A stretch of 64,000 bases of DNA from Maridesulfovibrio hydrothermalis AM13 = DSM 14728 (GTDB lineage: Bacteria; Desulfobacterota; Desulfovibrionia; Desulfovibrionales; Desulfovibrionaceae): NCBI RefSeq assembly GCF_000331025.1, contig NC_020055.1, positions 1,892,370-1,956,369 on the forward strand, written 5' to 3'. Below, one piece after another: positions 1 to 64,000 of the stretch (position 1 is its first letter; every line of letters starts with the position of its first letter). The notes under the pieces were generated by a model. The model had not been told where the DNA came from and did no database searches. It saw only the letters and a program-made list of their open reading frames with translations. The translations under genes were made by a program, and so were the position numbers.

Positions 1-510
1 GGCTTTAAGATCTTCTGTATTGACAGCATCCTGAAAAGCGTCGCAGGCGGCAATGTATTCATCATAATAGTCATCACCGTAGCCTTCGTGTTCAACCATG
101 AGATGGGAGTAGGCGATGAATTCTTTAACTGCTTCAGTCGGGGGCAGCGATCCGGCATGAATTGTTGAAAAAATAGTTTTGAAGGAAGATTTCATACGTT
201 TTTTAAGTGATTTATATTTAAGCTTGCCCAATTCATCCGCATGGCTGGCGTTATCAATAACGGCTTCTATGCCATCAGGGCCTGTCGGAGAATATTGTAC
301 AGGGGTGGATAAAGGTTTGGCGGTAACTTTAACAGCAGTGTGTCCGAATTCATTACGGATATTGATTTTCAGTTTTTTAAAACCTTCAATAACTACAAGG
401 TAAGCATCGTCTTCAGATGCGCCGTGTTCAAGGGCATCGGCTATTTTACGCAAAAAATCAGGGAGTTCACTTTGGCTGATATGTTTTTTTATTTTACTTT
501 TTTTTGCCAT
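1..510 (-). CDS. Partial gene, possible XXXCH-domain (GAK system) protein
   Basis: This frame runs off the left edge; the visible 170 codons are the N-terminal part. It starts at ATG 510 behind AGGAGA. The product begins MAKKSKIKK and contains ELPDFLRKIADALEHG, followed by FKKLKISI, and later a helical stretch with YDEYIAACDAFQDA. From memory, the LPxFLRxxADALE and KKLKIS pattern and the helical tail resemble the XXXCH-domain proteins of the deltaproteobacterial 'GAK' gene set, which end in a haem-like CH motif lacking the first Cys of CxxCH. The end of the gene, where that motif would lie, is outside the window, so the assignment is tentative. No signal peptide is seen, so it is probably cytoplasmic. 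Confidence 0.45.
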   Translation of the reverse strand, partial: MAKKSKIKKHISQSELPDFLRKIADALEHGASEDDAYLVVIEGFKKLKINIRNEFGHTAVKVTAKPLSTPVQYSPTGPDGIEAVIDNASHADELGKLKYKSLKKRMKSSFKTIFSTIHAGSLPPTEAVKEFIAYSHLMVEHEGYGDDYYDEYIAACDAFQDAVNTEDLKA

Positions 511-807
511 CAATCTTCTCCTGAGAGTTGAGCCGTGACAGGTGGACTTATTTTTTTGATAAATTATCCATGCTGGTTATATATGAAGAGAATATCATAA
601 CAATTGCAGAGGAGTTACAGACTTGAAACTATCTGATATGTTTTGGTGGTAGTTAACCGCATATTTTTTTCATATGTTTAAGTACGCCTTGGAAGAATAA
701 ACCCAAGCGGGCCGGTTTACCAGTATTTATTATCTACACTGATGTTTGCATGCTATCGTCTGGTGATGATTCATGCTTGCTCTGGGACAGATTGAAGTTT
801 TGTCCAG
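511..807. other. Gene-free stretch, promoter region of the leftmost gene
   Basis: AT-rich spacer between the start of the leftmost minus-strand gene and the terminator of the HD-domain gene. It should hold the promoter of the leftmost gene. A minus-strand TTGTTA around 599 with TATATA about 15 bases on is the only -35/-10-like pair I can point to, and it is weak. No ORF of convincing quality, tRNA or repeat is visible. Confidence 0.4.
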
Positions 808-840
808 AAAAAAAGCCGTAATCGATTGATTACGGCCAAA
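808..840 (-). terminator. Intrinsic terminator of the HD-domain gene
   Basis: A perfect 9-bp stem, GCCGTAATC (815-823) with GATTACGGC (828-836), has a GATT loop. Read on the minus strand it is followed by seven T residues. It lies about 30 bases past the stop codon of the HD-domain gene. Confidence 0.9.
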
Positions 841-870
841 ATATGTATTTCTAAACCTGTTATGGTGGAA

Positions 871-1407
871 TCAGTTTTCAGCAATGGCAAGCTCTTCCAG
901 ATTTTTTCCGGTCTCCTGTTCAATGGCGGTTTTGATTCTTAGTGCCGTTTTTTTTCGTTGCTTTAGGTCTGAAACAGCCAGAGGGTCATCTGAATATGCC
1001 GCTATTTTATGATCGTACATGTAAATTACAGTAACCAGCTGGTCGCCTTTGACCAGTTTATCGGCAATAAAAACGATCTCTTTTTCAGTGACAAACGATC
1101 CTTCAGGGAAATCAATATCATTGTGTGCTTCAACAATTTCAGCGACCAGACCATATCCAAGTCCGCGCAGGATAGTTCCGCCCGTTGCAGCGTGATCTGC
1201 TTGCCCTTTCGCAATATCATGGAGCAGTGCACCGGCAGTGATAAGCGCGATATTCGGTCCCCGGTCACGCAGCCATTTTAGATCGCGTCCGATACGCAGT
1301 GCAACATCGCAGACCATGCGGGAATGGTTGATGACCGTTTCCGGCAGGTTTTGTGAGGCGAGTATAGTTTCACATTGCTCCGGGGTGGGGATATCAGGGT
1401 GTGTCAT
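871..1407 (-). CDS. HD-domain (HDIG-type) predicted phosphohydrolase
   Basis: A 178-residue soluble protein. The metal-binding signature of the HD superfamily is visible: a His at about 28 (NHSRMV), then LLHDIAKG at about 62-69, and downstream HAATGG and EAHNDID with further His/Asp ligands. Members of this superfamily hydrolyse phosphoester bonds of nucleotides or act on tRNA ends or cyclic nucleotides; the substrate here cannot be read from sequence. There is no DNA-binding or sensor domain and no paired nucleotidyltransferase. It starts at ATG 1407 behind AAAGGAAC and ends at the terminator at 808-840, so it is probably a single-gene unit. Confidence 0.8.
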   Translation of the reverse strand: MTHPDIPTPEQCETILASQNLPETVINHSRMVCDVALRIGRDLKWLRDRGPNIALITAGALLHDIAKGQADHAATGGTILRGLGYGLVAEIVEAHNDIDFPEGSFVTEKEIVFIADKLVKGDQLVTVIYMYDHKIAAYSDDPLAVSDLKQRKKTALRIKTAIEQETGKNLEELAIAEN

Positions 1408-1591
1408 ATATATAGTTCCTTTAAAATTTGGGCAAAGACATTAAAAGTTGCAGAAAATTTTTATGAGCGAAGGCAGTTAACAAAAATATACATGCTCAGC
1501 AAGGAGCTGTGAAGTTCTGTCCGCGTGATGTTTGATACTCCCAGCAAGTTTTGAGATAAATCTTTTGTAATAGTACAGTGCTTAGATAAAA

Positions 1592-2479
1592 TCATTTTCC
1601 CAGTCTATCTTTATAAAACTCCAGAAAATTATTTACTAGAGGGGTCATTCTATCGGGGTTCCAGATCATCGCCACTTCGAAGGGGGCATAGTCGCAGTCA
1701 ACCGGTTTTAGAACTACACCGTCAGGGATAATGTTGTGGGAGTCGCAGTTGATGAAGGTCCAGCCCATACCTGCTGCCACAAATACTGTTCCGGTGTGTT
1801 TGCGTCTGTACTGCATCCCCAGTTTTAATTCCAGACCTGCCTTATGGAATTGCTCCCGGACTTCTGCAACCCTCATTTTGCAATATGATTCTTGGCTGCA
1901 AATGTAAGGAATCTGCGCTAAATCGGCCAAGGTCAGAATTTCTTTTTGTGCTAGAGGATGGTTGGCAGAAATAGCAGCGCAAGGGTTGGTGCGCTGCACA
2001 ACCATGTGCGACAGCCCTTTGGTATCCATAATATTAAGTGTGATGAACCCGACATGTCTGGTTCCCTCGCGGACGGCTTCAAGTTGTTCTACACTTGTTT
2101 CATCGTGCATAAGCATTTCAACTTGCGGATATTTAATCATAAATTCGCCCACGATATCAGGAAACCTTGAAGATAATACAAGATAAACAAAACTCACATG
2201 CAGTTTACCGCTTGTCCCGTTGCCCATTGCCTGTAGCGTTGTTTTTGCACGAGCCATGATCGCGAGCATCTTTTTTGTTTCGACGAGAAAATATTTGCCT
2301 TCTTCAGTCAGCTCGACTTTGCGGTTGGTGCGTTTAAACAGCAGTACGCCCAGATCTTTTTCTATTTGCTGAATCTGACGGGTCAGCGGTGGTTGCTGGA
2401 TGTGCAGCCGTTCTGCTGCCTTGCCAAAATGCAACTCTTCGGCGAGAGCCTCGAAATAACGCAGTTGACGTATTTTCAT
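1592..2479 (-). CDS. LysR-family transcriptional regulator
   Basis: A 295-residue LTTR of typical length. The N-terminal winged helix-turn-helix is clear: MKIRQLRYFEALAEELHF, then KAAERLHIQQPPLTRQIQQ and a linker helix to about residue 85. The rest is the periplasmic-binding-protein-like effector domain. The ATG at 2479 is chosen over upstream starts because the LysR fold begins exactly there and AAAGG lies just before it. The frame can be extended upstream by 25 codons, but those residues (MICFMTACD...) do not belong to the family. A palindrome fitting an LTTR box sits directly upstream. The divergent neighbour at 2572 is a possible target; the effector is unknown. Confidence 0.9.
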   Translation of the reverse strand: MKIRQLRYFEALAEELHFGKAAERLHIQQPPLTRQIQQIEKDLGVLLFKRTNRKVELTEEGKYFLVETKKMLAIMARAKTTLQAMGNGTSGKLHVSFVYLVLSSRFPDIVGEFMIKYPQVEMLMHDETSVEQLEAVREGTRHVGFITLNIMDTKGLSHMVVQRTNPCAAISANHPLAQKEILTLADLAQIPYICSQESYCKMRVAEVREQFHKAGLELKLGMQYRRKHTGTVFVAAGMGWTFINCDSHNIIPDGVVLKPVDCDYAPFEVAMIWNPDRMTPLVNNFLEFYKDRLGK

Positions 2480-2482
2480 ATG

Positions 2483-2497
2483 ATACCTTTTGGGTAT
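2483..2497. promoter_or_regulatory. Candidate LysR operator (ATAC-N7-GTAT)
   Basis: ATACC-N5-GGTAT is a perfect 5-bp inverted repeat that fits the T-N11-A form of LTTR boxes. It overlaps the ribosome binding region of the lysR gene and lies 75-90 bp upstream of the divergent gene at 2572, the arrangement expected for autoregulation. Assignment is inferred from position and symmetry. Confidence 0.5.
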
Positions 2498-2571
2498 TAA
2501 TAAGACTGTAAATGGTATTGGATTTGTATCGCAGGCTGTCATAAAACAAATCAAACAGCAAGGAGGTTGTT

Positions 2572-3012
2572 ATGTCAGCGGTAGTGCGGAGGCCGACTGT
2601 ATTATGTCTGGTTTGTTTGATGTTCTTTTTTGCTTCGGTGTGTTTTGCGGCGGCGAGGGCTGAAAGCAGTGCTTCCGGCATGTTGATAGCCAAAGGTAAC
2701 AGATGTTATTATGTGGCGGATCAGGCGTGTGGTGAAGTATATATAATGTATGCAGATGGGGAACTTAATTTGCTGGCTGGTGGTTTTGGTCACATTTGCG
2801 GTCTGGCCGTTTCGCCGGATAGTTCAGTATACTTGATGTCCAGTTCTAAGAAGAGGCTCTTTAGGATCGCCGCAGATGGAAAAGTTCAGATGGTCAGAAA
2901 AGTTGATAAAGTACCTGACGCAATTTTAGTGGACCGTGATGGCGTTGTGTGCTTTGTGGAGCGTAAGCGTGATGGCGGGAGTAATATTTACAGAGTGACT
3001 GTCATGAAATAA
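2572..3012 (+). CDS. Small secreted protein, NHL-like beta-propeller fragment
   Basis: A 146-residue protein with a clear Sec signal peptide (RRP then a hydrophobic run LCLVCLMFFFASVCFAAARA, cleavage near residue 28-30). The mature part contains repeated units of the form G-V-x-(hydrophobic)-D-G (YADGELNLLAGGFGHICGLAVSP, IAADGKVQMV, VDRDGVVCFV). They resemble blades of NHL/SMP-30-type propellers, but there are only about three, too few for a closed propeller. The start is ATG 2572 behind a strong AAGGAGG. It diverges from the LysR gene and ends before a terminator. Function unknown; probably periplasmic. Confidence 0.65.
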   Translation: MSAVVRRPTVLCLVCLMFFFASVCFAAARAESSASGMLIAKGNRCYYVADQACGEVYIMYADGELNLLAGGFGHICGLAVSPDSSVYLMSSSKKRLFRIAADGKVQMVRKVDKVPDAILVDRDGVVCFVERKRDGGSNIYRVTVMK

Positions 3013-3055
3013 GGCTGGCACGTTTAAAAATTTTCTGGGCTTGGGAGCGCAAAGC

Positions 3056-3091
3056 AAAAAAGGATTGAATCTTGCGATTCAATCCTTTTTT
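3056..3091. terminator. Bidirectional intrinsic terminator
   Basis: AAGGATTGAATC pairs with GATTCAATCCTT around a TTGC loop (3072-3075), with A-rich and T-rich flanks on both sides. It can end the gene at 2572 on the plus strand and the tRNA transcript on the minus strand. The hairpin between the two tRNA blocks has the same TTGC loop and a related stem. Confidence 0.9.
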
Positions 3092-3101
3092 GTATGAAAA
3101 G

Positions 3102-3179
<78 letters not shown>

Positions 3180-3283
3180 GCATCTGAAAAATGTTACCTG
3201 CTTCAGTGGCCTGAATCACTTTTATGAAGCTGGATTTGTAAATAAAGCCTTAGCTTGGCAGTGCTTAGGTCTTTATGTTGAGT

Positions 3284-3361
3284 TGGCGTCCCCAGGGGGA
3301 TTTGAACCCCCGTCGCCGGCGTGAAAGGCCGGTGTCCTGGGCCAGGCTAGACGATGGGGAC
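3284..3361 (-). tRNA. tRNA-Glu (TTC)
   Basis: 78 nt with encoded CCA; acceptor stem GTCCCCA/TGGGGAC, anticodon UUC. Identical in sequence to the copies at 3799-3876 and 3977-4054. Confidence 0.97.
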
Positions 3362-3431
3362 GCATCTCATATAGTAACTTGTTTCTGTGGCCTGAATCAC
3401 ATTTGATGAACCAAGTATTCTTTTTTTTAGC

Positions 3432-3506
3432 TGGCTGGGACACAAGGACTCGAACCTTGATTAACGGAACCAGAACCCGTCGTCCTGCCAATTGAACGAT
3501 GTCCCA
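3432..3506 (-). tRNA. tRNA-Gln (CTG)
   Basis: 75 nt with encoded CCA. The anticodon stem-loop ACGGG-TTCTGGT-TCCGT reads anticodon CUG. The acceptor stem is TGGGACA/TGTCCCA. It differs from the copy at 4073-4147 by one compensated acceptor pair (C-G here, T-A there). Confidence 0.95.
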
Positions 3507-3751
3507 GCAGCGAGAAAGAGTACTATGAATATTTGGTGTTGCTGTCAACAACTATCTGATAATTTTTTGAGAAAAGGTGAAGAGGGGGTGTCATCCTTGT
3601 CTTAAAGAGACTCTGCCTCAATGGCAAGGCGTTCGTTTTTATCAATAATAACGGATTTGAAATATTGCTAACGGGGTTGCAGCTTCTTTGTTTTGTGCGG
3701 CCTCGACTGCTACGTTTTGCTTGGGGGAGGCAGCGTAAGAAGCTTTTCCCT

Positions 3752-3789
3752 AAAAAACGAAAAGGACTGATTCTTGCGAATCAGTCCTT
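3752..3789 (-). terminator. Terminator between the two tRNA blocks
   Basis: A 12-bp stem, AAGGACTGATTC with GAATCAGTCCTT, closes a TTGC loop (3774-3777). On the minus strand it is followed shortly by TTTTTT. It sits after the upstream Gln-Glu-Glu block, so each block probably ends its own transcript. The stretch 3507-3751 between it and the next tRNA holds no gene I can see and must carry the second block's promoter. Confidence 0.8.
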
Positions 3790-3798
3790 GAAATTTCG

Positions 3799-3876
3799 TG
3801 GCGTCCCCAGGGGGATTTGAACCCCCGTCGCCGGCGTGAAAGGCCGGTGTCCTGGGCCAGGCTAGACGATGGGGAC
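3799..3876 (-). tRNA. tRNA-Glu (TTC)
   Basis: 78 nt with encoded CCA, anticodon UUC; identical to the copies at 3284-3361 and 3977-4054. Third gene of the upstream block. Confidence 0.97.
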
Positions 3877-3976
3877 GCATCTTAAATATAGTACCTGCTC
3901 CAGTGGCCTGAATCACTATGGTGGAGCTGGTTTCTTTTTCAAGACTCTGCTGGCGTTACGAGTCTTTGTTTTGAGT

Positions 3977-4054
3977 TGGCGTCCCCAGGGGGATTTGAAC
4001 CCCCGTCGCCGGCGTGAAAGGCCGGTGTCCTGGGCCAGGCTAGACGATGGGGAC
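3977..4054 (-). tRNA. tRNA-Glu (TTC)
   Basis: 78 nt with encoded CCA, anticodon UUC; identical to the copies at 3284-3361 and 3799-3876. It is separated by only 18 bases from the upstream tRNA-Gln, so the two share a transcript. Confidence 0.97.
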
Positions 4055-4072
4055 GCATCTCAAAAATGTTGT

Positions 4073-4147
4073 TGGCTGGGATACAAGGACTCGAACCTTG
4101 ATTAACGGAACCAGAACCCGTCGTCCTGCCAATTGAACGATATCCCA
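4073..4147 (-). tRNA. tRNA-Gln (CTG)
   Basis: 75 nt with encoded CCA, anticodon CUG, acceptor stem TGGGATA/TATCCCA. First gene of the minus-strand tRNA array. Confidence 0.95.
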
Positions 4148-4222
4148 ACAACGAAAAAAGGATTTATTTGGATTGGCTCATTCTGTCAACAGATATTTTC
4201 AAATATTTTGAAAATAAAGTTA

Positions 4223-4567
4223 TTACAGAGCTTTTGCCATTGCACGAGTGCGTTTTTTCAGTTTGTTGATTCTGCGACGCATGATGGAACGATCCTTGCG
4301 GGATTCAACTTTAACTTTTTCTTCGCGCATGGTTCTGATGGTCTTTTTGATGGTCAGAATCTGATCTTTGTAAGGAGAAACTGTATCTTCTTCTTTAATT
4401 CCAAGGAATTCCTTGATATTAGCGATGATGGTGTCTTTATCCATTCCGGATACGCCGGAAATCAGAGGCATCTTGTTGATGCAAAGCTCACGGAGTTCTT
4501 TCTGGGTAAGTTTGTCGAGGGGCTTTTTCAGTTCCAGACTCTCTAGGGTAATTTTTTCTTCGCTCAT
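4223..4567 (-). CDS. Small Rho_N/SAP-like protein with basic coiled-coil tail
   Basis: A 114-residue protein. Residues about 11-55 (KPLDKLTQKELRELCINKM, then DKDTIIANIKEFLGI) look like the helical Rho_N/SAP-type nucleic-acid-binding fold. The C-terminal half is a charged helix rich in Arg and Lys ending MRRRINKLKKRTRAMAKAL. RNA or DNA binding is inferred from these features; there is no catalytic motif. The ATG at 4567 is preceded by AGGAGG; a longer upstream start would overlap the preceding gene and has no site. It lies 34 bases downstream of the DUF721 gene and is probably cotranscribed with it. Confidence 0.65.
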   Translation of the reverse strand: MSEEKITLESLELKKPLDKLTQKELRELCINKMPLISGVSGMDKDTIIANIKEFLGIKEEDTVSPYKDQILTIKKTIRTMREEKVKVESRKDRSIMRRRINKLKKRTRAMAKAL

Positions 4568-4601
4568 GTTATCCTCCTGGGGCCTCTTGGGCCTTGAAAT
4601 A

Positions 4602-5105
4602 TTATGATTTTTCAAAAAGACGGACGTACTTCAGATAACATCTGCCGACCGCCGATTCTGGATCAAATTTGTCTTTCAACCCGCCAAGTTTACCGGGTTT
4701 TTTGATCTTAGCATCCTTGAACTCGGTGCGTTGTAATTTGTACCCGTCCAATGGAACCCTGCCGTTTAACAGCTCGAATAGCACCTTGTCAAAGACTTCT
4801 TCACCAAAAAACAAATTAATTCTTTCGAGGATCTCCGGCGCAAAGTAGGAAAGCTCCTGTGCGGCTACGGAGTCCTCTGCTGCAAGGATCAAAGTTTTCT
4901 TGCGATGACCGAGTGGTTTGGCGAATTCTGCAAGTTCCCCCATAAGGTCGGGCCATGCCTTCCAAAGTCTTGGAATCATGAGTTTGTATTCGCCATCCAT
5001 AACGGAAACGAATTGTCCCATTGCTTCACTCATGCTGCGGGTGCTGCGCTGGCGTGGGTGAAATACCCTTTTTTTGGGGCCTGTGTATTTTGTTTTTCTA
5101 GCCAT
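4602..5105 (-). CDS. DUF721 / DciA-like protein
   Basis: A 167-residue protein. It has the DUF721 pattern: a basic N-terminus (MARKTKYTGPKKRVFHPRQ), then LWKAWPDLMGELAEFAKPLGHRKKTLILAAEDSVAAQELSYF and a helix-strand end to the KH-like core at about residue 115. DciA members load or tether the replicative helicase DnaB in bacteria that lack DnaC. The family match is good, but the helicase-loading role is inferred and the basic C-terminal extension is not typical. The start ATG 5105 has no strong Shine-Dalgarno. It is the first gene of a two-gene minus-strand unit. Confidence 0.7.
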   Translation of the reverse strand: MARKTKYTGPKKRVFHPRQRSTRSMSEAMGQFVSVMDGEYKLMIPRLWKAWPDLMGELAEFAKPLGHRKKTLILAAEDSVAAQELSYFAPEILERINLFFGEEVFDKVLFELLNGRVPLDGYKLQRTEFKDAKIKKPGKLGGLKDKFDPESAVGRCYLKYVRLFEKS

Positions 5106-5303
5106 ATTATATGATATAGTTGTCGTAATCTCGATAAAATATATTTATACATTAATGTCCGGGTTGGCAAAGACATTTATTCATTGCCGGTCATTTAAGT
5201 TCTGCCTTGTGATTATTCCACATGCGCCTGTCTGCATATTTGAGATTAGTTAGTGCTTGACGGTTTATGATCTGGGGGGTAGGGCTTCTTTGAATATTGT
5301 TAT

Positions 5304-5319
5304 ATAAAGATGTCGTTAT
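5304..5319 (+). promoter_or_regulatory. Candidate ArsR/SahR-type operator
   Basis: ATAAAGATGTCGTTAT forms the dyad ATAAnGA-NN-TCnTTAT. It ends 21 bases before the regulator's ATG and overlaps a TATATAAAG stretch that could be a -10 region. Size and position suit autorepression by the ArsR-type regulator encoded next. That SahR binds this sequence is inference. Confidence 0.5.
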
Positions 5320-5340
5320 GTTTTGCCGACGAGGTTATCG

Positions 5341-6252
5341 ATGGAGATTTTGAAATTCAGCAAAGCGTTATCAGACGAAATCAGAGTCAGGCTGCTGGCA
5401 ATGCTTCGTGATAACGAGTTAAATGTGGGCGAGGTTGTGCAGGTCCTGGGAATGTCCCAGCCCCGTGTTTCGCGCCATTTGAAAATTTTGCACGAGAGCG
5501 GTCTTCTGGAGTCCAGAAGGGAAGGGCTTTGGAATTTTTATCGTCTGGCCCAGTCCGGCAACGGTTACAAATTTGCTGAAGCTATCGGCTGGTTGATTGA
5601 AGACGATGCTGAAATTTCTGCGGATAAACGCAAAGTGGCCGAAGTGCTGGCTGAACGGAATATGGAAACCCGTAAATTTTTCGATGAGATTGCTGAAGAC
5701 TGGGAGCATTTGCAGCGCGAGGTTTTCGGCGATTTCAATTTAAATAGTGAACTGCTTAAAGTCATGGATAAGTGTTCTGTGGGCGTTGACCTCGGCTGCG
5801 GAAACGGATCGCTGATTGAAGATATGCTCACGAAATGTACTTCAGTTATCGGGGTGGACAGCTCTCATAAAATGCTTGAACTGGCCTCAAACAGAATCGC
5901 CAGTCATCCTGATGTGAGTTTGCGTATTGGCGAGCTTACCCATCTTCCTTTGCGGGACTGGGAAGCTGATTTTGCTGTTATTTCTATGGTTCTGCATCAT
6001 CTGCCCAGCCCGGAAAAGGCTGTTTCAGAGGCTGCAAGGACTCTTTCCAGCGGCGGTAAACTGGTGATTGCGGATTTTCTTATGCATTCAAATGAGAAGA
6101 TGCGCAGTCAATACGGCGACCGCAGGCTTGGTTTTACAGAAGAGGAGCTTGGCGGGTTTGTCGCTGATGCCGGACTTGTTTCGCACAGCATCCGCCGTTT
6201 TGCTGTAAATGAAGGACTTACTATCCTTGTGTGTATATCAGAAAAAAAATAG
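5341..6252 (+). CDS. sahR: ArsR-family regulator fused to a SAM methyltransferase (SahR-like)
   Basis: A 303-residue two-domain protein. Residues 1 to about 90 are an ArsR winged helix (LSDEIRVRLLAMLRDNELNVGEV, recognition helix MSQPRVSRHLKILHESGLL). The remainder is a class I methyltransferase with motif I VDLGCGNGSL and SMVLHHLPSPEKAV. ATG 5341 is chosen because GAGG precedes it; a TTG six codons upstream is possible but weaker. It sits directly before ahcY. SahR, an ArsR-type sensor of S-adenosylhomocysteine controlling methionine-cycle genes in Desulfovibrio relatives, has this fused form as I recall. The methyltransferase fold probably serves as an SAH/SAM sensor; enzymatic activity is possible but not shown. 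Confidence 0.85.
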   Translation: MEILKFSKALSDEIRVRLLAMLRDNELNVGEVVQVLGMSQPRVSRHLKILHESGLLESRREGLWNFYRLAQSGNGYKFAEAIGWLIEDDAEISADKRKVAEVLAERNMETRKFFDEIAEDWEHLQREVFGDFNLNSELLKVMDKCSVGVDLGCGNGSLIEDMLTKCTSVIGVDSSHKMLELASNRIASHPDVSLRIGELTHLPLRDWEADFAVISMVLHHLPSPEKAVSEAARTLSSGGKLVIADFLMHSNEKMRSQYGDRRLGFTEEELGGFVADAGLVSHSIRRFAVNEGLTILVCISEKK

Positions 6253-6285
6253 TGGGCGGTGCGCCCGTAAAAAATGGAGGATTCA

Positions 6286-7704
6286 ATGCTTAAAGTAGAT
6301 CCTGAACTCGACAATAAAGTCGCGGATATGTCTCTTGCCGATTGGGGCAATAAAGAAATGCAGCTTTCCGAGCGTGAAATGCCCGGCCTGATGTCCATCC
6401 GTGAGAAGTACGGTAAGGAAAAGCCTCTTAAAGGTCTGAAAATCATGGGCAGCCTGCACATGACCATCCAGACAGCAATGCTGATCGAAACTCTGTACGA
6501 ACTGGGAGCTGATCTGCGCTGGTCTTCCTGCAACATTTTTTCAACTCAGGATCACGCAGCCGCAGCGATTGCTGCAAACGGCACTTCCAAAGTTTTCGCA
6601 TGGAAAGGCGAAACTCTGGAAGAATTCTGGTGGTGCACCGAACAGGCTCTGACCTGGCCCGACGGCTCCGGCCCCGACCTTATTGTTGATGACGGCGGTG
6701 ATGCTACACTCATGATTCACAAGGGTGTTCAGGCAGAAAAAGATGGTTCCATGCTTGAGAAGAAGTATGACAATAAAGAATTTCAGATCGTCATTGACAG
6801 ATTGAAAGCCTCTGTTGCTGACAACCCCACAAAATGGACTGATATTGCAGCAAAAGTCAGGGGTGTTTCCGAGGAGACAACCACAGGGGTACATCGTCTT
6901 TACCAGATGCAGGAAGCAGGCGAACTGCTCTTTCCCGCAATCAACGTTAATGACTCTGTTACCAAGTCTAAATTTGACAACCTCTATGGCTGCCGCGAGT
7001 CTCTGGCTGACGGAATCAAACGCGCAACTGACGTAATGATCGCCGGTAAAGTGGTTGTTGTTATCGGTTACGGTGATGTTGGTAAAGGTTGTGCTCAGTC
7101 CATGCGCGGCTTCGGTGCCCGTGTTATTGTTACTGAAGTAGATCCTATTTGCGCACTTCAGGCTGCTATGGAAGGTTTTGAAGTTACCACTATGGATAAA
7201 GCTGTTGAACGCGGAGACGTTTTTGTCACCTGCACCGGTAACTATCACGTGATCACCGGCGAACATATTTGCAAGATGAAAGATGAAGCAATTATCTGCA
7301 ACATCGGGCATTTTGATAATGAAATTGAAATGGCTTATCTTGAGGATAATCCCAAAATCAAAAAGATTGAAATTAAACCTCAGGTTGATAAGTGGGTTCT
7401 CGAATCCGGTAAATCCGTTCTCGTCCTTGCTGAAGGCCGTCTTGTAAACCTCGGTTGTGCGACTGGTCATCCCAGCTTTGTAATGAGCAACAGCTTTACC
7501 AATCAGGTTCTGGCTCAGATTGATCTGGCTCAGAATACTTATGATTCTAAAGTAATGATTCTTTCTAAGAAGCTTGATGAAGAAGTTGCAAGACTTCACC
7601 TTGAGCGTCTTGGAGTTGAGCTTGAAGTTCTTTCTAAAGAACAGGCTGACTACATCAGCGTTGATGTTGACGGTCCTTACAAGCCTGACCATTACCGTTA
7701 CTAG
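6286..7704 (+). CDS. ahcY: Adenosylhomocysteinase
   Basis: A 472-residue cytosolic enzyme that splits S-adenosylhomocysteine into homocysteine and adenosine and so relieves product inhibition of methyltransferases. Family features are intact: [10 protein letters not shown] near the N-terminus, the NAD+-binding segment [19 protein letters not shown], and the C-terminal DHYRY. The start is ATG 6286, because GGAGG lies five bases before it; the ATG 12 bases upstream overlaps that ribosome binding site. The gene follows the SahR-like regulator by 33 bases and almost certainly shares its transcript, which places the regulator's own ligand under control of its target enzyme. It ends at a strong terminator. 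Confidence 0.97.
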
Positions 7705-7742
7705 CAGATTGCTTACAAAGCATTCGCAGCTAAACTGATTCA

Positions 7743-7793
7743 AAAAGCCGGAACCTTGGCATCTATAATAATATGCTGAGATTCCGGCTTTTC
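7743..7793 (+). terminator. Intrinsic terminator after ahcY
   Basis: AAAAGCCGGAA pairs with TTCCGGCTTTT across a 28-base loop region that can itself partly fold, and a T-rich tail follows. It closes the sahR-ahcY unit. Confidence 0.85.
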
Positions 7794-8071
7794 CCGTTGA
7801 GGTTTTGCAGTTGAAAGATAAATATTAAATTAATTAATTTGTTTTTTATCATTTATGTCTTTACTTTTTTTGTTTAATAAGTAATTAAACCCCACCTCAG
7901 CGTGACTGGACGCACGAAAATCCTCTTTTAAGTTGATTGGACTATCCGCTCTCCATTTTCAGAGCAAAATTATTCCCACGTCCCAGAGCTTACCTAGTAC
8001 CGGAGCAATTCGGAGCACGGTTGCCGTCACGCGCAACCGTCAGATATTCTCCTTTCAACATAGGATTTCTT
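7794..8071 (+). promoter_or_regulatory. Long structured leader region of the RhlE-type helicase gene
   Basis: The first part is very AT-rich, with a weak TTGAAA/TTAATT pair near 7813. The second part carries a hairpin: ACGGTTGC (8017-8024), an 8-base loop, GCAACCGT (8033-8040), ending about 30 bases before the GTG start. Long structured leaders are common on DEAD-box helicase mRNAs whose expression rises in the cold. No leader ORF of note was seen. Confidence 0.4.
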
Positions 8072-9397
8072 GTGAGTTTCGACATTTTTTCTTTTGACCG
8101 GCGCATTGTTTCCGGAATCAATTCTTGCGGCTATACAATGCCAACCCCCATTCAGGCTCAGGCCATTCCCGAAGTACTTAAAGGGCGCGATGTCATGGGC
8201 TTAGCCCAGACCGGGACCGGTAAAACCGCAGCGTTTGCTCTGCCTATCCTGCAACGCATCATTGACTCCGGGGCATCATTTCGCGGACCTGTGCGCACTT
8301 TGGTGCTTGCACCTACCCGTGAACTTGCTTTGCAGATTCATGAAAATTTTATAACCCTCGGCAAGCAGGCCGGAATACGCAGTGCAGCGGTATTCGGCGG
8401 TGTAGGTGCGACCCCTCAGGTTCGGGCAGCCAATCAGGCGACAGTAATTGTTGCCTGTCCGGGAAGGCTTATCGACCTGCTCAATCAGGGACTGATCAAG
8501 CTGAATAACGTGGACACACTTGTCCTCGATGAAGCTGACCGTATGCTTGATATGGGATTTTTACCTGATATTAAAAGGATTATGGCCAAGCTGCCCGCGA
8601 AGCGTCAGAATCTTCTTTTTTCTGCAACTATGCCAAGTGATATTCGCGAACTTGCAGATAAAATTCTGGTTAGACCTGCAACAGTGCAGGTTGCCAATAC
8701 AGCTCCTGCCAAAAGCGTCAAGCATGTTTTTTATCCGGTAAGTCAGCATCTTAAAAATGATCTGCTGGAAAGAGTGCTGGATGATACCAATTATGACAGT
8801 GTATTGGTTTTTACCCGTACCAAGCATAAGGCTAAGAATCTGGCTCGTAAGCTCAGCTTTCGGGGCCACGATGCTACCTTTTTGCAAGGCAATATGAGTC
8901 AGAACCAGCGTCAGCGGGCTTTAGATGGATTTCGTGACGGAACTTTCAAAGTGATGGTTGCAACTGATATTGCTGCCCGCGGTATTGATTGTGAGCGCAT
9001 TACCCATGTTATCAACTTTGATGTGCCCGATACGGCTGAGACCTACACCCATCGCATAGGTCGTACCGGCCGGGCAGGGCGTAGCGGATCAGCATTTACT
9101 TTTGTTACCCGTGAAGATCTTAAGATCATGCGGGAAGTTGAAAAGGTTATAGGCAGCGTGGTTCAAACTCGCGAACTGGCCGATTTTGATTACGGCCGTC
9201 CTAACCGGAATCCTGCGCCGAAACGACCTGCTTCCAGCAGACCCGGAGGCCGGGGGGGGCAGAAACGTTCTTTCGGTGGCAACAAGTCCTCCCGTAATTC
9301 GGAAGGTGGACGTCGTAAATCTTCAGGCAGGCCTTCTTCCGGTAAGTCTTCATCCGGCAAGCCGTCATCGCGCAGACGTAGTGCAGGGCGTGCTTAG
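8072..9397 (+). CDS. DEAD-box RNA helicase, RhlE type
   Basis: A 441-residue ATP-dependent RNA helicase. All core motifs are visible: a Q-motif region (GYTMPTPIQAQAIP), motif I AQTGTGKT, PTRELALQ, VLDEADRMLDMGF, SAT, the C-terminal VATDIAARGIDC and HRIGRTGRAGR. The tail after about residue 375 is low-complexity, rich in Ser, Gly, Lys and Arg, as in RhlE proteins, and probably binds RNA nonspecifically. GTG 8072 is chosen because AGGA lies just before it and because the 45 residues encoded upstream in frame do not belong to the family. Likely roles are ribosome assembly and mRNA decay. It is followed by an RRM gene, another RNA-binding protein. Confidence 0.92.
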   Translation: MSFDIFSFDRRIVSGINSCGYTMPTPIQAQAIPEVLKGRDVMGLAQTGTGKTAAFALPILQRIIDSGASFRGPVRTLVLAPTRELALQIHENFITLGKQAGIRSAAVFGGVGATPQVRAANQATVIVACPGRLIDLLNQGLIKLNNVDTLVLDEADRMLDMGFLPDIKRIMAKLPAKRQNLLFSATMPSDIRELADKILVRPATVQVANTAPAKSVKHVFYPVSQHLKNDLLERVLDDTNYDSVLVFTRTKHKAKNLARKLSFRGHDATFLQGNMSQNQRQRALDGFRDGTFKVMVATDIAARGIDCERITHVINFDVPDTAETYTHRIGRTGRAGRSGSAFTFVTREDLKIMREVEKVIGSVVQTRELADFDYGRPNRNPAPKRPASSRPGGRGGQKRSFGGNKSSRNSEGGRRKSSGRPSSGKSSSGKPSSRRRSAGRA

Positions 9398-9470
9398 TTG
9401 AATAATCAGGTGACAGATCTTCAAGTAAAAGCTAGGGTAAAATATATTTAAAGTTTATTTAATATTTTGC

Positions 9471-9499
9471 TTGACAGGTAAGGCGAAATAAGGAATAAG
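9471..9499 (+). promoter_or_regulatory. Promoter of the RRM gene
   Basis: A perfect -35 TTGACA (9471-9476), a 17-base spacer, and AATAAG at -10 (four of six matches). A start near 9506 would give a leader of about 145 nt that contains a terminator-like hairpin. Confidence 0.6.
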
Positions 9500-9558
9500 G
9501 TTTTTGTACGCCAGCGGCCTCTGGGAAGGAGTTGGCTCTAGTTCGAACAAGGTTTATC

Positions 9559-9598
9559 AAGGAGCAGTGTGCGCATCTTGTACATTGTTCCTTTTTTT
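9559..9598 (+). terminator. Terminator-like hairpin in the RRM gene leader
   Basis: AAGGAGCAGTG (9559-9569) pairs with CATTGTTCCTT (9583-9593), two of the pairs being G-T, and runs into seven T residues. It can end rhlE readthrough, but because the TTGACA promoter is upstream of it, it also lies inside the RRM leader as a possible attenuator. An earlier AAGGAG at 9526-9531 could compete for the same 3' arm. Confidence 0.7.
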
Positions 9599-9603
9599 AT
9601 ACC

Positions 9604-9619
9604 TGACGCATGTGCGTCA
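9604..9619 (+). promoter_or_regulatory. Perfect 16-bp palindrome before the RRM gene
   Basis: TGACGCATGTGCGTCA, two 7-bp arms around TG, lies 30 bases before the start codon. It may be a protein-binding site or an mRNA hairpin next to the ribosome binding site. Confidence 0.5.
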
Positions 9620-9649
9620 AAGCTTATTTAATTTTTTAGGAGAATTTTA

Positions 9650-9913
9650 ATGTCCAAGAACATCTATGTCGGTAACCTGCCCTGGTCTGCTTCCGAAGAC
9701 GACGTCCGTGCTGCTTTCGAAGCTTACGGTGAAGTTATTTCTGTTAAACTCATCGAAGATAGAGAAACCGGTCGCCCTCGTGGCTTCGGCTTTGTTGAAA
9801 TGGAAGACAACGGTGCACTCGATGCTATCGACAATCTGGACGGTAAAGATTTCGGCGGTCGTAACCTCAAGGTTAACGAAGCGAAGCCCCGCGCTCCGCG
9901 TCCCCGCTGGTAG
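9650..9913 (+). CDS. Small RRM-domain RNA-binding protein
   Basis: An 87-residue protein made of a single RNA recognition motif. RNP2 is IYVGNL at residues 5-10 and RNP1 is RGFGFVEM at about 44-51, with the aromatic residues that stack on RNA present. The tail is short and basic (KPRAPRPRW). The start is ATG 9650 behind TAGGAG. Such single-RRM proteins occur in cyanobacteria and deltaproteobacteria, often cold-induced, and bind single-stranded RNA; the targets are unknown. It follows the RhlE helicase. The codon usage is very regular, suggesting high expression. Its leader contains a promoter, a terminator-like hairpin and a palindrome, which points to autoregulation. Confidence 0.95.
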   Translation: MSKNIYVGNLPWSASEDDVRAAFEAYGEVISVKLIEDRETGRPRGFGFVEMEDNGALDAIDNLDGKDFGGRNLKVNEAKPRAPRPRW

Positions 9914-9921
9914 TTTTTGCT

Positions 9922-9984
9922 AAAAGCAATTAGATTGCTTTTTATGCCCGCTTCTCAGTTGAGACGCGGGCATTTTCGTTTTTG
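9922..9984 (+). terminator. Two tandem terminators after the RRM gene
   Basis: The first hairpin is AAAAGCAAT/ATTGCTTTT around TAG (9922-9942) with a T tail. The second is ATGCCCGC (9944-9951) with GCGGGCAT (9966-9973), followed by TTTCGTTTTT. Confidence 0.85.
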
Positions 9985-10073
9985 TAGTTTTTCCTTTCTA
10001 ATACGTTTATCGTTTTATGGTTAACGTGCTTATACCTGCTCTCCTGTTGAAAATATCTTACGGAGAAAAAAAG

Positions 10074-11066
10074 ATGTTTAAAAAGCTGGCCCTATCCATA
10101 TTCGTTCTGCTGCTCCTGCCCGCCGTATGTATTGCCGGAAAAGTTGCTATCCGGACCTCCTCATTTATTGCGCAGTCAGGCGAGGCTATTTTTAATGGTA
10201 ATGTTTTATCTGATGGGGACTATTCTACCGGATGGATAGAGAATGGAGACGGAGACGGTCCGGGGCAGTGGTTACAATTTTTCTTTCCAACAGAAGTTAT
10301 TGTAGATTCTGTCATCATTAGAAATGGAATCGGGGTTGGCAATGAATTTAAAAATGTTAACCGGATTAAAGACATTTTTATATCTTACTCTAAAGGGCAG
10401 CGTCAGTCCTTTACGCTTCTTGATTCTGAAAAGAAGCAAAGCCCTGCAGTTAAAAAGTGGCCGACCACCAGTCTTGTTTTTTCCATCCGCTCTGTCTATT
10501 CGGATGGCAAAAGCGAAGATGCAGGTTTATCCGAGATTGTGATTAAATATCATAAGCCGACTTCTGAGGAGCTTGACCTTGCTGACAAAGCAAACTCGGT
10601 GAATCTTGTTGCCGCCCAAAAAAGTCCGGCGACCTCTCGGAAAAAAAGTTCTGAAGAGCAAAAGGCATTATACAAAAATATGAGCGCGGCGGAGAAAAAA
10701 GAATTTGTCGTAAATGAACTAAAAATCTTTTTTGACAGATTTTATACCAGTTTCGTGACCATTAACGAAGAGTATCCCCGTATGTATACCGAAGAGCATT
10801 TTCTGCGTGAAAGTGCCATGTTTGAAAATTTCAGGGCAATGCTTAAGAAGCGGGGAGTACTTGGCAACTATAAAAAAGCCATAGTCTCAACCGCTGATCT
10901 CAAATATGATATCAGAACTCTCACCCCGACAGAGGTCGAACTCTGGGTCAAAGGTGAGTACACTGTAATGTTTGACATGAAAGCAAAACAAATCACAGAG
11001 AAGGCACTTTATCATCTTAAAAGAGAACATGGAGAATGGAAAGTGGACAACAAGGTTGAGTATTAA
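10074..11066 (+). CDS. Secreted protein with a discoidin-like (NADase-type) domain
   Basis: A 330-residue exported protein. A Sec signal peptide spans residues 1 to about 20 (KKLALSIFVLLLLPAVCIAG). The next 140 residues have the pattern of the NADase-type glycan-binding discoidin fold: NVLSDGDYSTGWIENGDGDGPG, a hydrophobic strand, then VIIRNGIG and a helix-free strand-rich end. After a Ser/Lys-rich linker, about residues 205-330 form a second domain of two helices and strands that resembles an NTF2-like fold, by impression only. ATG 10074 is chosen since GGAG precedes it and the signal peptide starts there. Probably periplasmic or surface-associated; ligand unknown. It stands alone between terminators. 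Confidence 0.65.
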   Translation: MFKKLALSIFVLLLLPAVCIAGKVAIRTSSFIAQSGEAIFNGNVLSDGDYSTGWIENGDGDGPGQWLQFFFPTEVIVDSVIIRNGIGVGNEFKNVNRIKDIFISYSKGQRQSFTLLDSEKKQSPAVKKWPTTSLVFSIRSVYSDGKSEDAGLSEIVIKYHKPTSEELDLADKANSVNLVAAQKSPATSRKKSSEEQKALYKNMSAAEKKEFVVNELKIFFDRFYTSFVTINEEYPRMYTEEHFLRESAMFENFRAMLKKRGVLGNYKKAIVSTADLKYDIRTLTPTEVELWVKGEYTVMFDMKAKQITEKALYHLKREHGEWKVDNKVEY

Positions 11067-11140
11067 AGTGTAAGATTTTTGTGTCCTCACAGGGCATAAT
11101 TTTTAATATATCAGGGCCTTTTTGGGATGAAGATATTTCT

Positions 11141-11176
11141 GCCCCCGACGGTTAAATCTTTTTTACCGTCGGGGGC
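11141..11176. terminator. Strong hairpin between convergent genes
   Basis: GCCCCCGACGGT pairs with ACCGTCGGGGGC over 12 bp with a short T-rich loop. The T tracts outside the stem are poor on both strands, so termination may depend on stem strength. It separates the discoidin-like gene from the permease gene. Confidence 0.65.
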
Positions 11177-11182
11177 ATTTAC

Positions 11183-12406
11183 TTATCTGGTATGATGGGT
11201 CCAGTATTCGACGTTCGGGCTGAGATGCAGCAGGCCGAATTCCTGCCCCAGTTCAATTAACAGTACAGCAGCAAAACATACGATGAGAATCATTCCGGTC
11301 ATTTTCCGGAAACTTCCTGCCGGAGAGTATTTCCAGACAATGAATCCGGGCAGAATACCGAAGATTATGCATTCGCCGACACCGCCTACAAGATTGATGG
11401 CGACGAGGAAAATGTCAGGATAAATGAGCGCAACTAAAAGCGGCGGAATAAAAGAAAGTGACCAGACAAGCGGTTTGCTTTTGGTGTCGAGGTGAGTTGT
11501 AGTCAGATCACGCATAAAGCTCATGAGCGCAGTGCCGTTGGCCATGAACGCAGTGGACATGGCAACCAGTGCAAATAACAGTGCGATATAAGTAAACGCG
11601 GGGGTCTGGAGCAGATTTTCAAGTGGAATAGTTGCCGGATCATTGCGTCCGAAGGCGGTAATCAGATCGACATGGTCAGGTGAGGACAAGGGCAGTGCCC
11701 CGAGTACAACCAAAAGCCAGGCAAGGTTCATAAGCATGCCGATTGTGGTTCCGCCGATGATGGCGGTGCGTATTTTTCTGCGGTCATGGTCAAGAGTACG
11801 GCAGATACTGGGAATGATATTGTGAAAGTGGAAAGCCATGAGCAGTACGGGAAGTCCTGCCGGAATGTAGCTCCAGTCTAATTTTGACATGTTTTCGGTC
11901 GTCACGTCAGGTACTACCATGAAAACAAGTGCTCCGAATGTAACCCACATAATTATAACAAGATATGGGGTGCACTTTTTCATCATAACCATACCGAAAG
12001 CTGTGATACCTGTAACCACGGCAAAATAGAGAACCATGACCATAGGCAGGGACAGTGAAGATTGTATGCTCATGATAATTGCTGAAATCCCGCAAATATA
12101 GGCAACAAGTACCCCGTAGAGGATGATCAGGTTTGCAACGATAGTCACCCATTTTCCTGTATTGCCAAGCTCCTGCTGGAAAAAAGTCGGTAAATCAGCA
12201 TTTTCGTTGGTGGTCAGGCTTTTCTGCTCTGAGTAGATCAGGGCTGTATAAGTCATGAGCACCCACATAAAAAGGGTGGCTGTTATTGACGGAATTAATC
12301 CGGCTGCACAGAGATTGACGGGCAGGGCCAGAATTCCTGCTCCCAGCATGTTTCCCACAACGACGAACATCATAGACATGGCGGAAGCTGATTTTTCCTG
12401 AGTCAT
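11183..12406 (-). CDS. Aromatic amino acid permease (HAAAP family)
   Basis: A 407-residue inner-membrane transporter with about eleven hydrophobic segments. The N-terminal GNMLGAGILALPVNLCAAGL matches the Gly-rich first helix of the hydroxy/aromatic amino acid permeases (TyrP, Mtr, SdaC), which import amino acids with protons or sodium. Substrate among Tyr, Trp, Phe and Ser cannot be fixed. The second of two close ATG codons (12406) is chosen because AGGAG sits six bases before it; the first ATG abuts that site. It follows aspA with only the aspA terminator between, so it may depend partly on readthrough. Confidence 0.85.
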   Translation of the reverse strand: MTQEKSASAMSMMFVVVGNMLGAGILALPVNLCAAGLIPSITATLFMWVLMTYTALIYSEQKSLTTNENADLPTFFQQELGNTGKWVTIVANLIILYGVLVAYICGISAIIMSIQSSLSLPMVMVLYFAVVTGITAFGMVMMKKCTPYLVIIMWVTFGALVFMVVPDVTTENMSKLDWSYIPAGLPVLLMAFHFHNIIPSICRTLDHDRRKIRTAIIGGTTIGMLMNLAWLLVVLGALPLSSPDHVDLITAFGRNDPATIPLENLLQTPAFTYIALLFALVAMSTAFMANGTALMSFMRDLTTTHLDTKSKPLVWSLSFIPPLLVALIYPDIFLVAINLVGGVGECIIFGILPGFIVWKYSPAGSFRKMTGMILIVCFAAVLLIELGQEFGLLHLSPNVEYWTHHTR

Positions 12407-12454
12407 AGACATCTCCTGTTCCGGTTGGTTGAGTCAGATTTAAAGTATATTTCA

Positions 12455-12498
12455 GATAAAAACAGGGCCTGCAAAACAGTTTGTTTTGCAGGCCCTGT
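12455..12498 (-). terminator. Terminator after aspA
   Basis: A perfect 16-bp stem (12462-12477 with 12483-12498) has a 5-base loop. On the minus strand it is followed by TTTTT. It lies five bases past the aspA stop codon. Confidence 0.9.
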
Positions 12499-12502
12499 AA
12501 TT

Positions 12503-13921
12503 TTATTTGTTCGTTTCCTTCAAATTAAGAGGGTGAGAATGGATCATGTTTTCAGGAGAGAGAGCTTTATCCAGATCCTCTTTGGACATATAACCTTTTT
12601 CAATGACGATGTCGTATACCGAACGTCCGCTTTTCAGTGCTTCGTTGGCAACTTCGGTGGAGTTTTCATAGCCGATATAAGGGTTGAGGGCCGTTACCAG
12701 ACCAATGCTGTGCTCAACATAACCACGGCAGACATCTTCGTTGGCAGTTATGCCGGAAACGCAGCGGTCAGCAAGAGTTTTGAACCCCCGGCGCATGATG
12801 GTCAGTGAATTTAAAAGGCTTGCGGCGATGACCGGCTCCATAACATTCAGTTCCAGCTGTCCGGCCTCGGCTGCAAGGCTGACAGTCACATCACTTCCTA
12901 TGACGGTAAATGCAATCTGGTTTACCACTTCCGGAATGATGGGGTTTACCTTGCCGGGCATGATGGAAGATCCCGGAGCCATGCGTGGAAGGTTGATCTC
13001 ATTAAAACCGCAGCGGGGCCCGGATGAAAGCAGGCGCAGGTCGTTGCATATTTTGGAAATTTTGACGGCGACGCGTTTAAGTACACCGGAAAGCTGTACA
13101 TATGCTCCTGTATCCTGTGTGGCTTCAACCAAATCAGGTGCAAGTTCAAGATCCAGTCCGGTAATTTCTTTTAATTTGTCAGTCACCATCTGGGCATATT
13201 TCGGTGGTGCGTTAAGGCCGGTCCCGATTGCTGTTCCACCCATGTTGATTTCGCAGATGAGGGCTTTGGCCTCGCGGACTCTTTCAATATCCTCGCTGAT
13301 CGTTACCGAGTAGGAAGTGAATTCCTGTCCCAGTGTCATGGGCACTGCGTCTTGCAGCTGCGTGCGGCCCATCTTCATAATATGGGAAAATTCTTTCCCT
13401 TTTGCGGCGAAGCTGCTCTGAAGGTATTCCATTGATTCAATGAGCTGATCCATTTTGGCAATCAGGGTCAGTCTCAGGCAGGTAGGGTATACGTCGTTGG
13501 TGGATTGAGCCATGTTGACGTGAATGTTGGGGTGCAGGTGGTCATACTCACCTTTTTTTACACCCAGATGTTCAAGCCCGATATTGGCAATGACTTCGTT
13601 GGCATTCATATTGGTGGAAGTACCGGCTCCGCCCTGAATAATATCGACAATGAACTGGTCATGATATTTATCTGCGAGCAGTTCGTTACAGGCAAACACT
13701 ATGGCTCTGGTTTTTTCATCATCAAGCTTGCCAAGTTCATTATTGGTGATGGCCGCGGCTTTTTTGATGTAGGCCAGCGCGTAAATAATATGAGGATAGT
13801 GGGATATGGGAATCCCGGTAATGCGGAAGTTTTCGGAAGCTCTTTGGGTTTGTGCTCCGTAAAGGGCATCTAAAGGGACTTCCTTTGAGCCGATGCAGTC
13901 ATGTTCTTTGCGAAAGTTCAT
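12503..13921 (-). CDS. aspA: Aspartate ammonia-lyase
   Basis: A 472-residue enzyme of the fumarase/aspartase superfamily that interconverts aspartate with fumarate and ammonia. The signature loop GSSIMPGKVNPIIPE (with the catalytic Ser) is intact, as are GGAGTSTNMNANEV and the conserved MGGTAIGTGLN. Length and the N-terminal KEHDCIGSKEVP fit aspartase rather than class II fumarase. The start ATG 13921 lies at the family's usual beginning. In sulfate reducers the enzyme links aspartate to fumarate metabolism. The terminator directly after it makes it a largely separate unit from the permease downstream. Confidence 0.92.
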   Translation of the reverse strand: MNFRKEHDCIGSKEVPLDALYGAQTQRASENFRITGIPISHYPHIIYALAYIKKAAAITNNELGKLDDEKTRAIVFACNELLADKYHDQFIVDIIQGGAGTSTNMNANEVIANIGLEHLGVKKGEYDHLHPNIHVNMAQSTNDVYPTCLRLTLIAKMDQLIESMEYLQSSFAAKGKEFSHIMKMGRTQLQDAVPMTLGQEFTSYSVTISEDIERVREAKALICEINMGGTAIGTGLNAPPKYAQMVTDKLKEITGLDLELAPDLVEATQDTGAYVQLSGVLKRVAVKISKICNDLRLLSSGPRCGFNEINLPRMAPGSSIMPGKVNPIIPEVVNQIAFTVIGSDVTVSLAAEAGQLELNVMEPVIAASLLNSLTIMRRGFKTLADRCVSGITANEDVCRGYVEHSIGLVTALNPYIGYENSTEVANEALKSGRSVYDIVIEKGYMSKEDLDKALSPENMIHSHPLNLKETNK

Positions 13922-14161
13922 TTTTTTCTCCGAAATATTGGGATCTAAAGAAGTTATTACAGCCTGTCGCAGGACTTGCCACGGCTACATAATAAAATTT
14001 GAGAATGATGGCAGAATGAAACATATTTCAAGTTCATACCTGTCCTCTGACTTGTTTTATCACACTGACGTTGGGGGTCAATACAACTTATTGATGTCTT
14101 TGTTTTTACAGGACAAGGGCTGTAATATGCAGTTTAGGTTAAGCTTATAAATAAGCAGAAA

Positions 14162-16456
14162 TCAGTAGGAAAAGGAGTTTTTCCCTTTGGTTTTGGTTCT
14201 GTACATAGCTTCATCTGCGCGGCGCACCAGTTCTTCTTTTTCCGCGCTGCTGTCCGGATAAATACTGATGCCGATGCTTACGCCCAGCCTGTATATTTTT
14301 TCACCGAGGTAGAAGGGGGCGCGCATGGAGTCAATTATGCGCTGGGCCACTACTTCAATTTCAGCTTTTGAACCGATATCTTGTAAAATGAAAATAAATT
14401 CGTCGCCGCCGATGCGTGAAACGGTATCACTGGTACGCAGGCAGTCGCTGAATCGTCCTGCAACTTCGCTGAGAACAGTATCACCTGCGCTATGTCCCAG
14501 CTCGTCATTGACTTGTTTGAAGTTATCGAGATCAGCGTAAAGTATTGCTATTTTAAGGCGGTTGCGTTGTGCGCGCGACAGGGCCTGCTTCATTCTATCG
14601 TCAAAAAGTACCCTGTTCGGAAGTCCGGTCAGGCTGTCATACATGGCCAGTTTACGCATAGTTTCTTCATGTTCTTTGCGTTCCGATATGTCGGACATGA
14701 ACCCTTCATAGCGGATTATTTTTCCGGCTTCATCGGTCACCGCAGTGACAGTTTCCGCAGCCCAGAATGTGGAGCCGTCTTTGCATCTATGTTCAGCTTC
14801 AAAATTAGATGTTCGTCCGAATTCATTAAGAATGGTCGTAAATCGTTTTCGAGTGTCGGCAGAAACATAGCACTGAGTTGATATGTCGGAAATATCTTTG
14901 ATAAGGTCTTCGGGGGTTGCATAGCCGTAATAAATTGCCATCTGCGGGTTTGCGCTGATGAATATGCCTTCAGGGGTGGTCTGAAAAATACCCAGTGGTG
15001 CATTGGTTATGATTGAGCGGTATTTTTCTTCCGCAGCATGCAATGCCTCTTCTTTTTTTTTGCGGTCCGTAATATCTAAAATGAAGCCTGCAATACTGTC
15101 TTCGCCCGGCAGTTTTGTTCCCTTTTCGTACACCCAGCGTTTGGCTCCGTCACTGCGGACTATTCTATATTCCAATGTAAAAGATATCTTTTTTTCGATT
15201 GCGTCGGAGACTGTTTGAATCAGATTTTTGCGGTCCTGCGGGTGGACCAGATTAAGGTAGTTTGATTTTCCACCTCTCAGGAATTCAAAATGATCATATC
15301 CGGTTACTTTGTGCACTTTGGAACTGATATAGTGCATGATATAGGGCGGGTTTAAATCACATTTATAAATCACTCCCGGAACATTGGCTGCTATTGCTTC
15401 AAAAACTTGATCCTTCCGTATCAGCTCATTATTCTGCGAAATTAGAATCTGTTTTGAGCGGTAATGGTAAAAGAAAAAGAGGGCAGCAAAAAGAGTGCAT
15501 CCGATAAGGCCGATCATGGCAATGCGGGCGGTTCTGACTGATGTCATGGCTTTAGTTATAGCTGCTTCAGTAGCAGATATTGCTATGACAAGTTTCATGT
15601 CGCCCAGCCGGACTGAATCCCATGCAATAAGTTTGCGGATTTTTTCTCCACCTCTTTTTATGAAAAAGTAATATTCTCCTTTTCCTGAATTTTCATGCAG
15701 CATCCGTGAGTCAAGTTTGATCAGTTCCGGAAAGTCTTTGTGCAGAGAAAAAATATTTTTGCCCAGTACTTCTTTTTCCTGATCAAAAATAACTATACCT
15801 GATCCGTCAACGATGAATCCTGAGCCGAATTCACCGATTTGCAAAGGGGTGATATACTTTTCGGTGAGCCGGGCAAGGTCAATGATCATGGTCAGCACGC
15901 CTGCATATTTGTCGTCCACCCACACCGGGGCCAGTATCCCTGCAAGGCGTGAGTTTTCGTCAATCTCAGGGTGCGGTGCTATAAAGCCGGTGTGCATGCC
16001 GGACAGGGTTGTGTAATATTTATCAGTCCATTTGATTGCAACTTTGTGTGCTTTGAGCAGTAATGGAGAGGTTATGTCGGAGGTCAGTATTTCTTTTGCA
16101 GGAGTGCTGTGAAAGCTTAGAAAAATCAGCTCATTAATTTCAGTCTGCTTAATTTTCAGCAGTTTTTTTATGGAATCTTTGGTCCTTCGACCTTTAATAA
16201 AGCTTTTGAGAGTGTATTGGGTCAGGGTATGGGCGGTGTTGACAATGCTTTGCAGTTTATCATCAAGCGCAGTGGCTGCAAGTCTGGCTTGCAGGGCTTG
16301 TTGGTTATTGTATATTTTCTCCTGATCTTTGATAACCAGAGTATCAAGCTTAAGACCTACAGCTCCGGCGATAAAAAGAATTGCAAATAAAATAAACAGG
16401 AGTCGCAGCGGAATCCATCTGGTTAAAGTCTGGTTATCGTTTCTTATGGGCTGCAA
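14162..16456 (-). CDS. Membrane-bound diguanylate cyclase with Cache and PAS domains
   Basis: A 764-residue sensor enzyme. A first transmembrane helix at about 17-37 and a second at 311-331 bracket a periplasmic double-Cache region (GSGFIVDGSGIVIFDQEKEVLGK is typical of its distal half). Two PAS domains follow (about 345-470 and 475-595), then a GGDEF domain to the end. The active-site motif GGDEF is at 683-687, and an intact RxxD product-inhibition site (RTSD, starting at 674) lies five residues before it. It is therefore expected to make cyclic di-GMP from GTP in response to a periplasmic ligand and to be feedback-inhibited. There is no EAL domain. The ligand is unknown. Confidence 0.92.
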   Translation of the reverse strand: MQPIRNDNQTLTRWIPLRLLFILFAILFIAGAVGLKLDTLVIKDQEKIYNNQQALQARLAATALDDKLQSIVNTAHTLTQYTLKSFIKGRRTKDSIKKLLKIKQTEINELIFLSFHSTPAKEILTSDITSPLLLKAHKVAIKWTDKYYTTLSGMHTGFIAPHPEIDENSRLAGILAPVWVDDKYAGVLTMIIDLARLTEKYITPLQIGEFGSGFIVDGSGIVIFDQEKEVLGKNIFSLHKDFPELIKLDSRMLHENSGKGEYYFFIKRGGEKIRKLIAWDSVRLGDMKLVIAISATEAAITKAMTSVRTARIAMIGLIGCTLFAALFFFYHYRSKQILISQNNELIRKDQVFEAIAANVPGVIYKCDLNPPYIMHYISSKVHKVTGYDHFEFLRGGKSNYLNLVHPQDRKNLIQTVSDAIEKKISFTLEYRIVRSDGAKRWVYEKGTKLPGEDSIAGFILDITDRKKKEEALHAAEEKYRSIITNAPLGIFQTTPEGIFISANPQMAIYYGYATPEDLIKDISDISTQCYVSADTRKRFTTILNEFGRTSNFEAEHRCKDGSTFWAAETVTAVTDEAGKIIRYEGFMSDISERKEHEETMRKLAMYDSLTGLPNRVLFDDRMKQALSRAQRNRLKIAILYADLDNFKQVNDELGHSAGDTVLSEVAGRFSDCLRTSDTVSRIGGDEFIFILQDIGSKAEIEVVAQRIIDSMRAPFYLGEKIYRLGVSIGISIYPDSSAEKEELVRRADEAMYRTKTKGKNSFSY

Positions 16457-16548
16457 CTTAAAAGCTCCGGAAAAAGATTTTTGTAAGGGGCATAAATGAT
16501 AATGGAATTTTTTTAATCCGAAGATAAACTATATCGATTATAAATATA

Positions 16549-17466
16549 CTATATTTTAAGTTTTGTACGCAAGTTTATATTGTTACGCAGCCCGTCGCCG
16601 ACATATATGGCAATACCCGTCCATATGAAAACAAATGTTATGAGTCTTGATTCGCCGAAAGGTTCTCCGTAGACGAATACTCCCAGCAGCAGTGCCAGCG
16701 TAGGAGCTATGTATTGCATCATTCCCAAAGTTATCAATCTGAGCTTTCGTGCACCGTGGGCAAAAAATATCAGAGGCAGGGAGGTTGCTGCACCTGATCC
16801 GAGCAGCAGCATGTTTTCAGTCACCCCCACTTTGGTCATGCTTAAATCTCCGCTTGCGGCGAGCCATATCAGATAACCGGCGGCAAGTGGAAAAAGCACC
16901 GCTGTTTCAATAAACAGCCCGGGTAGAGATTCAACTTTCATGATTTTGCGTACCAGCCCGTAAAAGGCAAATGATGTGGCCAGAGTTAATGCAATGTATG
17001 GAATTCGGCCATAATCAAAAATAGAATAAAGTACGCCGGACGCTGCAAGAGCAATAGCCAGTCCCTGCACCCTGTTTAACCTTTCTTTCATAAAAATAAA
17101 GCCGAGCAGTCCATTCATGAGCGGAGTCATATAATAGCCCATGCTGGTGTCAACCACATGCCCATGATTGACAGCCCATATGTAGATGAACCAGTTGGTT
17201 CCTATCAGACAGCTGCTGATCGTCAGGAGCAGTTTGCCTTTGCCGTCTCTTAATGCATTCTTAACTTCTGCCCAGCGGACCTTGTAGAAGATCAGAGCAC
17301 CGACAAAGAACATGGACCAGACAATTCTGTTGCAGAGCAGTTCCAGAGACGGAACAACTTCAAGAGCTTTCCAGTAAATAGGAAGAAGGCCCCACAAGAC
17401 AAATGCTATTGCGGCGTAAGTCAGGCCGTCATGGTCGTTTTTAGTCATTTTTTCCAGATGGTCCAT
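16549..17466 (-). CDS. rarD: RarD-type EamA transporter
   Basis: A 305-residue inner-membrane protein of the drug/metabolite transporter superfamily with about ten helices. The opening LTYAAIAFVLWGLLPIYWKAL and SCLIGTNWFIYIWAVNHGHV are characteristic of the RarD subgroup. The physiological substrate is not established. Two starts are possible: ATG 17466, with no obvious ribosome binding site, and ATG 17448, with GGA five bases before it. The latter trims six residues and leaves the first helix intact. It stands alone, divergent from the aromatic operon. Confidence 0.85.
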   Translation of the reverse strand: MDHLEKMTKNDHDGLTYAAIAFVLWGLLPIYWKALEVVPSLELLCNRIVWSMFFVGALIFYKVRWAEVKNALRDGKGKLLLTISSCLIGTNWFIYIWAVNHGHVVDTSMGYYMTPLMNGLLGFIFMKERLNRVQGLAIALAASGVLYSIFDYGRIPYIALTLATSFAFYGLVRKIMKVESLPGLFIETAVLFPLAAGYLIWLAASGDLSMTKVGVTENMLLLGSGAATSLPLIFFAHGARKLRLITLGMMQYIAPTLALLLGVFVYGEPFGESRLITFVFIWTGIAIYVGDGLRNNINLRTKLKI

Positions 17467-17782
17467 AGTGATAAATTATAGAATCAGGAAGACTATGATA
17501 ATCCAACTTTAGTTGCAACAGACTTATAGATGATCTGTCTGCTGCAAATTACCTTTTTGTGTTGCTTATGGCGTAGAGTACGGGAGGTATGAAGGGAGAA
17601 AGCAAGGGGGGGGAAGTGCGGCTTTTAAGTAGTTATTGAGGTTAGTCATGTAACCCTTGAAATGATTGGTCATTTTAAGGATAGTCGTTTTGGGGTGATT
17701 GCAAAAATGTATTATTGATATTTTGTGACGTATTTAAGTCGGTAAATCCTTGCAAAAAAGTAATAAATTCTAAAAATGTTGT
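17467..17782. other. Gene-free region between rarD and the aromatic operon promoter
   Basis: No credible ORF is seen. It contains a G-rich run near 17607-17616 and a striking dyad at 17655-17680: CCTTgAAATGA, TTGG, TCATTTtAAGG, ten of eleven pairs. The dyad is about 100 bases upstream of the operon's promoter and could be an activator or repressor site. Confidence 0.45.
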
Positions 17783-17811
17783 TTGAAACATGGGGAGAAA
17801 GTAACAATAAT
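17783..17811 (+). promoter_or_regulatory. Sigma-70-type promoter of the aromatic operon
   Basis: TTGAAA (17783-17788), a 17-base spacer, and AATAAT (17806-17811) match the consensus at ten of twelve positions. Transcription would begin near 17818, inside an imperfect dyad at 17814-17833 (ACCAT...ATGGT), about 70 bases before the leader ORF. A second TTGACT at 17853 has no good -10. Confidence 0.65.
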
Positions 17812-17888
17812 CGACCATTATATTAATGATGGTAAAAAAATAAAGAAAGTTGTTGACTCTTTTTTGCAGGTTTGGTTACCTTACAGCC

Positions 17889-17990
17889 ATGCAGACTTTT
17901 AACACCCTTGGCGCCAGCCTCTCATATTTTTATTACTTTTATTTTTGGTGCACCCACGCTTGTGGTCGGGTGGAGGTTTGCTCGTTGTAA
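17889..17990 (+). CDS. Aromatic leader peptide (Tyr/Phe/Trp-rich attenuator ORF)
   Basis: A 33-codon ORF from ATG to TAA, not normally annotated. Codons 12-20 read SYFYYFYFW: four Tyr, three Phe and one Trp in eight consecutive codons, with one further Phe at codon 4. It lies between the operon's promoter and a strong intrinsic terminator, just before the aromatic amino acid genes. This is the layout of trpL/pheL-type attenuators, where a ribosome stalled by scarce charged tRNA frees an antiterminator. Here one peptide appears to read all three aromatic amino acids. The ribosome binding site before the ATG is weak; an in-frame TTG at 17853 is an alternative start that would keep the same control codons. 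Confidence 0.85.
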
Positions 17991-18022
17991 AAGTAATTAA
18001 GTACATAGCAAACGACCTCTAC
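17964..18022 (+). promoter_or_regulatory. Candidate antiterminator of the aromatic leader
   Basis: GTGGAG (17970-17975) pairs with CTCTAC (18017-18022) and GTTTGCT (17976-17982) with AGCAAAC (18007-18013), leaving a 3-base bulge. GGTC (17964-17967) can extend onto GGCC (18028-18031), which is part of the terminator's 5' arm. A competing small hairpin CACCC (17951-17955)/GGGTG (17968-17972) begins directly after the Trp codon. A ribosome stalled on the Tyr-Phe-Trp run would block CACCC and favour the antiterminator; one reaching the stop codon would cover the antiterminator's 5' strand. Folded by eye. Confidence 0.6.
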
Positions 18023-18024
18023 AG

Positions 18025-18068
18025 AAGGGCCGCAGGCGAAAATCGCCGGCGGCCCTTTTCTTTTTTTC
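18025..18068 (+). terminator. Attenuator terminator of the aromatic operon
   Basis: AAGGGCCGC (18025-18033) pairs with GCGGCCCTT (18049-18057). Inside it GGCGA (18035-18039) pairs with TCGCC (18043-18047) around AAA. TTTTCTTTTTTT follows. The first structural gene starts 60 bases downstream, so this terminator must be bypassed for expression. Confidence 0.92.
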
Positions 18069-18127
18069 AGGGGTCGCCAAGGGAGCGGGTCTTAAGTCTA
18101 AGAGGCGAACAGCAGGAGATTTTTAAA

Positions 18128-18928
18128 ATGCAGATTGGAAAAAGTATCAGACTGGAAAGGATTTTCAACCGTGATACTGAACGCACCATCATCGTACCTA
18201 TGGATCACGGCATAAGTGTCGGCCCTATTGAGGGTCTTCGGAATATGCGTGAAGCTGTCGGCGATATGGTTCAGGGCGGGGCCAATGCCGTTCTCGGACA
18301 TAAAGGACTCGTCCGCTGCGGTCACCGCATGGAAGGTCGCGATGTTGGTCTCATTATTCATCTTTCCGGTTCTACATCTCTCTCTCCTTTTCCCAATGCA
18401 AAAACTCTTGTCGGTACAGTTGAGGACGCTCTTCGTCTCGGTGCTGACGCTGTAAGTGTTCATTTAAACCTTGGTGATGAAACTGAAAGCCAGATGCTCA
18501 GTGATCTCGGTAAAGTCTCTTCCATTGCTACAGGCTGGGGGGTTCCGGTTCTGGCTATGGTTTACGCAAGAGGCCCTAAAATAAAAGACGAATTTGATCC
18601 TGAAATTGTTGCTCACTGCGCCCGTGTTGGTGAAGAGCTGGGAGCTGACATTGTGAAGGTCCCTTACACCGGTGACGTTGAATCTTTCAGCAGTGTTGTA
18701 GGCGGATGTTGTGTTCCGGTTGTGATTGCCGGCGGTCCTAAGCTTGATTCAACGCACGACTTTCTGCAGATGGTTTCAGATTCAATTACAGCAGGCGGTT
18801 CCGGTCTTTCTGTTGGAAGAAATGTGTTCCAGCATAAGAAGCGCATCAAGCTTGTAGAAGCTCTGCACAAAATTGTACATGAAGACGAAACCGTTGAAGC
18901 AGCCCTTGAATACATCGGCGAAGAGTAA
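18128..18928 (+). CDS. 2-amino-3,7-dideoxy-D-threo-hept-6-ulosonate (ADH) synthase
   Basis: A 266-residue class I aldolase-fold protein (DeoC/FbaB/LacD group). [31 protein letters not shown] and the Schiff-base Lys region [11 protein letters not shown] are visible. In the archaeal-type route this enzyme joins a deoxyketohexose phosphate to aspartate semialdehyde to make ADH, replacing DAHP synthase at the top of the shikimate pathway. Its partner, 3-dehydroquinate synthase II, is the next gene, which supports this over a simple fructose-bisphosphate aldolase. The start ATG 18128 is preceded by GGAG and follows the attenuator; frames extended further upstream would run through the terminator. 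First structural gene of the operon. Confidence 0.9.
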
Positions 18929-18945
18929 GGAATATCGGGGAAAAA

Positions 18946-19929
18946 ATGAAAAAGATAATTTTCAAAGCAATACCGTTTGATAAAAACCTTGTGACTCTGG
19001 CCCTTGAGTCCGGCGTTGACGCTGTACTCACCACTCCGGAGCATAAGGAGGCAATCGAATCTCTGGGCCGGGTGACAGTGATCACTCCTGATGAGCTGCC
19101 CACAGTCGCTGTTAATGAAAAGGCGGATGAAGAAATCGCTGTAAACCTAGATCAGAAGGGTCGGGAAGTGTGTCTTGCCGCAGGCTGGGAAATCATTCCG
19201 GTTGAAAATATACTTGCGCAGGTTGAGACACTCGCTCTTGAAGCTGAATCACTTGATCGGGCAAGGCTTGCTGCCGGAGTGCTTGAGCGCGGAGCTGATA
19301 CCATTGTGGTCACTCCAGAAGGCGCACCGGATCTTAAGACAATCGTTGCAGAGCTTAAACTCAGTCAGGGTAAAATGGAATTACAGAAAGCAGTAGTAAC
19401 TGAAATTGAGTCTGCGGGGCTTGGACATCGTGTCTGCGTTGATACTATCTCCATGCTTAAGAAAGGGCAGGGAATGCTGACCGGCAACTCCAGCGCATTC
19501 ACCTTTCTTGTTCACGCTGAAACTGAATCCAACCCATACGTTGCGGCCCGTCCTTTCCGCATAAATGCCGGAGCTGTTCATGCATATGCCCAGATGCCCG
19601 GTGATAAGACTGCTTATCTTGAAGAACTTTCTTCCGGTACAGAAGTGCTTATCGTGGATGCTGACGGGAAAACCTCTGTAGCAGTTGTCGGCAGAAGTAA
19701 AATTGAAGTTCGTCCTATGCTGCTGATCACCGCAGAAGTTGCGACCGCAGCCGGTCCTGTTTCCGGCAAAGTCTTTTTGCAGAACGCAGAGACTATCAGA
19801 GTTGTCAGCAGTGACGGTGAGCCGGTAAGTGTGGTAACACTTAAAGTCGGTGATGAAATTATGTGTCGCCTTGATGATGCAGGACGTCATTTCGGAATGC
19901 GCATCAGCGAAGATATTGTCGAGGAATAA
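18946..19929 (+). CDS. 3-dehydroquinate synthase II
   Basis: A 327-residue enzyme of the archaeal-type DHQ synthase II family, unrelated to AroB. It oxidatively deaminates and cyclises ADH to 3-dehydroquinate using NAD+. Recognisable stretches are AVVTEIESAGLGHRVCVDT, GQGMLTGNSSAFTFLVHAE, RPFRINAGAVHAY and the C-terminal LDDAGRHFGM. The gene begins 17 bases after the ADH synthase gene. The rest of the common pathway (aroD, aroE, shikimate kinase, aroC) is not in the window. Residue identities were judged by eye; the family call is strong. Confidence 0.93.
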   Translation: MKKIIFKAIPFDKNLVTLALESGVDAVLTTPEHKEAIESLGRVTVITPDELPTVAVNEKADEEIAVNLDQKGREVCLAAGWEIIPVENILAQVETLALEAESLDRARLAAGVLERGADTIVVTPEGAPDLKTIVAELKLSQGKMELQKAVVTEIESAGLGHRVCVDTISMLKKGQGMLTGNSSAFTFLVHAETESNPYVAARPFRINAGAVHAYAQMPGDKTAYLEELSSGTEVLIVDADGKTSVAVVGRSKIEVRPMLLITAEVATAAGPVSGKVFLQNAETIRVVSSDGEPVSVVTLKVGDEIMCRLDDAGRHFGMRISEDIVEE

Positions 19930-19933
19930 TATA

Positions 19934-21037
19934 ATGTCAGAATCCAGCAAAAATGATTTGGGTAACCTCAGGAAAGAAATTGATACCCTTGATAGCAGTA
20001 TCCTTGAACTCCTTAACAAACGCGCCGCAGCTTCACTTGCTGTAGGCAAGCTCAAGGCCGGGTCTTCCGACCAGATTTTTAAGCCTTTCCGGGAGCAGGA
20101 AGTTCTGCGCGGGCTGACCGGACGAAATTCCGGCCCTTTACCGGGTGAGCATTTGGAAGCCATTTACCGCGAAATTATTTCATCTTCACGCAGATTGCAG
20201 CGGCCTGAAAGGGTTGTCTATCTAGGCCCTGAAGGAACCTTTTCATATTTTGCCGGACTCGAACACATGGGGCGTCAGGCCGGTTTGATTCCCAAGAATA
20301 ATTTTGAAGATATTTTTGTCGCTGTGTCCAAGGGTGAAGCCGACCTCGGCATCATTCCCCTTGAAAATTCACTCAAGGGCACAGTGGGGCAGAATGTTGA
20401 TCTTTTCATGCGCTATCCCGTCTATATTCAGGATGAGATATACAGCCGCATCAGTCACGGCCTTATCAGCAAAGGTGTCGGAATTGACGAGATCAAAACT
20501 GTCTATTCACACTCCAAGGCATTAGAGCAATGCACCGGATGGCTTCGGGCCAACTTGCCCGGTGCAAAGCTCGTGTCTGTGGATTCCACTGCCAAAGCTG
20601 CCGAAATGGTCGCTGAAAGTGACGAGCCGTGTGCGGCACTGGGTAACATTAAGCTGGCAAATATATTCGGCCTGCACGTTGTGGCTGAAGCCATCGAAGA
20701 TTTACCTGATAACTGGACAAGGTTTCTGATCATCGGGCCAAAGCCGGGCATTGAAGGTAAAAGAGATAAAACAACAATACTTTTCACCACTCCGGACCGG
20801 CCCGGTGCATTGGTCAGTGTGCTTAACGAGCTTTCCGGCAAGGATATCAACCTGACCAAACTGGAATCACGCCCATTTCTCGGTGAGAAGTGGAAGTATA
20901 TGTTTTTTGTAGACCTTCAGGGTGATCTCACTGCGGAAGAGTATGAAAGTCTCATTGAGGATCTTAAGGGGCGTTGTCTGACGTTTAAAATTCTGGGCAG
21001 TTATCCCGGCGGTTCGCAAAACAGCAGTAAATTTTAG
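19934..21037 (+). CDS. pheA: Chorismate mutase / prephenate dehydratase (P-protein)
   Basis: A 367-residue bifunctional enzyme for phenylalanine synthesis. Residues 1 to about 90 are an AroQ-type chorismate mutase (LRKEIDTLDSSILELLNKRA). The prephenate dehydratase domain follows (YLGPEGTFSYFA, GIIPLENSLKGTV, and TRFLIIG as the usual T-R-F motif). The end is an ACT regulatory domain (KTTILFTTPDRPGALVSVL, LTKLESRP), which normally binds phenylalanine. The start ATG 19934 uses a GAGGA site that overlaps the stop of the previous gene, so translation is probably coupled. The frame can extend upstream, but that would overlap DHQ synthase II. Confidence 0.96.
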   Translation: MSESSKNDLGNLRKEIDTLDSSILELLNKRAAASLAVGKLKAGSSDQIFKPFREQEVLRGLTGRNSGPLPGEHLEAIYREIISSSRRLQRPERVVYLGPEGTFSYFAGLEHMGRQAGLIPKNNFEDIFVAVSKGEADLGIIPLENSLKGTVGQNVDLFMRYPVYIQDEIYSRISHGLISKGVGIDEIKTVYSHSKALEQCTGWLRANLPGAKLVSVDSTAKAAEMVAESDEPCAALGNIKLANIFGLHVVAEAIEDLPDNWTRFLIIGPKPGIEGKRDKTTILFTTPDRPGALVSVLNELSGKDINLTKLESRPFLGEKWKYMFFVDLQGDLTAEEYESLIEDLKGRCLTFKILGSYPGGSQNSSKF

Positions 21038-21099
21038 TTAGATTCGCTCAGGCATAAAGAAATATTTCAACGGACTGTAAAAAAGTCAGGATTATTCAA

Positions 21100-22434
21100 A
21101 TGACTTCTGATAAATACATAAAAATCAAAGCTCCTTCATCAAAGTCCCTGTCACACAGGGCGCTTATTGCGGGCGCGCTTTCAGAAGGGACCACTGTTGT
21201 GCTGGACCCGCTGGACAGCAATGATATCAATCGCACTATGGATTGCCTTAGTACAATGGGCGCAAAATTCCATGTGGATGCCGGTACGACCAATGTAACA
21301 GGCATGACCTCCGGCCCTAAAGGCGGGCAGAAGGAACCTGAAATTCTTGAAATGCGTGATTCCGGTACCACTTGCAGGCTGATCACTGCTCTGGCAGGTG
21401 CTGGCAAAGGACTTTTCCGCATACAGGGAACTCCGCGTATGCATGACCGTCCCATCGGCGCACTGACCGATGCCCTTGAATCTCAAGGCGTAAAGGTCAC
21501 CTTTTCCGATAAAGACGGCTACCCTCCGGTAACTCTCGAAGCTGATGGATTCAGCGGGCGTGAGATGGATATCTCTCTTGAAGAGTCCAGTCAGTATCTT
21601 TCAGGTCTGTTGCTTGCTGCGCCGCTTGCTCATGAAACTGCCATTATTAATGTCGTAGGTAAAAAAGCTGTATCATGGCCTTATGTAGCCCTGACTCTTA
21701 ACGTAATGGAAGATTTCAGAGTTTCATTCGAAGTTGAAACCATGCAGGATGGAACGTGGACCAAGGCCGACTGGAGAATGGTTGAAAAGGTTATTCCCGG
21801 TGAAATTCGTTTCCGGGTCAACCCTTCACCATATCAACGTGATGAATACCGTGTGGAAGGTGACTGGTCTAACGCATCATATTTTCTGGCAGCCGGGGCG
21901 GTCGGTAATAAAGCTGTTAAGATTGAAGGGTTGTCCACGGACTCACTTCAAGGTGATCGGGCGATTATGGGCATCCTTGAGTCTATGGGGGCACGGATTG
22001 AGAGTGATTCAAGCGGAGTAATTGTTCACCCTTCCAAATTGCACGGAGTTGAGGTAGACATGGGACTCTGTCCGGACCTCGTCCCCACAGTTGCGGTTGC
22101 AGCGGCTTTTGCTGACAGCCCGACCACCATTACAAATGTTGCTCATTTGCGTATTAAAGAATGTGACCGTCTTGAAGCAAGTGCTGCCGAGGTCATGAGA
22201 GCTGGCGGCAAGGCTGAGATGACTGATGATTCCATCACCATTATTCCCGGCAGGTTGAAAAAAACTGAGAGAATTGTTTTCTCCACTTATGACGATCATC
22301 GTCTGGCCATGAGTACCGCAATTTTTTCGCTGGCTGGTATAGAAGCTATCCCCGAAGAACCGGGATGTGTAAATAAATCATTCCCCGGATTCTGGGATGA
22401 ATGGGCAAAAGTAACCAAAGGAAATGGTTGTTAA
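21100..22434 (+). CDS. aroA: 3-phosphoshikimate 1-carboxyvinyltransferase (EPSP synthase)
   Basis: A 444-residue enzyme that joins shikimate 3-phosphate with PEP. The N-terminal APSSKSLSHRALIAGALSEG, the LDSNDINRTMDC segment, RDSGTTCRL (the usual G-N-A-G-T region is varied to D-S-G-T-T), and HLRIKECDRL and YDDHRLAMS near the C-terminus are visible. The altered loop suggests a class II-like or divergent EPSP synthase. It starts 62 bases after pheA with a modest AGG site and overlaps or abuts tyrA at its end. Confidence 0.95.
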   Translation: MTSDKYIKIKAPSSKSLSHRALIAGALSEGTTVVLDPLDSNDINRTMDCLSTMGAKFHVDAGTTNVTGMTSGPKGGQKEPEILEMRDSGTTCRLITALAGAGKGLFRIQGTPRMHDRPIGALTDALESQGVKVTFSDKDGYPPVTLEADGFSGREMDISLEESSQYLSGLLLAAPLAHETAIINVVGKKAVSWPYVALTLNVMEDFRVSFEVETMQDGTWTKADWRMVEKVIPGEIRFRVNPSPYQRDEYRVEGDWSNASYFLAAGAVGNKAVKIEGLSTDSLQGDRAIMGILESMGARIESDSSGVIVHPSKLHGVEVDMGLCPDLVPTVAVAAAFADSPTTITNVAHLRIKECDRLEASAAEVMRAGGKAEMTDDSITIIPGRLKKTERIVFSTYDDHRLAMSTAIFSLAGIEAIPEEPGCVNKSFPGFWDEWAKVTKGNGC

Positions 22435-23212
22435 AATGGAATGCGAGTTTAATAAAATACACAGCATAGCCGTCATCGGGTCCAGAGGACAGATGGGTGG
22501 CTTCCTTGCGCTCAAAGCTGAGCGTGCGGGTGTACTCGTACATCGTTTTGATCAGCCGATTGATGAAGCTGAACTTGCGCGATTACTTCCGGCTACCGAT
22601 TTTGTCCTGCTGTGCATTCCCGTAACAGTGATGGATGATGTACTGCCAAGAATTGTTCCGCATATGAAGAAGGGGGCAGTCCTTTCCGATGTAGGGTCCG
22701 TTAAAGGCCGGCCTTTGCAGCAGATGATCAGGGCTTACGATGGCCCTGTGGTGGGAACTCATCCTCTTTTCGGTCCGGTTATTCCGGCGGACTTCGATCC
22801 GACCGTTGCTCTCGTTGCCGGACGTGAGGAGGATAGAAGCTCTATTCTGGCGGTCAAAGACTTTTTTGAACGTCTGGATTTAGGTGCATTTGAGTCTACA
22901 GTGGAAGAGCATGACAAAGCTATGGCGATGATTCAGGCTTTGAATTTCAGCTCGACAATTGCTTTTCTGGCCTGTTCCAGAGAAATTCCTAATATTGAAA
23001 AATTTGTAACCCCGTCTTTCAAACGCAGACTTGAGTCTGCAAATAAGATGGTGACACAGGACAGCGATCTTTTCGTAACTATTTCTGATGCAAATCAGTA
23101 CAGCCACGAAGCAATTCGCCTGTTCCGTTCTTTTCTCTCCCTTGCAGCTGCTGGTGATATGGACCTTCTTGCCGGCCGTGCTTCCTGGTGGTGGCGTGAA
23201 AACAGTACCTAG
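22424..23212 (+). CDS. tyrA: Prephenate dehydrogenase
   Basis: A 262-residue NAD(P)-dependent enzyme of tyrosine synthesis. It has a Rossmann start (IAVIGSRGQMGGFLA), VLLCIPVTVMDDVLPRI, DVGSVKG and GTHPLFGP, the motifs of the TyrA family. There is no chorismate mutase domain, which fits, since the mutase is fused to pheA. Two starts are possible: ATG 22424, overlapping aroA by 11 bases, and ATG 22436, one base after its stop. The AAAGGA site is too close to the first and rather far from the second, so the sequence does not decide. A strong terminator follows, setting this first half of the cluster apart from the trp genes. Confidence 0.9.
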   Translation: MVVKMECEFNKIHSIAVIGSRGQMGGFLALKAERAGVLVHRFDQPIDEAELARLLPATDFVLLCIPVTVMDDVLPRIVPHMKKGAVLSDVGSVKGRPLQQMIRAYDGPVVGTHPLFGPVIPADFDPTVALVAGREEDRSSILAVKDFFERLDLGAFESTVEEHDKAMAMIQALNFSSTIAFLACSREIPNIEKFVTPSFKRRLESANKMVTQDSDLFVTISDANQYSHEAIRLFRSFLSLAAAGDMDLLAGRASWWWRENST

Positions 23213-23236
23213 GGAGAAGTGTATCTGAAAAAGATT

Positions 23237-23271
23237 AAGCCGCATTCTCCCGTGAGAATGCGGCTTTTTTT
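23237..23271 (+). terminator. Internal terminator between tyrA and trpE
   Basis: AAGCCGCATTCTC pairs perfectly with GAGAATGCGGCTT around CCGT, followed by TTTTTT. It lies between two halves of what otherwise looks like one operon. No convincing second promoter or leader ORF was found in the 86 bases before trpE. Confidence 0.9.
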
Positions 23272-23357
23272 ATATTAAAAATTGGTGTGAGTACTTATAG
23301 TTTTTAGAGGGGACCGTCTACTCATCACCGAAGCGCATCAAAAATGGAGAAATGAAC

Positions 23358-24773
23358 ATGAAAATTGAATTAACGCAGTACGGCAAATGGTTGCCGGCTG
23401 ATACGCAGACCCCGATCAGCCTCTATCTGGGGCTGGTGGGGGATGCGCCCGGAATATTGCTGGAAAGTGCTGAAGTTGACGGCCGTCTTGGCCGTTACAG
23501 CCTGATCGCATGGGATTTCAGACTTAAGCTTTCGCCTGTGCGTGGAAAATTGTCTGTGGAATGTGCTGATTCCAGATTGGCCGGGCTGGCGAGTTATTCA
23601 GGCATGGATTTTCTTGAGGGGCTGCGTGCAGTGATGAAGGCTCTGCATGTTAATACCCATGCGGAAGTTGGAGAGCTTCCTGCACTTACCCGCGGTCTTT
23701 ATGGAACACTTGGTTACGGCATTGCCGGTATGCTTGAGCCTAAACTTAAAGATAAACTGCCTGCTGAAGATGCTGAGGTCCGTCTTGCTCTGCCGGGCAG
23801 GGTGGTTCTGTATGATCATCTGAAGCATAGCTGCTGTTTTCTATCTTTGGATAAAGGTGCTGTTCCCGAGTTTACTCCTCCTGTTTTCGGAGCTGTGTGT
23901 GAATCTACAACAGTCGGTGAACCTGTGGCTGTTCCGGGGCGTGAAAAATATATTGAAGGTGTGAATAAAGTTCGGGATTTGATTGCTGAGGGTGAGTGCA
24001 TTCAGGTAGTGCTTTCCACCCGTTTTTCAGCTCCGTTCAGCGGTGATTCTTTCGATCTGTACCGCAGGCTGCGTCAGGCTAATCCTTCACCGTTCATGTT
24101 TTATATGAAATTCAGCCGTGAGGAAATTCTGCTTGGTTCATCCCCTGAAATGATGGCCCGTTGCGAAAGGGGCAGACTGGAGGTCCGGCCCATCGCCGGA
24201 ACCCGTCCGCGCGGTAAGGATGCAGCCGGAGACCGCAAGTATGCTGAAGAACTTCTTGCTGACCCTAAAGAGTGCGCTGAACATGTTATGCTGGTCGACC
24301 TTGGCCGGAATGACCTTGGGCGTATTGCCAAGCCCGGTTCTGTTTCAGTGGAAAAGTTTATGCAGATTGAATACTTCAGCCACGTTATGCACATCACATC
24401 TTATGTGGAGGCAGATCTTCGTGATGATCATGATGCAATTGATGTTTTGCAGGCCACCTTTCCGGCGGGGACTCTTTCCGGTGCACCTAAGATCAGGGCT
24501 ATGGAGATCATTTCTGAAATCGAGGAGGTTCCCCGCGGTCCCTACGGCGGCTGCATCGGCTTTATCGGCCTTGATAAGGATGCCATCAATCTGGATACCG
24601 GAATCACCATCCGTTCCATGTGGATTCGTGACGGCAAATGTCACTGGCAGGCCGGGGCCGGAATTGTCTATGATTCCGATCCTGAAATGGAATGGCTTGA
24701 GTGTAATAACAAGGCTAGAGTTTTAAGGGAAATTTTGCAGTCGGAGGGCGGAGATGTTTTTACTCGTGGATAA
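23358..24773 (+). CDS. trpE: Anthranilate synthase component I
   Basis: A 471-residue chorismate-binding enzyme of tryptophan synthesis; it makes anthranilate from chorismate with ammonia supplied by TrpG. The C-terminal catalytic half shows IQVVLSTRF, PSPFMFYMKF, GSSPEMMAR, RPIAGTRPRG, HVMLVDLGRNDLGRI and FPAGTLSGAPKIRAMEII. The N-terminal half carries an LLESAEVDGRLGRYS segment, the LLES-type element involved in tryptophan feedback binding. ATG 23358 is preferred to ATG 23352 because GGAG is eight bases before the former and only two before the latter. Its end overlaps trpG by 20 bases. Confidence 0.95.
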   Translation: MKIELTQYGKWLPADTQTPISLYLGLVGDAPGILLESAEVDGRLGRYSLIAWDFRLKLSPVRGKLSVECADSRLAGLASYSGMDFLEGLRAVMKALHVNTHAEVGELPALTRGLYGTLGYGIAGMLEPKLKDKLPAEDAEVRLALPGRVVLYDHLKHSCCFLSLDKGAVPEFTPPVFGAVCESTTVGEPVAVPGREKYIEGVNKVRDLIAEGECIQVVLSTRFSAPFSGDSFDLYRRLRQANPSPFMFYMKFSREEILLGSSPEMMARCERGRLEVRPIAGTRPRGKDAAGDRKYAEELLADPKECAEHVMLVDLGRNDLGRIAKPGSVSVEKFMQIEYFSHVMHITSYVEADLRDDHDAIDVLQATFPAGTLSGAPKIRAMEIISEIEEVPRGPYGGCIGFIGLDKDAINLDTGITIRSMWIRDGKCHWQAGAGIVYDSDPEMEWLECNNKARVLREILQSEGGDVFTRG

Positions 24774-25326
24774 TTTTGATTCGTTCACCTTCAATCTGGT
24801 TCAGGCATTTCAGCAGTTAGGTGCTGAGCCGCTGGTACTGCGCAATGACCGTGAAGACATTCTGGAACTGGCTGAGTCCGGTAAGCTGAAAAGAGTTTGC
24901 CTTTCGCCCGGTCCCAGCCGTCCTGAGAATGCAGGACTGTCACTGGAATTTTTAAGCCGATTATCCAAAGATGTTCCTGTTCTAGGTGTTTGTCTCGGTC
25001 ACCAGACTCTTGGATATCACGGTGGGGCTTCAATTGTGAGGGCCGGACGTATCATGCATGGCAAGACTTCTGCCGTTTTTCATAAAAAAGAAGGACTTTT
25101 CAGCGGGATGGACGATCCATTTCAGGTCTGCCGTTACCATTCACTGGTGGTCAATGTTGATGAAGCACCAGATATGATGGAACTGACCGCCTGGACAGGA
25201 CAGCGTGAAGTTATGGGGATGCGTTATAAAGATCGTCCCTGGGCGGGGGTGCAGTTTCACCCTGAATCCATTCTGACTCCAGACGGTCCGAAGCTTTTGA
25301 AAAACTTTTTGGACGGCAATATTTAG
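24754..25326 (+). CDS. trpG: Anthranilate synthase component II (glutamine amidotransferase)
   Basis: A 190-residue class I glutamine amidotransferase. The catalytic triad is visible: Cys in VLGVCLGHQTLGYH, and His and Glu in GVQFHPESILTPDG. DNFDSFTFNLVQ at the start is typical of TrpG/PabA. Starting inside the end of trpE, with GGAG just before ATG 24754, it is translationally coupled to its partner. It is not fused to trpD. In principle it could also serve a PabB, but the context is plainly tryptophan. Confidence 0.95.
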   Translation: MFLLVDNFDSFTFNLVQAFQQLGAEPLVLRNDREDILELAESGKLKRVCLSPGPSRPENAGLSLEFLSRLSKDVPVLGVCLGHQTLGYHGGASIVRAGRIMHGKTSAVFHKKEGLFSGMDDPFQVCRYHSLVVNVDEAPDMMELTAWTGQREVMGMRYKDRPWAGVQFHPESILTPDGPKLLKNFLDGNI

Positions 25327-25363
25327 CCGCTATCATTAATATATAAGGACAAAGGTGAACAAA

Positions 25364-26353
25364 ATGTCTCAAATTGTAAGCGAAGCCCTGCTGTTACTGT
25401 CTTCGGGGCAGGATCTGAGCACCGAACAGGCGGACGCTGTTTTTGAAGAACTTTTTTCGGGCGATATGACTAATGCGCAGGCCGGAGCTTTGCTCATGGG
25501 GTTGCGCGCTAAAGGTGAAACAGCAATTGAAGTTGCTGCCGGAGTCCGTGCCGCTCTGCGTGAAGCGAAGCTGATAAAAGGCTTGAACAGCAAACGTATT
25601 GATACCTGCGGTACTGGCGGTGACGGTTCGAACAGTTTCAACTGTTCAACTGCGGTGGCTCTTTATCTGGCTGATATGGGGTACGAAGTTGTAAAACACG
25701 GTAACAGGGCAGTTTCTTCTTCCTGCGGCAGTGCTGATGTGCTGGAAGATCTTGGCATCTCGCTTGGCACAACTGCGGGAGAGGCCAAAGGTGTTCTGAC
25801 TGATGATAAGTTCGTGTTTCTTTTTGCTCCCAATTACCATCCGGCATTCGGTAAAATTGCGCCGATTCGAAAAGAACTGAGCATTCCGACTTTATTTAAT
25901 CTCATGGGGCCGCTTCTTAACCCTGCCCGCCCGACCCATCAGGTTCTAGGTGTAGGCAGACCGGAGGTTATGCGTCTCATGGCAGAAGTTCTGGCTTTGA
26001 CCGATGTGGAAAAAGCGTATGTCGTGCACGGGGCAGGGGCTTTTGACGAACTGACTCCGTTTGGCGTTAACGATGCCTTTCTGGTCGAAAACGGGAAGCT
26101 GACTGAGGTCAGGATTGACCCTGCTGATTATGGTTTTGCTGCTGCCAGCCCTGAAGATGTAGCAGTCAAAGATCGTCCTGAAGCATTGGCAGCTATCCGC
26201 AAAGTTCTTGCCGGGACGGCTCCCTCGGCCATGCTTGATATGGTTGCGCTGAACCTTGGCGCAGCGGTTTCGCTGCTTGACGGCACTTCTCTTGAAGTTG
26301 CCATGAATAAAGCCAAAGCCAAAGTCGCCAAGGGCGTTGATAAGGAATACTGA
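25364..26353 (+). CDS. trpD: Anthranilate phosphoribosyltransferase
   Basis: A 329-residue enzyme that transfers phosphoribose from PRPP to anthranilate. The PRPP site is visible as [17 protein letters not shown], with [18 protein letters not shown] and a downstream LGVGRPE. The ATG 25364 has AAAGG eight bases upstream; a GTG nine bases earlier overlaps that site and is less likely. It lies 37 bases after trpG and 3 bases before trpC. Confidence 0.95.
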
Positions 26354-26356
26354 GTC

Positions 26357-27136
26357 ATGCTTGAAAAATTCCGTAAATCAAAACAACCGGAAGTGGATAT
26401 GCTCCGCAAATGTGAAGCTGAAGGAACACTTCCCGCTCCATATGAAGGGCAGCGTATTTCCTTTGCTGATGCTGTTAAACGTGATGAATCAGGTATGAAG
26501 GTCATCGCTGAGTACAAGCGTGCTTCTCCGGCGAAGGGGGATATTAACCTTGGGCTGAGCGCGGCGGATGTTGCGGGGATGTATGCGAGGGGCGGTGCTT
26601 CAGCTATTTCGGTGCTTACTGAGCATAAGTATTTCAAAGGTGATTTGTCTTACCTTGAAGAAATAAAATCCTGCGGCCTGCCTATGCTGCGTAAAGATTT
26701 TCTTGTGGACCCCTTGCAGGTTGTTCAGACTTTGTCGACTCCTGCTTCAGCTCTGCTTGTTATTGTACGCATGTTCGCTGATGACGATAAACTCAAAGAG
26801 ATGATCGATAAGGCTAATGAATGCGGCCTTGATGCAGTGGTGGAAGCGTTTGACATGACGGATCTGATACGGGCTAAAAAAGCTGGTGCTGAGATTATCC
26901 AGATTAACAACCGTGACCTTGATACATTGGGTGTTGATATGAGTCGCTCTGTAGAGTTTATCAGGGAAAAGGCTGAGGGTGAAATCTGGATTTGTGCCAG
27001 CGGTATCGCTGAGCCTGAAGATTGTGCGCAGATGGCTCGGCTCGGCTATGATTGTGTACTGGTGGGCACATCCATTATGTCCAGTCCAGATCCGCAGTCT
27101 AAACTTGCTGCGCTTGTGGCCGGAGCGTCCTCGTGA
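26357..27136 (+). CDS. trpC: Indole-3-glycerol-phosphate synthase
   Basis: A 259-residue TIM-barrel enzyme that closes the indole ring. VIAEYKRASPAKGDI holds the catalytic Lys region, followed by SAISVLTEHKYFKG, LPMLRKDFLVDPLQV (second catalytic Lys) and IQINNRDLDTL. It is a stand-alone enzyme, not fused with trpF, whose gene begins at the stop codon. Start ATG 26357 uses an AGGAA site that overlaps the end of trpD. Confidence 0.96.
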   Translation: MLEKFRKSKQPEVDMLRKCEAEGTLPAPYEGQRISFADAVKRDESGMKVIAEYKRASPAKGDINLGLSAADVAGMYARGGASAISVLTEHKYFKGDLSYLEEIKSCGLPMLRKDFLVDPLQVVQTLSTPASALLVIVRMFADDDKLKEMIDKANECGLDAVVEAFDMTDLIRAKKAGAEIIQINNRDLDTLGVDMSRSVEFIREKAEGEIWICASGIAEPEDCAQMARLGYDCVLVGTSIMSSPDPQSKLAALVAGASS

Positions 27137-27771
27137 GTCTGCTGGTTAAAGTTTGCGGCATGACCCGCTTGGAAGATGCGATAGCCTGCGAAGAGCTGGG
27201 AGCTGATTTTCTGGGGTTCATTTTCCATGCTTCCAGTCCACGCAATGTTGATAAGGAATTTGCCGGTTCCTTCAAGCCTGCCAAGGCCAGAAAGGTCGGT
27301 GTTTTCGTCAGGCAGAGCGCGGCGGAAGTGCTGGAGATTGTGAAAGGCGGCCATTTTGATTTTGCGCAGCTTCACGGAGGGCAGAATGAGCAGTTCTGCA
27401 AGACTGTAGGCAGAGAGAGGGTTATCAAAGTTCTGTGGCCGCAGCGTTATGAGTCAGTTAGAGAGTTTCAGGCTGATATTGATCGTTTTGCGCCGTTTTG
27501 CGCTTACATGCTTTTTGATGCCGGAAATAGCGGAGGAGGGCATGGAAAATCGCTGGCCTTTGATATCTTTAAAGATGTTACCATACCGTTGCCGTGGCTG
27601 CTTGCCGGAGGGCTTTGCGCAGAGAATTTAACTAAGGCTGTTGATATGGCAAAGCCGTACGGGGTTGACCTCAACTCCGGCGTGGAATCGGCTCCCGGTA
27701 TTAAAGATAAAAATAAATTGAGTGCTGCATTTGAATGCATCCGCTCAGATAAGATGAGGAAAGAGTCATGA
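27133..27771 (+). CDS. trpF: Phosphoribosylanthranilate isomerase
   Basis: A 212-residue TIM-barrel enzyme. The general-base Cys lies in LVKVCGMTRLEDA and the downstream Asp in YMLFDAGNSGGGHGKS; the C-terminal LAGGLCAENL and VDLNSGVESAPG follow the family pattern. It begins with GTG 27133, overlapping the trpC stop codon by four bases, and its own stop overlaps the trpB ATG in the same way. These overlaps indicate coupled translation of trpC, trpF and trpB. Confidence 0.94.
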   Translation: MSLLVKVCGMTRLEDAIACEELGADFLGFIFHASSPRNVDKEFAGSFKPAKARKVGVFVRQSAAEVLEIVKGGHFDFAQLHGGQNEQFCKTVGRERVIKVLWPQRYESVREFQADIDRFAPFCAYMLFDAGNSGGGHGKSLAFDIFKDVTIPLPWLLAGGLCAENLTKAVDMAKPYGVDLNSGVESAPGIKDKNKLSAAFECIRSDKMRKES

Positions 27772-28946
27772 AAAAAGGATATTTTGGAGATTTTGGTGGA
27801 CAATTTGTTCCTGAACTGCTCATGCCGCCCTTGCTTGAACTTGAAGAGGCTGTGGAAAAAATAGTTCACTCAGATGAGTTTCAGCAGGAATTCACCCGTC
27901 TGCTTACCGACTTTGTGGGCCGCCCCACTGCATTGACTCATTGCGCGAATATTTCCCGCGAGCTGGGATTCAATCTTTGGCTTAAGCGTGAAGACCTTGC
28001 GCATACCGGAGCGCACAAGGTTAACAATACCGTAGGTCAGGCTCTGCTTACTAAAATGATGGGCAAGCCCAGAATGCTGGCTGAAACCGGAGCCGGGCAG
28101 CACGGTGTTGCTACCGCAACAGCTGCGGCGTTGCTTGATCTTGAATGTGAAATTTATATGGGTGCTATTGATGTAAAGCGTCAGTCCCATAACGTACGCC
28201 GTATGGAACTGCTCGGGGCCAGATGTATTCCTGTTGAGTCCGGTACTCAGACTCTTAAAGATGCGATCAATGCGGCAATGCGGGTCTGGATTGCTAATCA
28301 GCAGACTACCCATTATTGCTTTGGCACTGCAGCGGGGGCGCATCCGTTTCCGCTTCTGGTCCGTGAATTTCAGTCTGTAATCGGGCGTGAAGCCAAAGCT
28401 CAGTTCAAGGAGAAAACGGGAGAGATGCCATATATGGTAGTTGCCTGCGTCGGCGGCGGATCAAATGCTATAGGCATGTTCCATGAGTTTGTCGAAGAAG
28501 AGTCCGTCAAAATAGTCGGCGTTGAAGCTGCCGGAACAGGTGAACCGGGCTGTACTAACTCCGCGCCGATCAATCTCGGAACTCCCGGAGTGCTGCATGG
28601 TATGAATACTTTGCTGCTCCAGACTGAGGAGGGACAGATCATGCCTTCCCATTCAATTGCTCCCGGGCTTGATTATCCCGGCGTTGGCCCTGAACATGTG
28701 CATCTGCACGATATCGGACGTGCGCAATACGGAACTGTCAACGATCATCAGGCCTTGAATGCCTTTCAGATGCTTTGCCGTAAGGAGGGAATTTTGCCTG
28801 CTCTTGAAAGTTCCCATGCTGTTGCATGGGTGCTGGAGAATAGAAAATCCATCCCCAAAGATGCCAATGTCATAGTTAATTTATCCGGTCGCGGTGACAA
28901 GGATATGGGTATTCTTGAAGAGTACCTGAATAAGCACGGAAAATAG
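27768..28946 (+). CDS. trpB: Tryptophan synthase beta chain
   Basis: A 392-residue pyridoxal-phosphate enzyme of the TrpB1 type that joins indole with serine. The PLP Lys is in REDLAHTGAHKVNNTVGQ, the phosphate-binding loop is VGGGSNAIGMFHEF, and AETGAGQHGVATATA is the conserved substrate-carboxylate region. The length and the N-terminal FGDFGGQFVPELL are standard for the form that complexes with TrpA, whose gene follows after 12 bases. Start ATG 27768 overlaps the trpF stop. Confidence 0.97.
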   Translation: MKKGYFGDFGGQFVPELLMPPLLELEEAVEKIVHSDEFQQEFTRLLTDFVGRPTALTHCANISRELGFNLWLKREDLAHTGAHKVNNTVGQALLTKMMGKPRMLAETGAGQHGVATATAAALLDLECEIYMGAIDVKRQSHNVRRMELLGARCIPVESGTQTLKDAINAAMRVWIANQQTTHYCFGTAAGAHPFPLLVREFQSVIGREAKAQFKEKTGEMPYMVVACVGGGSNAIGMFHEFVEEESVKIVGVEAAGTGEPGCTNSAPINLGTPGVLHGMNTLLLQTEEGQIMPSHSIAPGLDYPGVGPEHVHLHDIGRAQYGTVNDHQALNAFQMLCRKEGILPALESSHAVAWVLENRKSIPKDANVIVNLSGRGDKDMGILEEYLNKHGK

Positions 28947-28958
28947 TGGAGCTATATA

Positions 28959-29726
28959 ATGAGTATTACCAAACTTGCAGATAAAATTAATGAGGCAAAA
29001 GCACAGGGACGCACAGCACTGATCCCGTTTCTGCCCGGTGGATATCCAAGTCGCGACCAGTTCTGGAAGGAGATTATTGAGCTGGACGAAAACGGGGCGG
29101 ATATAATCGAAATAGGCATGCCTTTTTCCGATCCCGTGGCCGATGGGCCGGTGGTCGAAGCCGCGTCACTCAAGTGCCTTGATGACGGTATTGGCCTTAA
29201 ATGGATTCTGGCAGGGCTTTTAGAGAACCGCGCTGGAATCAATGCCGGAATAGTGCTTATGGGGTATTTCAATCCGGTATTGCAGTTCGGTTTGGAAAAA
29301 TTTGCAAAGGAAGCTCACGCAGCCGGAGTTAACGGCTTGATTATTGCCGATCTGCCGTTTGAAGAAGGTGTGGAATTCCGCGGTATTTTAGCAAAGTATG
29401 ACATTGCACTTATTCCATTGGTCGGGTTGAATACCAGTCCTGAACGCATGGCACTGTATGCTGAAGGCGGTAACGGGTTCTGCTACTATGTATCAGTGCT
29501 CGGAACCACCGGTGACCGTGACAGTCTGCCCGGGGAGATCAAGGCCGGACTGGCACAGGCGCAGGATGTTTTTGATATTCCCGTAGCACTCGGTTTTGGG
29601 CTAAAGCACCCGTCACAGCTTGAAGCACTGGACGGTCTGGTAGACGCAGCTGTATTCGGATCTGCGCTTATCCGTCATATTGATGCGGGGAAAAGCAGCG
29701 CGGAATTTATGAAAATCTGGAAATAA
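28959..29726 (+). CDS. trpA: Tryptophan synthase alpha chain
   Basis: A 255-residue TIM-barrel subunit that releases indole from indole-3-glycerol phosphate to the beta chain. The catalytic Glu and Asp are seen in ADIIEIGMPFSDPVADGPV, and GFCYYVSVLGTTGDRD and VALGFGLKHPSQ are conserved. Start ATG 28959 follows TGGAG. It is the last gene of the aromatic cluster; a small CCC-TGC-GGGG hairpin with TTTTT and a long perfect palindrome come directly after. Confidence 0.96.
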   Translation: MSITKLADKINEAKAQGRTALIPFLPGGYPSRDQFWKEIIELDENGADIIEIGMPFSDPVADGPVVEAASLKCLDDGIGLKWILAGLLENRAGINAGIVLMGYFNPVLQFGLEKFAKEAHAAGVNGLIIADLPFEEGVEFRGILAKYDIALIPLVGLNTSPERMALYAEGGNGFCYYVSVLGTTGDRDSLPGEIKAGLAQAQDVFDIPVALGFGLKHPSQLEALDGLVDAAVFGSALIRHIDAGKSSAEFMKIWK

Positions 29727-29750
29727 AGCCCTGCGGGGTTTTTGCCTCAG

Positions 29751-29798
29751 GCGGTCATTGAAGGAAAACTTTTGCAAAAGTTTTCCTTCAATGACCGC
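29751..29798. repeat. 48-bp perfect palindrome between convergent genes
   Basis: The left arm (29751-29773) and right arm (29776-29798) are exact reverse complements around a central GC, with no mismatch over 48 bases. It sits between the convergent ends of trpA and the sensor kinase gene, with moderately T-rich flanks, so it can act as a bidirectional terminator. It is much longer than the other terminators in the window. Confidence 0.9.
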
Positions 29799-29840
29799 TA
29801 TGCTTTTTAAAGTTATAAACTTATTTTATTACGTGTTAAG

Positions 29841-31223
29841 TTATGCGGAAATAAGGGGCAGCTCCACCACAATCCGAAATCCTTCTTCACTGTTTTCCGC
29901 TTTCAGCAGTCCGCCATGAATTTGTGCTATTTTTTGCGCCGCCGCCAGTCCAAGGCCTGACCCGGGGATTTCATGTCCTTTCAGCCTGTGGAAAGGGTTG
30001 AATATTTCTTCAAGTCCATCTTCGGGGAGCGGGGCGTGGCTGTTGGTGACTTCTATTTTGGCTGTTTTTTTATCAGATGATAATTTTACTGATATTTTGC
30101 CGTGTTGTTCTGTGTATTTGAATGCATTCCCCAGAATGTTATCCAGTATGATTTTAATACCGTTGCGGTTGCAACCGGATAATCTCAGCTCTTCAAGGTC
30201 AGTACTTACGGTCATTTTATTGTGACTGGCGATGTGTTCATATTGAGCTAAAAGGTCAGAAATAAGTCCTTTAAGGTCAGCGGTTTCGGTTAATGCGGGG
30301 TTTTTCTGCATATCCAGCTTGGAGAACTCGATTATTTTGCCGATCAGTTCATCCATGTGAGTAATTTCGGCCTGCATGCCGATTATGAAAGTGTCACATC
30401 CTTTAGTGTTGCCGCTTTCAATTTTTTCTTTGACCATTTCAAGTGAAATCCGCATACGAGTCAGCGGGCTGCGCAGTTCGTGCGATACATTTGCGGTCAG
30501 TTCTCGGCTGCTTTTGATGATCTTTTCGAGACTTTCCGCCATATGATTGAATGTTTTACCCAGCTTGGCAATTTCGTCTTTTCCTTTGATTTCAACACGC
30601 TGTTTGAGGTCGCCCTGTCCCATTTTTGATGCCGAGTCGGTCAGTTTATTGATGGGTTTAATCATACGCCGTGCGACCGGAATCAAGAATATCGCCGCAA
30701 GTATGGTAAGCAGGGCCTGTGCTCTGAGGAACCAGATCTCTTCATTAAATTTGGGGAATGTGAGGAACAGGTGATAGGTAAACGGGTAACCTTTGGGAAG
30801 GTCGGCAGTGTATACGCCATATACGCTTTTAAGACTTCCGTGCTTTTTTTTATAAACGTATGCTCCCTCATGGGACTTTGCAGCTTCTCCTGCTACATAC
30901 TCTTTCATGTCAGGAACTTGGATGCTTGACGAAGCAACCACTTCACCATACGGACCGGTTATCCAGACTTCAGCCTGCAACGACTTTGCAAGCGTTTTCA
31001 GCAGTGGAGTCAGAACTTTTTTTTCGTGCTCTGCGGAAATATGAGTGGAGCCAAGCTCCAGTTCTGCAAGGTTTTTTACGGTCATTATTTGCCTTTCCAT
31101 ATGATTGACACGGGGGCTTTGCGCCCAGAGTGATTTTATCACTCCTATTACAATCAGTTCAGAAACGACCAGCACCAGCATGAACGCCAGAAATATTTTC
31201 AGATATATGCGGCTTATTTTCAT
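29841..31223 (-). CDS. Sensor histidine kinase
   Basis: A 460-residue inner-membrane kinase. Helices at about 8-30 and 168-186 enclose a periplasmic sensor of some 135 residues. HAMP (about 186-240), HisKA with the phospho-acceptor His 248 in NVSHELRSPLTR, and HATPase_c with DNILGNAFKYTE and GSGLGLAAAQKIAQ follow. The architecture is CpxA/BaeS-like. The start overlaps the end of the response regulator gene by four bases, so the pair is cotranscribed and the two proteins are partners. The divergent RND efflux operon is the probable target, which suggests that an envelope or toxicant signal is sensed. Confidence 0.92.
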   Translation of the reverse strand: MKISRIYLKIFLAFMLVLVVSELIVIGVIKSLWAQSPRVNHMERQIMTVKNLAELELGSTHISAEHEKKVLTPLLKTLAKSLQAEVWITGPYGEVVASSSIQVPDMKEYVAGEAAKSHEGAYVYKKKHGSLKSVYGVYTADLPKGYPFTYHLFLTFPKFNEEIWFLRAQALLTILAAIFLIPVARRMIKPINKLTDSASKMGQGDLKQRVEIKGKDEIAKLGKTFNHMAESLEKIIKSSRELTANVSHELRSPLTRMRISLEMVKEKIESGNTKGCDTFIIGMQAEITHMDELIGKIIEFSKLDMQKNPALTETADLKGLISDLLAQYEHIASHNKMTVSTDLEELRLSGCNRNGIKIILDNILGNAFKYTEQHGKISVKLSSDKKTAKIEVTNSHAPLPEDGLEEIFNPFHRLKGHEIPGSGLGLAAAQKIAQIHGGLLKAENSEEGFRIVVELPLISA

Positions 31224-31924
31224 ACTTCGCCTACAAACATATAGCCGGTTCCCCAGACAGTTTTTATGCGTGATTCGTGAGCTGGGTAGGGCTTTAAAAT
31301 GGCACGTAATTTACTGATGTGTACATCGATGCTGCGGTCAAAGGCGTTGAAATCTTTGCCCCAGACCGAAGTCATGAGGTCGTCACGGGTGAGCGGTTTG
31401 CCCGGGTTTTCCATCAATGCTTTGAGGAGTCTGAATTCAGTAGAAGACAGTTCGAGGGATTTACCTTCAATTTCAAGTTTTTGATGGGCTATGTGCAGGA
31501 CTATTCCGGCTATTTTAATTTGTCCTGAATTATTCTCGCCGGCAGCTCCGTTATCATGCGCTCTGCGGAGTACCGCCTTGATTCTGGCCAGCAGTTCGCG
31601 GGGGTTGAACGGTTTTGAGATATAGTCATCTGCTCCCAGTTCCAGGCCAACGATGCGGTCCGTGTCTTCACCTTTGGCCGTGAGCATGATTACCGGAATA
31701 TTGGAATGCGGGCGCAGGCCGCGCAGCACTTCAAGCCCGTCTTTTCCGGGCATCATAATGTCGAGTATGATGATCGCCGGAGGTTCAGTTCTGATTGTCT
31801 CAAGTATTTTTTCGCCCGAGGGCAGGGTGTTGACTGTATATCCATAACCTTCAAGATATTGCGTAAGCAGATCCCGCAGTTTGGAGTCATCGTCCACGAT
31901 CAGTATTGGGTGTTGCTGTTCCAT
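31220..31924 (-). CDS. OmpR-family response regulator
   Basis: A 234-residue regulator. The receiver domain has the acidic pocket DDD at 11-13, phospho-acceptor Asp 55 in IIILDIMMPG and the conserved Lys in DDYISKPF. A C-terminal winged helix (LSSTEFRLLKALMENPGKPLTRDDLMTSVWG, DVHISKLRAIL) binds DNA. It is the first gene of the two-gene unit and diverges from the RND operon. A palindrome in the shared upstream region is a candidate binding site. Confidence 0.94.
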   Translation of the reverse strand: MEQQHPILIVDDDSKLRDLLTQYLEGYGYTVNTLPSGEKILETIRTEPPAIIILDIMMPGKDGLEVLRGLRPHSNIPVIMLTAKGEDTDRIVGLELGADDYISKPFNPRELLARIKAVLRRAHDNGAAGENNSGQIKIAGIVLHIAHQKLEIEGKSLELSSTEFRLLKALMENPGKPLTRDDLMTSVWGKDFNAFDRSIDVHISKLRAILKPYPAHESRIKTVWGTGYMFVGEV

Positions 31925-31961
31925 TTGTTCAGATTACCTATGCCGGGCAGTTCATGAAAGA

Positions 31962-31980
31962 GTAAAAAAGGTGTTTTTAC
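31962..31980. promoter_or_regulatory. Candidate response-regulator operator in the divergent promoter region
   Basis: GTAAAAA-AGGTG-TTTTTAC is a perfect 7-bp inverted repeat lying 38 bases before the regulator gene and about 90 bases before the efflux operon. An overlapping AAAAAGGTGTT / AACACTTTTT repeat follows. OmpR-family proteins usually bind direct repeats, so this could also serve another regulator. Confidence 0.45.
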
Positions 31981-32071
31981 ATTTGTTAACACTTTTTAGC
32001 ATGAATCTAGTACTCTTAATCCTCTTTGCTGGTATTAGATATGAAAATGGAATGCAATGGAGATTTTATTT

Positions 32072-33559
32072 ATGCCGTCTTATAAATTAAAATTTGTGAC
32101 TGTCTGTATGCTGTCAATATTTAGTCTTTCGGCCTGCTCCCCTTTTAAACCTGATCCCAGAGATGCCATGACGCTTGGTGTGCCTATGCAGTATAAATTG
32201 TATTCATCCGAGCCGCGCGAACTGGGCAGATGGTGGGAAAAATTTGCTGACGAGAGCCTTAATAAGCTTGTTGAAGAGGCTGTAATTGCAGATTTTGACG
32301 TGCGTATCGCCTGGGCCAAGCTGCGTCAGCTTCGGGCAACGGCAGTTAAATCACGTGCCGACCTTTATCCTAAGCTTGACGGCAAAGCTTCATATAATAA
32401 TGCCCGTTCCGGTAATGATGGAACAGAGGGAACCAAAGGCTCGACTGCAACTGATACGCATAAGCTTGGCCTTGCTGCATCTTACGAACTAGATCTCTGG
32501 GGTAAAATTGAAGCAAAATCTGCTTCCGGCGAACTTAATTTTCTTGTTTCCCGTGAGGATGTAAATACCGCGGCAATGAGCGTTGCTGCCGAAGTTGTAA
32601 ACCGCTGGCTGGAGATTCAGATGCAGCGGAAGAAAAAAGAAATTTATAAAAAACAGCTGGAAACAAACGAAACCTACCTTGAGCTTATAGAGCTGCGTTT
32701 TCGCAACTCACTTGCAACGGCTCTTGATGTTTATCAGCAGCGCGAGACTGTTGCGCGAACCAAGGCCCTTATTCCTCCGGTTGAAGCCCGTGAACTTATT
32801 TTACTTCATGAACTGGCCCTCCTGCTTGGTAAACCTGCTGGAAGCATTTATGTGCGGACAGCTGATTTTCCGGATCTACCGGTAATGCCCGGACTTGGAA
32901 TTCCTCTTGATTTGCTTGCAAACAGACCTGATGTGCGTGCGGCCGGACTGAAATTACAATCCGCTGACTGGGCCGTTACAGCGGCGCGTGCGGATCGTCT
33001 TCCTACAGTAAGTCTTTCAGCAGAGGCGGCTTTGAGCAGTGCTCAGCTTGCAAATATTTTTTCCGGCTGGATGACTTCACTTGCGGCTTCTGTCGTGGGT
33101 CCTATTTTTGATGGATATTCTCGTAAGGCAGAAGTTGAGCGGACCAGAGCTGTTGTTGATGAAAGGCTGCTTAATTATAAAGAGGCCGTTTATAAGGCTT
33201 TTAAAGAAGTGCAGGACTCGCTGGTGCAGGAAAAGTGGCAGCATGAATATATCCGCGCCCGTAAAAACCAGCTTGCTGCGGCAAGGACAAATCTGGAAGA
33301 AGCAGCCTCCCGTTATTTGCAGGGCCTTGAAGATTATCTTCCTGTTTTGAATGCTTTGGTAAGTGTTCAGAATCTGGAAATTAACATTGCAGAAGATGAA
33401 GCGGATCTGCTTACTTATCGCGTATCTCTGTACCGGGCGCTGGGCGGGACATGGACAGATTCTATAACTTCTCCTGATGAGCTTAAGCCGGAAAGTGATG
33501 ATCAGGATGCCGTGGCTGCGGCGGAAAAACTCGAAAAAGAAACCGTTTCTGCGCAATAA
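32072..33559 (+). CDS. Outer-membrane efflux lipoprotein (TolC/NodT family)
   Basis: A 495-residue outer-membrane factor. The signal sequence ends in a lipobox LSAC (VCMLSIFSLSACSP), so the mature protein is probably lipidated. The rest has the long alternating helices of TolC-type channels and family motifs such as WWEKFADESLNKLVEEA, NRWLEIQ, LALLLGKPAG and IPLDLLANRPDVRAA. ATG 32072 is chosen because GGAG lies nine bases upstream; an ATG 15 bases earlier overlaps that site. It is the first gene of a tripartite RND operon and would form its outer-membrane exit duct. Confidence 0.92.
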   Translation: MPSYKLKFVTVCMLSIFSLSACSPFKPDPRDAMTLGVPMQYKLYSSEPRELGRWWEKFADESLNKLVEEAVIADFDVRIAWAKLRQLRATAVKSRADLYPKLDGKASYNNARSGNDGTEGTKGSTATDTHKLGLAASYELDLWGKIEAKSASGELNFLVSREDVNTAAMSVAAEVVNRWLEIQMQRKKKEIYKKQLETNETYLELIELRFRNSLATALDVYQQRETVARTKALIPPVEARELILLHELALLLGKPAGSIYVRTADFPDLPVMPGLGIPLDLLANRPDVRAAGLKLQSADWAVTAARADRLPTVSLSAEAALSSAQLANIFSGWMTSLAASVVGPIFDGYSRKAEVERTRAVVDERLLNYKEAVYKAFKEVQDSLVQEKWQHEYIRARKNQLAAARTNLEEAASRYLQGLEDYLPVLNALVSVQNLEINIAEDEADLLTYRVSLYRALGGTWTDSITSPDELKPESDDQDAVAAAEKLEKETVSAQ

Positions 33560-33571
33560 GGAATTTATAAT

Positions 33572-34789
33572 ATGACCAGAAAAATTATGTACTACGTCAA
33601 GCAGATAGGCCTTAAAGGTATTGTTCCGCTATTGATTCTTGTTCTGGCTGGATTCGGAGCTAAGGCTATTATCAAGACCAAGCCTGTTGCCCGTAAAAAG
33701 GCTCCGGTTGCTTCGTCTCCGCTGGTAAATGTGGACGTGCTTAAATCTGAAAACTTCCAGATCTGGACTCCGGTTATGGGAACAGTTGAAGCGGCTAAGA
33801 AGATTACCCTTGAGCCGCAGGTCGCAGGCAGGGTTATATCTGTAAGTGAATCATTTATTCCCGGTGGATATTTCGAAAAAGGGGCAGAAATTCTGCGCAT
33901 AGATCCTCTTGATTATGAGCTTGCAGTCAAGCAGCAGGAAGCTCTGGTTATTGAGGCTGAATACAGCCTGAAGGTTGAAAAAGGGCACCAGCGGGTTGCC
34001 GGTCGTGAGTGGAAACTTCTTAAAAAATCTTCTGGCGGCACAGCTCAGGAGGCGGAACTTGCTCTGCGTAAACCGCACCTGCTGAAGGCTCAGGCGGTTG
34101 TTGCATCTTCTAAGGCAAAGCTGAAACAAGCCCGTATTGATCTTTCACGCACCCGGGTGCGCACTCCTTTTGCCTGTATGGTAGGCAGCAAGGATGCTGA
34201 TGTCGGAGCGCATTTAAGTTTGAATGAACCAATCGCCACTCTGGTGGGGACTGATGAATTCTGGGTTATGGTTTCCGTGCCGGTTGACCGCCTTGATCGT
34301 ATAACGATTCCTTCCGCAAGTAATAATTTTAGAGGATCAAAGGCCCGCATTGTAATGGGGGCCGGAAAGAATTCTGTTGAACGATTCGGTGAGGTTTTGC
34401 GCCTTTTACCTTCACTTGAGTCGCAGGGACGCATGGCCAGAGTGATTATTTCAGTGAAAGATCCCCTGAACCTTAAGGGTGGCAAGTCACGTCCGCTGCT
34501 GCTGGGCAGTTATGTGAATGTGTATATTGATTCGGGAAAACTAGAAAACGTCATTGCCATTCCACGCACTGCTTTTCGCGATAATAATACTCTCTGGATA
34601 ATGAAAGAGGGTGGAGTGATGGATATCCGGCAGGTTGATCCGCTCTGGCGTGATCAGGATTATATCTATCTTGATGAGGGGGTTTCTGCCGGTGAAAAAC
34701 TTATCACCACAGATATTTCCACTCCGCTGCAAGGCATGAATTTACGCGAGAACATTTCTGTAGGAAAAAAGGTGGGCAGAAATGGCTGA
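33572..34789 (+). CDS. RND efflux periplasmic adaptor subunit
   Basis: A 405-residue membrane fusion protein. A single N-terminal membrane anchor (GIVPLLILVLAGFGAKAII) is followed by a barrel-sandwich (VMGTVEAAKKITLEPQVAGRV), an alpha-hairpin, and beta-barrel regions (RTRVRTPFACMVGSKDADVGAHL). It connects the inner-membrane pump to the outer-membrane channel. The start ATG 33572 lies 12 bases after the TolC-like gene and the end overlaps the pump gene by eight bases. Confidence 0.93.
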   Translation: MTRKIMYYVKQIGLKGIVPLLILVLAGFGAKAIIKTKPVARKKAPVASSPLVNVDVLKSENFQIWTPVMGTVEAAKKITLEPQVAGRVISVSESFIPGGYFEKGAEILRIDPLDYELAVKQQEALVIEAEYSLKVEKGHQRVAGREWKLLKKSSGGTAQEAELALRKPHLLKAQAVVASSKAKLKQARIDLSRTRVRTPFACMVGSKDADVGAHLSLNEPIATLVGTDEFWVMVSVPVDRLDRITIPSASNNFRGSKARIVMGAGKNSVERFGEVLRLLPSLESQGRMARVIISVKDPLNLKGGKSRPLLLGSYVNVYIDSGKLENVIAIPRTAFRDNNTLWIMKEGGVMDIRQVDPLWRDQDYIYLDEGVSAGEKLITTDISTPLQGMNLRENISVGKKVGRNG

Positions 34790-37700
34790 TCGCAAGAAAC
34801 AAACCGGAGCTATGTCTTGGATGGCTGGAAATCCAGTTGCGTCCAACCTTCTGATGTTTATTCTGCTTGTTGGTGGGCTGGTCATGGCTTTCAACATCAA
34901 GCAGGAGGTTTTCCCTGAATTCACTATGGATACGGTCACTGTCAGTGTCGTTTATTCCGGAGCCAGCCCGGAAGAAGTGGAGCAGGGCATTGTTTTGGCC
35001 GTTGAAGACGCTGTAATGGGTCTTGATGGTGTCAAGGAGGTGTCGAGTTCTGCTTCAGAAGGTTCTGGTTCTGTAATTGTTGAGGCGGAAGAGGGGTATG
35101 ATCTTCAACGTCTCAGTCAGGATATTAAATCTGAAGTGGACAGGATCACCTCATTTCCGGAAGAAGCCGAGGACCCTAAAGTTAAGATTGCCTCCCGTAA
35201 ACGGCAGGTTATGACCCTTATGGTTCACGGGGATGAAGAACCTCTGGCTTTGCGAAAATTAGCTGAGCAGGTTCGTGAAGAGCTGATCAATACTTCCGGC
35301 GTCACTCAGGTGGAACTTTCTGAAGTCAGTGGCTTGCAGGTGACTATCGAAGTACCGCAAGACAAGCTTCGTGCCTACGGACTGACTCTTTCCGATGTGG
35401 CGGCAAAACTGGCTCAGACTTCAGTTGAGCTGCCCGGCGGGGGAATCAAAACAGAGGCCGGTGAAATCCTTGTTCGCTTCAAAGAACGCAAAGACTACGC
35501 CCGTGAATTTGCCCGTGTACCTATAGTTACGGGGGAGGACGGGACGCAGGTTCTTCTGGAGGATATTGCCGATGTAAAAGAGGATTTTCAAAGTGATGAT
35601 TATATTTCATCCTTTAATGGTGATCCTGCTGTGCGGCTTAATGTCTATCGTGTCGGGACCCAGACTCCTATCAGTGTTTCCGATGCTGTTCATGAGAAAC
35701 TGGAGATAATTAATGAAGGATTGCCTGACGGTGTAAGTGTTGCAGTACGTAATGATTCTTCAGATATTTTCAAGCAGCGTATGGATCTGCTTTTAAAGAA
35801 TGCTTACATGGGACTGGGGCTGGTTTTTATTTTTCTGGCTCTGTTTCTTGAACCCAGGCTGGCTTTCTGGGTTGCTATGGGGATTCCCATATCTTTCCTT
35901 GGTGCTATGCTGATCCTTGCTCCTGCCGGAGCGAGTGTGAACATGGTTTCCATGTTTGCTTTTATCATTTCGCTTGGGATTGTGGTCGATGATGCCATTG
36001 TCACGGGGGAAAATGTATTTACCATGCGGCAGCAGGGTATGAGCTGGTATGAGGCTGCCTGTGAAGGGGCTAAGCGAATTGCCATGCCGGTGACATTCAG
36101 TGTGCTGACCAATATTGTGGCCTTTATGCCCATGTTCTTTATTCCCGGTGTGATGGGAAAGATTTTCAAGGTGATCCCGCTGGTTGTTATCAGTGTCTTT
36201 TTTATTTCTCTGGTTGAAAGTCTTTTTGTTCTGCCAGCTCATCTGGGGCATTGCCGTGGTAGAAAACCCGGGAAAATAATGGGCTATATTCTCCGGCATC
36301 AGCAGAAAATATCAGGAGGATTGCTCACCTTTATCCACAAAGTTTACAGGCCGTTTCTGGATCGGGCTGTTACCTGGAAATATTTGACTGTTGCCATCGG
36401 TTTCGCCTGTTTGATTGTAGCATTTGCTTATATAAAAAGCGGACGTATGGGGTTCACTCTTTTTCCGAAAATTGAATCAGACTATGCCTATCTGACCGTT
36501 GACCTGCCTTATGGAACAGCTAAAGAAGTCACCCTAAGGGTACAAGACAAGGTGCTTGACGCAGCGGAGCAGGTTGCACAGGAAAACGGTGGTGAAGAGT
36601 TGGTCGAAGGCGTTTATTCCAGCATTGGCGGTGTCGGCAGGCGTGGTTCCAGCGGAAGCCATGTGCTTAAAGTACAGGTCTTTTTAACTGATGCTGATTC
36701 CCGTCCTATAACTACCGAAGAATTTGTAAATCAGTGGCGGCGTAATCTCGGCCCTATTCCCGGTTCGGAATCTATTTTGTTTGAATCTGACCGTGGCGGT
36801 CCGGGGGCTGGCGGGTCTCTTGAGATCGAATTAAGTCACAGTAATATTGAGGTCTTAAAGCGTGCCTCAGCCGATCTTGCTAAGGCCTTGGCTACATATC
36901 CTAAAGTAAAGGATATCGATTCCGGCTACTCGCCGGGTAAGCGTCAGCTGGACTTTGAACTGCTCCCCACCGGCAGAAGTCTGGGTTTGACCTCAAGATC
37001 TGTTGCGAACCAGATCCGTTCTTCATATTACGGTGCGGAAGTGCTGCGCCAGCAGCGCGGGCGTAACGAAGTCAAGGTTATGGTTCGTCTGCCGGAGTCC
37101 GAGAGAGTTTCTAAATATAATTTTGAAGAGATGATGATCAGAACTCCGAAAGGAACTGACGTGCCTTTACGTGAGGTAGTAAAAATCAAGGATGGCAGAG
37201 CCTATACCACAATTGACCGCAGAAACGGCCGTCGGGTTGTTTCCGTCTCTGCTGATGTTAATCCACGCAAGGAAACGTCACAGATTATGTCCGCTGTCGT
37301 AGCGGATGTTCTGCCGCAGCTTAAGGCTGACTACCCCGGTCTCGGCTATTCTCTCGAAGGGAAGCAGGCCGATCTCAAGGAAAGTACCGACAGCCTTATA
37401 TCCGGTTTGCTCATCGCAATGATGGTTATTTATGCTTTGCTGGCTATTCCTTTTAAAAGCTACTTTCAGCCGATTATCGTAATGATCTGCATCCCGTTCG
37501 GAATTGTCGGAGCAGTTGTCGGGCATATTCTGCTTGGTTACAGCCTCAGCCTGATGAGTCTTTTCGGTATTGTTGCGCTTAGCGGGGTTGTTGTTAACGA
37601 TTCTCTTGTCTTTATTGATTATGTCAACATACAGCGGCGCAAAGGGCATTGCGCCTACGACGCGGTGCTTGAAGCGGGAACCGCCCGTTTCCGGCCGATA

Positions 37701-37976
37701 CTGCTGACTACGCTGACCACTTTCGGCGGTTTGGCTCCCATGATTCTGGAAACATCCAGACAGGCACGGTTTCTGATTCCTATGGCAATTTCATTGGGGT
37801 TCGGGATACTTTTTGCCACAGCCATCACCTTGCTGTTAGTGCCGTCATTTTATCTCATATTCGAAGACATCAGGCTGGGGCTGCGCAAGCTGTTTCGCCG
37901 TTCTGATGATGATTTCAGGGATGATGGGATAACAGAGCATTATCCGGTTAAGCATTGTAAACATAAGTCTGAATAA
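34782..37976 (+). CDS. RND efflux permease (AcrB/HAE1-type)
   Basis: A 1064-residue proton-driven inner-membrane pump. The two-fold repeated layout is clear: TM1 near residue 20, a large periplasmic loop, TM2-6, a second loop, and a final TM bundle. The proton-relay pair is present in TM4 as LGIVVDDAIVTGEN, and the second-half signature GIVALSGVVVNDSLVFIDYVN is also present. The Asp pair argues for proton coupling and the HAE1/HAE-like families rather than the CusA metal-ion group. Substrates cannot be read from sequence. A charged, His-containing tail ends the protein. Last gene of the operon. Confidence 0.94.
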   Translation: MADRKKQTGAMSWMAGNPVASNLLMFILLVGGLVMAFNIKQEVFPEFTMDTVTVSVVYSGASPEEVEQGIVLAVEDAVMGLDGVKEVSSSASEGSGSVIVEAEEGYDLQRLSQDIKSEVDRITSFPEEAEDPKVKIASRKRQVMTLMVHGDEEPLALRKLAEQVREELINTSGVTQVELSEVSGLQVTIEVPQDKLRAYGLTLSDVAAKLAQTSVELPGGGIKTEAGEILVRFKERKDYAREFARVPIVTGEDGTQVLLEDIADVKEDFQSDDYISSFNGDPAVRLNVYRVGTQTPISVSDAVHEKLEIINEGLPDGVSVAVRNDSSDIFKQRMDLLLKNAYMGLGLVFIFLALFLEPRLAFWVAMGIPISFLGAMLILAPAGASVNMVSMFAFIISLGIVVDDAIVTGENVFTMRQQGMSWYEAACEGAKRIAMPVTFSVLTNIVAFMPMFFIPGVMGKIFKVIPLVVISVFFISLVESLFVLPAHLGHCRGRKPGKIMGYILRHQQKISGGLLTFIHKVYRPFLDRAVTWKYLTVAIGFACLIVAFAYIKSGRMGFTLFPKIESDYAYLTVDLPYGTAKEVTLRVQDKVLDAAEQVAQENGGEELVEGVYSSIGGVGRRGSSGSHVLKVQVFLTDADSRPITTEEFVNQWRRNLGPIPGSESILFESDRGGPGAGGSLEIELSHSNIEVLKRASADLAKALATYPKVKDIDSGYSPGKRQLDFELLPTGRSLGLTSRSVANQIRSSYYGAEVLRQQRGRNEVKVMVRLPESERVSKYNFEEMMIRTPKGTDVPLREVVKIKDGRAYTTIDRRNGRRVVSVSADVNPRKETSQIMSAVVADVLPQLKADYPGLGYSLEGKQADLKESTDSLISGLLIAMMVIYALLAIPFKSYFQPIIVMICIPFGIVGAVVGHILLGYSLSLMSLFGIVALSGVVVNDSLVFIDYVNIQRRKGHCAYDAVLEAGTARFRPILLTTLTTFGGLAPMILETSRQARFLIPMAISLGFGILFATAITLLLVPSFYLIFEDIRLGLRKLFRRSDDDFRDDGITEHYPVKHCKHKSE

Positions 37977-37984
37977 TAAAATAT

Positions 37985-38018
37985 CCGGTCCGGCTCCTTT
38001 TAAAGGAGAGCGGGCCGG
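37985..38018 (+). terminator. Hairpin after the RND operon
   Basis: CCGGTCCG (37985-37992) pairs with CGGGCCGG (38011-38018), and inside it CTCCTTT pairs with AAAGGAG. The stem is strong, but no T tract follows, so termination is probable rather than certain. Confidence 0.6.
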
Positions 38019-38137
38019 CAGTCATTGGATTGTTTCATTTCTGATAACAATATTGAATTATGTGATAATGAAGATAAAAGGGTCTCCGGTTAAGCCGGGC
38101 CATAGAATTTATTACAATATTGCTGTACGGTACGTCC

Positions 38138-39550
38138 ATGTCAAAACGTCCGATTCTGGTACTTCAAATGCAGCGCATGGGGGACTTGATCCTCTCATTT
38201 CCGCTTTTTCTCTGGCTTGAAAGAACCTATCCCGGTCATCCCGTCTGGGTTGTGGCTGAGGAAAAGTTTTTCAGGCCGCTTATGCCGATAAGTCCTAAAG
38301 TTACCTACTTTCCGTGGGAAGGGCTGGGAGTGCTGCGCAGGGAAAAGTATGAGCTGATCGTTAACTTGAGTATCCGCAGTCAGGCGGCTGCGCTGGCTGG
38401 AGAGCTGGAAGCCGGGGCGAAAATAGGTCCTGTTTCCGGACCGCAGGGAGCGACGTACATTTTAGGAGACTGGCAGCTTTATAGGTCCAGTGTGGTGGAA
38501 AACAACCGCCACAACCTTTTTCACTGGGCGGATCTTAATGCACTTGATTGTATCCCCTTAAGTCGTATCGGGCAGACAGTGTGGCCTCAGCCTAGGACTT
38601 TGCAGCCGACTGACAATCGCATAGGTCTTTTTCTGGGAGCCAGTGAAGAGTCAAAGCGTCCTTCGGTTGAATTCTGGGCGAGTCTCTGCGCTGAGCTTTT
38701 GGGGCGCGGCATGCGGCCGGTGCTTTTCGGGGGGACTTTGGAACAGGAGACGGGGCAGGCTGTTGCCCGCATTTTTGGCGGGCCGGTTCTTGATATGTCG
38801 GGCAAACTTAAGCTTGGCGAGCTTGCTGCGGTGGGACAGTCTCTACAACTTTTTATCACGCCGGATACCGGCCCCATGCACCTTGCGGCGTGGGCTGGCA
38901 TGAAGGTACTCAACCTTTCCTTGGGTAATGTGAACCCATGGGAAACCGGTCCCTATCAGAATGATCACTACGTGATCCGTTCAACTATGAGCTGTGCACT
39001 GGGCTGCTGGAATTGCAGGCGTGACAGTCTTTATTGTCATGGGCCTTTCACGCCCTCGCGCATTGCGGTGATTGCTAAACGGATGATTTTAAATGACCGG
39101 TCCGGACTTACTAAAATTAATATGCCCGGATTGCGCCTGTATTCAACTGCCAGAGGTGGGAACGGGTTGTATGATTTGCAGCATATAAGCGGCCGTAAAG
39201 CCAGCTCCGGTGATATGCTGGGCCGCTTTTGGCAGCAATTTTTCGGGGCCGCTTTTGGGTTGTGGGATACGGAGGAGGCGGGACGTATTTGGTCTGTATT
39301 TGAAAACAACCAGCCGAAACTTGCAGGTAAGATGCGTTCACATCTGCCTCTCTTAGGTAAGGAATTCAGTAAAGGTCTTGCTAAAGGCATTCCTCTTCCT
39401 GATTGCTTCTGGGATTCCTGCCCATTGATACTTAGACAATTTTCTGGATTTATTCATCTTTTTTTACAAAATAATGATTACAGCCGCCCTGCATGGGTAA
39501 GAGTCCTTTCACTCTACGAACAACTCGCCTCATTGGTCAGCAGCAGGTAG
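38138..39550 (+). CDS. Glycosyltransferase family 9 (heptosyltransferase-like)
   Basis: A 470-residue protein. The GT9 signature is plain: LQMQRMGDLILSFPLFLWL at the N-terminus and ITPDTGPMHLAAWAGMKVLNLSLG for the nucleotide-sugar site, as in LPS heptosyltransferases. About 130 residues beyond the usual GT9 core form a C-terminal extension I do not recognise, and CALGCWNCRRDSLYCHG carries a Cys cluster. Substrate may be heptose or another sugar on LPS or, given the flagellar genes downstream, on flagellin; that is inference. ATG 38138 is chosen as the start of the conserved fold; its ribosome binding site is poor. Confidence 0.82.
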   Translation: MSKRPILVLQMQRMGDLILSFPLFLWLERTYPGHPVWVVAEEKFFRPLMPISPKVTYFPWEGLGVLRREKYELIVNLSIRSQAAALAGELEAGAKIGPVSGPQGATYILGDWQLYRSSVVENNRHNLFHWADLNALDCIPLSRIGQTVWPQPRTLQPTDNRIGLFLGASEESKRPSVEFWASLCAELLGRGMRPVLFGGTLEQETGQAVARIFGGPVLDMSGKLKLGELAAVGQSLQLFITPDTGPMHLAAWAGMKVLNLSLGNVNPWETGPYQNDHYVIRSTMSCALGCWNCRRDSLYCHGPFTPSRIAVIAKRMILNDRSGLTKINMPGLRLYSTARGGNGLYDLQHISGRKASSGDMLGRFWQQFFGAAFGLWDTEEAGRIWSVFENNQPKLAGKMRSHLPLLGKEFSKGLAKGIPLPDCFWDSCPLILRQFSGFIHLFLQNNDYSRPAWVRVLSLYEQLASLVSSR

Positions 39551-39686
39551 TGCTGCCTGAACTATTTTTCCCATAAGGGAATAATCTGCCTCATAATATT
39601 CCTCTTTATTTCTTTTAACCTATTGAAATAAAAGATTTTCATTTTTGGCACGCCTTGTGAATAAAAGAAGGTCGAGGAGTCAGAAA

Positions 39687-41453
39687 ATGAAAATACTTCC
39701 ACATCTCGATCAAAAGAATCAGGACCTGTCCAGTTTTATGGATAGAACCTCCCTGATAGAGGATTCATATCGTTCAGCAATGTTCGATAGTTTTCTCTAT
39801 TCCAGCCAGTCGGCGGCAGAGACTGTTTATCAGCCTGTCGAGGATACTGTAAACAGCTTTGAGTCGGCATATGATAAAGCTGAGTCTATTTCATATGAAA
39901 CTGAAAGGGCTGCTTCATATATTGATGAGGCCGCAGAGAACGTGGCTTTACAAGCTGTCGATGAACAACCGCAGGATCTTCAGGTCAGCCGTGAAGACTG
40001 GAATGAAATTAAGGAAGAGCTTGAAGGGTACGGCATAGACAAGAAAGATATTGCCGATCTTGAAGAAAAAGTCATGAGTGAGAACGGCATGACATACGGG
40101 CAGCTCGTATCGGAGCTGACCGGTATGATGAAGAGCTTGAAAGGGATAACCCTTACTCCTGTTCAAGAGCAGAATCTGAATGCAGTTTTTTCAAAGCTGG
40201 GCTTCTCCGCTGATGAATCAAAGTCCATGCTTGCCTCCATATCGCAGGGCAAGATGGGAGATGTGATTGAGAAGATGCAGAGTAAGCTTGCTGCACTGGC
40301 AGACGCTCAGAAAATTCAACTTACCGAATCAGAAACCAGTACTTTAAGTAATATTTTTAAACTCTCCGGCGAAAACGGGAAGAAGATTGCCCAGATTTTT
40401 GCTGCTGAAAATGCAACTGCAGGTGATCTTAAGAAAGGGTTTGCTCTGATCAAGAACGCCCTTGCTCAGCAGGCTGCAACGCAGGACGCCAAGGATCTTA
40501 AGCTTGTTAAGACTGTGGGTGATTCTTTGCGTACTGCAATGGAAAAGGCTTCTGATCAGTCTCCAAGCAACTTTCGTATTGCTTCCGCTGAGGTCATCAC
40601 CGACTCTATGGGAGCGGCAAAAGACGTAAGTGAAAGCGTAAAAAATGCTGCTGAGAATGCAAAAAACAATGGTTCTGAATCCGGCAATTCCGGTAAAGAC
40701 GCAGCAAACGAATTCAGCCGGAACGGCAGGGACTTTGACGGAGATTCCGGCAATGGCCGAAATATGGCTGAAGCTGACGCAAAGCATGGCAACAGACATT
40801 GGCTGGAGCAAGCTCTTTCTGACTCCAAGGATGTTGACAGCTGGAGCGAGTTTTTCGGCAAGATCAGCGGTGATTCCCTTCTAAAAGGTGATGGCTCCCT
40901 TAACGGAAATATTTTCGGCGACGCTATAGGTACGCTGCAGAACGCGGCAAAAGCAGCGCAGGCCGGAAAGGCCAACCCTATGTGGGAAAATACTGCCCGA
41001 TCCAATGTTCTCGAGCAGCTTCAGGAAGGAGCTTTCAAGAATCTGGGGCAGGGGCGCAAGCAGCTTACACTGCAACTTAATCCCCACAACCTAGGTACTG
41101 TTAACGTCATGCTGCAAGTCAAGAATAAAGACGTACAGGCTGTAATCAGAGCTGAAAATCCTGAAACAGCTAAAGTTATTGCCGAGCAGCTCGAAGCTGT
41201 TAAGCAGGCATTGGAAGAACAGGGTCTTAAGGTGGAAAAACTTGAAGTTCAAACCGGCATTTCTGACCGTGAAACACAAGGGTCATGGCAGAATGCTCAA
41301 GATCATAATCAGGCGCAATATCGGGAAATGATGTCCGAAATGAGAAAGCGTTGGCAGATATTAAGACAAGAAGGCTCCTCTTTGGCCCAGGAAATGCAAA
41401 ATGTACAGCAGACGGCAACAATTTCCCAAAGCGGTCTTTATATAGTCGCTTAG
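39687..41453 (+). CDS. fliK: Flagellar hook-length control protein
   Basis: A 588-residue protein. The C-terminal Flg_hook domain is clear (RKQLTLQLNPHNLGTVNVML, then VKQALEEQGLKVEKLEVQTG). The N-terminal two thirds are Ser/Asn/Lys-rich, helical and poorly conserved, as usual for the ruler part. FliK measures the hook and switches the export gate from hook to filament substrates. Start ATG 39687 is preceded by GAGGAG; an upstream TTG would add 14 residues and has no site. It opens the fliK-flgD-flgE operon. Confidence 0.9.
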   Translation: MKILPHLDQKNQDLSSFMDRTSLIEDSYRSAMFDSFLYSSQSAAETVYQPVEDTVNSFESAYDKAESISYETERAASYIDEAAENVALQAVDEQPQDLQVSREDWNEIKEELEGYGIDKKDIADLEEKVMSENGMTYGQLVSELTGMMKSLKGITLTPVQEQNLNAVFSKLGFSADESKSMLASISQGKMGDVIEKMQSKLAALADAQKIQLTESETSTLSNIFKLSGENGKKIAQIFAAENATAGDLKKGFALIKNALAQQAATQDAKDLKLVKTVGDSLRTAMEKASDQSPSNFRIASAEVITDSMGAAKDVSESVKNAAENAKNNGSESGNSGKDAANEFSRNGRDFDGDSGNGRNMAEADAKHGNRHWLEQALSDSKDVDSWSEFFGKISGDSLLKGDGSLNGNIFGDAIGTLQNAAKAAQAGKANPMWENTARSNVLEQLQEGAFKNLGQGRKQLTLQLNPHNLGTVNVMLQVKNKDVQAVIRAENPETAKVIAEQLEAVKQALEEQGLKVEKLEVQTGISDRETQGSWQNAQDHNQAQYREMMSEMRKRWQILRQEGSSLAQEMQNVQQTATISQSGLYIVA

Positions 41454-41474
41454 CAAAATAAAGAGGTAAGAGTC

Positions 41475-42191
41475 ATGGGATACGTAGGATACAGCAACAT
41501 ACTTGGCAGGGCGGAAGCCGATATGGCAGCCAGCAATAAGCCAAAGCACAAATCTACAATGGGGCAGGATGACTTTATGAAGCTCCTTCTGACCCAGATG
41601 CAGAATCAGGATCCCGTAAATCCCATGGAAGATAAAGAATACATGGCGCAGATGGCGCAATTCTCCAGTCTTGAACAGCTCACCCAGCTTAATACGTCTA
41701 TGAAAACCATGATCGGGAATAATGCCCAGGACCAGATGGTCTCAGCAGTAGGGTTTATCGGCAAGGAAGTAAGGGCCGAAGGTTACAGCGTTAGCCGGGA
41801 AGGAAACGAAATCAGTAAGATTTTCTACGGTCTTGGCGAACCGGTGGCAAATGCGTTCATCAATATTTACGATAAAGATAACAATCTGGTCCGCACAGAA
41901 CAGCTAGGCTCAAAGGCCAAAGGTACTTACGAGTTCGAATGGGACGGTAAGAACTGGGCAGGCAAAGATGCACCGGACGGTGTCTACACCATCGGCATGG
42001 CAGCGGAAGATGCCGACGGTAAACCGGTAATGGTTAAAACAGAAGTCAGTGGTGAGGTGACCGGAGTCGTTTCTGAAGGTGGTCAACAGTTCCTGCATCT
42101 TAAAGACGGTCGCTACATCAATTTCCTGAACATTAGAGAAGTTGTAAGTCCGACGGATGTTTCAGATAAAGATGAAACACCTGCAGCTTAA
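41475..42191 (+). CDS. flgD: Flagellar hook assembly scaffold protein
   Basis: A 238-residue hook-cap protein. The N-terminal segment MGQDDFMKLLLTQMQNQDP is the FlgD signature, followed by a FlgD Ig-like/tudor part (YEFEWDGKNWAGKDAPDGVYT). It is secreted by the flagellar export apparatus, caps the growing hook and is later discarded. ATG 41475 follows AGAGG. It lies between fliK and flgE, as in many flagellar operons. Confidence 0.96.
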   Translation: MGYVGYSNILGRAEADMAASNKPKHKSTMGQDDFMKLLLTQMQNQDPVNPMEDKEYMAQMAQFSSLEQLTQLNTSMKTMIGNNAQDQMVSAVGFIGKEVRAEGYSVSREGNEISKIFYGLGEPVANAFINIYDKDNNLVRTEQLGSKAKGTYEFEWDGKNWAGKDAPDGVYTIGMAAEDADGKPVMVKTEVSGEVTGVVSEGGQQFLHLKDGRYINFLNIREVVSPTDVSDKDETPAA

Positions 42192-42270
42192 AAGATTCTA
42201 CGGCAAGAATCCGCAGGTAGAAAGCAACTGAAAACATGCGCGAGTCAAGAGGACTTTAAGGAGGTTTCTC

Positions 42271-43917
42271 ATGGGTATATCAGCATCATTATTCTCAGGA
42301 ATCACAGGATTGCAGGCACACGGCGATAAGATGTCCGTGCTTGGTAACAACATTGCAAACGTAAACACAGTCGGTTTTAAAAGTGCAAAGATGCACTTTG
42401 AAGATGCCATCAGTCAGGATGTGACGACTGCCACCGGAACCGCACAGGTCGGTCGCGGTGTTCAGGTAGGGGCAATTTATGCCGACTTCGCTCAGGGGTC
42501 ATTTGAAACAACCTCTGAAGCAACAGACCTCGCCATCGGCGGGGACGGATTTTTCATCGTAACCCCTAAGGGGGAAGAGACAACCTACTATACCAGAGCA
42601 GGAAACTTCCGCTTTGATAAAGACGGCTATCTTACCGATCCTCACGGGTACGTTCTGCAAGGCTGGGAAGTTCAAGATGAAAGTGCAAACCCGATCGCAA
42701 CCGGAACAACTGTAAGTACTTCCAATCAGGTTCGCACAATCGGTGTTCCAACTGATATCCGGTTGGAAAACTTTCAGTCTGCTCCGCAGGCCACCAGTAC
42801 TATTAATATGATAACCAACCTTGATTCAGGTGAAGCAAGCCGCTCTACAAGTACAAATAATCCATACTTCTCACTTTTTGAAGCTTGGGACGGAAGTCAG
42901 ACTCCTCCGCTTGGAGACTCTCTTTACGGCTATCAGTCTACAATCAAAGTCTACGATGCAAACGGTTCCTCACATAATGTAACTACTTATTATGATCAGG
43001 TGACCCTAAGTAACGCAGGCGGTAAGAAGGTCTGGGAATTTATTGTAACCAGTCAGCCTTCAGAAGATGGACGTATCGTCAGCGGTACTGACACCTTCCT
43101 CAACACATCGGCCGCTGGCCTGCTGATGACCGGAACACTGACTTTCAACGCCGCAGGTGATTTGACCGGCGTATCAGCCTTCACCCTCAAGAGCGGAGTT
43201 GGCAGTTCGGGCCTTAAGAATCTGTCCAACTGGACTCTGGCAAACTTCTCACAGGATGGCCTGCCAGTTTTGACAGCAAACTTTCTTTCAACTTCGAACG
43301 CAAGTTTTACCGACTCAACAAGTCCGACCAATATTGAAATGAACTTTGGTATGAGTAACAAAGACCTTTCCGGCAGCGGCGTGACAAAAGGCTGGGACAC
43401 AGGGTCGTCATCCATATCCAACGCGTCACAACTTGGAACGGATGTTACCGATATAACCCGTATTCCTAATTTCGGAAATGTTGAAAAAAGTGCTTTGGCA
43501 ACTACAAGCTACAGTTCCGGTTCAACGACTCTCTTCCAGTCTCAGGACGGTTACACCGCAGGTTTCCTGCAAAACGTATCTGTCAGCAGGGACGGAGTTT
43601 TGACCGGACGGTATTCAAACGGACAGATTCAGGAACTTTTTGTGCTGACAATTGCTGATTTTAATAATGAATGGGGACTCCGGCGAGAAGGCGGTAACCT
43701 ATTCAGTGAAACAAGAGAATCCGGCGATGCTCTTACCGGACGGCCTAATACCGGCGGAAAGGGATCAATTGCATCCAACTCTCTGGAAATGTCCAATGTA
43801 GACCTTGCAGTAGAATTTGTTAATATGATTACCACTCAGCGTGGTTTTCAGGCTAACTCCAAGGTAATTACCACAACTGACTCCATGATGGGCGAACTCA
43901 TCCAGCTCAAACGTTAG
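42271..43917 (+). CDS. flgE: Flagellar hook protein
   Basis: A 548-residue structural protein of the hook. The N-terminal rod-hook motif (GITGLQAHGDKMSVLGNNIANVNTVGFKS) and the C-terminal SNVDLAVEFVNMITTQRGFQANSKVI bracket a variable D1-D3 core, including FlgE D2-type sequence. The length is at the long end for FlgE, because of a large variable middle (about residues 170-430). ATG 42271 has a strong AAGGAGG. A small run of AT-rich sequence and two terminators follow. Confidence 0.96.
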   Translation: MGISASLFSGITGLQAHGDKMSVLGNNIANVNTVGFKSAKMHFEDAISQDVTTATGTAQVGRGVQVGAIYADFAQGSFETTSEATDLAIGGDGFFIVTPKGEETTYYTRAGNFRFDKDGYLTDPHGYVLQGWEVQDESANPIATGTTVSTSNQVRTIGVPTDIRLENFQSAPQATSTINMITNLDSGEASRSTSTNNPYFSLFEAWDGSQTPPLGDSLYGYQSTIKVYDANGSSHNVTTYYDQVTLSNAGGKKVWEFIVTSQPSEDGRIVSGTDTFLNTSAAGLLMTGTLTFNAAGDLTGVSAFTLKSGVGSSGLKNLSNWTLANFSQDGLPVLTANFLSTSNASFTDSTSPTNIEMNFGMSNKDLSGSGVTKGWDTGSSSISNASQLGTDVTDITRIPNFGNVEKSALATTSYSSGSTTLFQSQDGYTAGFLQNVSVSRDGVLTGRYSNGQIQELFVLTIADFNNEWGLRREGGNLFSETRESGDALTGRPNTGGKGSIASNSLEMSNVDLAVEFVNMITTQRGFQANSKVITTTDSMMGELIQLKR

Positions 43918-44016
43918 TAAATGATTGATGTCTCCTGACATGATGCTGAATATATAAGGAAATTCCTTCTACAACCTCCGCAGACGGGATTGACTCCCCC
44001 GACTGCACAGGTATCA

Positions 44017-44068
44017 GGTAACCCCGCATCCAAATTGCCGTTTTGGATGCAGGGTTACCCTTTTTTTT
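44017..44068 (+). terminator. Terminator of the fliK-flgD-flgE operon
   Basis: GGTAACCC-C-GCATCCAAA pairs with TTTGGATGC-A-GGGTTACC, one internal mismatch, followed by eight T residues. Confidence 0.93.
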
Positions 44069-44129
44069 GTCCGCAGATAAGTAAGTGTTTTTGCGGTTAT
44101 CCCTGTTTTGTTCCAGCCGAATTTAAAAG

Positions 44130-44178
44130 CAGCAGCCGGTTTGTTTCCAGATGAGAAAACAGACTGGCTGCTGTTTTT
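44130..44178 (+). terminator. Second terminator after flgE
   Basis: CAGCAGCC (44130-44137) pairs with GGCTGCTG (44166-44173); the stem continues inward with mismatches (GT/AC, TGTTT/AAACA) and is followed by TTTTT. Confidence 0.75.
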
Positions 44179-44367
44179 GTGTGTTTTTATACTTAAATCT
44201 AATTAAAACAGTTTGTTAAAAAAGGGGGATGCATTTTCCGGGTAGCATAAAAATTGACATGAATCTCGGCAGCAGAGCGGGAAAAAATTGACTTTTGAAT
44301 CGAATGTAAAGAAGTCTAGACTTTGTTTGTATATATAAGAGCTTGATAATATAGTATAAAATGTTTT

Positions 44368-44383
44368 TGGCACATCAGGTGCT
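44368..44383 (+). promoter_or_regulatory. Sigma-54 (-24/-12) promoter of flagellin
   Basis: TGGCAC-N5-GTGCT has the invariant GG and GC separated by ten bases, and the TGGCAC half is perfect. It lies about 50 bases before the flagellin ATG, leaving room for a short leader with AAGGAGG. RpoN control of flagellin is known in other flagellated bacteria and is inferred here. Confidence 0.7.
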
Positions 44384-44434
44384 TAAGGTTGGGTAAGAAA
44401 ACGGAATTTTTGTGAACTACAAGGAGGTTCAGAT

Positions 44435-45307
44435 ATGTCCTTAGTCATTAACCACAACCTTATGGCAATGAGTGCCGCACGAAACCTGCAGGAATCGTAT
44501 GGCAACCTGGGTGTTTCAACACGTCGTCTTTCTTCCGGTCTTAGAGTCGGAACAGCAGCAGATGATGCTGCGGGACTGGCAATTCGCGAACTGATGCGTG
44601 CCGATGTAAAATCCCTTAATCAGGGGATGAGAAACGCAAACGATGCGATCTCTATGATTCAGACCGCAGACGGTGCATTGCAGGTAATCGATGAAAAGCT
44701 CATCCGCATGAAAGAGCTTGCCACACAGGCATCCACCGGTACTTACAATTCAGATCAGCGTTTGATCATTGATTCAGAATTTCAGGCAATGGCCTCGGAA
44801 ATTACCCGTATTGCAAATGCTACCGACTTTAACGGTATCCACCTGCTTAACGGTAACCTTTCCGGACAAAGCTCTGCCCATAACGGTAATGGTCTGCATT
44901 CAACCGGTCCTATGAAGGTCCACTTCGGAGCCGGTAACGACTCAGCAGAAGATTACTACTACATTTCCATTGGCAACTCGACTGCCTCCGCTCTGGGTGT
45001 AAATACAGCTATTTCTACTCAGGCTCTAGCGCAGCAGGCACTTGATAAGTTGCAGAATGCAATTATCTCAAAAGACAAAATCCGTGCGAATCTCGGTGGA
45101 ATGCAGAACAGGCTGGAAAATACCATTACCAACCTTGCCATTCAGGCTGAAAATGTTCAGGCTGCAGAATCCCGCATCTCTGACGTTGATGTAGCAACAG
45201 AAATGACCGAGTTTGTACGTAATCAGATTCTCACTCAGGCGGCGGTTGCCATGCTGTCGCAGGCGAACTCACTGCCGAAGATGGCTATGCAGCTCATCGG
45301 CGGTTAG
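44435..45307 (+). CDS. fliC: Flagellin
   Basis: A 290-residue filament protein. Both conserved ends are intact: SLVINHNLMAMSAARNL with LSSGLRVGTAADDAAGLAI, and the C-terminal ESRISDVDVATEMTEFVRNQILTQA with AMLSQAN. The central variable domain is short, so this is a small flagellin. The N-D0 and D1 regions suffice for polymerisation and for TLR5-type features. ATG 44435 follows AAGGAGG. Other flagellin copies may exist elsewhere in the genome. Confidence 0.96.
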   Translation: MSLVINHNLMAMSAARNLQESYGNLGVSTRRLSSGLRVGTAADDAAGLAIRELMRADVKSLNQGMRNANDAISMIQTADGALQVIDEKLIRMKELATQASTGTYNSDQRLIIDSEFQAMASEITRIANATDFNGIHLLNGNLSGQSSAHNGNGLHSTGPMKVHFGAGNDSAEDYYYISIGNSTASALGVNTAISTQALAQQALDKLQNAIISKDKIRANLGGMQNRLENTITNLAIQAENVQAAESRISDVDVATEMTEFVRNQILTQAAVAMLSQANSLPKMAMQLIGG

Positions 45308-45334
45308 TAACGCTCGAGAAATTGGGTGACGATT

Positions 45335-45374
45335 AAGGACTGTGGAGACGGCTGATCACCGTCTCCCGGTCCTT
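45335..45374. terminator. Hairpin between flagellin and rnc
   Basis: AAGGAC and GGAGACGG pair with CCGTCTCC and GTCCTT, with small internal loops. The T tract is weak. It lies between convergent genes and probably serves both. Confidence 0.65.
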
Positions 45375-45407
45375 GATAGATTTTCAGGCAGGAAGTAAAA
45401 ACGTTTT

Positions 45408-46121
45408 TCAGTCTTGAGTGGTCGTTTCATTTAGAGATTTTAAGTGCTCCAAAGCCCTCGCAGCAGCCGTCTGTTCAGCCTTTTTCAGGCTTGTTCCATC
45501 AGATTCAAATATTTCCCCGTTAGGAAGATTCAGTCTTACCATAAAGACCTTTTCGTGCTCCGGACCTTTGGTTCCGGTGAGTACGTACGTCGGCCGTTCT
45601 TTAAACATGGCCTGAGTCACTTCCTGTAGTTTACTCTTGAAATCTTTGGAGCTTTCAATTTTGCAGGTCTGCGGCCATTTGTCATCGAAAATTCTCAATA
45701 TAAAAGAATGGGCCTCCGGGTAACCTCCGTCAAGAAAAACAGCACCTATTACTGCCTCCATGGCATCCGCCAGAAGAGAAGAGCGGGTTCTGCCGCCCTG
45801 GGCTTCTTCACCTTTGCCCAGCAGTAAAAAATCGTTTAATTCCAGTTCAAGAGCAATTGCAGCAAGACTTTTTTCTTTGACCAGTTTAGATCTGATCTTG
45901 GTAAGCTGCCCTTCATGTGCATCCTTAAATCTTTTAAAAAGCTCTTCTGTTACGCATAGTTCAAGGACTGCATCCCCTAAAAATTCCAGTCTTTCATTAT
46001 CTTCTACGGGGACAGCCTGTTCATTTGCCCAGGAACTGTGGGTCAGTGCGGTGGCTAAATGCTTGACTTGAGAAAATCGATAGTGGATACCTTGCTGAAG
46101 GCGAGAAAACTCTTCTACCAT
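45408..46121 (-). CDS. rnc: Ribonuclease III
   Basis: A 237-residue double-strand-specific endoribonuclease for rRNA and mRNA processing. The RNase III signature NERLEFLGDAVLEL with its acidic metal ligands and a second acidic site (DAMEAVIGAVFLDGG) are present. A dsRBD occupies about residues 160-230 (DFKSKLQEVTQ, KKAEQTAAARALEHL). The start ATG 46121 is preceded by AGGG. It diverges from the acyl-CoA synthetase gene and is not followed by era, the usual partner in other groups. Confidence 0.95.
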   Translation of the reverse strand: MVEEFSRLQQGIHYRFSQVKHLATALTHSSWANEQAVPVEDNERLEFLGDAVLELCVTEELFKRFKDAHEGQLTKIRSKLVKEKSLAAIALELELNDFLLLGKGEEAQGGRTRSSLLADAMEAVIGAVFLDGGYPEAHSFILRIFDDKWPQTCKIESSKDFKSKLQEVTQAMFKERPTYVLTGTKGPEHEKVFMVRLNLPNGEIFESDGTSLKKAEQTAAARALEHLKSLNETTTQD

Positions 46122-46149
46122 GTAACCCTGCTTAAATTTATATTAAATA

Positions 46150-48258
46150 ATGTATTCTTATTCATGCTTAAAGGCTTTATTCGAGCCGGAATCAATTGCC
46201 GTTATCGGTGCTAATGCTGACAAGCTTAGCACGGGCAGTGTCATTACTGCCAATCTTCTTGCCTCAGGATATAAGGGTAAAATCTTCCCCGTCAATGGTG
46301 AAGGTGAAGAAGTTCATGGAATCAGTGCACTTTCATCTGTTTCCGATCTGCCCCGTTCAACTGATATGGCCATCGTCTGCCTGCCACCGGCCGAAGTAAC
46401 AAATGCCATTGAAGCTCTGGCTGAAATTCCTGTCAGGGCAGCCATTGTCACCAGCCGTGGGTTCGGTGAGATAGGACGTGAAGGCTACATGCTTGAGCAA
46501 CGCTTGGCAAGGACAGCTAAGAACAGTGATATGATTATCCTCGGCCCTAACTGTATGGGCTTTATGAATTCAGCACTGTCCATTAATGCCAGCTTGGAAA
46601 CGGATTTTACCTCCTGCGGAAACATAGCTTTTTTTTCCCAGTCCGGAGCTTTGTGCACCACGGCCCTTGACTGGGCTAACAGTGAAGGAGTCGGTTTTTC
46701 AAAGTTCATAAGCCTTGGCAATAAAGCGGTGCTCGGTGAAGGCACTATTCTCAGCTATCTGGCCAGTGATCCCGATACAAAGGTTATAGTCGGCTATTGT
46801 GAGACTCTCAAGGACGGGCAGGATTTTCTGCGCACTGCTTTTGATGCGACCTTTAAGAAACCGTTAATTCTGCTGCGCGCCGGTGAGACTCCGGCCGGGA
46901 TTCGGGCTGCTTCTGCCCATGCCGGAGCTTTGACCGGAGCCACGTCAGCATATAATGCTGCTTTTCGACAGACCGGAGTTATGCAGGCCGTTGATATCGA
47001 AGACATGTTCAATCTGGCTCATGCTTTTTCATGCCAGCCTTTACCTGAAGGATCAAATGTTGCCATTGTCACTAATTCAGGCGGTCCCGGAATTATTGCC
47101 GCTGATATGTGTGAGAAGGGCACACTTAATATTTCTAGACCGTCATCTTCCACGCTTGATAAGATGAAAGAATTTCTTCCGGCTTATGCTTCCCTTTACA
47201 ATCCTATAGATATGATCGGGGATGCCACAGCTGAAACATACCACAGGACTTTGCGTGCTGTGGCTGAAGATGATGTTTTCCATTCCATATTGGTAATCCT
47301 TACCCCCGCAGCCAATATTCTCGGCGAGGTGGAAAAAGTTGCCGCTGATATTATTGCCCTTGGAAAAGAATGCAGCAAGCCTATTATCACCTGTTTTATG
47401 GGGGATCATTCTGTAGAGGGCGCAAGAAAACTGCTTCGCGGTGCCGGAATACCCTGTTACGATTTTCCTGAAGCAGGTGTCAGAAGTCTGGATGCCATGG
47501 CCCGTTGTGCTCGCTGGCAGAAAAAAGACTGGCCCATCGATGTCTGTTTCAGGCGTGATTATTCCAAGGCCAAAAGTATTGTAGAGAATTGTAAGCTGAC
47601 CGGACTCAACGAGCTTGTAGAGCTGGATGCCCAGAATCTTGCGTCTGCCTACGAACTTCCAGTGCCGGAAACTGTGCTGGCCCGTACTTCAAATCAAGCA
47701 GCCAAGGCAGCCAAGCGGATAGGCTATCCGGTGGTTTTGAAAGTTGCTTCTGCGCAAATTTCGCGTAAGGAGGAGCTGGGGCTTGTGATTACAAATCTCA
47801 ATACTCCGCAAGAATTGCGCAGAGCTTTTTTGCAGATTACCACCCGCGCAACCAGACGCTGCAAGGATGCCTATATTACAGGGTGTCTGGTACAGAAAAT
47901 GGGGCCTGAAAATTCTCATGAGATAGTAATTACTTTCAGACGTGACCCGCAGTTCGGTCCGCTTATTAATTTTTCTTTGACAGGGCTTCACGTGGACATG
48001 CTTGGTGATGTATCATCTAGGCTGGCTCCGCTGGCACTTAATGATGCGCAGGAAATGATCCGTGAAGTTAAGGCATATCCCATATTACGTGGGGCGCGCG
48101 CCGGAGCTGCTGTTGATCTAGGTGCTCTTGAAGATATTTTATTGATGGTTTCTCAGATGGCAATTGATCTACCGGAAATTCAGGAAGCTGAGTTCAATCC
48201 GGTTATTGCCGGTCCTGAGGGAGCTGTTATCGCCAACATGCGCATGACAGTGGGGTGA
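46150..48258 (+). CDS. Acyl-CoA synthetase, NDP-forming (ADP-forming acetate-CoA ligase type)
   Basis: A 702-residue fused alpha-beta enzyme. The CoA-binding Rossmann domain (ESIAVIGANADKLSTGSVI) and two succinyl-CoA-ligase-like domains (GPNCMGFMNS, AFFSQSGALCTTALDWA) come first. The phospho-His region SAHAGALTG is present, and an ATP-grasp domain follows from about residue 480 (PVPETVLARTSNQAAKAAKRIGYPVVLKV). It converts an acyl-CoA to the acid and ATP, or the reverse. There is no GNAT domain, so it is not a Pat-type acetyltransferase. Acyl specificity is unknown. ATG 46150 has no good ribosome binding site. The phosphotransacetylase-like gene follows. Confidence 0.88.
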   Translation: MYSYSCLKALFEPESIAVIGANADKLSTGSVITANLLASGYKGKIFPVNGEGEEVHGISALSSVSDLPRSTDMAIVCLPPAEVTNAIEALAEIPVRAAIVTSRGFGEIGREGYMLEQRLARTAKNSDMIILGPNCMGFMNSALSINASLETDFTSCGNIAFFSQSGALCTTALDWANSEGVGFSKFISLGNKAVLGEGTILSYLASDPDTKVIVGYCETLKDGQDFLRTAFDATFKKPLILLRAGETPAGIRAASAHAGALTGATSAYNAAFRQTGVMQAVDIEDMFNLAHAFSCQPLPEGSNVAIVTNSGGPGIIAADMCEKGTLNISRPSSSTLDKMKEFLPAYASLYNPIDMIGDATAETYHRTLRAVAEDDVFHSILVILTPAANILGEVEKVAADIIALGKECSKPIITCFMGDHSVEGARKLLRGAGIPCYDFPEAGVRSLDAMARCARWQKKDWPIDVCFRRDYSKAKSIVENCKLTGLNELVELDAQNLASAYELPVPETVLARTSNQAAKAAKRIGYPVVLKVASAQISRKEELGLVITNLNTPQELRRAFLQITTRATRRCKDAYITGCLVQKMGPENSHEIVITFRRDPQFGPLINFSLTGLHVDMLGDVSSRLAPLALNDAQEMIREVKAYPILRGARAGAAVDLGALEDILLMVSQMAIDLPEIQEAEFNPVIAGPEGAVIANMRMTVG

Positions 48259-48398
48259 TTTTTGCGTTATGGTATGGCCGCCGGCGGGCGAGAATCTCTC
48301 CGCACTCCGTTCTATGGGGAAAGTTCATATCAGCAGGCCGCAATTTTTAGTAAATTTACAAGCACGTTTGAATCATACGAATTTGAAGGAGTTCTTCT

Positions 48399-49466
48399 AT
48401 GCCCGGTTTATATGTAGGTTCCACCAGCGGATATTCTGGCAAGAACATGATCGTTATGGGGCTAGGCCTGCATTTTCAGAAACAAGGTGTAAGCCTTGGG
48501 TATATGAAACCTGTCGGGGCCATTCCTACAGAAGTGGACGGGAGGCTCGGAGACGAGGATGCGTTTTTCATTCAGGGAGTGCTTGGCGTATCCAATCCGC
48601 CAAATGTTGTTACTCCGGTTGTTGTTACTCATGATTTTAAGGTTCAGGCTTTTAACGGTAAAGTTGAAAATCATGTTGAACCGATCGTCAACGCTTATAA
48701 AAAAATAAGCGCAGACAAAGATCTCACTTTAGTAGCCGGGTCCGGGTCTATGTATTCCGGCAAATATTGCGGAGTGGACGGTATTCATCTGGTCAAAACC
48801 CTTGATGTGAAATGTGTGGTCATTGACCGTTTTCAAAAAGAACTCAATTATGATTATTTGGTGGTACTGAAAGAATCTATGGGCGACAACATGGTGGGAG
48901 TTATTCTTAACGATATTCCGCCTACTTTTATGGATGAAATTACAACGCTTATTAAACCGTTTCTTGAACGTAAGGGCGTAAAGGTTCTCGGCGTTATCCC
49001 CAAAGATCCGCTTATGGGAACTATTAAAGTTGGCGATCTCGCTGACCGGCTCGGCGGAAAAATTATTTCTGCGCACAGCAGAACCGATCTGCCTGTGGAA
49101 AGTTTTCTCATCGGGACCATGCAGGTGGAAAATTTTATGACCCATTTCCGCCGTCATCGCAATTCTGCTGTAATTGTAGGCGGTGACAGGTCAGATGTTC
49201 AGCTCGTAGCCCTTGAAGGCGAGTGCCCGTGTCTGGTTCTGACCGGAAATCTTTATCCCAATGACATCATCCTGACCCGCTCAGAAGTGCTTGAAACACC
49301 GATCATTATCGTACGCGATGATACATTCTCTGTAGCCAAGAAAATGGAAGATATTCTTTCACGGCATAAATTGCGCGAGTCGGCTAAAATTAAACATGGC
49401 GTTGAACTTGTCGAAAAGCATATCGATTTTGCGTATCTTAAAAAGGAACTTGGACTTAGATATTAG
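48399..49466 (+). CDS. Phosphotransacetylase-like protein, BioD-like plus DRTGG domains
   Basis: A 355-residue protein. Residues 1 to about 210 are a dethiobiotin-synthetase-like P-loop domain (GSTSGYSGKNMIVMGLGL as Walker A-like, GYMKPVGAIP, LVAGSGSMYSG). Residues about 210-330 are a DRTGG domain (VESFLIGTMQVENFM, AVIVGGDRSDVQLVALE). These are the N-terminal regulatory parts of long phosphotransacetylases; the catalytic PTA domain is absent. It follows the acyl-CoA synthetase, suggesting a regulatory or accessory role in acyl-CoA/acyl-phosphate metabolism. ATG 48399 is behind GAAGGAG. Confidence 0.75.
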   Translation: MPGLYVGSTSGYSGKNMIVMGLGLHFQKQGVSLGYMKPVGAIPTEVDGRLGDEDAFFIQGVLGVSNPPNVVTPVVVTHDFKVQAFNGKVENHVEPIVNAYKKISADKDLTLVAGSGSMYSGKYCGVDGIHLVKTLDVKCVVIDRFQKELNYDYLVVLKESMGDNMVGVILNDIPPTFMDEITTLIKPFLERKGVKVLGVIPKDPLMGTIKVGDLADRLGGKIISAHSRTDLPVESFLIGTMQVENFMTHFRRHRNSAVIVGGDRSDVQLVALEGECPCLVLTGNLYPNDIILTRSEVLETPIIIVRDDTFSVAKKMEDILSRHKLRESAKIKHGVELVEKHIDFAYLKKELGLRY

Positions 49467-49863
49467 TAAGTTGCAGAGCTGATCTGCCGGCAGACCTGCA
49501 AATGAAGAAAATGAAGATTTTCTGCTTTCGGCAGATTTTTCAAGGCCAAAGAACCTGTTTGGAAAATAATTTCGGACTTTTCAAAAAACTTCAGCAAGCT
49601 GTCTTCGTTTCGGTGCTGAACATTTTCGCTGTAGAAATATTTAAGGCTGTTTACTCTGATTTAACCAATCAAGTATACAGCCTTTTTTTGTTCAGAATTA
49701 AGGTCTTGGAGTTGTGAATTGGGTCTAGTTGATTAAAAAAATTGGCTTATTAAACATTTTTCTAGAGTGGCTAAAGATGCCGCAGGCAAAATATTTTCAT
49801 TTTCAGTGTGGAGCGTGTTTCAGTTTAAGCTTTGCAGACCTCTCCGGAGTCCTTTCCAGCATT
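49467..49863 (+). other. Gene-free region with a terminator
   Basis: Past the DRTGG gene there is a TCTGCCGGCAGA palindrome near 49483 and, at 49643-49689, a terminator. I see no gene: a 71-codon frame at 49502 runs across the terminator and has no recognisable features. Confidence 0.5.
49643..49689 (+). terminator. Terminator after the acyl-CoA synthetase/DRTGG unit
   Basis: AAGGCTGT-T-TACT pairs with AGTA-T-ACAGCCTT, one mismatch, then TTTTTTT. It lies about 180 bases after the stop codon. Confidence 0.85.
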
Positions 49864-50487
49864 TTATCCAAATATAGGATTATTCTTTTTTTCGTGAATA
49901 ACAGTGGTCATGGGGCCGTGTCCGGAGAATATTTGTGTTTCATCCGGCAGGATAAAAATTCTTTTTTTTACCGAATTTATAAGCGTATCGTGGTCACCGC
50001 CGGGGAAATCTGTTCTTCCTGCTGAGATCATGAAGATTAAATCTCCGACGAAAACGGAGCTTATGGACGGAAAGAAAAAGGACAGGCTGCCGGGTGTGTG
50101 GCCGGGGGTCTCAAGTATCATCATAGGTTTTTCAAACAGCATCTGGCGGCCGGTTTTGAGATCGGTCATTTCGAAATCCAGCAGTTCTTTAAATTCCAGC
50201 GATCCACCGTGTTTAAAAGGGATGTCGTTTAAATATTGATCTTCAAGGTTTCCATATATCGGAGCTTTGGTTATTTTCTGTAGTGCCGAAACTCCGCCGA
50301 TGTGATCAAAGTGCATATGGGTCAGATAGATGGCCTGCACATTCAGGTTGCGGTCCACGATTGCCTGCATGAGCGGTAACGGGTCAAGACCGCAATCAAT
50401 GACAATGGCATCTTTCCCGCAAGTGAGCAGATAGCAGTTGGTTTCGAGCGGGCCGAGGACAAATGTTTCAATTGCAATGTCGTTCAT
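49864..50487 (-). CDS. MBL-fold metallo-hydrolase (glyoxalase II-like)
   Basis: A 207-residue protein of the metallo-beta-lactamase superfamily. The zinc site THMHFDHIGG, the later ETPGHTPGSLSFF, FVGDLIF and GHGPMTT are all present. Such small proteins act as hydroxyacylglutathione-type thioesterases or related hydrolases; substrate unknown. ATG 50487 is chosen because the conserved fold begins there (IETFVLGPLETNCYLL). The 19 upstream codons are not conserved in kind and would overlap the divergent gene's frame. Confidence 0.88.
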   Translation of the reverse strand: MNDIAIETFVLGPLETNCYLLTCGKDAIVIDCGLDPLPLMQAIVDRNLNVQAIYLTHMHFDHIGGVSALQKITKAPIYGNLEDQYLNDIPFKHGGSLEFKELLDFEMTDLKTGRQMLFEKPMMILETPGHTPGSLSFFFPSISSVFVGDLIFMISAGRTDFPGGDHDTLINSVKKRIFILPDETQIFSGHGPMTTVIHEKKNNPIFG

Positions 50488-50560
50488 GGGCGGGCCTTGA
50501 CTGGGAGTCGGCAATAGAGTGAAGTCTATAAGTATTAAATTCAAACATCAGGGATTAAGG

Positions 50561-51745
50561 ATGCTTTACTTTCTTGGAAACTGTCAAATGGATTTCCTGA
50601 GTCGTGCGGTTCTAGATTCGGGTTTTGATTGCACATACCGGGTGTTGGCTTCACCGTTTACTTATAACAGCTCGCCGGGCGTTATTCCGCAGGATTTGCG
50701 GGAAAAGGATGAATTGCTGAATCTGGGTGATTATTATCATGGCCGCAAACTTTTGAATCAATTTCAGATGATAGGAACAGACGAACCCGAGCCGGAACTT
50801 ATAGTGTTGAATCTGTTTCATGAAAACAGCCCGCTTTTTATTAATAATGAGCAGAAGTATATATTTTTCATCGATCCTGAAGCATGGAAAACACACCCTG
50901 ATCTCGGTGAATGGATGAAGGATGGTTTCGGCATGATTCAGGCCAATCCGGCTACCTACTTGAAACGGTATGAAGAGATGCTTAAAAATATACGGGTGAA
51001 GTTTCCGGCTGTACCGCTGCTTGTGGTTTCGAGGCTTTCACACTTTCCCGCTTTCGGGCCTGATCCGTATTCTTATCTGGATGGCTGGAACGGATTGTGG
51101 AGTTCTGCCGGAACGGTGCTGAGACGCTGGCAAAATGATATTGATGGACTCGGTATTGTCGATATGGATCGTATTTTCGGTGGTATTTGGAATAGGTCAG
51201 AAAAGAAAATTGAATCACATTGTCCTTTCCTGAAATTTAAACTTACCGAAGAAAATAATGTGATAACCGGACTGCATGCCAGCCGGGATGTGGAACATAT
51301 CGGTTCCATGTGGCCTGATCTGGCACGAAAAATTGCACAGTATGTGGACGAGGGCAGGGTTACATATTCAGATGATGAAATTGTACCTGATGCATGGTTT
51401 AAACCGTGGCAGCCGGAAAAATTTGATGATGATAGGTTGCTTGATATGCTTTCGTCGGGAGCAAACTATCTCTGCGCGCGGGCAGTAGGGACATTTTTCC
51501 TTGATCTGGGCAAGGATTATACTGATTTTTTGGTACGTACAGCCGAGTTTACCCCTGTTTGTCATAATACTTTGCATATGATTAAAACTTACGGGCGTAT
51601 CTGGCGTAATCCCGCCCTTGCTCACTGGTGTCAGGTACATCGCAATACGGCAGCGGCATTTACCGCAAACGGACCGCTTTATCTGGAGGATTATCTGCGG
51701 CGTATAGATGAGGTCGAGAGATATGCTCTGGGGCGGGGTAATTGA
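50561..51745 (+). CDS. WcbI-like polysaccharide biosynthesis protein
   Basis: A 394-residue protein. The opening LYFLGNCQMDFLSRAVLDSG matches the GNCQ motif of WcbI, a CoA-binding protein of capsule biosynthesis that may transfer acetyl groups. The middle has the alternating helices and strands expected (ELIVLNLFHENSP, LLVVSRLSHFPAF), and the C-terminal 120 residues contain several His and Cys. ATG 50561 is chosen because the GNCQ motif normally lies close to the N-terminus. It lies alone among metabolic genes, with no polysaccharide cluster in the window. Activity is inferred from one motif. Confidence 0.6.
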   Translation: MLYFLGNCQMDFLSRAVLDSGFDCTYRVLASPFTYNSSPGVIPQDLREKDELLNLGDYYHGRKLLNQFQMIGTDEPEPELIVLNLFHENSPLFINNEQKYIFFIDPEAWKTHPDLGEWMKDGFGMIQANPATYLKRYEEMLKNIRVKFPAVPLLVVSRLSHFPAFGPDPYSYLDGWNGLWSSAGTVLRRWQNDIDGLGIVDMDRIFGGIWNRSEKKIESHCPFLKFKLTEENNVITGLHASRDVEHIGSMWPDLARKIAQYVDEGRVTYSDDEIVPDAWFKPWQPEKFDDDRLLDMLSSGANYLCARAVGTFFLDLGKDYTDFLVRTAEFTPVCHNTLHMIKTYGRIWRNPALAHWCQVHRNTAAAFTANGPLYLEDYLRRIDEVERYALGRGN

Positions 51746-51748
51746 TTG

Positions 51749-52507
51749 TTAAAGAGCCATTTTCATCCCGTATTTATCCAGAATTTTTTTCAATTCACCT
51801 GATTTTTTCATTTTTTCGATCTGGCTGTTGAACTTTCTTATGAAGACAGCAGGTGTGTATTTTTTTGAAAATGCTATGTAGTAATTGAGTTTTTTGTTGG
51901 TTCCGGTGTATCTTATATTATTTATTTTTAGCATGGTAATTGTAGCAAGTCCTACATCTCTGTTGGAATAAACTGCATCGACTCTGAGTCTTGATAATTT
52001 TTTAAATTGAGTAAGGTCGTCAGGCGTTATGCTGACAGTTATATTTCCAGATATGGACCGGGCAATTTTGTTCAATTGATGAGATGTGTTAGAGGGGCCG
52101 TAAACACCGATGGTTTTACCTTTGAGACTTTGCGGGCTTTGATAGTTGAGCGGTGCATCGGTGCACTCAAAAAAACCGTACTCTGTATTTATTATTGCCG
52201 GAGAGAAGGCCAGAAATTCTTCGCGTTTTTTGTTTTTCCCCACCATGAAGAGGGCCTGTGCCTGCCCAATTGAAAGCATTGCCTGCGATCTGCGCCAAGG
52301 CAGCATTTCAATTTTGCATTCTGCACCGATTTGTTTGCAAACAGTGCGGATGATGTCTGCTCCCGGCCCTTGAATTTTCTCTCCTTCTTTGTAGGAGAAA
52401 GGAAAGAAGTCCTGCGTTGCAAAGGTTATTTTCATTTTTGCAAAAGCCGGGCTGTGAAGTGTGCAGACCAGAAGAAGCGTAGCTAATGCGGAGAATAAAA
52501 TATTCAA
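51749..52507 (-). CDS. Periplasmic solute-binding protein (amino acid type, orphan)
   Basis: A 252-residue exported protein of the bacterial solute-binding family 3. A signal peptide (residues 1 to about 23, ending SPAFA) precedes KITFATQDFFPFSYKEGEKIQGPGADIIRTV and SLKGKTIGVYGPSNTSHQL. No permease or ATPase gene is nearby, so it may serve a distant transporter or act as a sensor input. It is convergent with the WcbI-like gene; their stop codons are three bases apart. Confidence 0.8.
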   Translation of the reverse strand: MNILFSALATLLLVCTLHSPAFAKMKITFATQDFFPFSYKEGEKIQGPGADIIRTVCKQIGAECKIEMLPWRRSQAMLSIGQAQALFMVGKNKKREEFLAFSPAIINTEYGFFECTDAPLNYQSPQSLKGKTIGVYGPSNTSHQLNKIARSISGNITVSITPDDLTQFKKLSRLRVDAVYSNRDVGLATITMLKINNIRYTGTNKKLNYYIAFSKKYTPAVFIRKFNSQIEKMKKSGELKKILDKYGMKMAL

Positions 52508-52570
52508 ACCTGACTCCAGATATTATCTTGATCTATACAGAGTTGTATTATTTTTATGGCTCAGATTAAC

Positions 52571-52629
52571 AGCTGTACTAATGTTCTGCAATGAGTTGCT
52601 TTAGAAAGCAGGAGAACATCAGTACAGCT
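52571..52629. repeat. 59-base imperfect inverted repeat
   Basis: AGCTGTACT-A-ATGTTCT (52571-52587) pairs with AGAACAT-C-AGTACAGCT (52613-52629), one mismatch over 17 positions, with a 25-base loop. It lies upstream of the solute-binding gene and just past the lpd terminator. It could be a second terminator, an operator or an RNA structure in the 5' leader. Confidence 0.65.
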
Positions 52630-52638
52630 TAAACTAAA

Positions 52639-52672
52639 AAATCCCTCCGGATGGTATTATCCGGAGGGATTT
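52639..52672 (-). terminator. Terminator after lpd
   Basis: AAATCCCTCCGGAT pairs with ATCCGGAGGGATTT around a short loop. On the minus strand it is followed by TTTTTAGTTT. It ends the gcv-lpd unit. Confidence 0.9.
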
Positions 52673-52711
52673 AATTGCGTTTGAAGCTATAAATTATATG
52701 CAGATTTTATA

Positions 52712-54103
52712 CTACTTAGGGTCTTTCTTTTCTGCTTTGAGTGCTCCAAGCAATGCTTCATCGAGTGAAGGATGAGGGAAAACAACTTTATGAATGTCTT
52801 TTTCCGTCCAGTTTTCCTGCACAATCATTGCTGCGGCAGTAGTGAACCCTGAAACGTGATGTCCTACAGCTGTTATTCCCGCTACTTTTCCGTCCAGCCA
52901 TACTACTTTTACAAATCCTTGCGTTGCGGCGTAAGCCTGCGCAATTGGATTCGCTACTAAGGCAAAAGATGAAACTTTGACTTCGCCTTTACCTTCAAGA
53001 TCAGCAGGCATAACCCCGACACGCATGGTTTCAGGCGAGCCGTATAGGATTGACGGAATAGGGCCGTGTTCATAAGGTCCGTCTGTTTTTCCACTTATGC
53101 GCCGAACCACATAGCCAGCCTGATGGCTGGCGGCGTGGGCTAGCAGAACTTTGCCGTTCAGGTCACCGATGGCATAAACATTATCGGCAGCTTCGAGATT
53201 TTCATTAACCTTGACGAAGCCCGGGCCTGCTGTTTCCGCTCCGAGAATTTCAAGACCCAGATCTTTTGAATTAGGGCGGCGTCCGACAGCTATCAGTGCT
53301 TTGTCGGCAATAAGTTCTTCGCCGTCTTCGGTGCGCAGTACAGCTTTGCCGTTCTCAGCTGTGACGGATTTAACCTTTACGCCGAGTTTGATATTCCACT
53401 TGTGACGTTTGAAAACTCCCTGCAAAGTTTTAGAAACCTCGGGATCTTCATAAACCGCAATACGGTCCAGTGCATCCACTACAGTAATTTTGGTTCCGGT
53501 GCGATGTGCGATCTGAGCCATTTCAAGGCCGATGAAACCCGCGCCGATGACCAGCAGTGAGCCGGGCATTTCGGTCAAAGCCAGAAAGCCGGAATTGTCC
53601 AGAATAGTTTCGTTATCCGGCTCTAGTCCTGGGAAAACAGTCGGGTGGGAACCAGTTGCAAGGATAAGGTCTTTATACTCCAGAACAGCCGTTTCTTCCG
53701 GGTGGGAGACTTCGACTTTCCCTTTACCGATCACCTTGGCTGTTGCCGGATAAAGATCAATACCAAGTTTCTTTGCTTTCTGGGCCATAGCCTTGCGGGT
53801 GGCTCCGATAAAACGGTCTTTTTTGGTGCACAAGGCTTTGAAATCGATTTCGATTTCACCCTTGGCAATTCGTGCTTTGGTCTGGGCAGCCAGTTCTTCT
53901 ACCGGAGAAGTTGCGCCCAGATAAAGCTTGGTGGGAATGCAGCCCACGTTGAGGCATGTTCCACCTAAAAGTTCCTTTTCGACAAGTGCCACCTTGATGC
54001 CTTCTTCAGCCGCTTCCACAGCCGCATCAAAGCCCCCCGGACCGGCTCCTACGACCACAAGGTCGTAGGAGCGGTTTTCAGTGGGGAAATTATTTGATGT
54101 CAT
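52712..54103 (-). CDS. lpdA: Dihydrolipoyl dehydrogenase (L protein)
   Basis: A 463-residue FAD enzyme. It shows VVGAGPGGFDAAVEAAEEG, the redox-active pair in GGTCLNVGCIPTKLYLG, the NAD site VIGAGFIGLEMAQIAHRTG, and the C-terminal HPSLDEAL with the catalytic His. Being last in the gcvH-gcvPA-gcvPB-lpdA row, it is the likely L protein that reoxidises lipoyl-GcvH. It overlaps gcvPB by 14 bases, so translation is coupled. Confidence 0.95.
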   Translation of the reverse strand: MTSNNFPTENRSYDLVVVGAGPGGFDAAVEAAEEGIKVALVEKELLGGTCLNVGCIPTKLYLGATSPVEELAAQTKARIAKGEIEIDFKALCTKKDRFIGATRKAMAQKAKKLGIDLYPATAKVIGKGKVEVSHPEETAVLEYKDLILATGSHPTVFPGLEPDNETILDNSGFLALTEMPGSLLVIGAGFIGLEMAQIAHRTGTKITVVDALDRIAVYEDPEVSKTLQGVFKRHKWNIKLGVKVKSVTAENGKAVLRTEDGEELIADKALIAVGRRPNSKDLGLEILGAETAGPGFVKVNENLEAADNVYAIGDLNGKVLLAHAASHQAGYVVRRISGKTDGPYEHGPIPSILYGSPETMRVGVMPADLEGKGEVKVSSFALVANPIAQAYAATQGFVKVVWLDGKVAGITAVGHHVSGFTTAAAMIVQENWTEKDIHKVVFPHPSLDEALLGALKAEKKDPK

Positions 54104-55535
54104 CAGTAATCACCATATTTCGTGCTGCTTTGGTTTCATCCAGTCTTTTTACTGAAAGAGTTTCGGGAGCAGCCTGAATAAGTTCAGGGTTCTCATCTGC
54201 CATTTTGGCTATTTCAATGAGATCATCAATAAACTGGTCGATGGTTTCCTTACTTTCTGTCTCAGTCGGCTCGATCATCATGCATTCTTTTACTATGAGC
54301 GGGAAGTAGATGGTCGGAGCATGGTGGCCTTTATCAAGCAGAGCTTTTGCTACATCAAGAGCGCGAACGCCGTTCTTGGCCTGCTCAGCAGCAGATGCAA
54401 CAAATTCATGCATGCAGATGCGGTTGTATGGAATCTCGAAATGGTTTTCGAGTCTTTTGCGCATGTAGTTTGCACTGAGCACCGCAGCTTCGGTTGCTCT
54501 GATCAGTCCTTCACGTCCAAGGCGGAGCATGTAGGCATATGCTTTAAGATAAACCCCGAAGTTACCGTAGAACGGGGCAACGTATCCGATGGATTTAGGA
54601 GCGTCGTAGTCAAGGAAATACTGTCCGTCTTCCATTTTTTTGACCCGTGATATGGGCAGAAAGGGAATGAGTCTTTCGCTGACGCCGACCGGTCCGGAAC
54701 CGGGGCCGCCGCCTCCGTGAGGGGTGGCGAGGGTTTTATGCAGATTCAGGTGAACAATATCAAATCCGGCATCTCCTACACGCATTTTGCCCATGATAGC
54801 GTTCATGTTCGCACCGTCATAGTAAAGCAGTGCATCTTTTTCGTGAATCATCTTCACCAGTTCCGGAAGATGAGTTTCAAACAGCCCCAGTGTATTAGGA
54901 CAGGTCATCATTACACCGGCAACTTCATCATCAAGAACTGCCGCCAATGCCTCAGGAGTGATAATGCCGTCAGTTGATTCGACGGAAACCACATCGTATC
55001 CGGCAATGGCTGCTGATGCGGGGTTGGTTCCGTGTGCGGAGTCAGGGCAGATGATTTTTGTTTTTTTGTTGTCCTTGTCCGCGTGATAGGCGGCCATGAG
55101 CATCACTCCGGTCAGTTCGCCATGTGCTCCGGCCATAGGGTGCATGGTGAATGCAGCCATACCGGTAAGTTCGCTGAGCATCTTTTCCGTTTCATAGACA
55201 ACTTCCAGTGCGCCCTGACAATGACGTCCGGCCCCTTTAAGCTGTGATATAACCGGATGCAACTGTGCAAACCCCGGCAGAGCAGCAACACACTCTGTGA
55301 ATTTGGGGTTGTATTTCATGGTGCAGGAGCCGAGTGGATAAAAATTAGAATCCACACCGAAGTTTTTCATGGAAAGCTTGGTAAAGTGGCGGACTACGTC
55401 AAGTTCGGAAAGAGAAGGCATGCCTGCATCTTCGCGCAGAAGTTCGGCGGGAATGAGATCCTCGATCTTTTTTCCGGGCTTTTCAGGCCAGACACCTTCA
55501 CGACCGGGTACTGATTTCTGGAATACTGTTTTCAT
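54090..55535 (-). CDS. gcvPB: Glycine dehydrogenase (decarboxylating) subunit 2
   Basis: A 481-residue PLP-binding half of the split P protein. It contains NLHKTLATPHGGGGPG with the PLP Lys, FYPLGSCTMKYNPK and ICPDSAHGTNPASA. Together with subunit 1 it decarboxylates glycine and passes the aminomethyl group to the lipoyl arm of GcvH. Start ATG 55535 overlaps the last base of the gcvPA stop, so the two subunits are translationally coupled. Confidence 0.96.
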   Translation of the reverse strand: MKTVFQKSVPGREGVWPEKPGKKIEDLIPAELLREDAGMPSLSELDVVRHFTKLSMKNFGVDSNFYPLGSCTMKYNPKFTECVAALPGFAQLHPVISQLKGAGRHCQGALEVVYETEKMLSELTGMAAFTMHPMAGAHGELTGVMLMAAYHADKDNKKTKIICPDSAHGTNPASAAIAGYDVVSVESTDGIITPEALAAVLDDEVAGVMMTCPNTLGLFETHLPELVKMIHEKDALLYYDGANMNAIMGKMRVGDAGFDIVHLNLHKTLATPHGGGGPGSGPVGVSERLIPFLPISRVKKMEDGQYFLDYDAPKSIGYVAPFYGNFGVYLKAYAYMLRLGREGLIRATEAAVLSANYMRKRLENHFEIPYNRICMHEFVASAAEQAKNGVRALDVAKALLDKGHHAPTIYFPLIVKECMMIEPTETESKETIDQFIDDLIEIAKMADENPELIQAAPETLSVKRLDETKAARNMVITDDIK

Positions 55536-56866
55536 TAGAGTGCCCCCCGCAGAATTTCGGCGAATATGCCGATCTGTTCTTCTGTGGTCTTTTCAGTGCA
55601 GGCCACCAGCAGGCCGTTTTCAAGTCCCTCGTAGTAGCGGCCCAGCGGAAAGCCGGGGATGATACCACGCTCAGTCAGTTTGTCGATAACTTCGAAAGCA
55701 TTGACCGGAAGGGTTATGGCGAATTCGTTGCCGAAAGGGCCTTTGGTGAACAGCTCAACACCGTCAATAGCGGTGAGACGCTCAGCTGCATAATGCGCCC
55801 GTTCAACAGACAGTCCGGCTGTGCGGCGTATTCCTTCCTCGCCCAGCAGGCAGAGGTGGATGAGCGTACGCAGAGCGCAGAGAGCCTGATTGGAGCAGAT
55901 GTTGGATGTGGCTTTCTGCCGTCTGATGTGCTGCTCTCTTGCTTGAAGAGTGAGTACATAACCGGTTTTGCCGTCCAGATCTTCTGTGCGTCCGGCCATG
56001 CGTCCGGGCATCTGGCGGACAAGTGCTTTGGTGCAGGTCATGATCCCGAGATAGGGGCCGCCGAAAGAAAGAGGCTGACCGATACTCTGGCCATCTGCGA
56101 CAGCAATGTCCGCTCCCATCTGCCCCGGAGTTTTTATCACTGATTGCAGGACCGGATAAGTGGACATGATGGCAACGGCTTTATGTTCATGTACAGTGGT
56201 GAACAGGTCTGTGAAATCATTGATAGAACCGAAAAAGTTGGGGTTCTGCACGATAATCGCTGCGGTATCTTTATCAATAGCAGCAGTGAGAGACTTGATA
56301 TTTGTGCGGCCGTGATTGTGCGGCACAGTTATAAGCTCAAGGTTGAGATTGGTGGTGTAGGAATCAAGCATGACCCTGTAAATGGGGTTCAGTGCTTCAC
56401 TTACGATAATTTTGCGGCGTCTGGTTTTGCGGACCGCCATGAGGGTTGCTTCGTACAGCGCGGTTCCGCCGTCATAGACAGAAGCGTTGGCGTAATCCAG
56501 ATCCATAAGTCTGGCCATGGCGGTCTGGTATTCGAAGATTGCCTGTAATGTCCCTTGCGAAGCTTCGGGCTGATAGGGAGTGTAGGCTGTGTAAAATTCA
56601 CTGCGGGAAATAAGTGCATCAACTGCGGTGGGGATGAAATGATCGTAAAAACCTGCTCCGAGGAAGCTGGTCAGGTCTGTGGTGTTTCTGGCTGCGAGTT
56701 TTTCCAGTTTTTGCAAAACGGCCATTTCGCTGCTGCCTTTAGGCAGGTCAAAGCTTTTGGGGCGCAATTCCGCAGGAATTTCAGCAAACAGATCTTCCAC
56801 GGAGTTTACGCCGATCACATCAAGCATTTCCCGGACTTCTTCCGGGGAATGGGGTACGTAAGGCAT
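55535..56866 (-). CDS. gcvPA: Glycine dehydrogenase (decarboxylating) subunit 1
   Basis: A 443-residue partner of the split P protein. It begins MPYVPHSPEEVREMLDVIG and has the typical FLGAGFYDHFIPTAV, TAYTPYQPEASQGTLQ and DIAVADGQSIGQPLSFGGPYLG. It lacks the PLP Lys, which is supplied by subunit 2. ATG 56866 follows CCGGAGGA. It lies 89 bases downstream of gcvH. Confidence 0.96.
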   Translation of the reverse strand: MPYVPHSPEEVREMLDVIGVNSVEDLFAEIPAELRPKSFDLPKGSSEMAVLQKLEKLAARNTTDLTSFLGAGFYDHFIPTAVDALISRSEFYTAYTPYQPEASQGTLQAIFEYQTAMARLMDLDYANASVYDGGTALYEATLMAVRKTRRRKIIVSEALNPIYRVMLDSYTTNLNLELITVPHNHGRTNIKSLTAAIDKDTAAIIVQNPNFFGSINDFTDLFTTVHEHKAVAIMSTYPVLQSVIKTPGQMGADIAVADGQSIGQPLSFGGPYLGIMTCTKALVRQMPGRMAGRTEDLDGKTGYVLTLQAREQHIRRQKATSNICSNQALCALRTLIHLCLLGEEGIRRTAGLSVERAHYAAERLTAIDGVELFTKGPFGNEFAITLPVNAFEVIDKLTERGIIPGFPLGRYYEGLENGLLVACTEKTTEEQIGIFAEILRGAL

Positions 56867-56955
56867 TTTGTCCTCCGGTATAAAAAATTACTTCCCCGCT
56901 GACGTGGCGGCCTGCGGGGAAGATTGTGAACTGATTCTATGTATGCGACTCCGGT

Positions 56956-57336
56956 TTAGTGAGCGTCTTCTTCGGTAACCTTTTCATAGGCTGCCGCGTC
57001 GAGAAGGCCGTCAGTTGCACCGGTGATTTTAATTTTGAGGAGCCAGCCTTCACCATATGGATCTTCGTTGACTTTCTCTGGAGCATCTTCAAGGGATTCG
57101 TTTATTGCAACGACCTCAAAGTCTACAGGAGCATAAATTTCGCTGGCTGCTTTTACGGACTCGATAGAGCCGAATTCGTCGCCTGCTGCAAAGGTATCGC
57201 CTTCCTGAGGGAGTTCGATGAAAGTAAGGTCACCGAGCTGTTCCTGTGCAAAGTGAGTGATACCGATGGTTCCGTTTTCGCCTTCAACTTTGAGCCATTC
57301 GTGAGATTTGGCGTAAAGAAGTTCCTGAGGGATCAT
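56956..57336 (-). CDS. gcvH: Glycine cleavage system H protein
   Basis: A 126-residue lipoyl carrier. The lipoylated Lys is in [15 protein letters not shown], and the C-terminal [15 protein letters not shown] is characteristic. ATG 57336 is chosen because AAAGGAGG lies just before it and the H-protein fold begins there; the frame continues 26 codons upstream without family features. First gene of gcvH-gcvPA-gcvPB-lpdA. The aminomethyltransferase gcvT is not in this cluster. Confidence 0.97.
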
Positions 57337-57686
57337 GAAGCCTCCTTTATGTGTGAAATAAAATTTGAATTGTTTCGACTTAAATGCATTTAATGAATTT
57401 TTAGCTGATAGCATTCCTGCTTAAGAAATAAAACCCTTGCAGAAGCCCTATTTTCATAAATTTGCTTTAAAAATTATCGTATAAAGTAAAAAACATGCAA
57501 ATATATGGTTTGCATTAACTCAATACGTGTTACTAATACTTGTCTTTTGGCGAAAAAGGGCATACGCAAACGGTGATGGATTTGTAACATGGTAACGGTG
57601 TTTTTGTCACCGAAATTTTATTTATTATTGCCGTTTACTATAAATATCCACAAAATTAGTATGTTAGATTCACGGAGCATTTTTTG
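57337..57686. promoter_or_regulatory. Divergent regulatory region between gcvH and the methyltransferase-nikR unit
   Basis: An AT-rich region of 350 bases with no ORF. It contains a GTGTTAC at 57527-57533, GTAACATGGTAAC at 57584-57596, and a GGTG...CACC dyad at about 57596-57616. No glycine riboswitch core could be recognised upstream of gcvH. Promoters for both directions must be here. Confidence 0.4.
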
Positions 57687-58355
57687 ATGGATCAAATTTT
57701 AAGTGACCGGGATATAATAGAAGTTCGCACTGCTGGTCAGCTCTGGAAGATAGAAAGAACTGCCGACCTTGAAACTTTATGGGAATCTATTGGTGAAGAC
57801 GAGTTCGGCGAAGATGAGCGTCTTCCCTACTGGGCGGAGCTGTGGCCGGCGAGTGTTCTGCTTGGTGAGTGGCTATATCGCAATGCTGAGCTTATCAAAG
57901 GGGCTAAATGTCTAGATTTAGGCTGCGGTCTGGGGCTGACGGCTATTATCGGGCAGTCTTTAGGAGCAGAAGTCGTCGCTTTTGATTATGAGCTTGCACC
58001 GCTTTATTTTGCCAGAAACAACGCGGTTGCCAATAAAACCGGTCAGCCGTTATGGTTGCAGATGGATTGGCGCGATCCATCCCTTGCCGGGAATTCTTTT
58101 GATTTTATCTGGGGCGGGGATATTTTATATGAGAAAAGATTTTTTGATCCGCTGGAGAAATTGTTCCGGCGAGTACTAAAACCCGGTGGAACCATCTGGA
58201 TGGCTGAACCTTCCAGAGACGTTTCTGTTCCGGTCTGGGCCAGACTTGAAAGTCTCGGCTGGAAAACATCCTTGTTGTTGACCGAAAAAGCAGCCTGTTG
58301 CAATGCTGAAATGACTGTAAATATACGGGAAGTTGTTCCTGAAAAATCAATATGA
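57687..58355 (+). CDS. Class I SAM-dependent methyltransferase
   Basis: A 222-residue soluble enzyme. The SAM-binding motif is CLDLGCGLGLTAIIGQSLGAEVVAFDYE, preceded by PYWAELWPASVLLGEWLY, and FDFIWGGDILYEKRFFDPL follows. The W-x-E-x-W-P-A-S and D-L-G-C-G-x-G pattern resembles the methyltransferase-16/nicotinamide-methylase group that acts on proteins or small molecules. ATG 57687 has GGAG nine bases upstream. It precedes nikR by 18 bases, so the two are probably cotranscribed; no nickel enzyme is nearby to explain the pairing. Confidence 0.82.
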   Translation: MDQILSDRDIIEVRTAGQLWKIERTADLETLWESIGEDEFGEDERLPYWAELWPASVLLGEWLYRNAELIKGAKCLDLGCGLGLTAIIGQSLGAEVVAFDYELAPLYFARNNAVANKTGQPLWLQMDWRDPSLAGNSFDFIWGGDILYEKRFFDPLEKLFRRVLKPGGTIWMAEPSRDVSVPVWARLESLGWKTSLLLTEKAACCNAEMTVNIREVVPEKSI

Positions 58356-58373
58356 TTTATACGGAGGTTTGAA

Positions 58374-58793
58374 ATGGGTAAAACAATACGTTTCGGGGTT
58401 TCCCTTGATTCCGACCTGCTGGAGAAATTTGATAAGCTTTGTGATGAAAAAAGTTACCAGACCCGCTCTGAGGCTATCAGAGATTTAATCCGTAACATGC
58501 TTGTTGAAAAAGAATGGGATGAGACCGAAGGCGAAATGGCCGGAACTCTCTCTCTTGTTTACGATCATCATCACTGCGGATTATCTCAAAGACTCACCGA
58601 GCTTCAGCATGACAGCCATGATCTTATTATGTCCACCCTGCACGTGCATCTTGATCACGACAACTGCCTTGAAGTCATGGTGCTGAAAGGTGACGGCAAA
58701 CAGATAAAAGAGCTTGCACACAGGTTGATTTCCACTAAAGGGGTCAAGCACGGCAAACTCGGACTTACTACTACCGGCGAGACTTTAGTTTAG
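58374..58793 (+). CDS. nikR: Nickel-responsive regulator NikR
   Basis: A 139-residue repressor. The N-terminal ribbon-helix-helix ([35 protein letters not shown]) binds DNA; the C-terminal ACT-like domain carries the nickel ligands in [12 protein letters not shown], with further His residues in [12 protein letters not shown]. It represses nickel uptake genes when nickel is abundant. In Desulfovibrio relatives nickel is needed for NiFe hydrogenases. ATG 58374 follows GGAGG. Confidence 0.96.
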
Positions 58794-58813
58794 TTTATTT
58801 TATTATGCCACTT

Positions 58814-58947
58814 AGAACCTCCTGCGGCCTCGGGGGGAGAGCGGTAATATTACTTGATGCGCTTTGCGTTTCGGTAGTTATTTCGCCTCTGGCGGGTAAA
58901 GGGGCTAAGCCCCTCTGCACTCTCTGACTGGGTGGAGGTTCTTTTTG
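58814..58947 (+). repeat. Large structured intergenic repeat/terminator
   Basis: AGAACCTCC (58814-58822) and GGAGGTTCT (58934-58942) close a 129-base domain. Within it are the palindromes GTAATATTAC (58843-58852) and GGGGCTAAGCCCC (58900-58912) and several G-rich runs. TTTTTGTTTTATAG follows. It may be an unusually large terminator of the nikR unit, a structured RNA, or a copy of an intergenic palindromic repeat. Nothing else fills 58794-59080. Confidence 0.6.
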
Positions 58948-59080
58948 TTTTATAGTGGGTCTTTTTTTGTGGTTTTTAATACAAGTTTAATTCAACCAGC
59001 GTGACAGCTTATTAGAAAAGTTTTTTGGAGAGTCCAGAGAACTTTTTTTTCACAAATCCGCAGCAAATTTGGGAATATAA

Positions 59081-59848
59081 ATGGAAGATATTCAGAACAG
59101 TCCTGCCAAGGTAGCCATGTCTATTGACCGTGTCGGTGTACGCGACCTTACTTTACCGCTTGTGGTGCGTGACCGTGAATCTGGAAGTCAGCATACTATG
59201 GCTAAAGTTGCGCTTTCGGTTGATCTGCCTGCCCATTTCAAGGGTACTCATATGAGCAGATTTGTTGAAGCACTTGAGGACTGGTCGGAAGAGCTGGACT
59301 ATAAAAGTTTTTTCAACCTGCTCAGTGATATTTTGCGCCGCCTTGAGGCTCGCAGTGCTCATGCCAAGCTGTCTTTCCCATATTGCTTGAAAAAGACTTC
59401 ACCGGTTAGCGGGCGTAAAGGATTTATGAGCTATGACTGCTCTGTTGAGGGCGAGCTTATCGGTGATAAACTGGAGTTTACTCTTGGGGTGGAGGTTCCG
59501 GTTATGACTGTTTGTCCGTGCTCCAAGGCTATCAGCAAAGAAGGGGCGCACAGCCAGCGGGCAGTAATTACTATAAAAAGTAAATCTAAAGGATTCGTCT
59601 GGATTGAAGATCTGGTTGAGATTGCTGAGCAGGCCGGATCTTGCGAGGTTTATTCACTGCTTAAGCGGGAAGATGAAAAATACGTTACTGAGAAAAGTTT
59701 TTCTAATCCTACTTTTGTGGAGGATGTGGTCAGAAATGTCGCTATGGGGCTGGAAAATCATTCGAAAATTTTATGGTACAAAGTTGACGTTGAAAGCTTT
59801 GAATCAATCCACAATCATTGCGCCTTTGCAAGTATTGCCAAAAAATAA
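59081..59848 (+). CDS. folE2: GTP cyclohydrolase FolE2
   Basis: A 255-residue enzyme of the type IB GTP cyclohydrolases that makes dihydroneopterin triphosphate for folate and queuosine-type pathways. The catalytic Cys is in [11 protein letters not shown], with KEGAHSQRA and the C-terminal [12 protein letters not shown]. It replaces the zinc-dependent FolE in organisms facing zinc limitation. A weak GGGA precedes ATG 59081. It ends before a G-rich run and a perfect terminator. Confidence 0.94.
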
Positions 59849-59970
59849 TTCGGACATATATTATTTATAGAGGAGGTAGAGGGGAGGCTTCCCCATCTAA
59901 TCTCCACCAAATAGCCGCTGTTGCTTTTCCCGAAAGGTCCAGCGATGGCGGCAAAATTTAAGAGCTGATA

Positions 59971-60001
59971 AAAAAGCCGCCTGAATTTCAGGCGGCTTTT
60001 T
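59971..60001. terminator. Bidirectional terminator after folE2
   Basis: AAAAAGCCGCCTGA pairs perfectly with TCAGGCGGCTTTTT around ATT, with T runs on both strands. It lies between convergent genes. Confidence 0.95.
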
Positions 60002-60023
60002 TGTTTTCTTTGATGAATGAAAT

Positions 60024-60458
60024 TTATTTTTTTTCAACGGAGTAAGGCCATGCGGCCTGTCCTTCAGTGAGAATGAAAATGCGGTAGGGGGCGATTCCCT
60101 GTTCTGTGAAGTAATTTACAGTTCTTTCCGCGCCGCCTTTGCCGCGGGGGCAGATTACAACGATTGGCTGAGCAGAATTTTTGAGCTGTTTCAAAGTGGC
60201 ATCAAATTTTGCCCTGTCCGCTACTGACTTTACAGGATAAGCGCAGGTTTCAATGGCTCCTTTGATGTGGTGATTTTTAAACTCTTCTGACACCTGAATA
60301 TCTACAATGGCAATATCAGCTTTGTTTTCAACTGCTTTTTGAAGGGATGCGGCGTTCATGTAATTGTATTCAGCTTTCATTGCAAATACGGAACTTGCAA
60401 TGACGAAAGTAAGCAGCAGGGTACTGAGGATGGTCAACGTTTTTTTGGAACTGTTCAT
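60024..60458 (-). CDS. Secreted rhodanese-like protein
   Basis: A 144-residue exported protein. A Sec signal peptide covers residues 1 to about 25 (TLTILSTLLLTFVIASSVFA). The rhodanese domain follows, with the active-site Cys in the loop VVICPRGKGGAERT and IVDIQVSEEFKNHHIKGAI for the usual D-R/D-x-EF-x-x-G-H-I-x-G-A segment. It probably handles sulfane sulfur in the periplasm, which suits a sulfur-metabolising organism. ATG 60458 is used since GGAGA precedes it; frames starting further upstream lack a site. Confidence 0.85.
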   Translation of the reverse strand: MNSSKKTLTILSTLLLTFVIASSVFAMKAEYNYMNAASLQKAVENKADIAIVDIQVSEEFKNHHIKGAIETCAYPVKSVADRAKFDATLKQLKNSAQPIVVICPRGKGGAERTVNYFTEQGIAPYRIFILTEGQAAWPYSVEKK

Positions 60459-60568
60459 GTTCTTCTCCGTGGTTATGGGGGTGGTTATTTGCACCTGTGT
60501 AAACCCGCGGGGAACATTTAGTCGAATATTTAATATTGATGATGTCGGCCTCAGTTGATCAGCTTTCT

Positions 60569-61045
60569 CTATCTCTTCTGTGCCTCAAACAATCTGCGCA
60601 AGATCTCCACTCTTTTCCTGTTAACTGAAAAATCGGTATAGCCGAGCCTTGCTGCCGAGCGGATTTCAATCTGACCTTTACCGGCATTATAGAAGCATTC
60701 AAGATCATCCACAAAGCGGAAGACCTTGCTGCTGAACTCAGCATGCAGGTATGGCCCTTCGATAGTGATGTTCTTTAATCCGTCAATTTTTTCGAGACAG
60801 CCCTTGAGTTGTTTCATAACTTCGCCCGTGCTGCCAGTTGCACTCAGCGGGGCAATGGCATGTTCTTTATCACTTGCCTGTGAGAGAACGCAGTTCGGGC
60901 TTTCCGGACAGGGAGAAAGTTTTCCGTCTGTCACTCCGAGACTGTCCGGTTTGCTGGATGAGCAGGCACAGGTGATGAAAGCAAGGCCTAATATTGCCAG
61001 TACGGGTAGAAGAATTTTATAGAGCATATGCAAACGATAAAGCAT
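60569..61045 (-). CDS. DUF1499 lipoprotein
   Basis: A 158-residue protein with an N-terminal lipobox-like ITCACSS after a hydrophobic stretch, so it is probably membrane-anchored. The DUF1499 pattern is seen in CPESPNCVLSQASDKEH, IEGPYLHAEFSSKVFRFVDDLECFY and IEIRSAARLGYTDFSVNRKRVEILR. Function unknown. Two starts, ATG 61045 and ATG 61027, are possible; neither has a strong ribosome binding site. Confidence 0.8.
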   Translation of the reverse strand: MLYRLHMLYKILLPVLAILGLAFITCACSSSKPDSLGVTDGKLSPCPESPNCVLSQASDKEHAIAPLSATGSTGEVMKQLKGCLEKIDGLKNITIEGPYLHAEFSSKVFRFVDDLECFYNAGKGQIEIRSAARLGYTDFSVNRKRVEILRRLFEAQKR

Positions 61046-61181
61046 TTACCGGCAAAGGAGCAATATCTTTTTCATTCATTTATGCCTGTCATGGGGTGGT
61101 GTAGATAAAAAGATGTATAAAATAGATGGGTTTTGATAGTTACTGACACCCTGTGGAAAAGTGATGTTCGTAACGCAGAAA

Positions 61182-61212
61182 ACCCTGCCCGGCAGGTTTA
61201 CCGGAGCAGGGT
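61182..61212 (-). terminator. Hairpin after the Rrf2 gene
   Basis: ACCCTGC-CCGG pairs with CCGG-A-GCAGGGT. The T tract on the minus strand is weak. Confidence 0.5.
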
Positions 61213-61238
61213 CTGTGCCGTATTTGAAACTTCAGTGC

Positions 61239-61670
61239 TTAAAAGGGGTTTGTTTTTACGCAGAACGACCCTTCTTTGAGCAAATCTGAGATGCTTATTT
61301 CATCAAGAGCGGCGTACATGGCTTTGCTGGCTTTAACCCACACTTCGCGGGTCGGGCAATTTTCAATGCGTTGACACATTTCGTCATTATCAAGGCATTC
61401 CACCAGGCCGGCTTCACCTTCAAGGCTTCTGACAACGTCGCCGACAGAAATGTCTTCAGCATCCATAGCTAGAGTATGTCCTCCGCCCGGACCTCTTTTG
61501 CTGGTGATGAAACCTGCCCGCTTAAGCTCGCGGATAAGCTTTTCGAGATACTTTGTTGAAAGTCCCTGACGGCTGGCAATGTCGCTTATGCGAACCGGTC
61601 CGGTTCGGCAGTGCATTGCAATATCCAGTATCATTCTGGTCCCGTATCTACTTCTGGTGGTCAGTCTCAT
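61239..61670 (-). CDS. Rrf2-family (IscR/RirA-like) transcriptional regulator
   Basis: A 143-residue regulator. The winged helix begins MRLTTRSRYGTRMILDIA and the recognition region is VRISDIASRQGLSTKYLEKLIRELKRAGFI. Three Cys in ECLDNDEMCQRIENCPTREVW form the C-x6-C-x5-C iron-sulfur site. It may sense Fe-S status, oxygen or a related signal. ATG 61670 follows AAGGAA; an upstream start would add eight residues without support. It lies divergent from an FAD-dependent dehydrogenase. Confidence 0.9.
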   Translation of the reverse strand: MRLTTRSRYGTRMILDIAMHCRTGPVRISDIASRQGLSTKYLEKLIRELKRAGFITSKRGPGGGHTLAMDAEDISVGDVVRSLEGEAGLVECLDNDEMCQRIENCPTREVWVKASKAMYAALDEISISDLLKEGSFCVKTNPF

Positions 61671-61913
61671 GGAATTTCCTTCTAAGGTTTCCAAAGTAGT
61701 TAGAAAAGTAATTCTTCCGGGTCAAGGGGTTCTTCCAAGTAGACTGTGATCAGATGTTAATTTTTTATTAACGTCTTGAAATATCGAGTTTTTATGTATT
61801 TAAGGGCATTTGATAAAAGAATTGCCTTTTTGAAATTTAATGCATACAAGCGTATAGTGGCATGTCTGCGCGTTTTGTGGAATGCTGACTTAAAGATCAA
61901 TTTGGAGTATATT

Positions 61914-63320
61914 ATGAGCCCGAAAAATACCGGGAAAAAAGAGTTTGATGTAATTATTGTCGGCGGCGGCCCTGCTGGACTTTTCGCTGCATTCTACCTT
62001 GGTGAAAACACTGACCTTGATGTTCTGGTCATTGAAAAAGGGAAATCATCCCTCAAGCGTAACTGTCCAATAACCGGTGATCAGGAATGCATTAAATGCA
62101 AGCCCTGTAATATTTTGTCCGGTGTTGGCGGAGCAGGGCTTTTTTCCGACGGAAAGCTTAATTATATTCATAAACTCGGCAAGACTGATCTGACTCAGTT
62201 TATGCCCGTATCAGAGGCGAAAGCCCTCATCGACGAAACTGAAGAGATCTTCAACCGCTTTAACATGGACGGGAAAGTTTTTCCGACCGATATGGAAGCG
62301 GCTAAGAATATTAGAAAGGATGCCCTTAAAAATGGAATTGATCTTCTGCTTATTAAGCAGAAGCATCTAGGCAGCGACAATCTGCCCGGCCATATTGCGG
62401 CTATGGCAGAGTACTGCAAAAACAAAGGCATTACCTTTCAGACCAATGAGAATGTTAAAGATATCCTTATTGAAAATGGTGAACTTACCGGCGTTATCAC
62501 CAGCAAAGGTGAGTACAAGGCTAAGAATGTAATTCTTGCACCCGGCCGCGTCGGGGCTGAGTGGATGGGAGCAGTTGCTAAAAGGCATGATCTTGCCATC
62601 ACCCAGCGTGGAATTGAAGTCGGTGTGCGTGTAGAGGTGCATGCAGATATCATGCGTGATCTCTGTGATATTATTTATGATCCTACCTTTTTTATCCGCA
62701 CCAACACTTATGATGATCAGGTTCGCACTTTCTGCACTAATCAGGGCGGATTTATTGCACTTGAAAACTATCAGGATTTTATCTGTGTAAACGGACATGC
62801 CTATATGGATAAAAAGTCTGAGAACACAAATTTCGCATTCCTTTCCAAGGTTGTGCTCGAAGAACCTGTGACGGATAATCAGGCTTACGGTGAATCCATA
62901 GGCAAACTGGCAACCATCATCGGTGGCGGAAAACCTATTCTTCAGCGTTTCGGTGATCTCAAAAGAGGCCGCCGTTCTACATGGAACAGGGTTCGAAACA
63001 GCTTTATCGAGCCGACTATGAAAAATGTTACCTGCGGTGACATAGCTATGGCACTTCCTGAACGTATTGTCCGTAACCTTGTGGAAGGTTTGGAAAAGCT
63101 CAACGAAGTCGTCCCCGGAGTTTCGAACGAGGAAACATTACTCTATGCACCTGAAATCAAGTTCTTCTCCACTCAGGTTGAAACAAGCAATGTTCTTGAA
63201 ACAGCTCTTGAAGGATTGTTTGTCGCTGGTGACGGTCCCGGTGTGGCTGGAAATATAGTCTCCGCATCTGCTACCGGTATCATCCCTGCTAAAGAGATTG
63301 CCCGCAGAGCACAGAAGTAG
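61914..63320 (+). CDS. FAD-dependent dehydrogenase (COG2509-like)
   Basis: A 468-residue flavoprotein. The dinucleotide site is DVIIVGGGPAGLFAAFYLG, and the C-terminal FAD contact is GLFVAGDGPGVAGNIVSASATG. A Cys-rich stretch CPITGDQECIKCKPCNILSG and GGAGLFSDGKLN follow the N-terminal domain, as in the uncharacterised FAD dehydrogenases of COG2509, which are often annotated as NAD(P)/FAD-dependent oxidoreductases. Reaction unknown. ATG 61914 has GGAG six bases upstream; the frame's 46 upstream codons are not family-like. It is divergent from the Rrf2 gene. Confidence 0.82.
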   Translation: MSPKNTGKKEFDVIIVGGGPAGLFAAFYLGENTDLDVLVIEKGKSSLKRNCPITGDQECIKCKPCNILSGVGGAGLFSDGKLNYIHKLGKTDLTQFMPVSEAKALIDETEEIFNRFNMDGKVFPTDMEAAKNIRKDALKNGIDLLLIKQKHLGSDNLPGHIAAMAEYCKNKGITFQTNENVKDILIENGELTGVITSKGEYKAKNVILAPGRVGAEWMGAVAKRHDLAITQRGIEVGVRVEVHADIMRDLCDIIYDPTFFIRTNTYDDQVRTFCTNQGGFIALENYQDFICVNGHAYMDKKSENTNFAFLSKVVLEEPVTDNQAYGESIGKLATIIGGGKPILQRFGDLKRGRRSTWNRVRNSFIEPTMKNVTCGDIAMALPERIVRNLVEGLEKLNEVVPGVSNEETLLYAPEIKFFSTQVETSNVLETALEGLFVAGDGPGVAGNIVSASATGIIPAKEIARRAQK

Positions 63321-63347
63321 ACAGCTAAGTTTTTTTTGAATTGCTTT

Positions 63348-63379
63348 AAAGTCCGCTGGATATGTTCCGGCGGACTTTT
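63348..63379 (+). terminator. Terminator after the FAD-dehydrogenase gene
   Basis: AAAGTCCGCTGGA pairs with TTCCGGCGGACTTT around TATG, one mismatch, followed by T residues. Confidence 0.9.
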
Positions 63380-63502
63380 TTGTTGCCTTTGTTAAATCAA
63401 GTGTGTTTTGCGTATTGTTGTAATGACACATAATGATAAAGTATGTTAACTGCTTGAACTGTACTGTGCTGTAGTCTTTTATTTTAACATAAGAAGGGTG
63501 AC

Positions 63503-64000
63503 ATGGTCAGCGAGTCTTCTGAGAGTAAACAGTCCGCCAGTGTGATTTTTGTTCTGCTGATTTCCGCAGCCGCTGCACTGGGCGGTTTTCTTTTTGGATT
63601 TGATACCGCTGTGATCAACGGGGCTGTTGTTGCTCTTGGTGATCATTTTAATGTCGGGCCTGTTCTGGTCGGGCTGTCGGTTTCGCTGGCTCTGATCGGT
63701 TCAGCTGTGGGGGCACTGGCTTCGGGGTTTGTTTCTGAAAAGTATGGGCGCATCAGGCCCATGCTGCTTGCCGCTGTGTTGTTTACGGTCAGTGGTATCG
63801 GGGCCGGATTTCCTTTTACAGTCTGGGATTTTATTTTCTGGCGTTTCTTAGGCGGTGTGGGGATTGGACTGGCCAGTGCCATTACTCCTGCTTATATTGC
63901 TGAAATTTCTCCTGCCGAATTACGCGGGCGGTTCGGGTCGCTGCAACAGCTGGCTATTGTTACCGGAATATTTGTGGCTATGCTTAGCAACTATATGATG
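63503..64000 (+). CDS. Sugar-porter family MFS transporter, 5' part
   Basis: The frame is open from ATG 63503 to the right edge (166 codons seen). It starts behind GAAGGG. Four to five hydrophobic helices are visible. Sugar-porter motifs are GFDTAVINGAV in the first helix, GxxSxKYGRIRP in the loop after helix 2, and PAYIAEISPAELRGR after helix 4, the region that normally reads PxYxxEx-P-x-x-x-R-G. It is therefore a proton-linked hexose or polyol transporter of the inner membrane. The 3' end lies outside the window. Confidence 0.9.
   Translation, partial: MVSESSESKQSASVIFVLLISAAAALGGFLFGFDTAVINGAVVALGDHFNVGPVLVGLSVSLALIGSAVGALASGFVSEKYGRIRPMLLAAVLFTVSGIGAGFPFTVWDFIFWRFLGGVGIGLASAITPAYIAEISPAELRGRFGSLQQLAIVTGIFVAMLSNYMM

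Follow-up and report, generated by a model that had tools for sequence, protein, structure and literature searches.

Could one leader peptide sense three amino acids at once, at the common entry of the pathway that makes all of them? The question is raised by a locus of Maridesulfovibrio hydrothermalis AM13 = DSM 14728, within a stretch of 64,000 nucleotides that is called the window here (features lie on its + strand unless stated otherwise). Downstream of a short aromatic-rich reading frame, a cluster of twelve aro/phe/tyr/trp genes is found on the + strand. The first structural gene (18128-18928) encodes 2-amino-3,7-dideoxy-D-threo-hept-6-ulosonate synthase (ADH synthase; TIGR01949, 393.9 bits for a cut-off of 299.45). 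It is followed by the genes of 3-dehydroquinate synthase II (18946-19929; NF002628, PF01959), chorismate mutase/prephenate dehydratase (19850-21037 as the ORF is listed, the true start probably lying further in), the EPSP synthase AroA (21100-22434; TIGR01356) and the prephenate dehydrogenase TyrA (22424-23212; PF02153 above its cut-off, the NCBIfam matches all below theirs), and then by trpE, trpG, trpD, trpC, trpF, trpB and trpA (23352-29726). Elsewhere in the window, on the - strand (3102-4147), there is an array of six tRNAs, four tRNA-Glu(UUC) and two tRNA-Gln(CUG), in apparently duplicated units. A preliminary description of the locus had proposed that a single multivalent Tyr/Phe/Trp attenuator heads this archaeal-type operon, and the proposal is supported by the conservation of the aromatic run and of the antiterminator stem, and by a leader content that tracks the operon. 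Judged from the sequences compared, the operon head is very probably a transcription attenuator that works through the ribosome and responds to several amino acids.

The leader peptide ORF has 33 codons, from the ATG at 17889 to the stop codon at 17988-17990, just as the preliminary description gave its start, stop and peptide, and it has counterparts in relatives. The aromatic run described there was likewise recovered: codons 13-20 (17925-17948) read YFYYFYFW, that is, eight aromatic codons in a row, which by sequence and comparison are the putative control codons. When the 300 b upstream of the ADH synthase gene were shuffled 1000 times with dinucleotides preserved, no ORF with eight aromatic residues in nine arose, and the RNA of 17872-18075 folds with z = -5.2. 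The intrinsic terminator that had been placed before the first structural gene is also present (18025-18067); its hairpin spans 18025-18058 (-26.8 kcal/mol), its U-rich tract extends to 18067, and some 60 b separate it from the ATG at 18128. The suggestion that the Tyr:Phe:Trp ratio of 4:3:1 sets the relative sensitivity was rejected, because the residue composition of the leader varies, even inside the genus; per 16-residue stretch, the 32 leaders of full operons contain 1-7 F, 1-5 Y and 1-3 W.

Is the leader conserved? The alignment with relatives that had been put forward as a check was carried out, and relatives retain both the run of aromatic residues and the pairing of the stem. ADH synthase matches with E <= 1e-30 occur in 289 of the 297 genomes drawn from the order Desulfovibrionales. 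Each of the 28 relatives with 700 b of upstream sequence (L003-L031; L012, with 206 b upstream, was left out of the count) shows an aromatic leader, located roughly between -250 and -120. The 191 loci fetched were reduced to 172 distinct ones by dropping duplicates and one short locus. Among them, 146 have an ORF with at least five aromatic residues in nine; at the same threshold, no leader was called in the other 26 of the 172, which counts against the attenuator. With at least six aromatics in nine within 300 b, a leader was found in 129 of the 172 loci versus 13 of 3440 shuffles. In a sample of the phylum, 67 of 198 genomes, seven of them of this order, gave a match with E <= 1e-40. Outside the order, an aromatic leader together with a terminator was found in 20 of 23 loci from the 30 best-scoring loci kept, and one of the three loci without a leader has only 34 b upstream. 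The antiterminator of these outside loci beats nearly all shuffles (<=5/100 as good) in just 9/20, which is counted against the attenuator. The outside loci (L197-L219) also have other C-terminal peptide motifs, GLPTVS and CASTFKS, and by eye a GAGG/GGAG-like stretch precedes the ATG in several of their leaders.

The conserved promoter is located at 17853-17882 according to the genus alignment, and is composed of a -35 box TTGACT (17853-17858), a spacer of 17-18 nt and a weak -10-like TTACCT/TACCTT (17876-17882). TTGAC is found within -300 to -200 in all 16 genus sequences, the one from the window included. The preliminary description had pointed to another promoter, TTGAAA-N17-AATAAT at 17783-17811. 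Its letters are present, and as a conserved promoter it fails: both boxes, with no more than one mismatch each and the 17-nt spacer, occur in the window's own sequence alone of the 16. Across the order, 77 of 146 leaders have a TTGAC that begins 35-40 nt 5' of their start, versus 16 of 1051 other ATGs of the same regions. An SD-like tetramer, defined as GGAG, GAGG, AGGA, AAGG or GGTG at -17 to -5, is found in just 7 of these 77. A second group consists of 38 leaders with TTGAC 48-62 nt off, 30 of which have the tetramer, and the remaining 31 of the 146 leaders show neither spacing. The leader of the window belongs to the 35-40 nt design. With such a spacing the transcript is predicted to begin at or beside the leader AUG, and therefore the conserved promoter implies that about half of the leaders would be on leaderless mRNA. 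A similar arrangement is given for the trpL of Sinorhizobium meliloti, where the 5' end of the leader transcript is the AUG of the leader ORF (PMC7298713); the start predicted here would be alike, but trpL is a Trp leader.

The terminator faces a larger competing structure. The inner stem B (17970-17982 paired with 18007-18022) closes on itself inside an outer stem A, whose 5' strand (17957-17967) lies in the His-Ala-Cys-Gly codons of the leader and whose 3' strand (18028-18038) is a shared arm that the terminator also uses within its own 5' arm; stem A was located by folding and alignment, stem B by folding. The whole antiterminator reaches -36.3 kcal/mol versus -26.8 for the terminator. A pairing at 17964-18022 had been noticed in the preliminary description, which lies near the inner stem B, but the outer stem A, the one that competes with the terminator, had been missed. 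Also absent from that description were the predicted leaderless design, the Phe-only and Tyr-only leaders of paralogues and the proposed internal Trp attenuator. In the order the 5' arm of the terminator often reads GGGCCGCAGGC and pairs with the codons right after the aromatic run; in the window, the 5' strand of stem A comprises the Ala-Cys-Gly codons directly past the run. The spacing is regular as well: stem A begins a median of 6 nt past the last aromatic codon, and this codon ends 4-9 nt before the stem in 125 of 142 loci.

These 142 loci are those left of the 172 after loci were dropped for want of a leader, a terminator or the spacing. Their antiterminator duplex averages -20.2 kcal/mol versus -12.1 for shuffled strands, with no more than 1/50 shuffles as good in 122 of the 142 and at least 2/50 in the other 20. 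A short ORF with product codons, an intrinsic terminator and a conserved antiterminator exclusive of it are all found here; the exceptions are L082, L084 and L176, in which the duplex is no better than shuffles. Within the genus stem A shows hardly any variation and is too conserved to show covariation, so a wider MAFFT alignment was used, of the 131 loci that remained when eleven members of the window's genus had been removed. Here the stem A pairs are kept in 90.4% of 1434 cells versus 36-41% with one strand slid by 1-3 columns, and two-sided changes were counted in 64 cells versus a mean of 28.5 and a maximum of 40 over 500 shuffles. Most informative is the pair 17961 x 18034, which is TA in 83 loci, CG in 28, TG in 12, AT in four and otherwise in four. 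In the arm of L038, L108, L127 and L130, CUG replaces CAG, together with CAG replacing CUG in the leader and Ser replacing Cys in the peptide, while both CAG and Cys are retained in L077, which belongs to the genus of L038. In the terminators of 93 of the 131 loci, the arm base 18034 forms no standard pair; unpaired there yet paired in the antiterminator, it is therefore suggested to be conserved for the antiterminator's sake. The position 18034 x 18048 of the terminator stem is an A.G (55) or G.G (26) mismatch in 81 of the 131 loci, whereas the antiterminator pairs this arm base in 127 of the 131; the mismatch may tune the switch. When arms were permuted among 45 cores, the mean observed for the own arms lay beyond all 5000 trials. 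The own arm was best or tied in just 7/45 cores, a weak result that is counted against the attenuator.

How could a ribosome act on this structure? Only the RNA downstream of the ribosome was folded, with the 3' end at 18041 and an assumed ribosome footprint. In this nascent-RNA fold, stem A forms with P 0.98-0.99 when one of codons 13-19 is in the A site, with P 0.94 at the Trp codon 20 and 0.85 at codon 21 (fewer pairs being countable for 20-21), and with P 0.01 at codon 22. Since P falls past codon 20, the aromatic run ends about where masking begins, and in this occlusion model with its assumed footprint the placement of the control codons fits, a stall freeing the antiterminator strand and completion masking it. 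Once the 3' arm of the terminator is complete, the terminator prevails at equilibrium for all the ribosome states modelled (P 0.98). Equilibrium folding was consequently discarded as a test of the switch and the nascent ribosome-free RNA folded instead; since the equilibrium always favours the finished terminator, the switch must be kinetic, the order of events deciding, as in known attenuators. RNA that is not translated also forms the antiterminator at 18041 (P 0.99), which counts against the attenuator. A possible strand 1 (17891-17907) can pair with 17968-17981 and so hide the antiterminator strand in untranslated RNA; it folds in such nascent RNA with 3' ends at 17985-18025, and the antiterminator is favoured at 18041.

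In the mechanism that we infer, with regard to start site, leader translation, starvation response and the hierarchy of two attenuators, RNA polymerase would start at or beside the leader AUG and a ribosome would bind to the leader, probably a leaderless one. Were Tyr-, Phe- or Trp-tRNA scarce, this ribosome would stall within codons 13-20 and free the downstream strand (the Ala-Cys-Gly codons plus GGUGGAGGUUUGC), which would pair with the 5' arm of the terminator while the 3' arm is still to be made, letting transcription proceed into the aro/phe/tyr/trp cluster. With all three aromatics plentiful, the ribosome would cover the antiterminator strand and the terminator would form. The amino acids sensed would follow the genes controlled, and a second attenuator inside the operon, with the WWWR tail of TyrA as its leader peptide, would make the trp genes respond to Trp alone.

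Leader content does track gene content. We classed 80 loci, of up to 16.6 kb each, by the genes that they contain. Where trpE is in the cluster, all 32 leaders (27 genera) contain each of F, Y and W. Of the 28 clusters with no trpE in reach, 16 still have W in the leader (L067 being doubtful); W therefore needs no trpE next door, which is counted against the attenuator reading. Stand-alone ADH synthase genes have a leader in 14 of 20 cases and none in six, and 12 of the 14 leaders lack W. Note that two of the 14, L050 and L055, with four aromatics in nine, were admitted by hand because of their Tyr runs; excluding them, a leader is found in 12 of the 20 stand-alone copies, 10 of the 12 being without W. 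The leader call of L061 is doubtful, as is that of L067. In Fisher's tests, whose p ignores kinship, trpE clusters differ from stand-alone copies with 2e-9 (3e-8 without the two admitted by hand), and clusters with trpE from those without with 2e-5. The two stand-alone leaders with W are L096, in a genome without another match, and L086, on a contig that ends soon after the gene. Some stand-alone leaders are Phe-only (L039, L078) or Tyr-only (L050, L055, L059, L082), which suggests isoenzyme-specific attenuation of these copies by a single amino acid.

The same leaders bear on whether the head attenuator senses one residue and carries the other two as passengers. The leader of Corynebacterium glutamicum aroR is a precedent, as its Phe-Tyr-Phe answers to Phe and not to Tyr according to the review PMC11802643, and the single W of the window stands at the end of the run, with stem A already partly covered by the ribosome there (the P of 0.94, from fewer pairs). 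On the other hand, F, Y and W are all kept in the 32 trpE clusters though their order and number change, and those stand-alone leaders among the classed loci that lack F or lack Y are just the Phe-only and Tyr-only ones. We consider a sensor of one residue improbable. Much fainter still is the chance that the peptide itself acts, by nascent-chain arrest or as a small protein in trans, with the RNA structure secondary. The C-terminal Ala-Cys-Gly (or Ala-Arg-Gly) recurs widely, and the peTrpL of S. meliloti acts in trans (PMC7298713); but the recurring tail residues coincide with the strand of stem A, the CUG-for-CAG arm goes with the Ser-for-Cys peptide while L077 retains both original forms, and much of the remaining peptide drifts between genera. 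As to a T-box or another riboswitch in place of a leader peptide, the existence of a terminator and an antiterminator ahead of amino acid genes would suit it, whereas Rfam gives no T-box or riboswitch match in the window, and we regard it as hardly credible. At gathering score, no Rfam match besides the six tRNAs was found in the whole window. A relaxed scan of 17700-18140 gave nine matches, all below gathering score and of other kinds, the best being ctRNA_p42d (27 of 50 bits) over the terminator. The amino acid operon leader families of Rfam matched neither at gathering score nor in this relaxed scan. The multivalent attenuator is the reading preferred for the operon head.

Does the operon contain a second attenuator, between tyrA and trpE? 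The TyrA of the window ends in ...RASWWWRENST, and its WWWR codons (23186-23197) are candidate control codons, the C-terminus of the enzyme being a candidate Trp leader. A terminator at 23237-23273, with a hairpin at 23237-23266 (-21 kcal/mol) and a U tract, starts 24 nt past the stop codon, and by folding an internal antiterminator (23212-23251) pairs 23212-23221 with 23241-23251. It forms with P 0.83 with the ribosome at any of the three Trp codons, still does so at the next two, and becomes less probable with the ribosome at the sixth tail codon or beyond. Where trpE comes after tyrA, WWW is found in 25 of 32 TyrA tails. Of these 25 tails with WWW, 23 have WWWR and 21 a terminator 17-50 nt past the stop. 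WWW is also found in 8 of 16 tails with no trpE downstream, and among these eight there is neither WWWR (0/8) nor a terminator (0/8). The tyrA and trpE genes overlap in five loci, with only WW in L049, L056, L058 and L111, and WWW in L079.

An ordinary end-of-unit terminator, with WWW being a structural feature of TyrA only, would explain why half of the tails without trpE downstream have WWW, and would fit the overlapping L079 with its WWW as well as L038, L065 and L077, where WWWR is present and the terminator was not found. The internal antiterminator, too, beats nearly all shuffles (<=5/100 as good) in only 14 of the 23 loci with the terminator. Against this explanation stands the contrast just given, of frequent WWWR and terminator with trpE downstream versus neither of them without it. 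Moreover, in 10 of 19 loci of genomes with trpE elsewhere than after tyrA, free-standing WWW leaders precede trpE. The peptides of these free-standing leaders are those of L222-L229, L238 and L240. An ordinary terminator is a possible but rather unlikely account, and a second, Trp-only attenuator with the tail of TyrA as its leader appears likely.

Taken as a whole, we lean towards the view that the aromatic supraoperon of Desulfovibrionales is governed by two stacked codon-reading attenuators, a Phe/Tyr/Trp leader at the head, often leaderless, and a Trp leader in the TyrA tail, and that Phe-only and Tyr-only versions on duplicated entry enzymes, together with these, would fill the role played in E. 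coli by feedback-specific isoenzymes and by repressors. With the switch at the head, a shortage of any one of tyrosine, phenylalanine and tryptophan would lead the cell to make all three. If this is true, the order provides a natural series for comparing leader codons with the genes under their control: the full operon goes with three aromatics, some duplicated entry enzymes go with Phe or Tyr alone, and the trp segment goes with Trp alone. The series would make the idea that codon content encodes the specificity of regulation testable both by evolution and by mutation, and it suggests that the tail of a structural protein can be drafted as a leader peptide.

Among known systems, the ilvGMEDA and thr leaders read several amino acids. 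They resemble the present leader in that one leader serves several amino acids that are products of the operon, and differ from it in that these are branched-chain amino acids and threonine, not three aromatics. In the rph-pyrE attenuator of E. coli, an upstream structural gene is the translated leader and UTP is sensed via pausing. It is like the proposed role of the TyrA tail in that a structural gene is the leader, but it works by UTP and pausing and not by control codons. In PMC1183508, ilvGMEDA, thr and pheA are mentioned as cases of attenuation. As background, the E. coli trpL and pheL share with the present case a short ORF with control codons, an exclusive antiterminator and terminator, and a logic that depends on stalling. 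However, each of them senses one amino acid, while here apparently three are sensed, at the common entry of the pathway and without an Rfam match. Both are treated as leader-peptide attenuators in the review PMC11802643.

In the open-access literature covered, the aroR-aroF leader of C. glutamicum (Neshat 2014, cited through the review PMC11802643) is the nearest one that was found before a first-step aromatic gene. It likewise places aromatic codons before such a gene, but the enzyme and the phylum are different, and no Trp codons are described for it in the available portion of PMC11802643. In an Actinobacteria survey, no conserved RNA structures are given for phenylalanine or tyrosine operons there (PMC1262725, available text), and the word 'aromatic' does not occur in the available text of PMC2965389. 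For Desulfovibrio vulgaris, a relative, a putative attenuator (from Merino's website) was listed in 2005 before aroA'-aroB'-pheA-aroF-tyrA-trp, in Table 7 of PMC1173090. The gene order is the same and attenuation was already predicted; the available text of PMC1173090 mentions neither control codons nor a second tier, and 'leader peptide' has no occurrence in it. In the open-access literature covered, with subscription journals mostly outside, no account was found of the leader peptide, of its codon logic or of the Trp leader in the TyrA tail. What is already known, then, is ribosome-mediated attenuation as a kind, and what is putatively new is a sensor of three aromatics that matches the gene content, together with a leaderless design and a leader formed by the tail of an enzyme.
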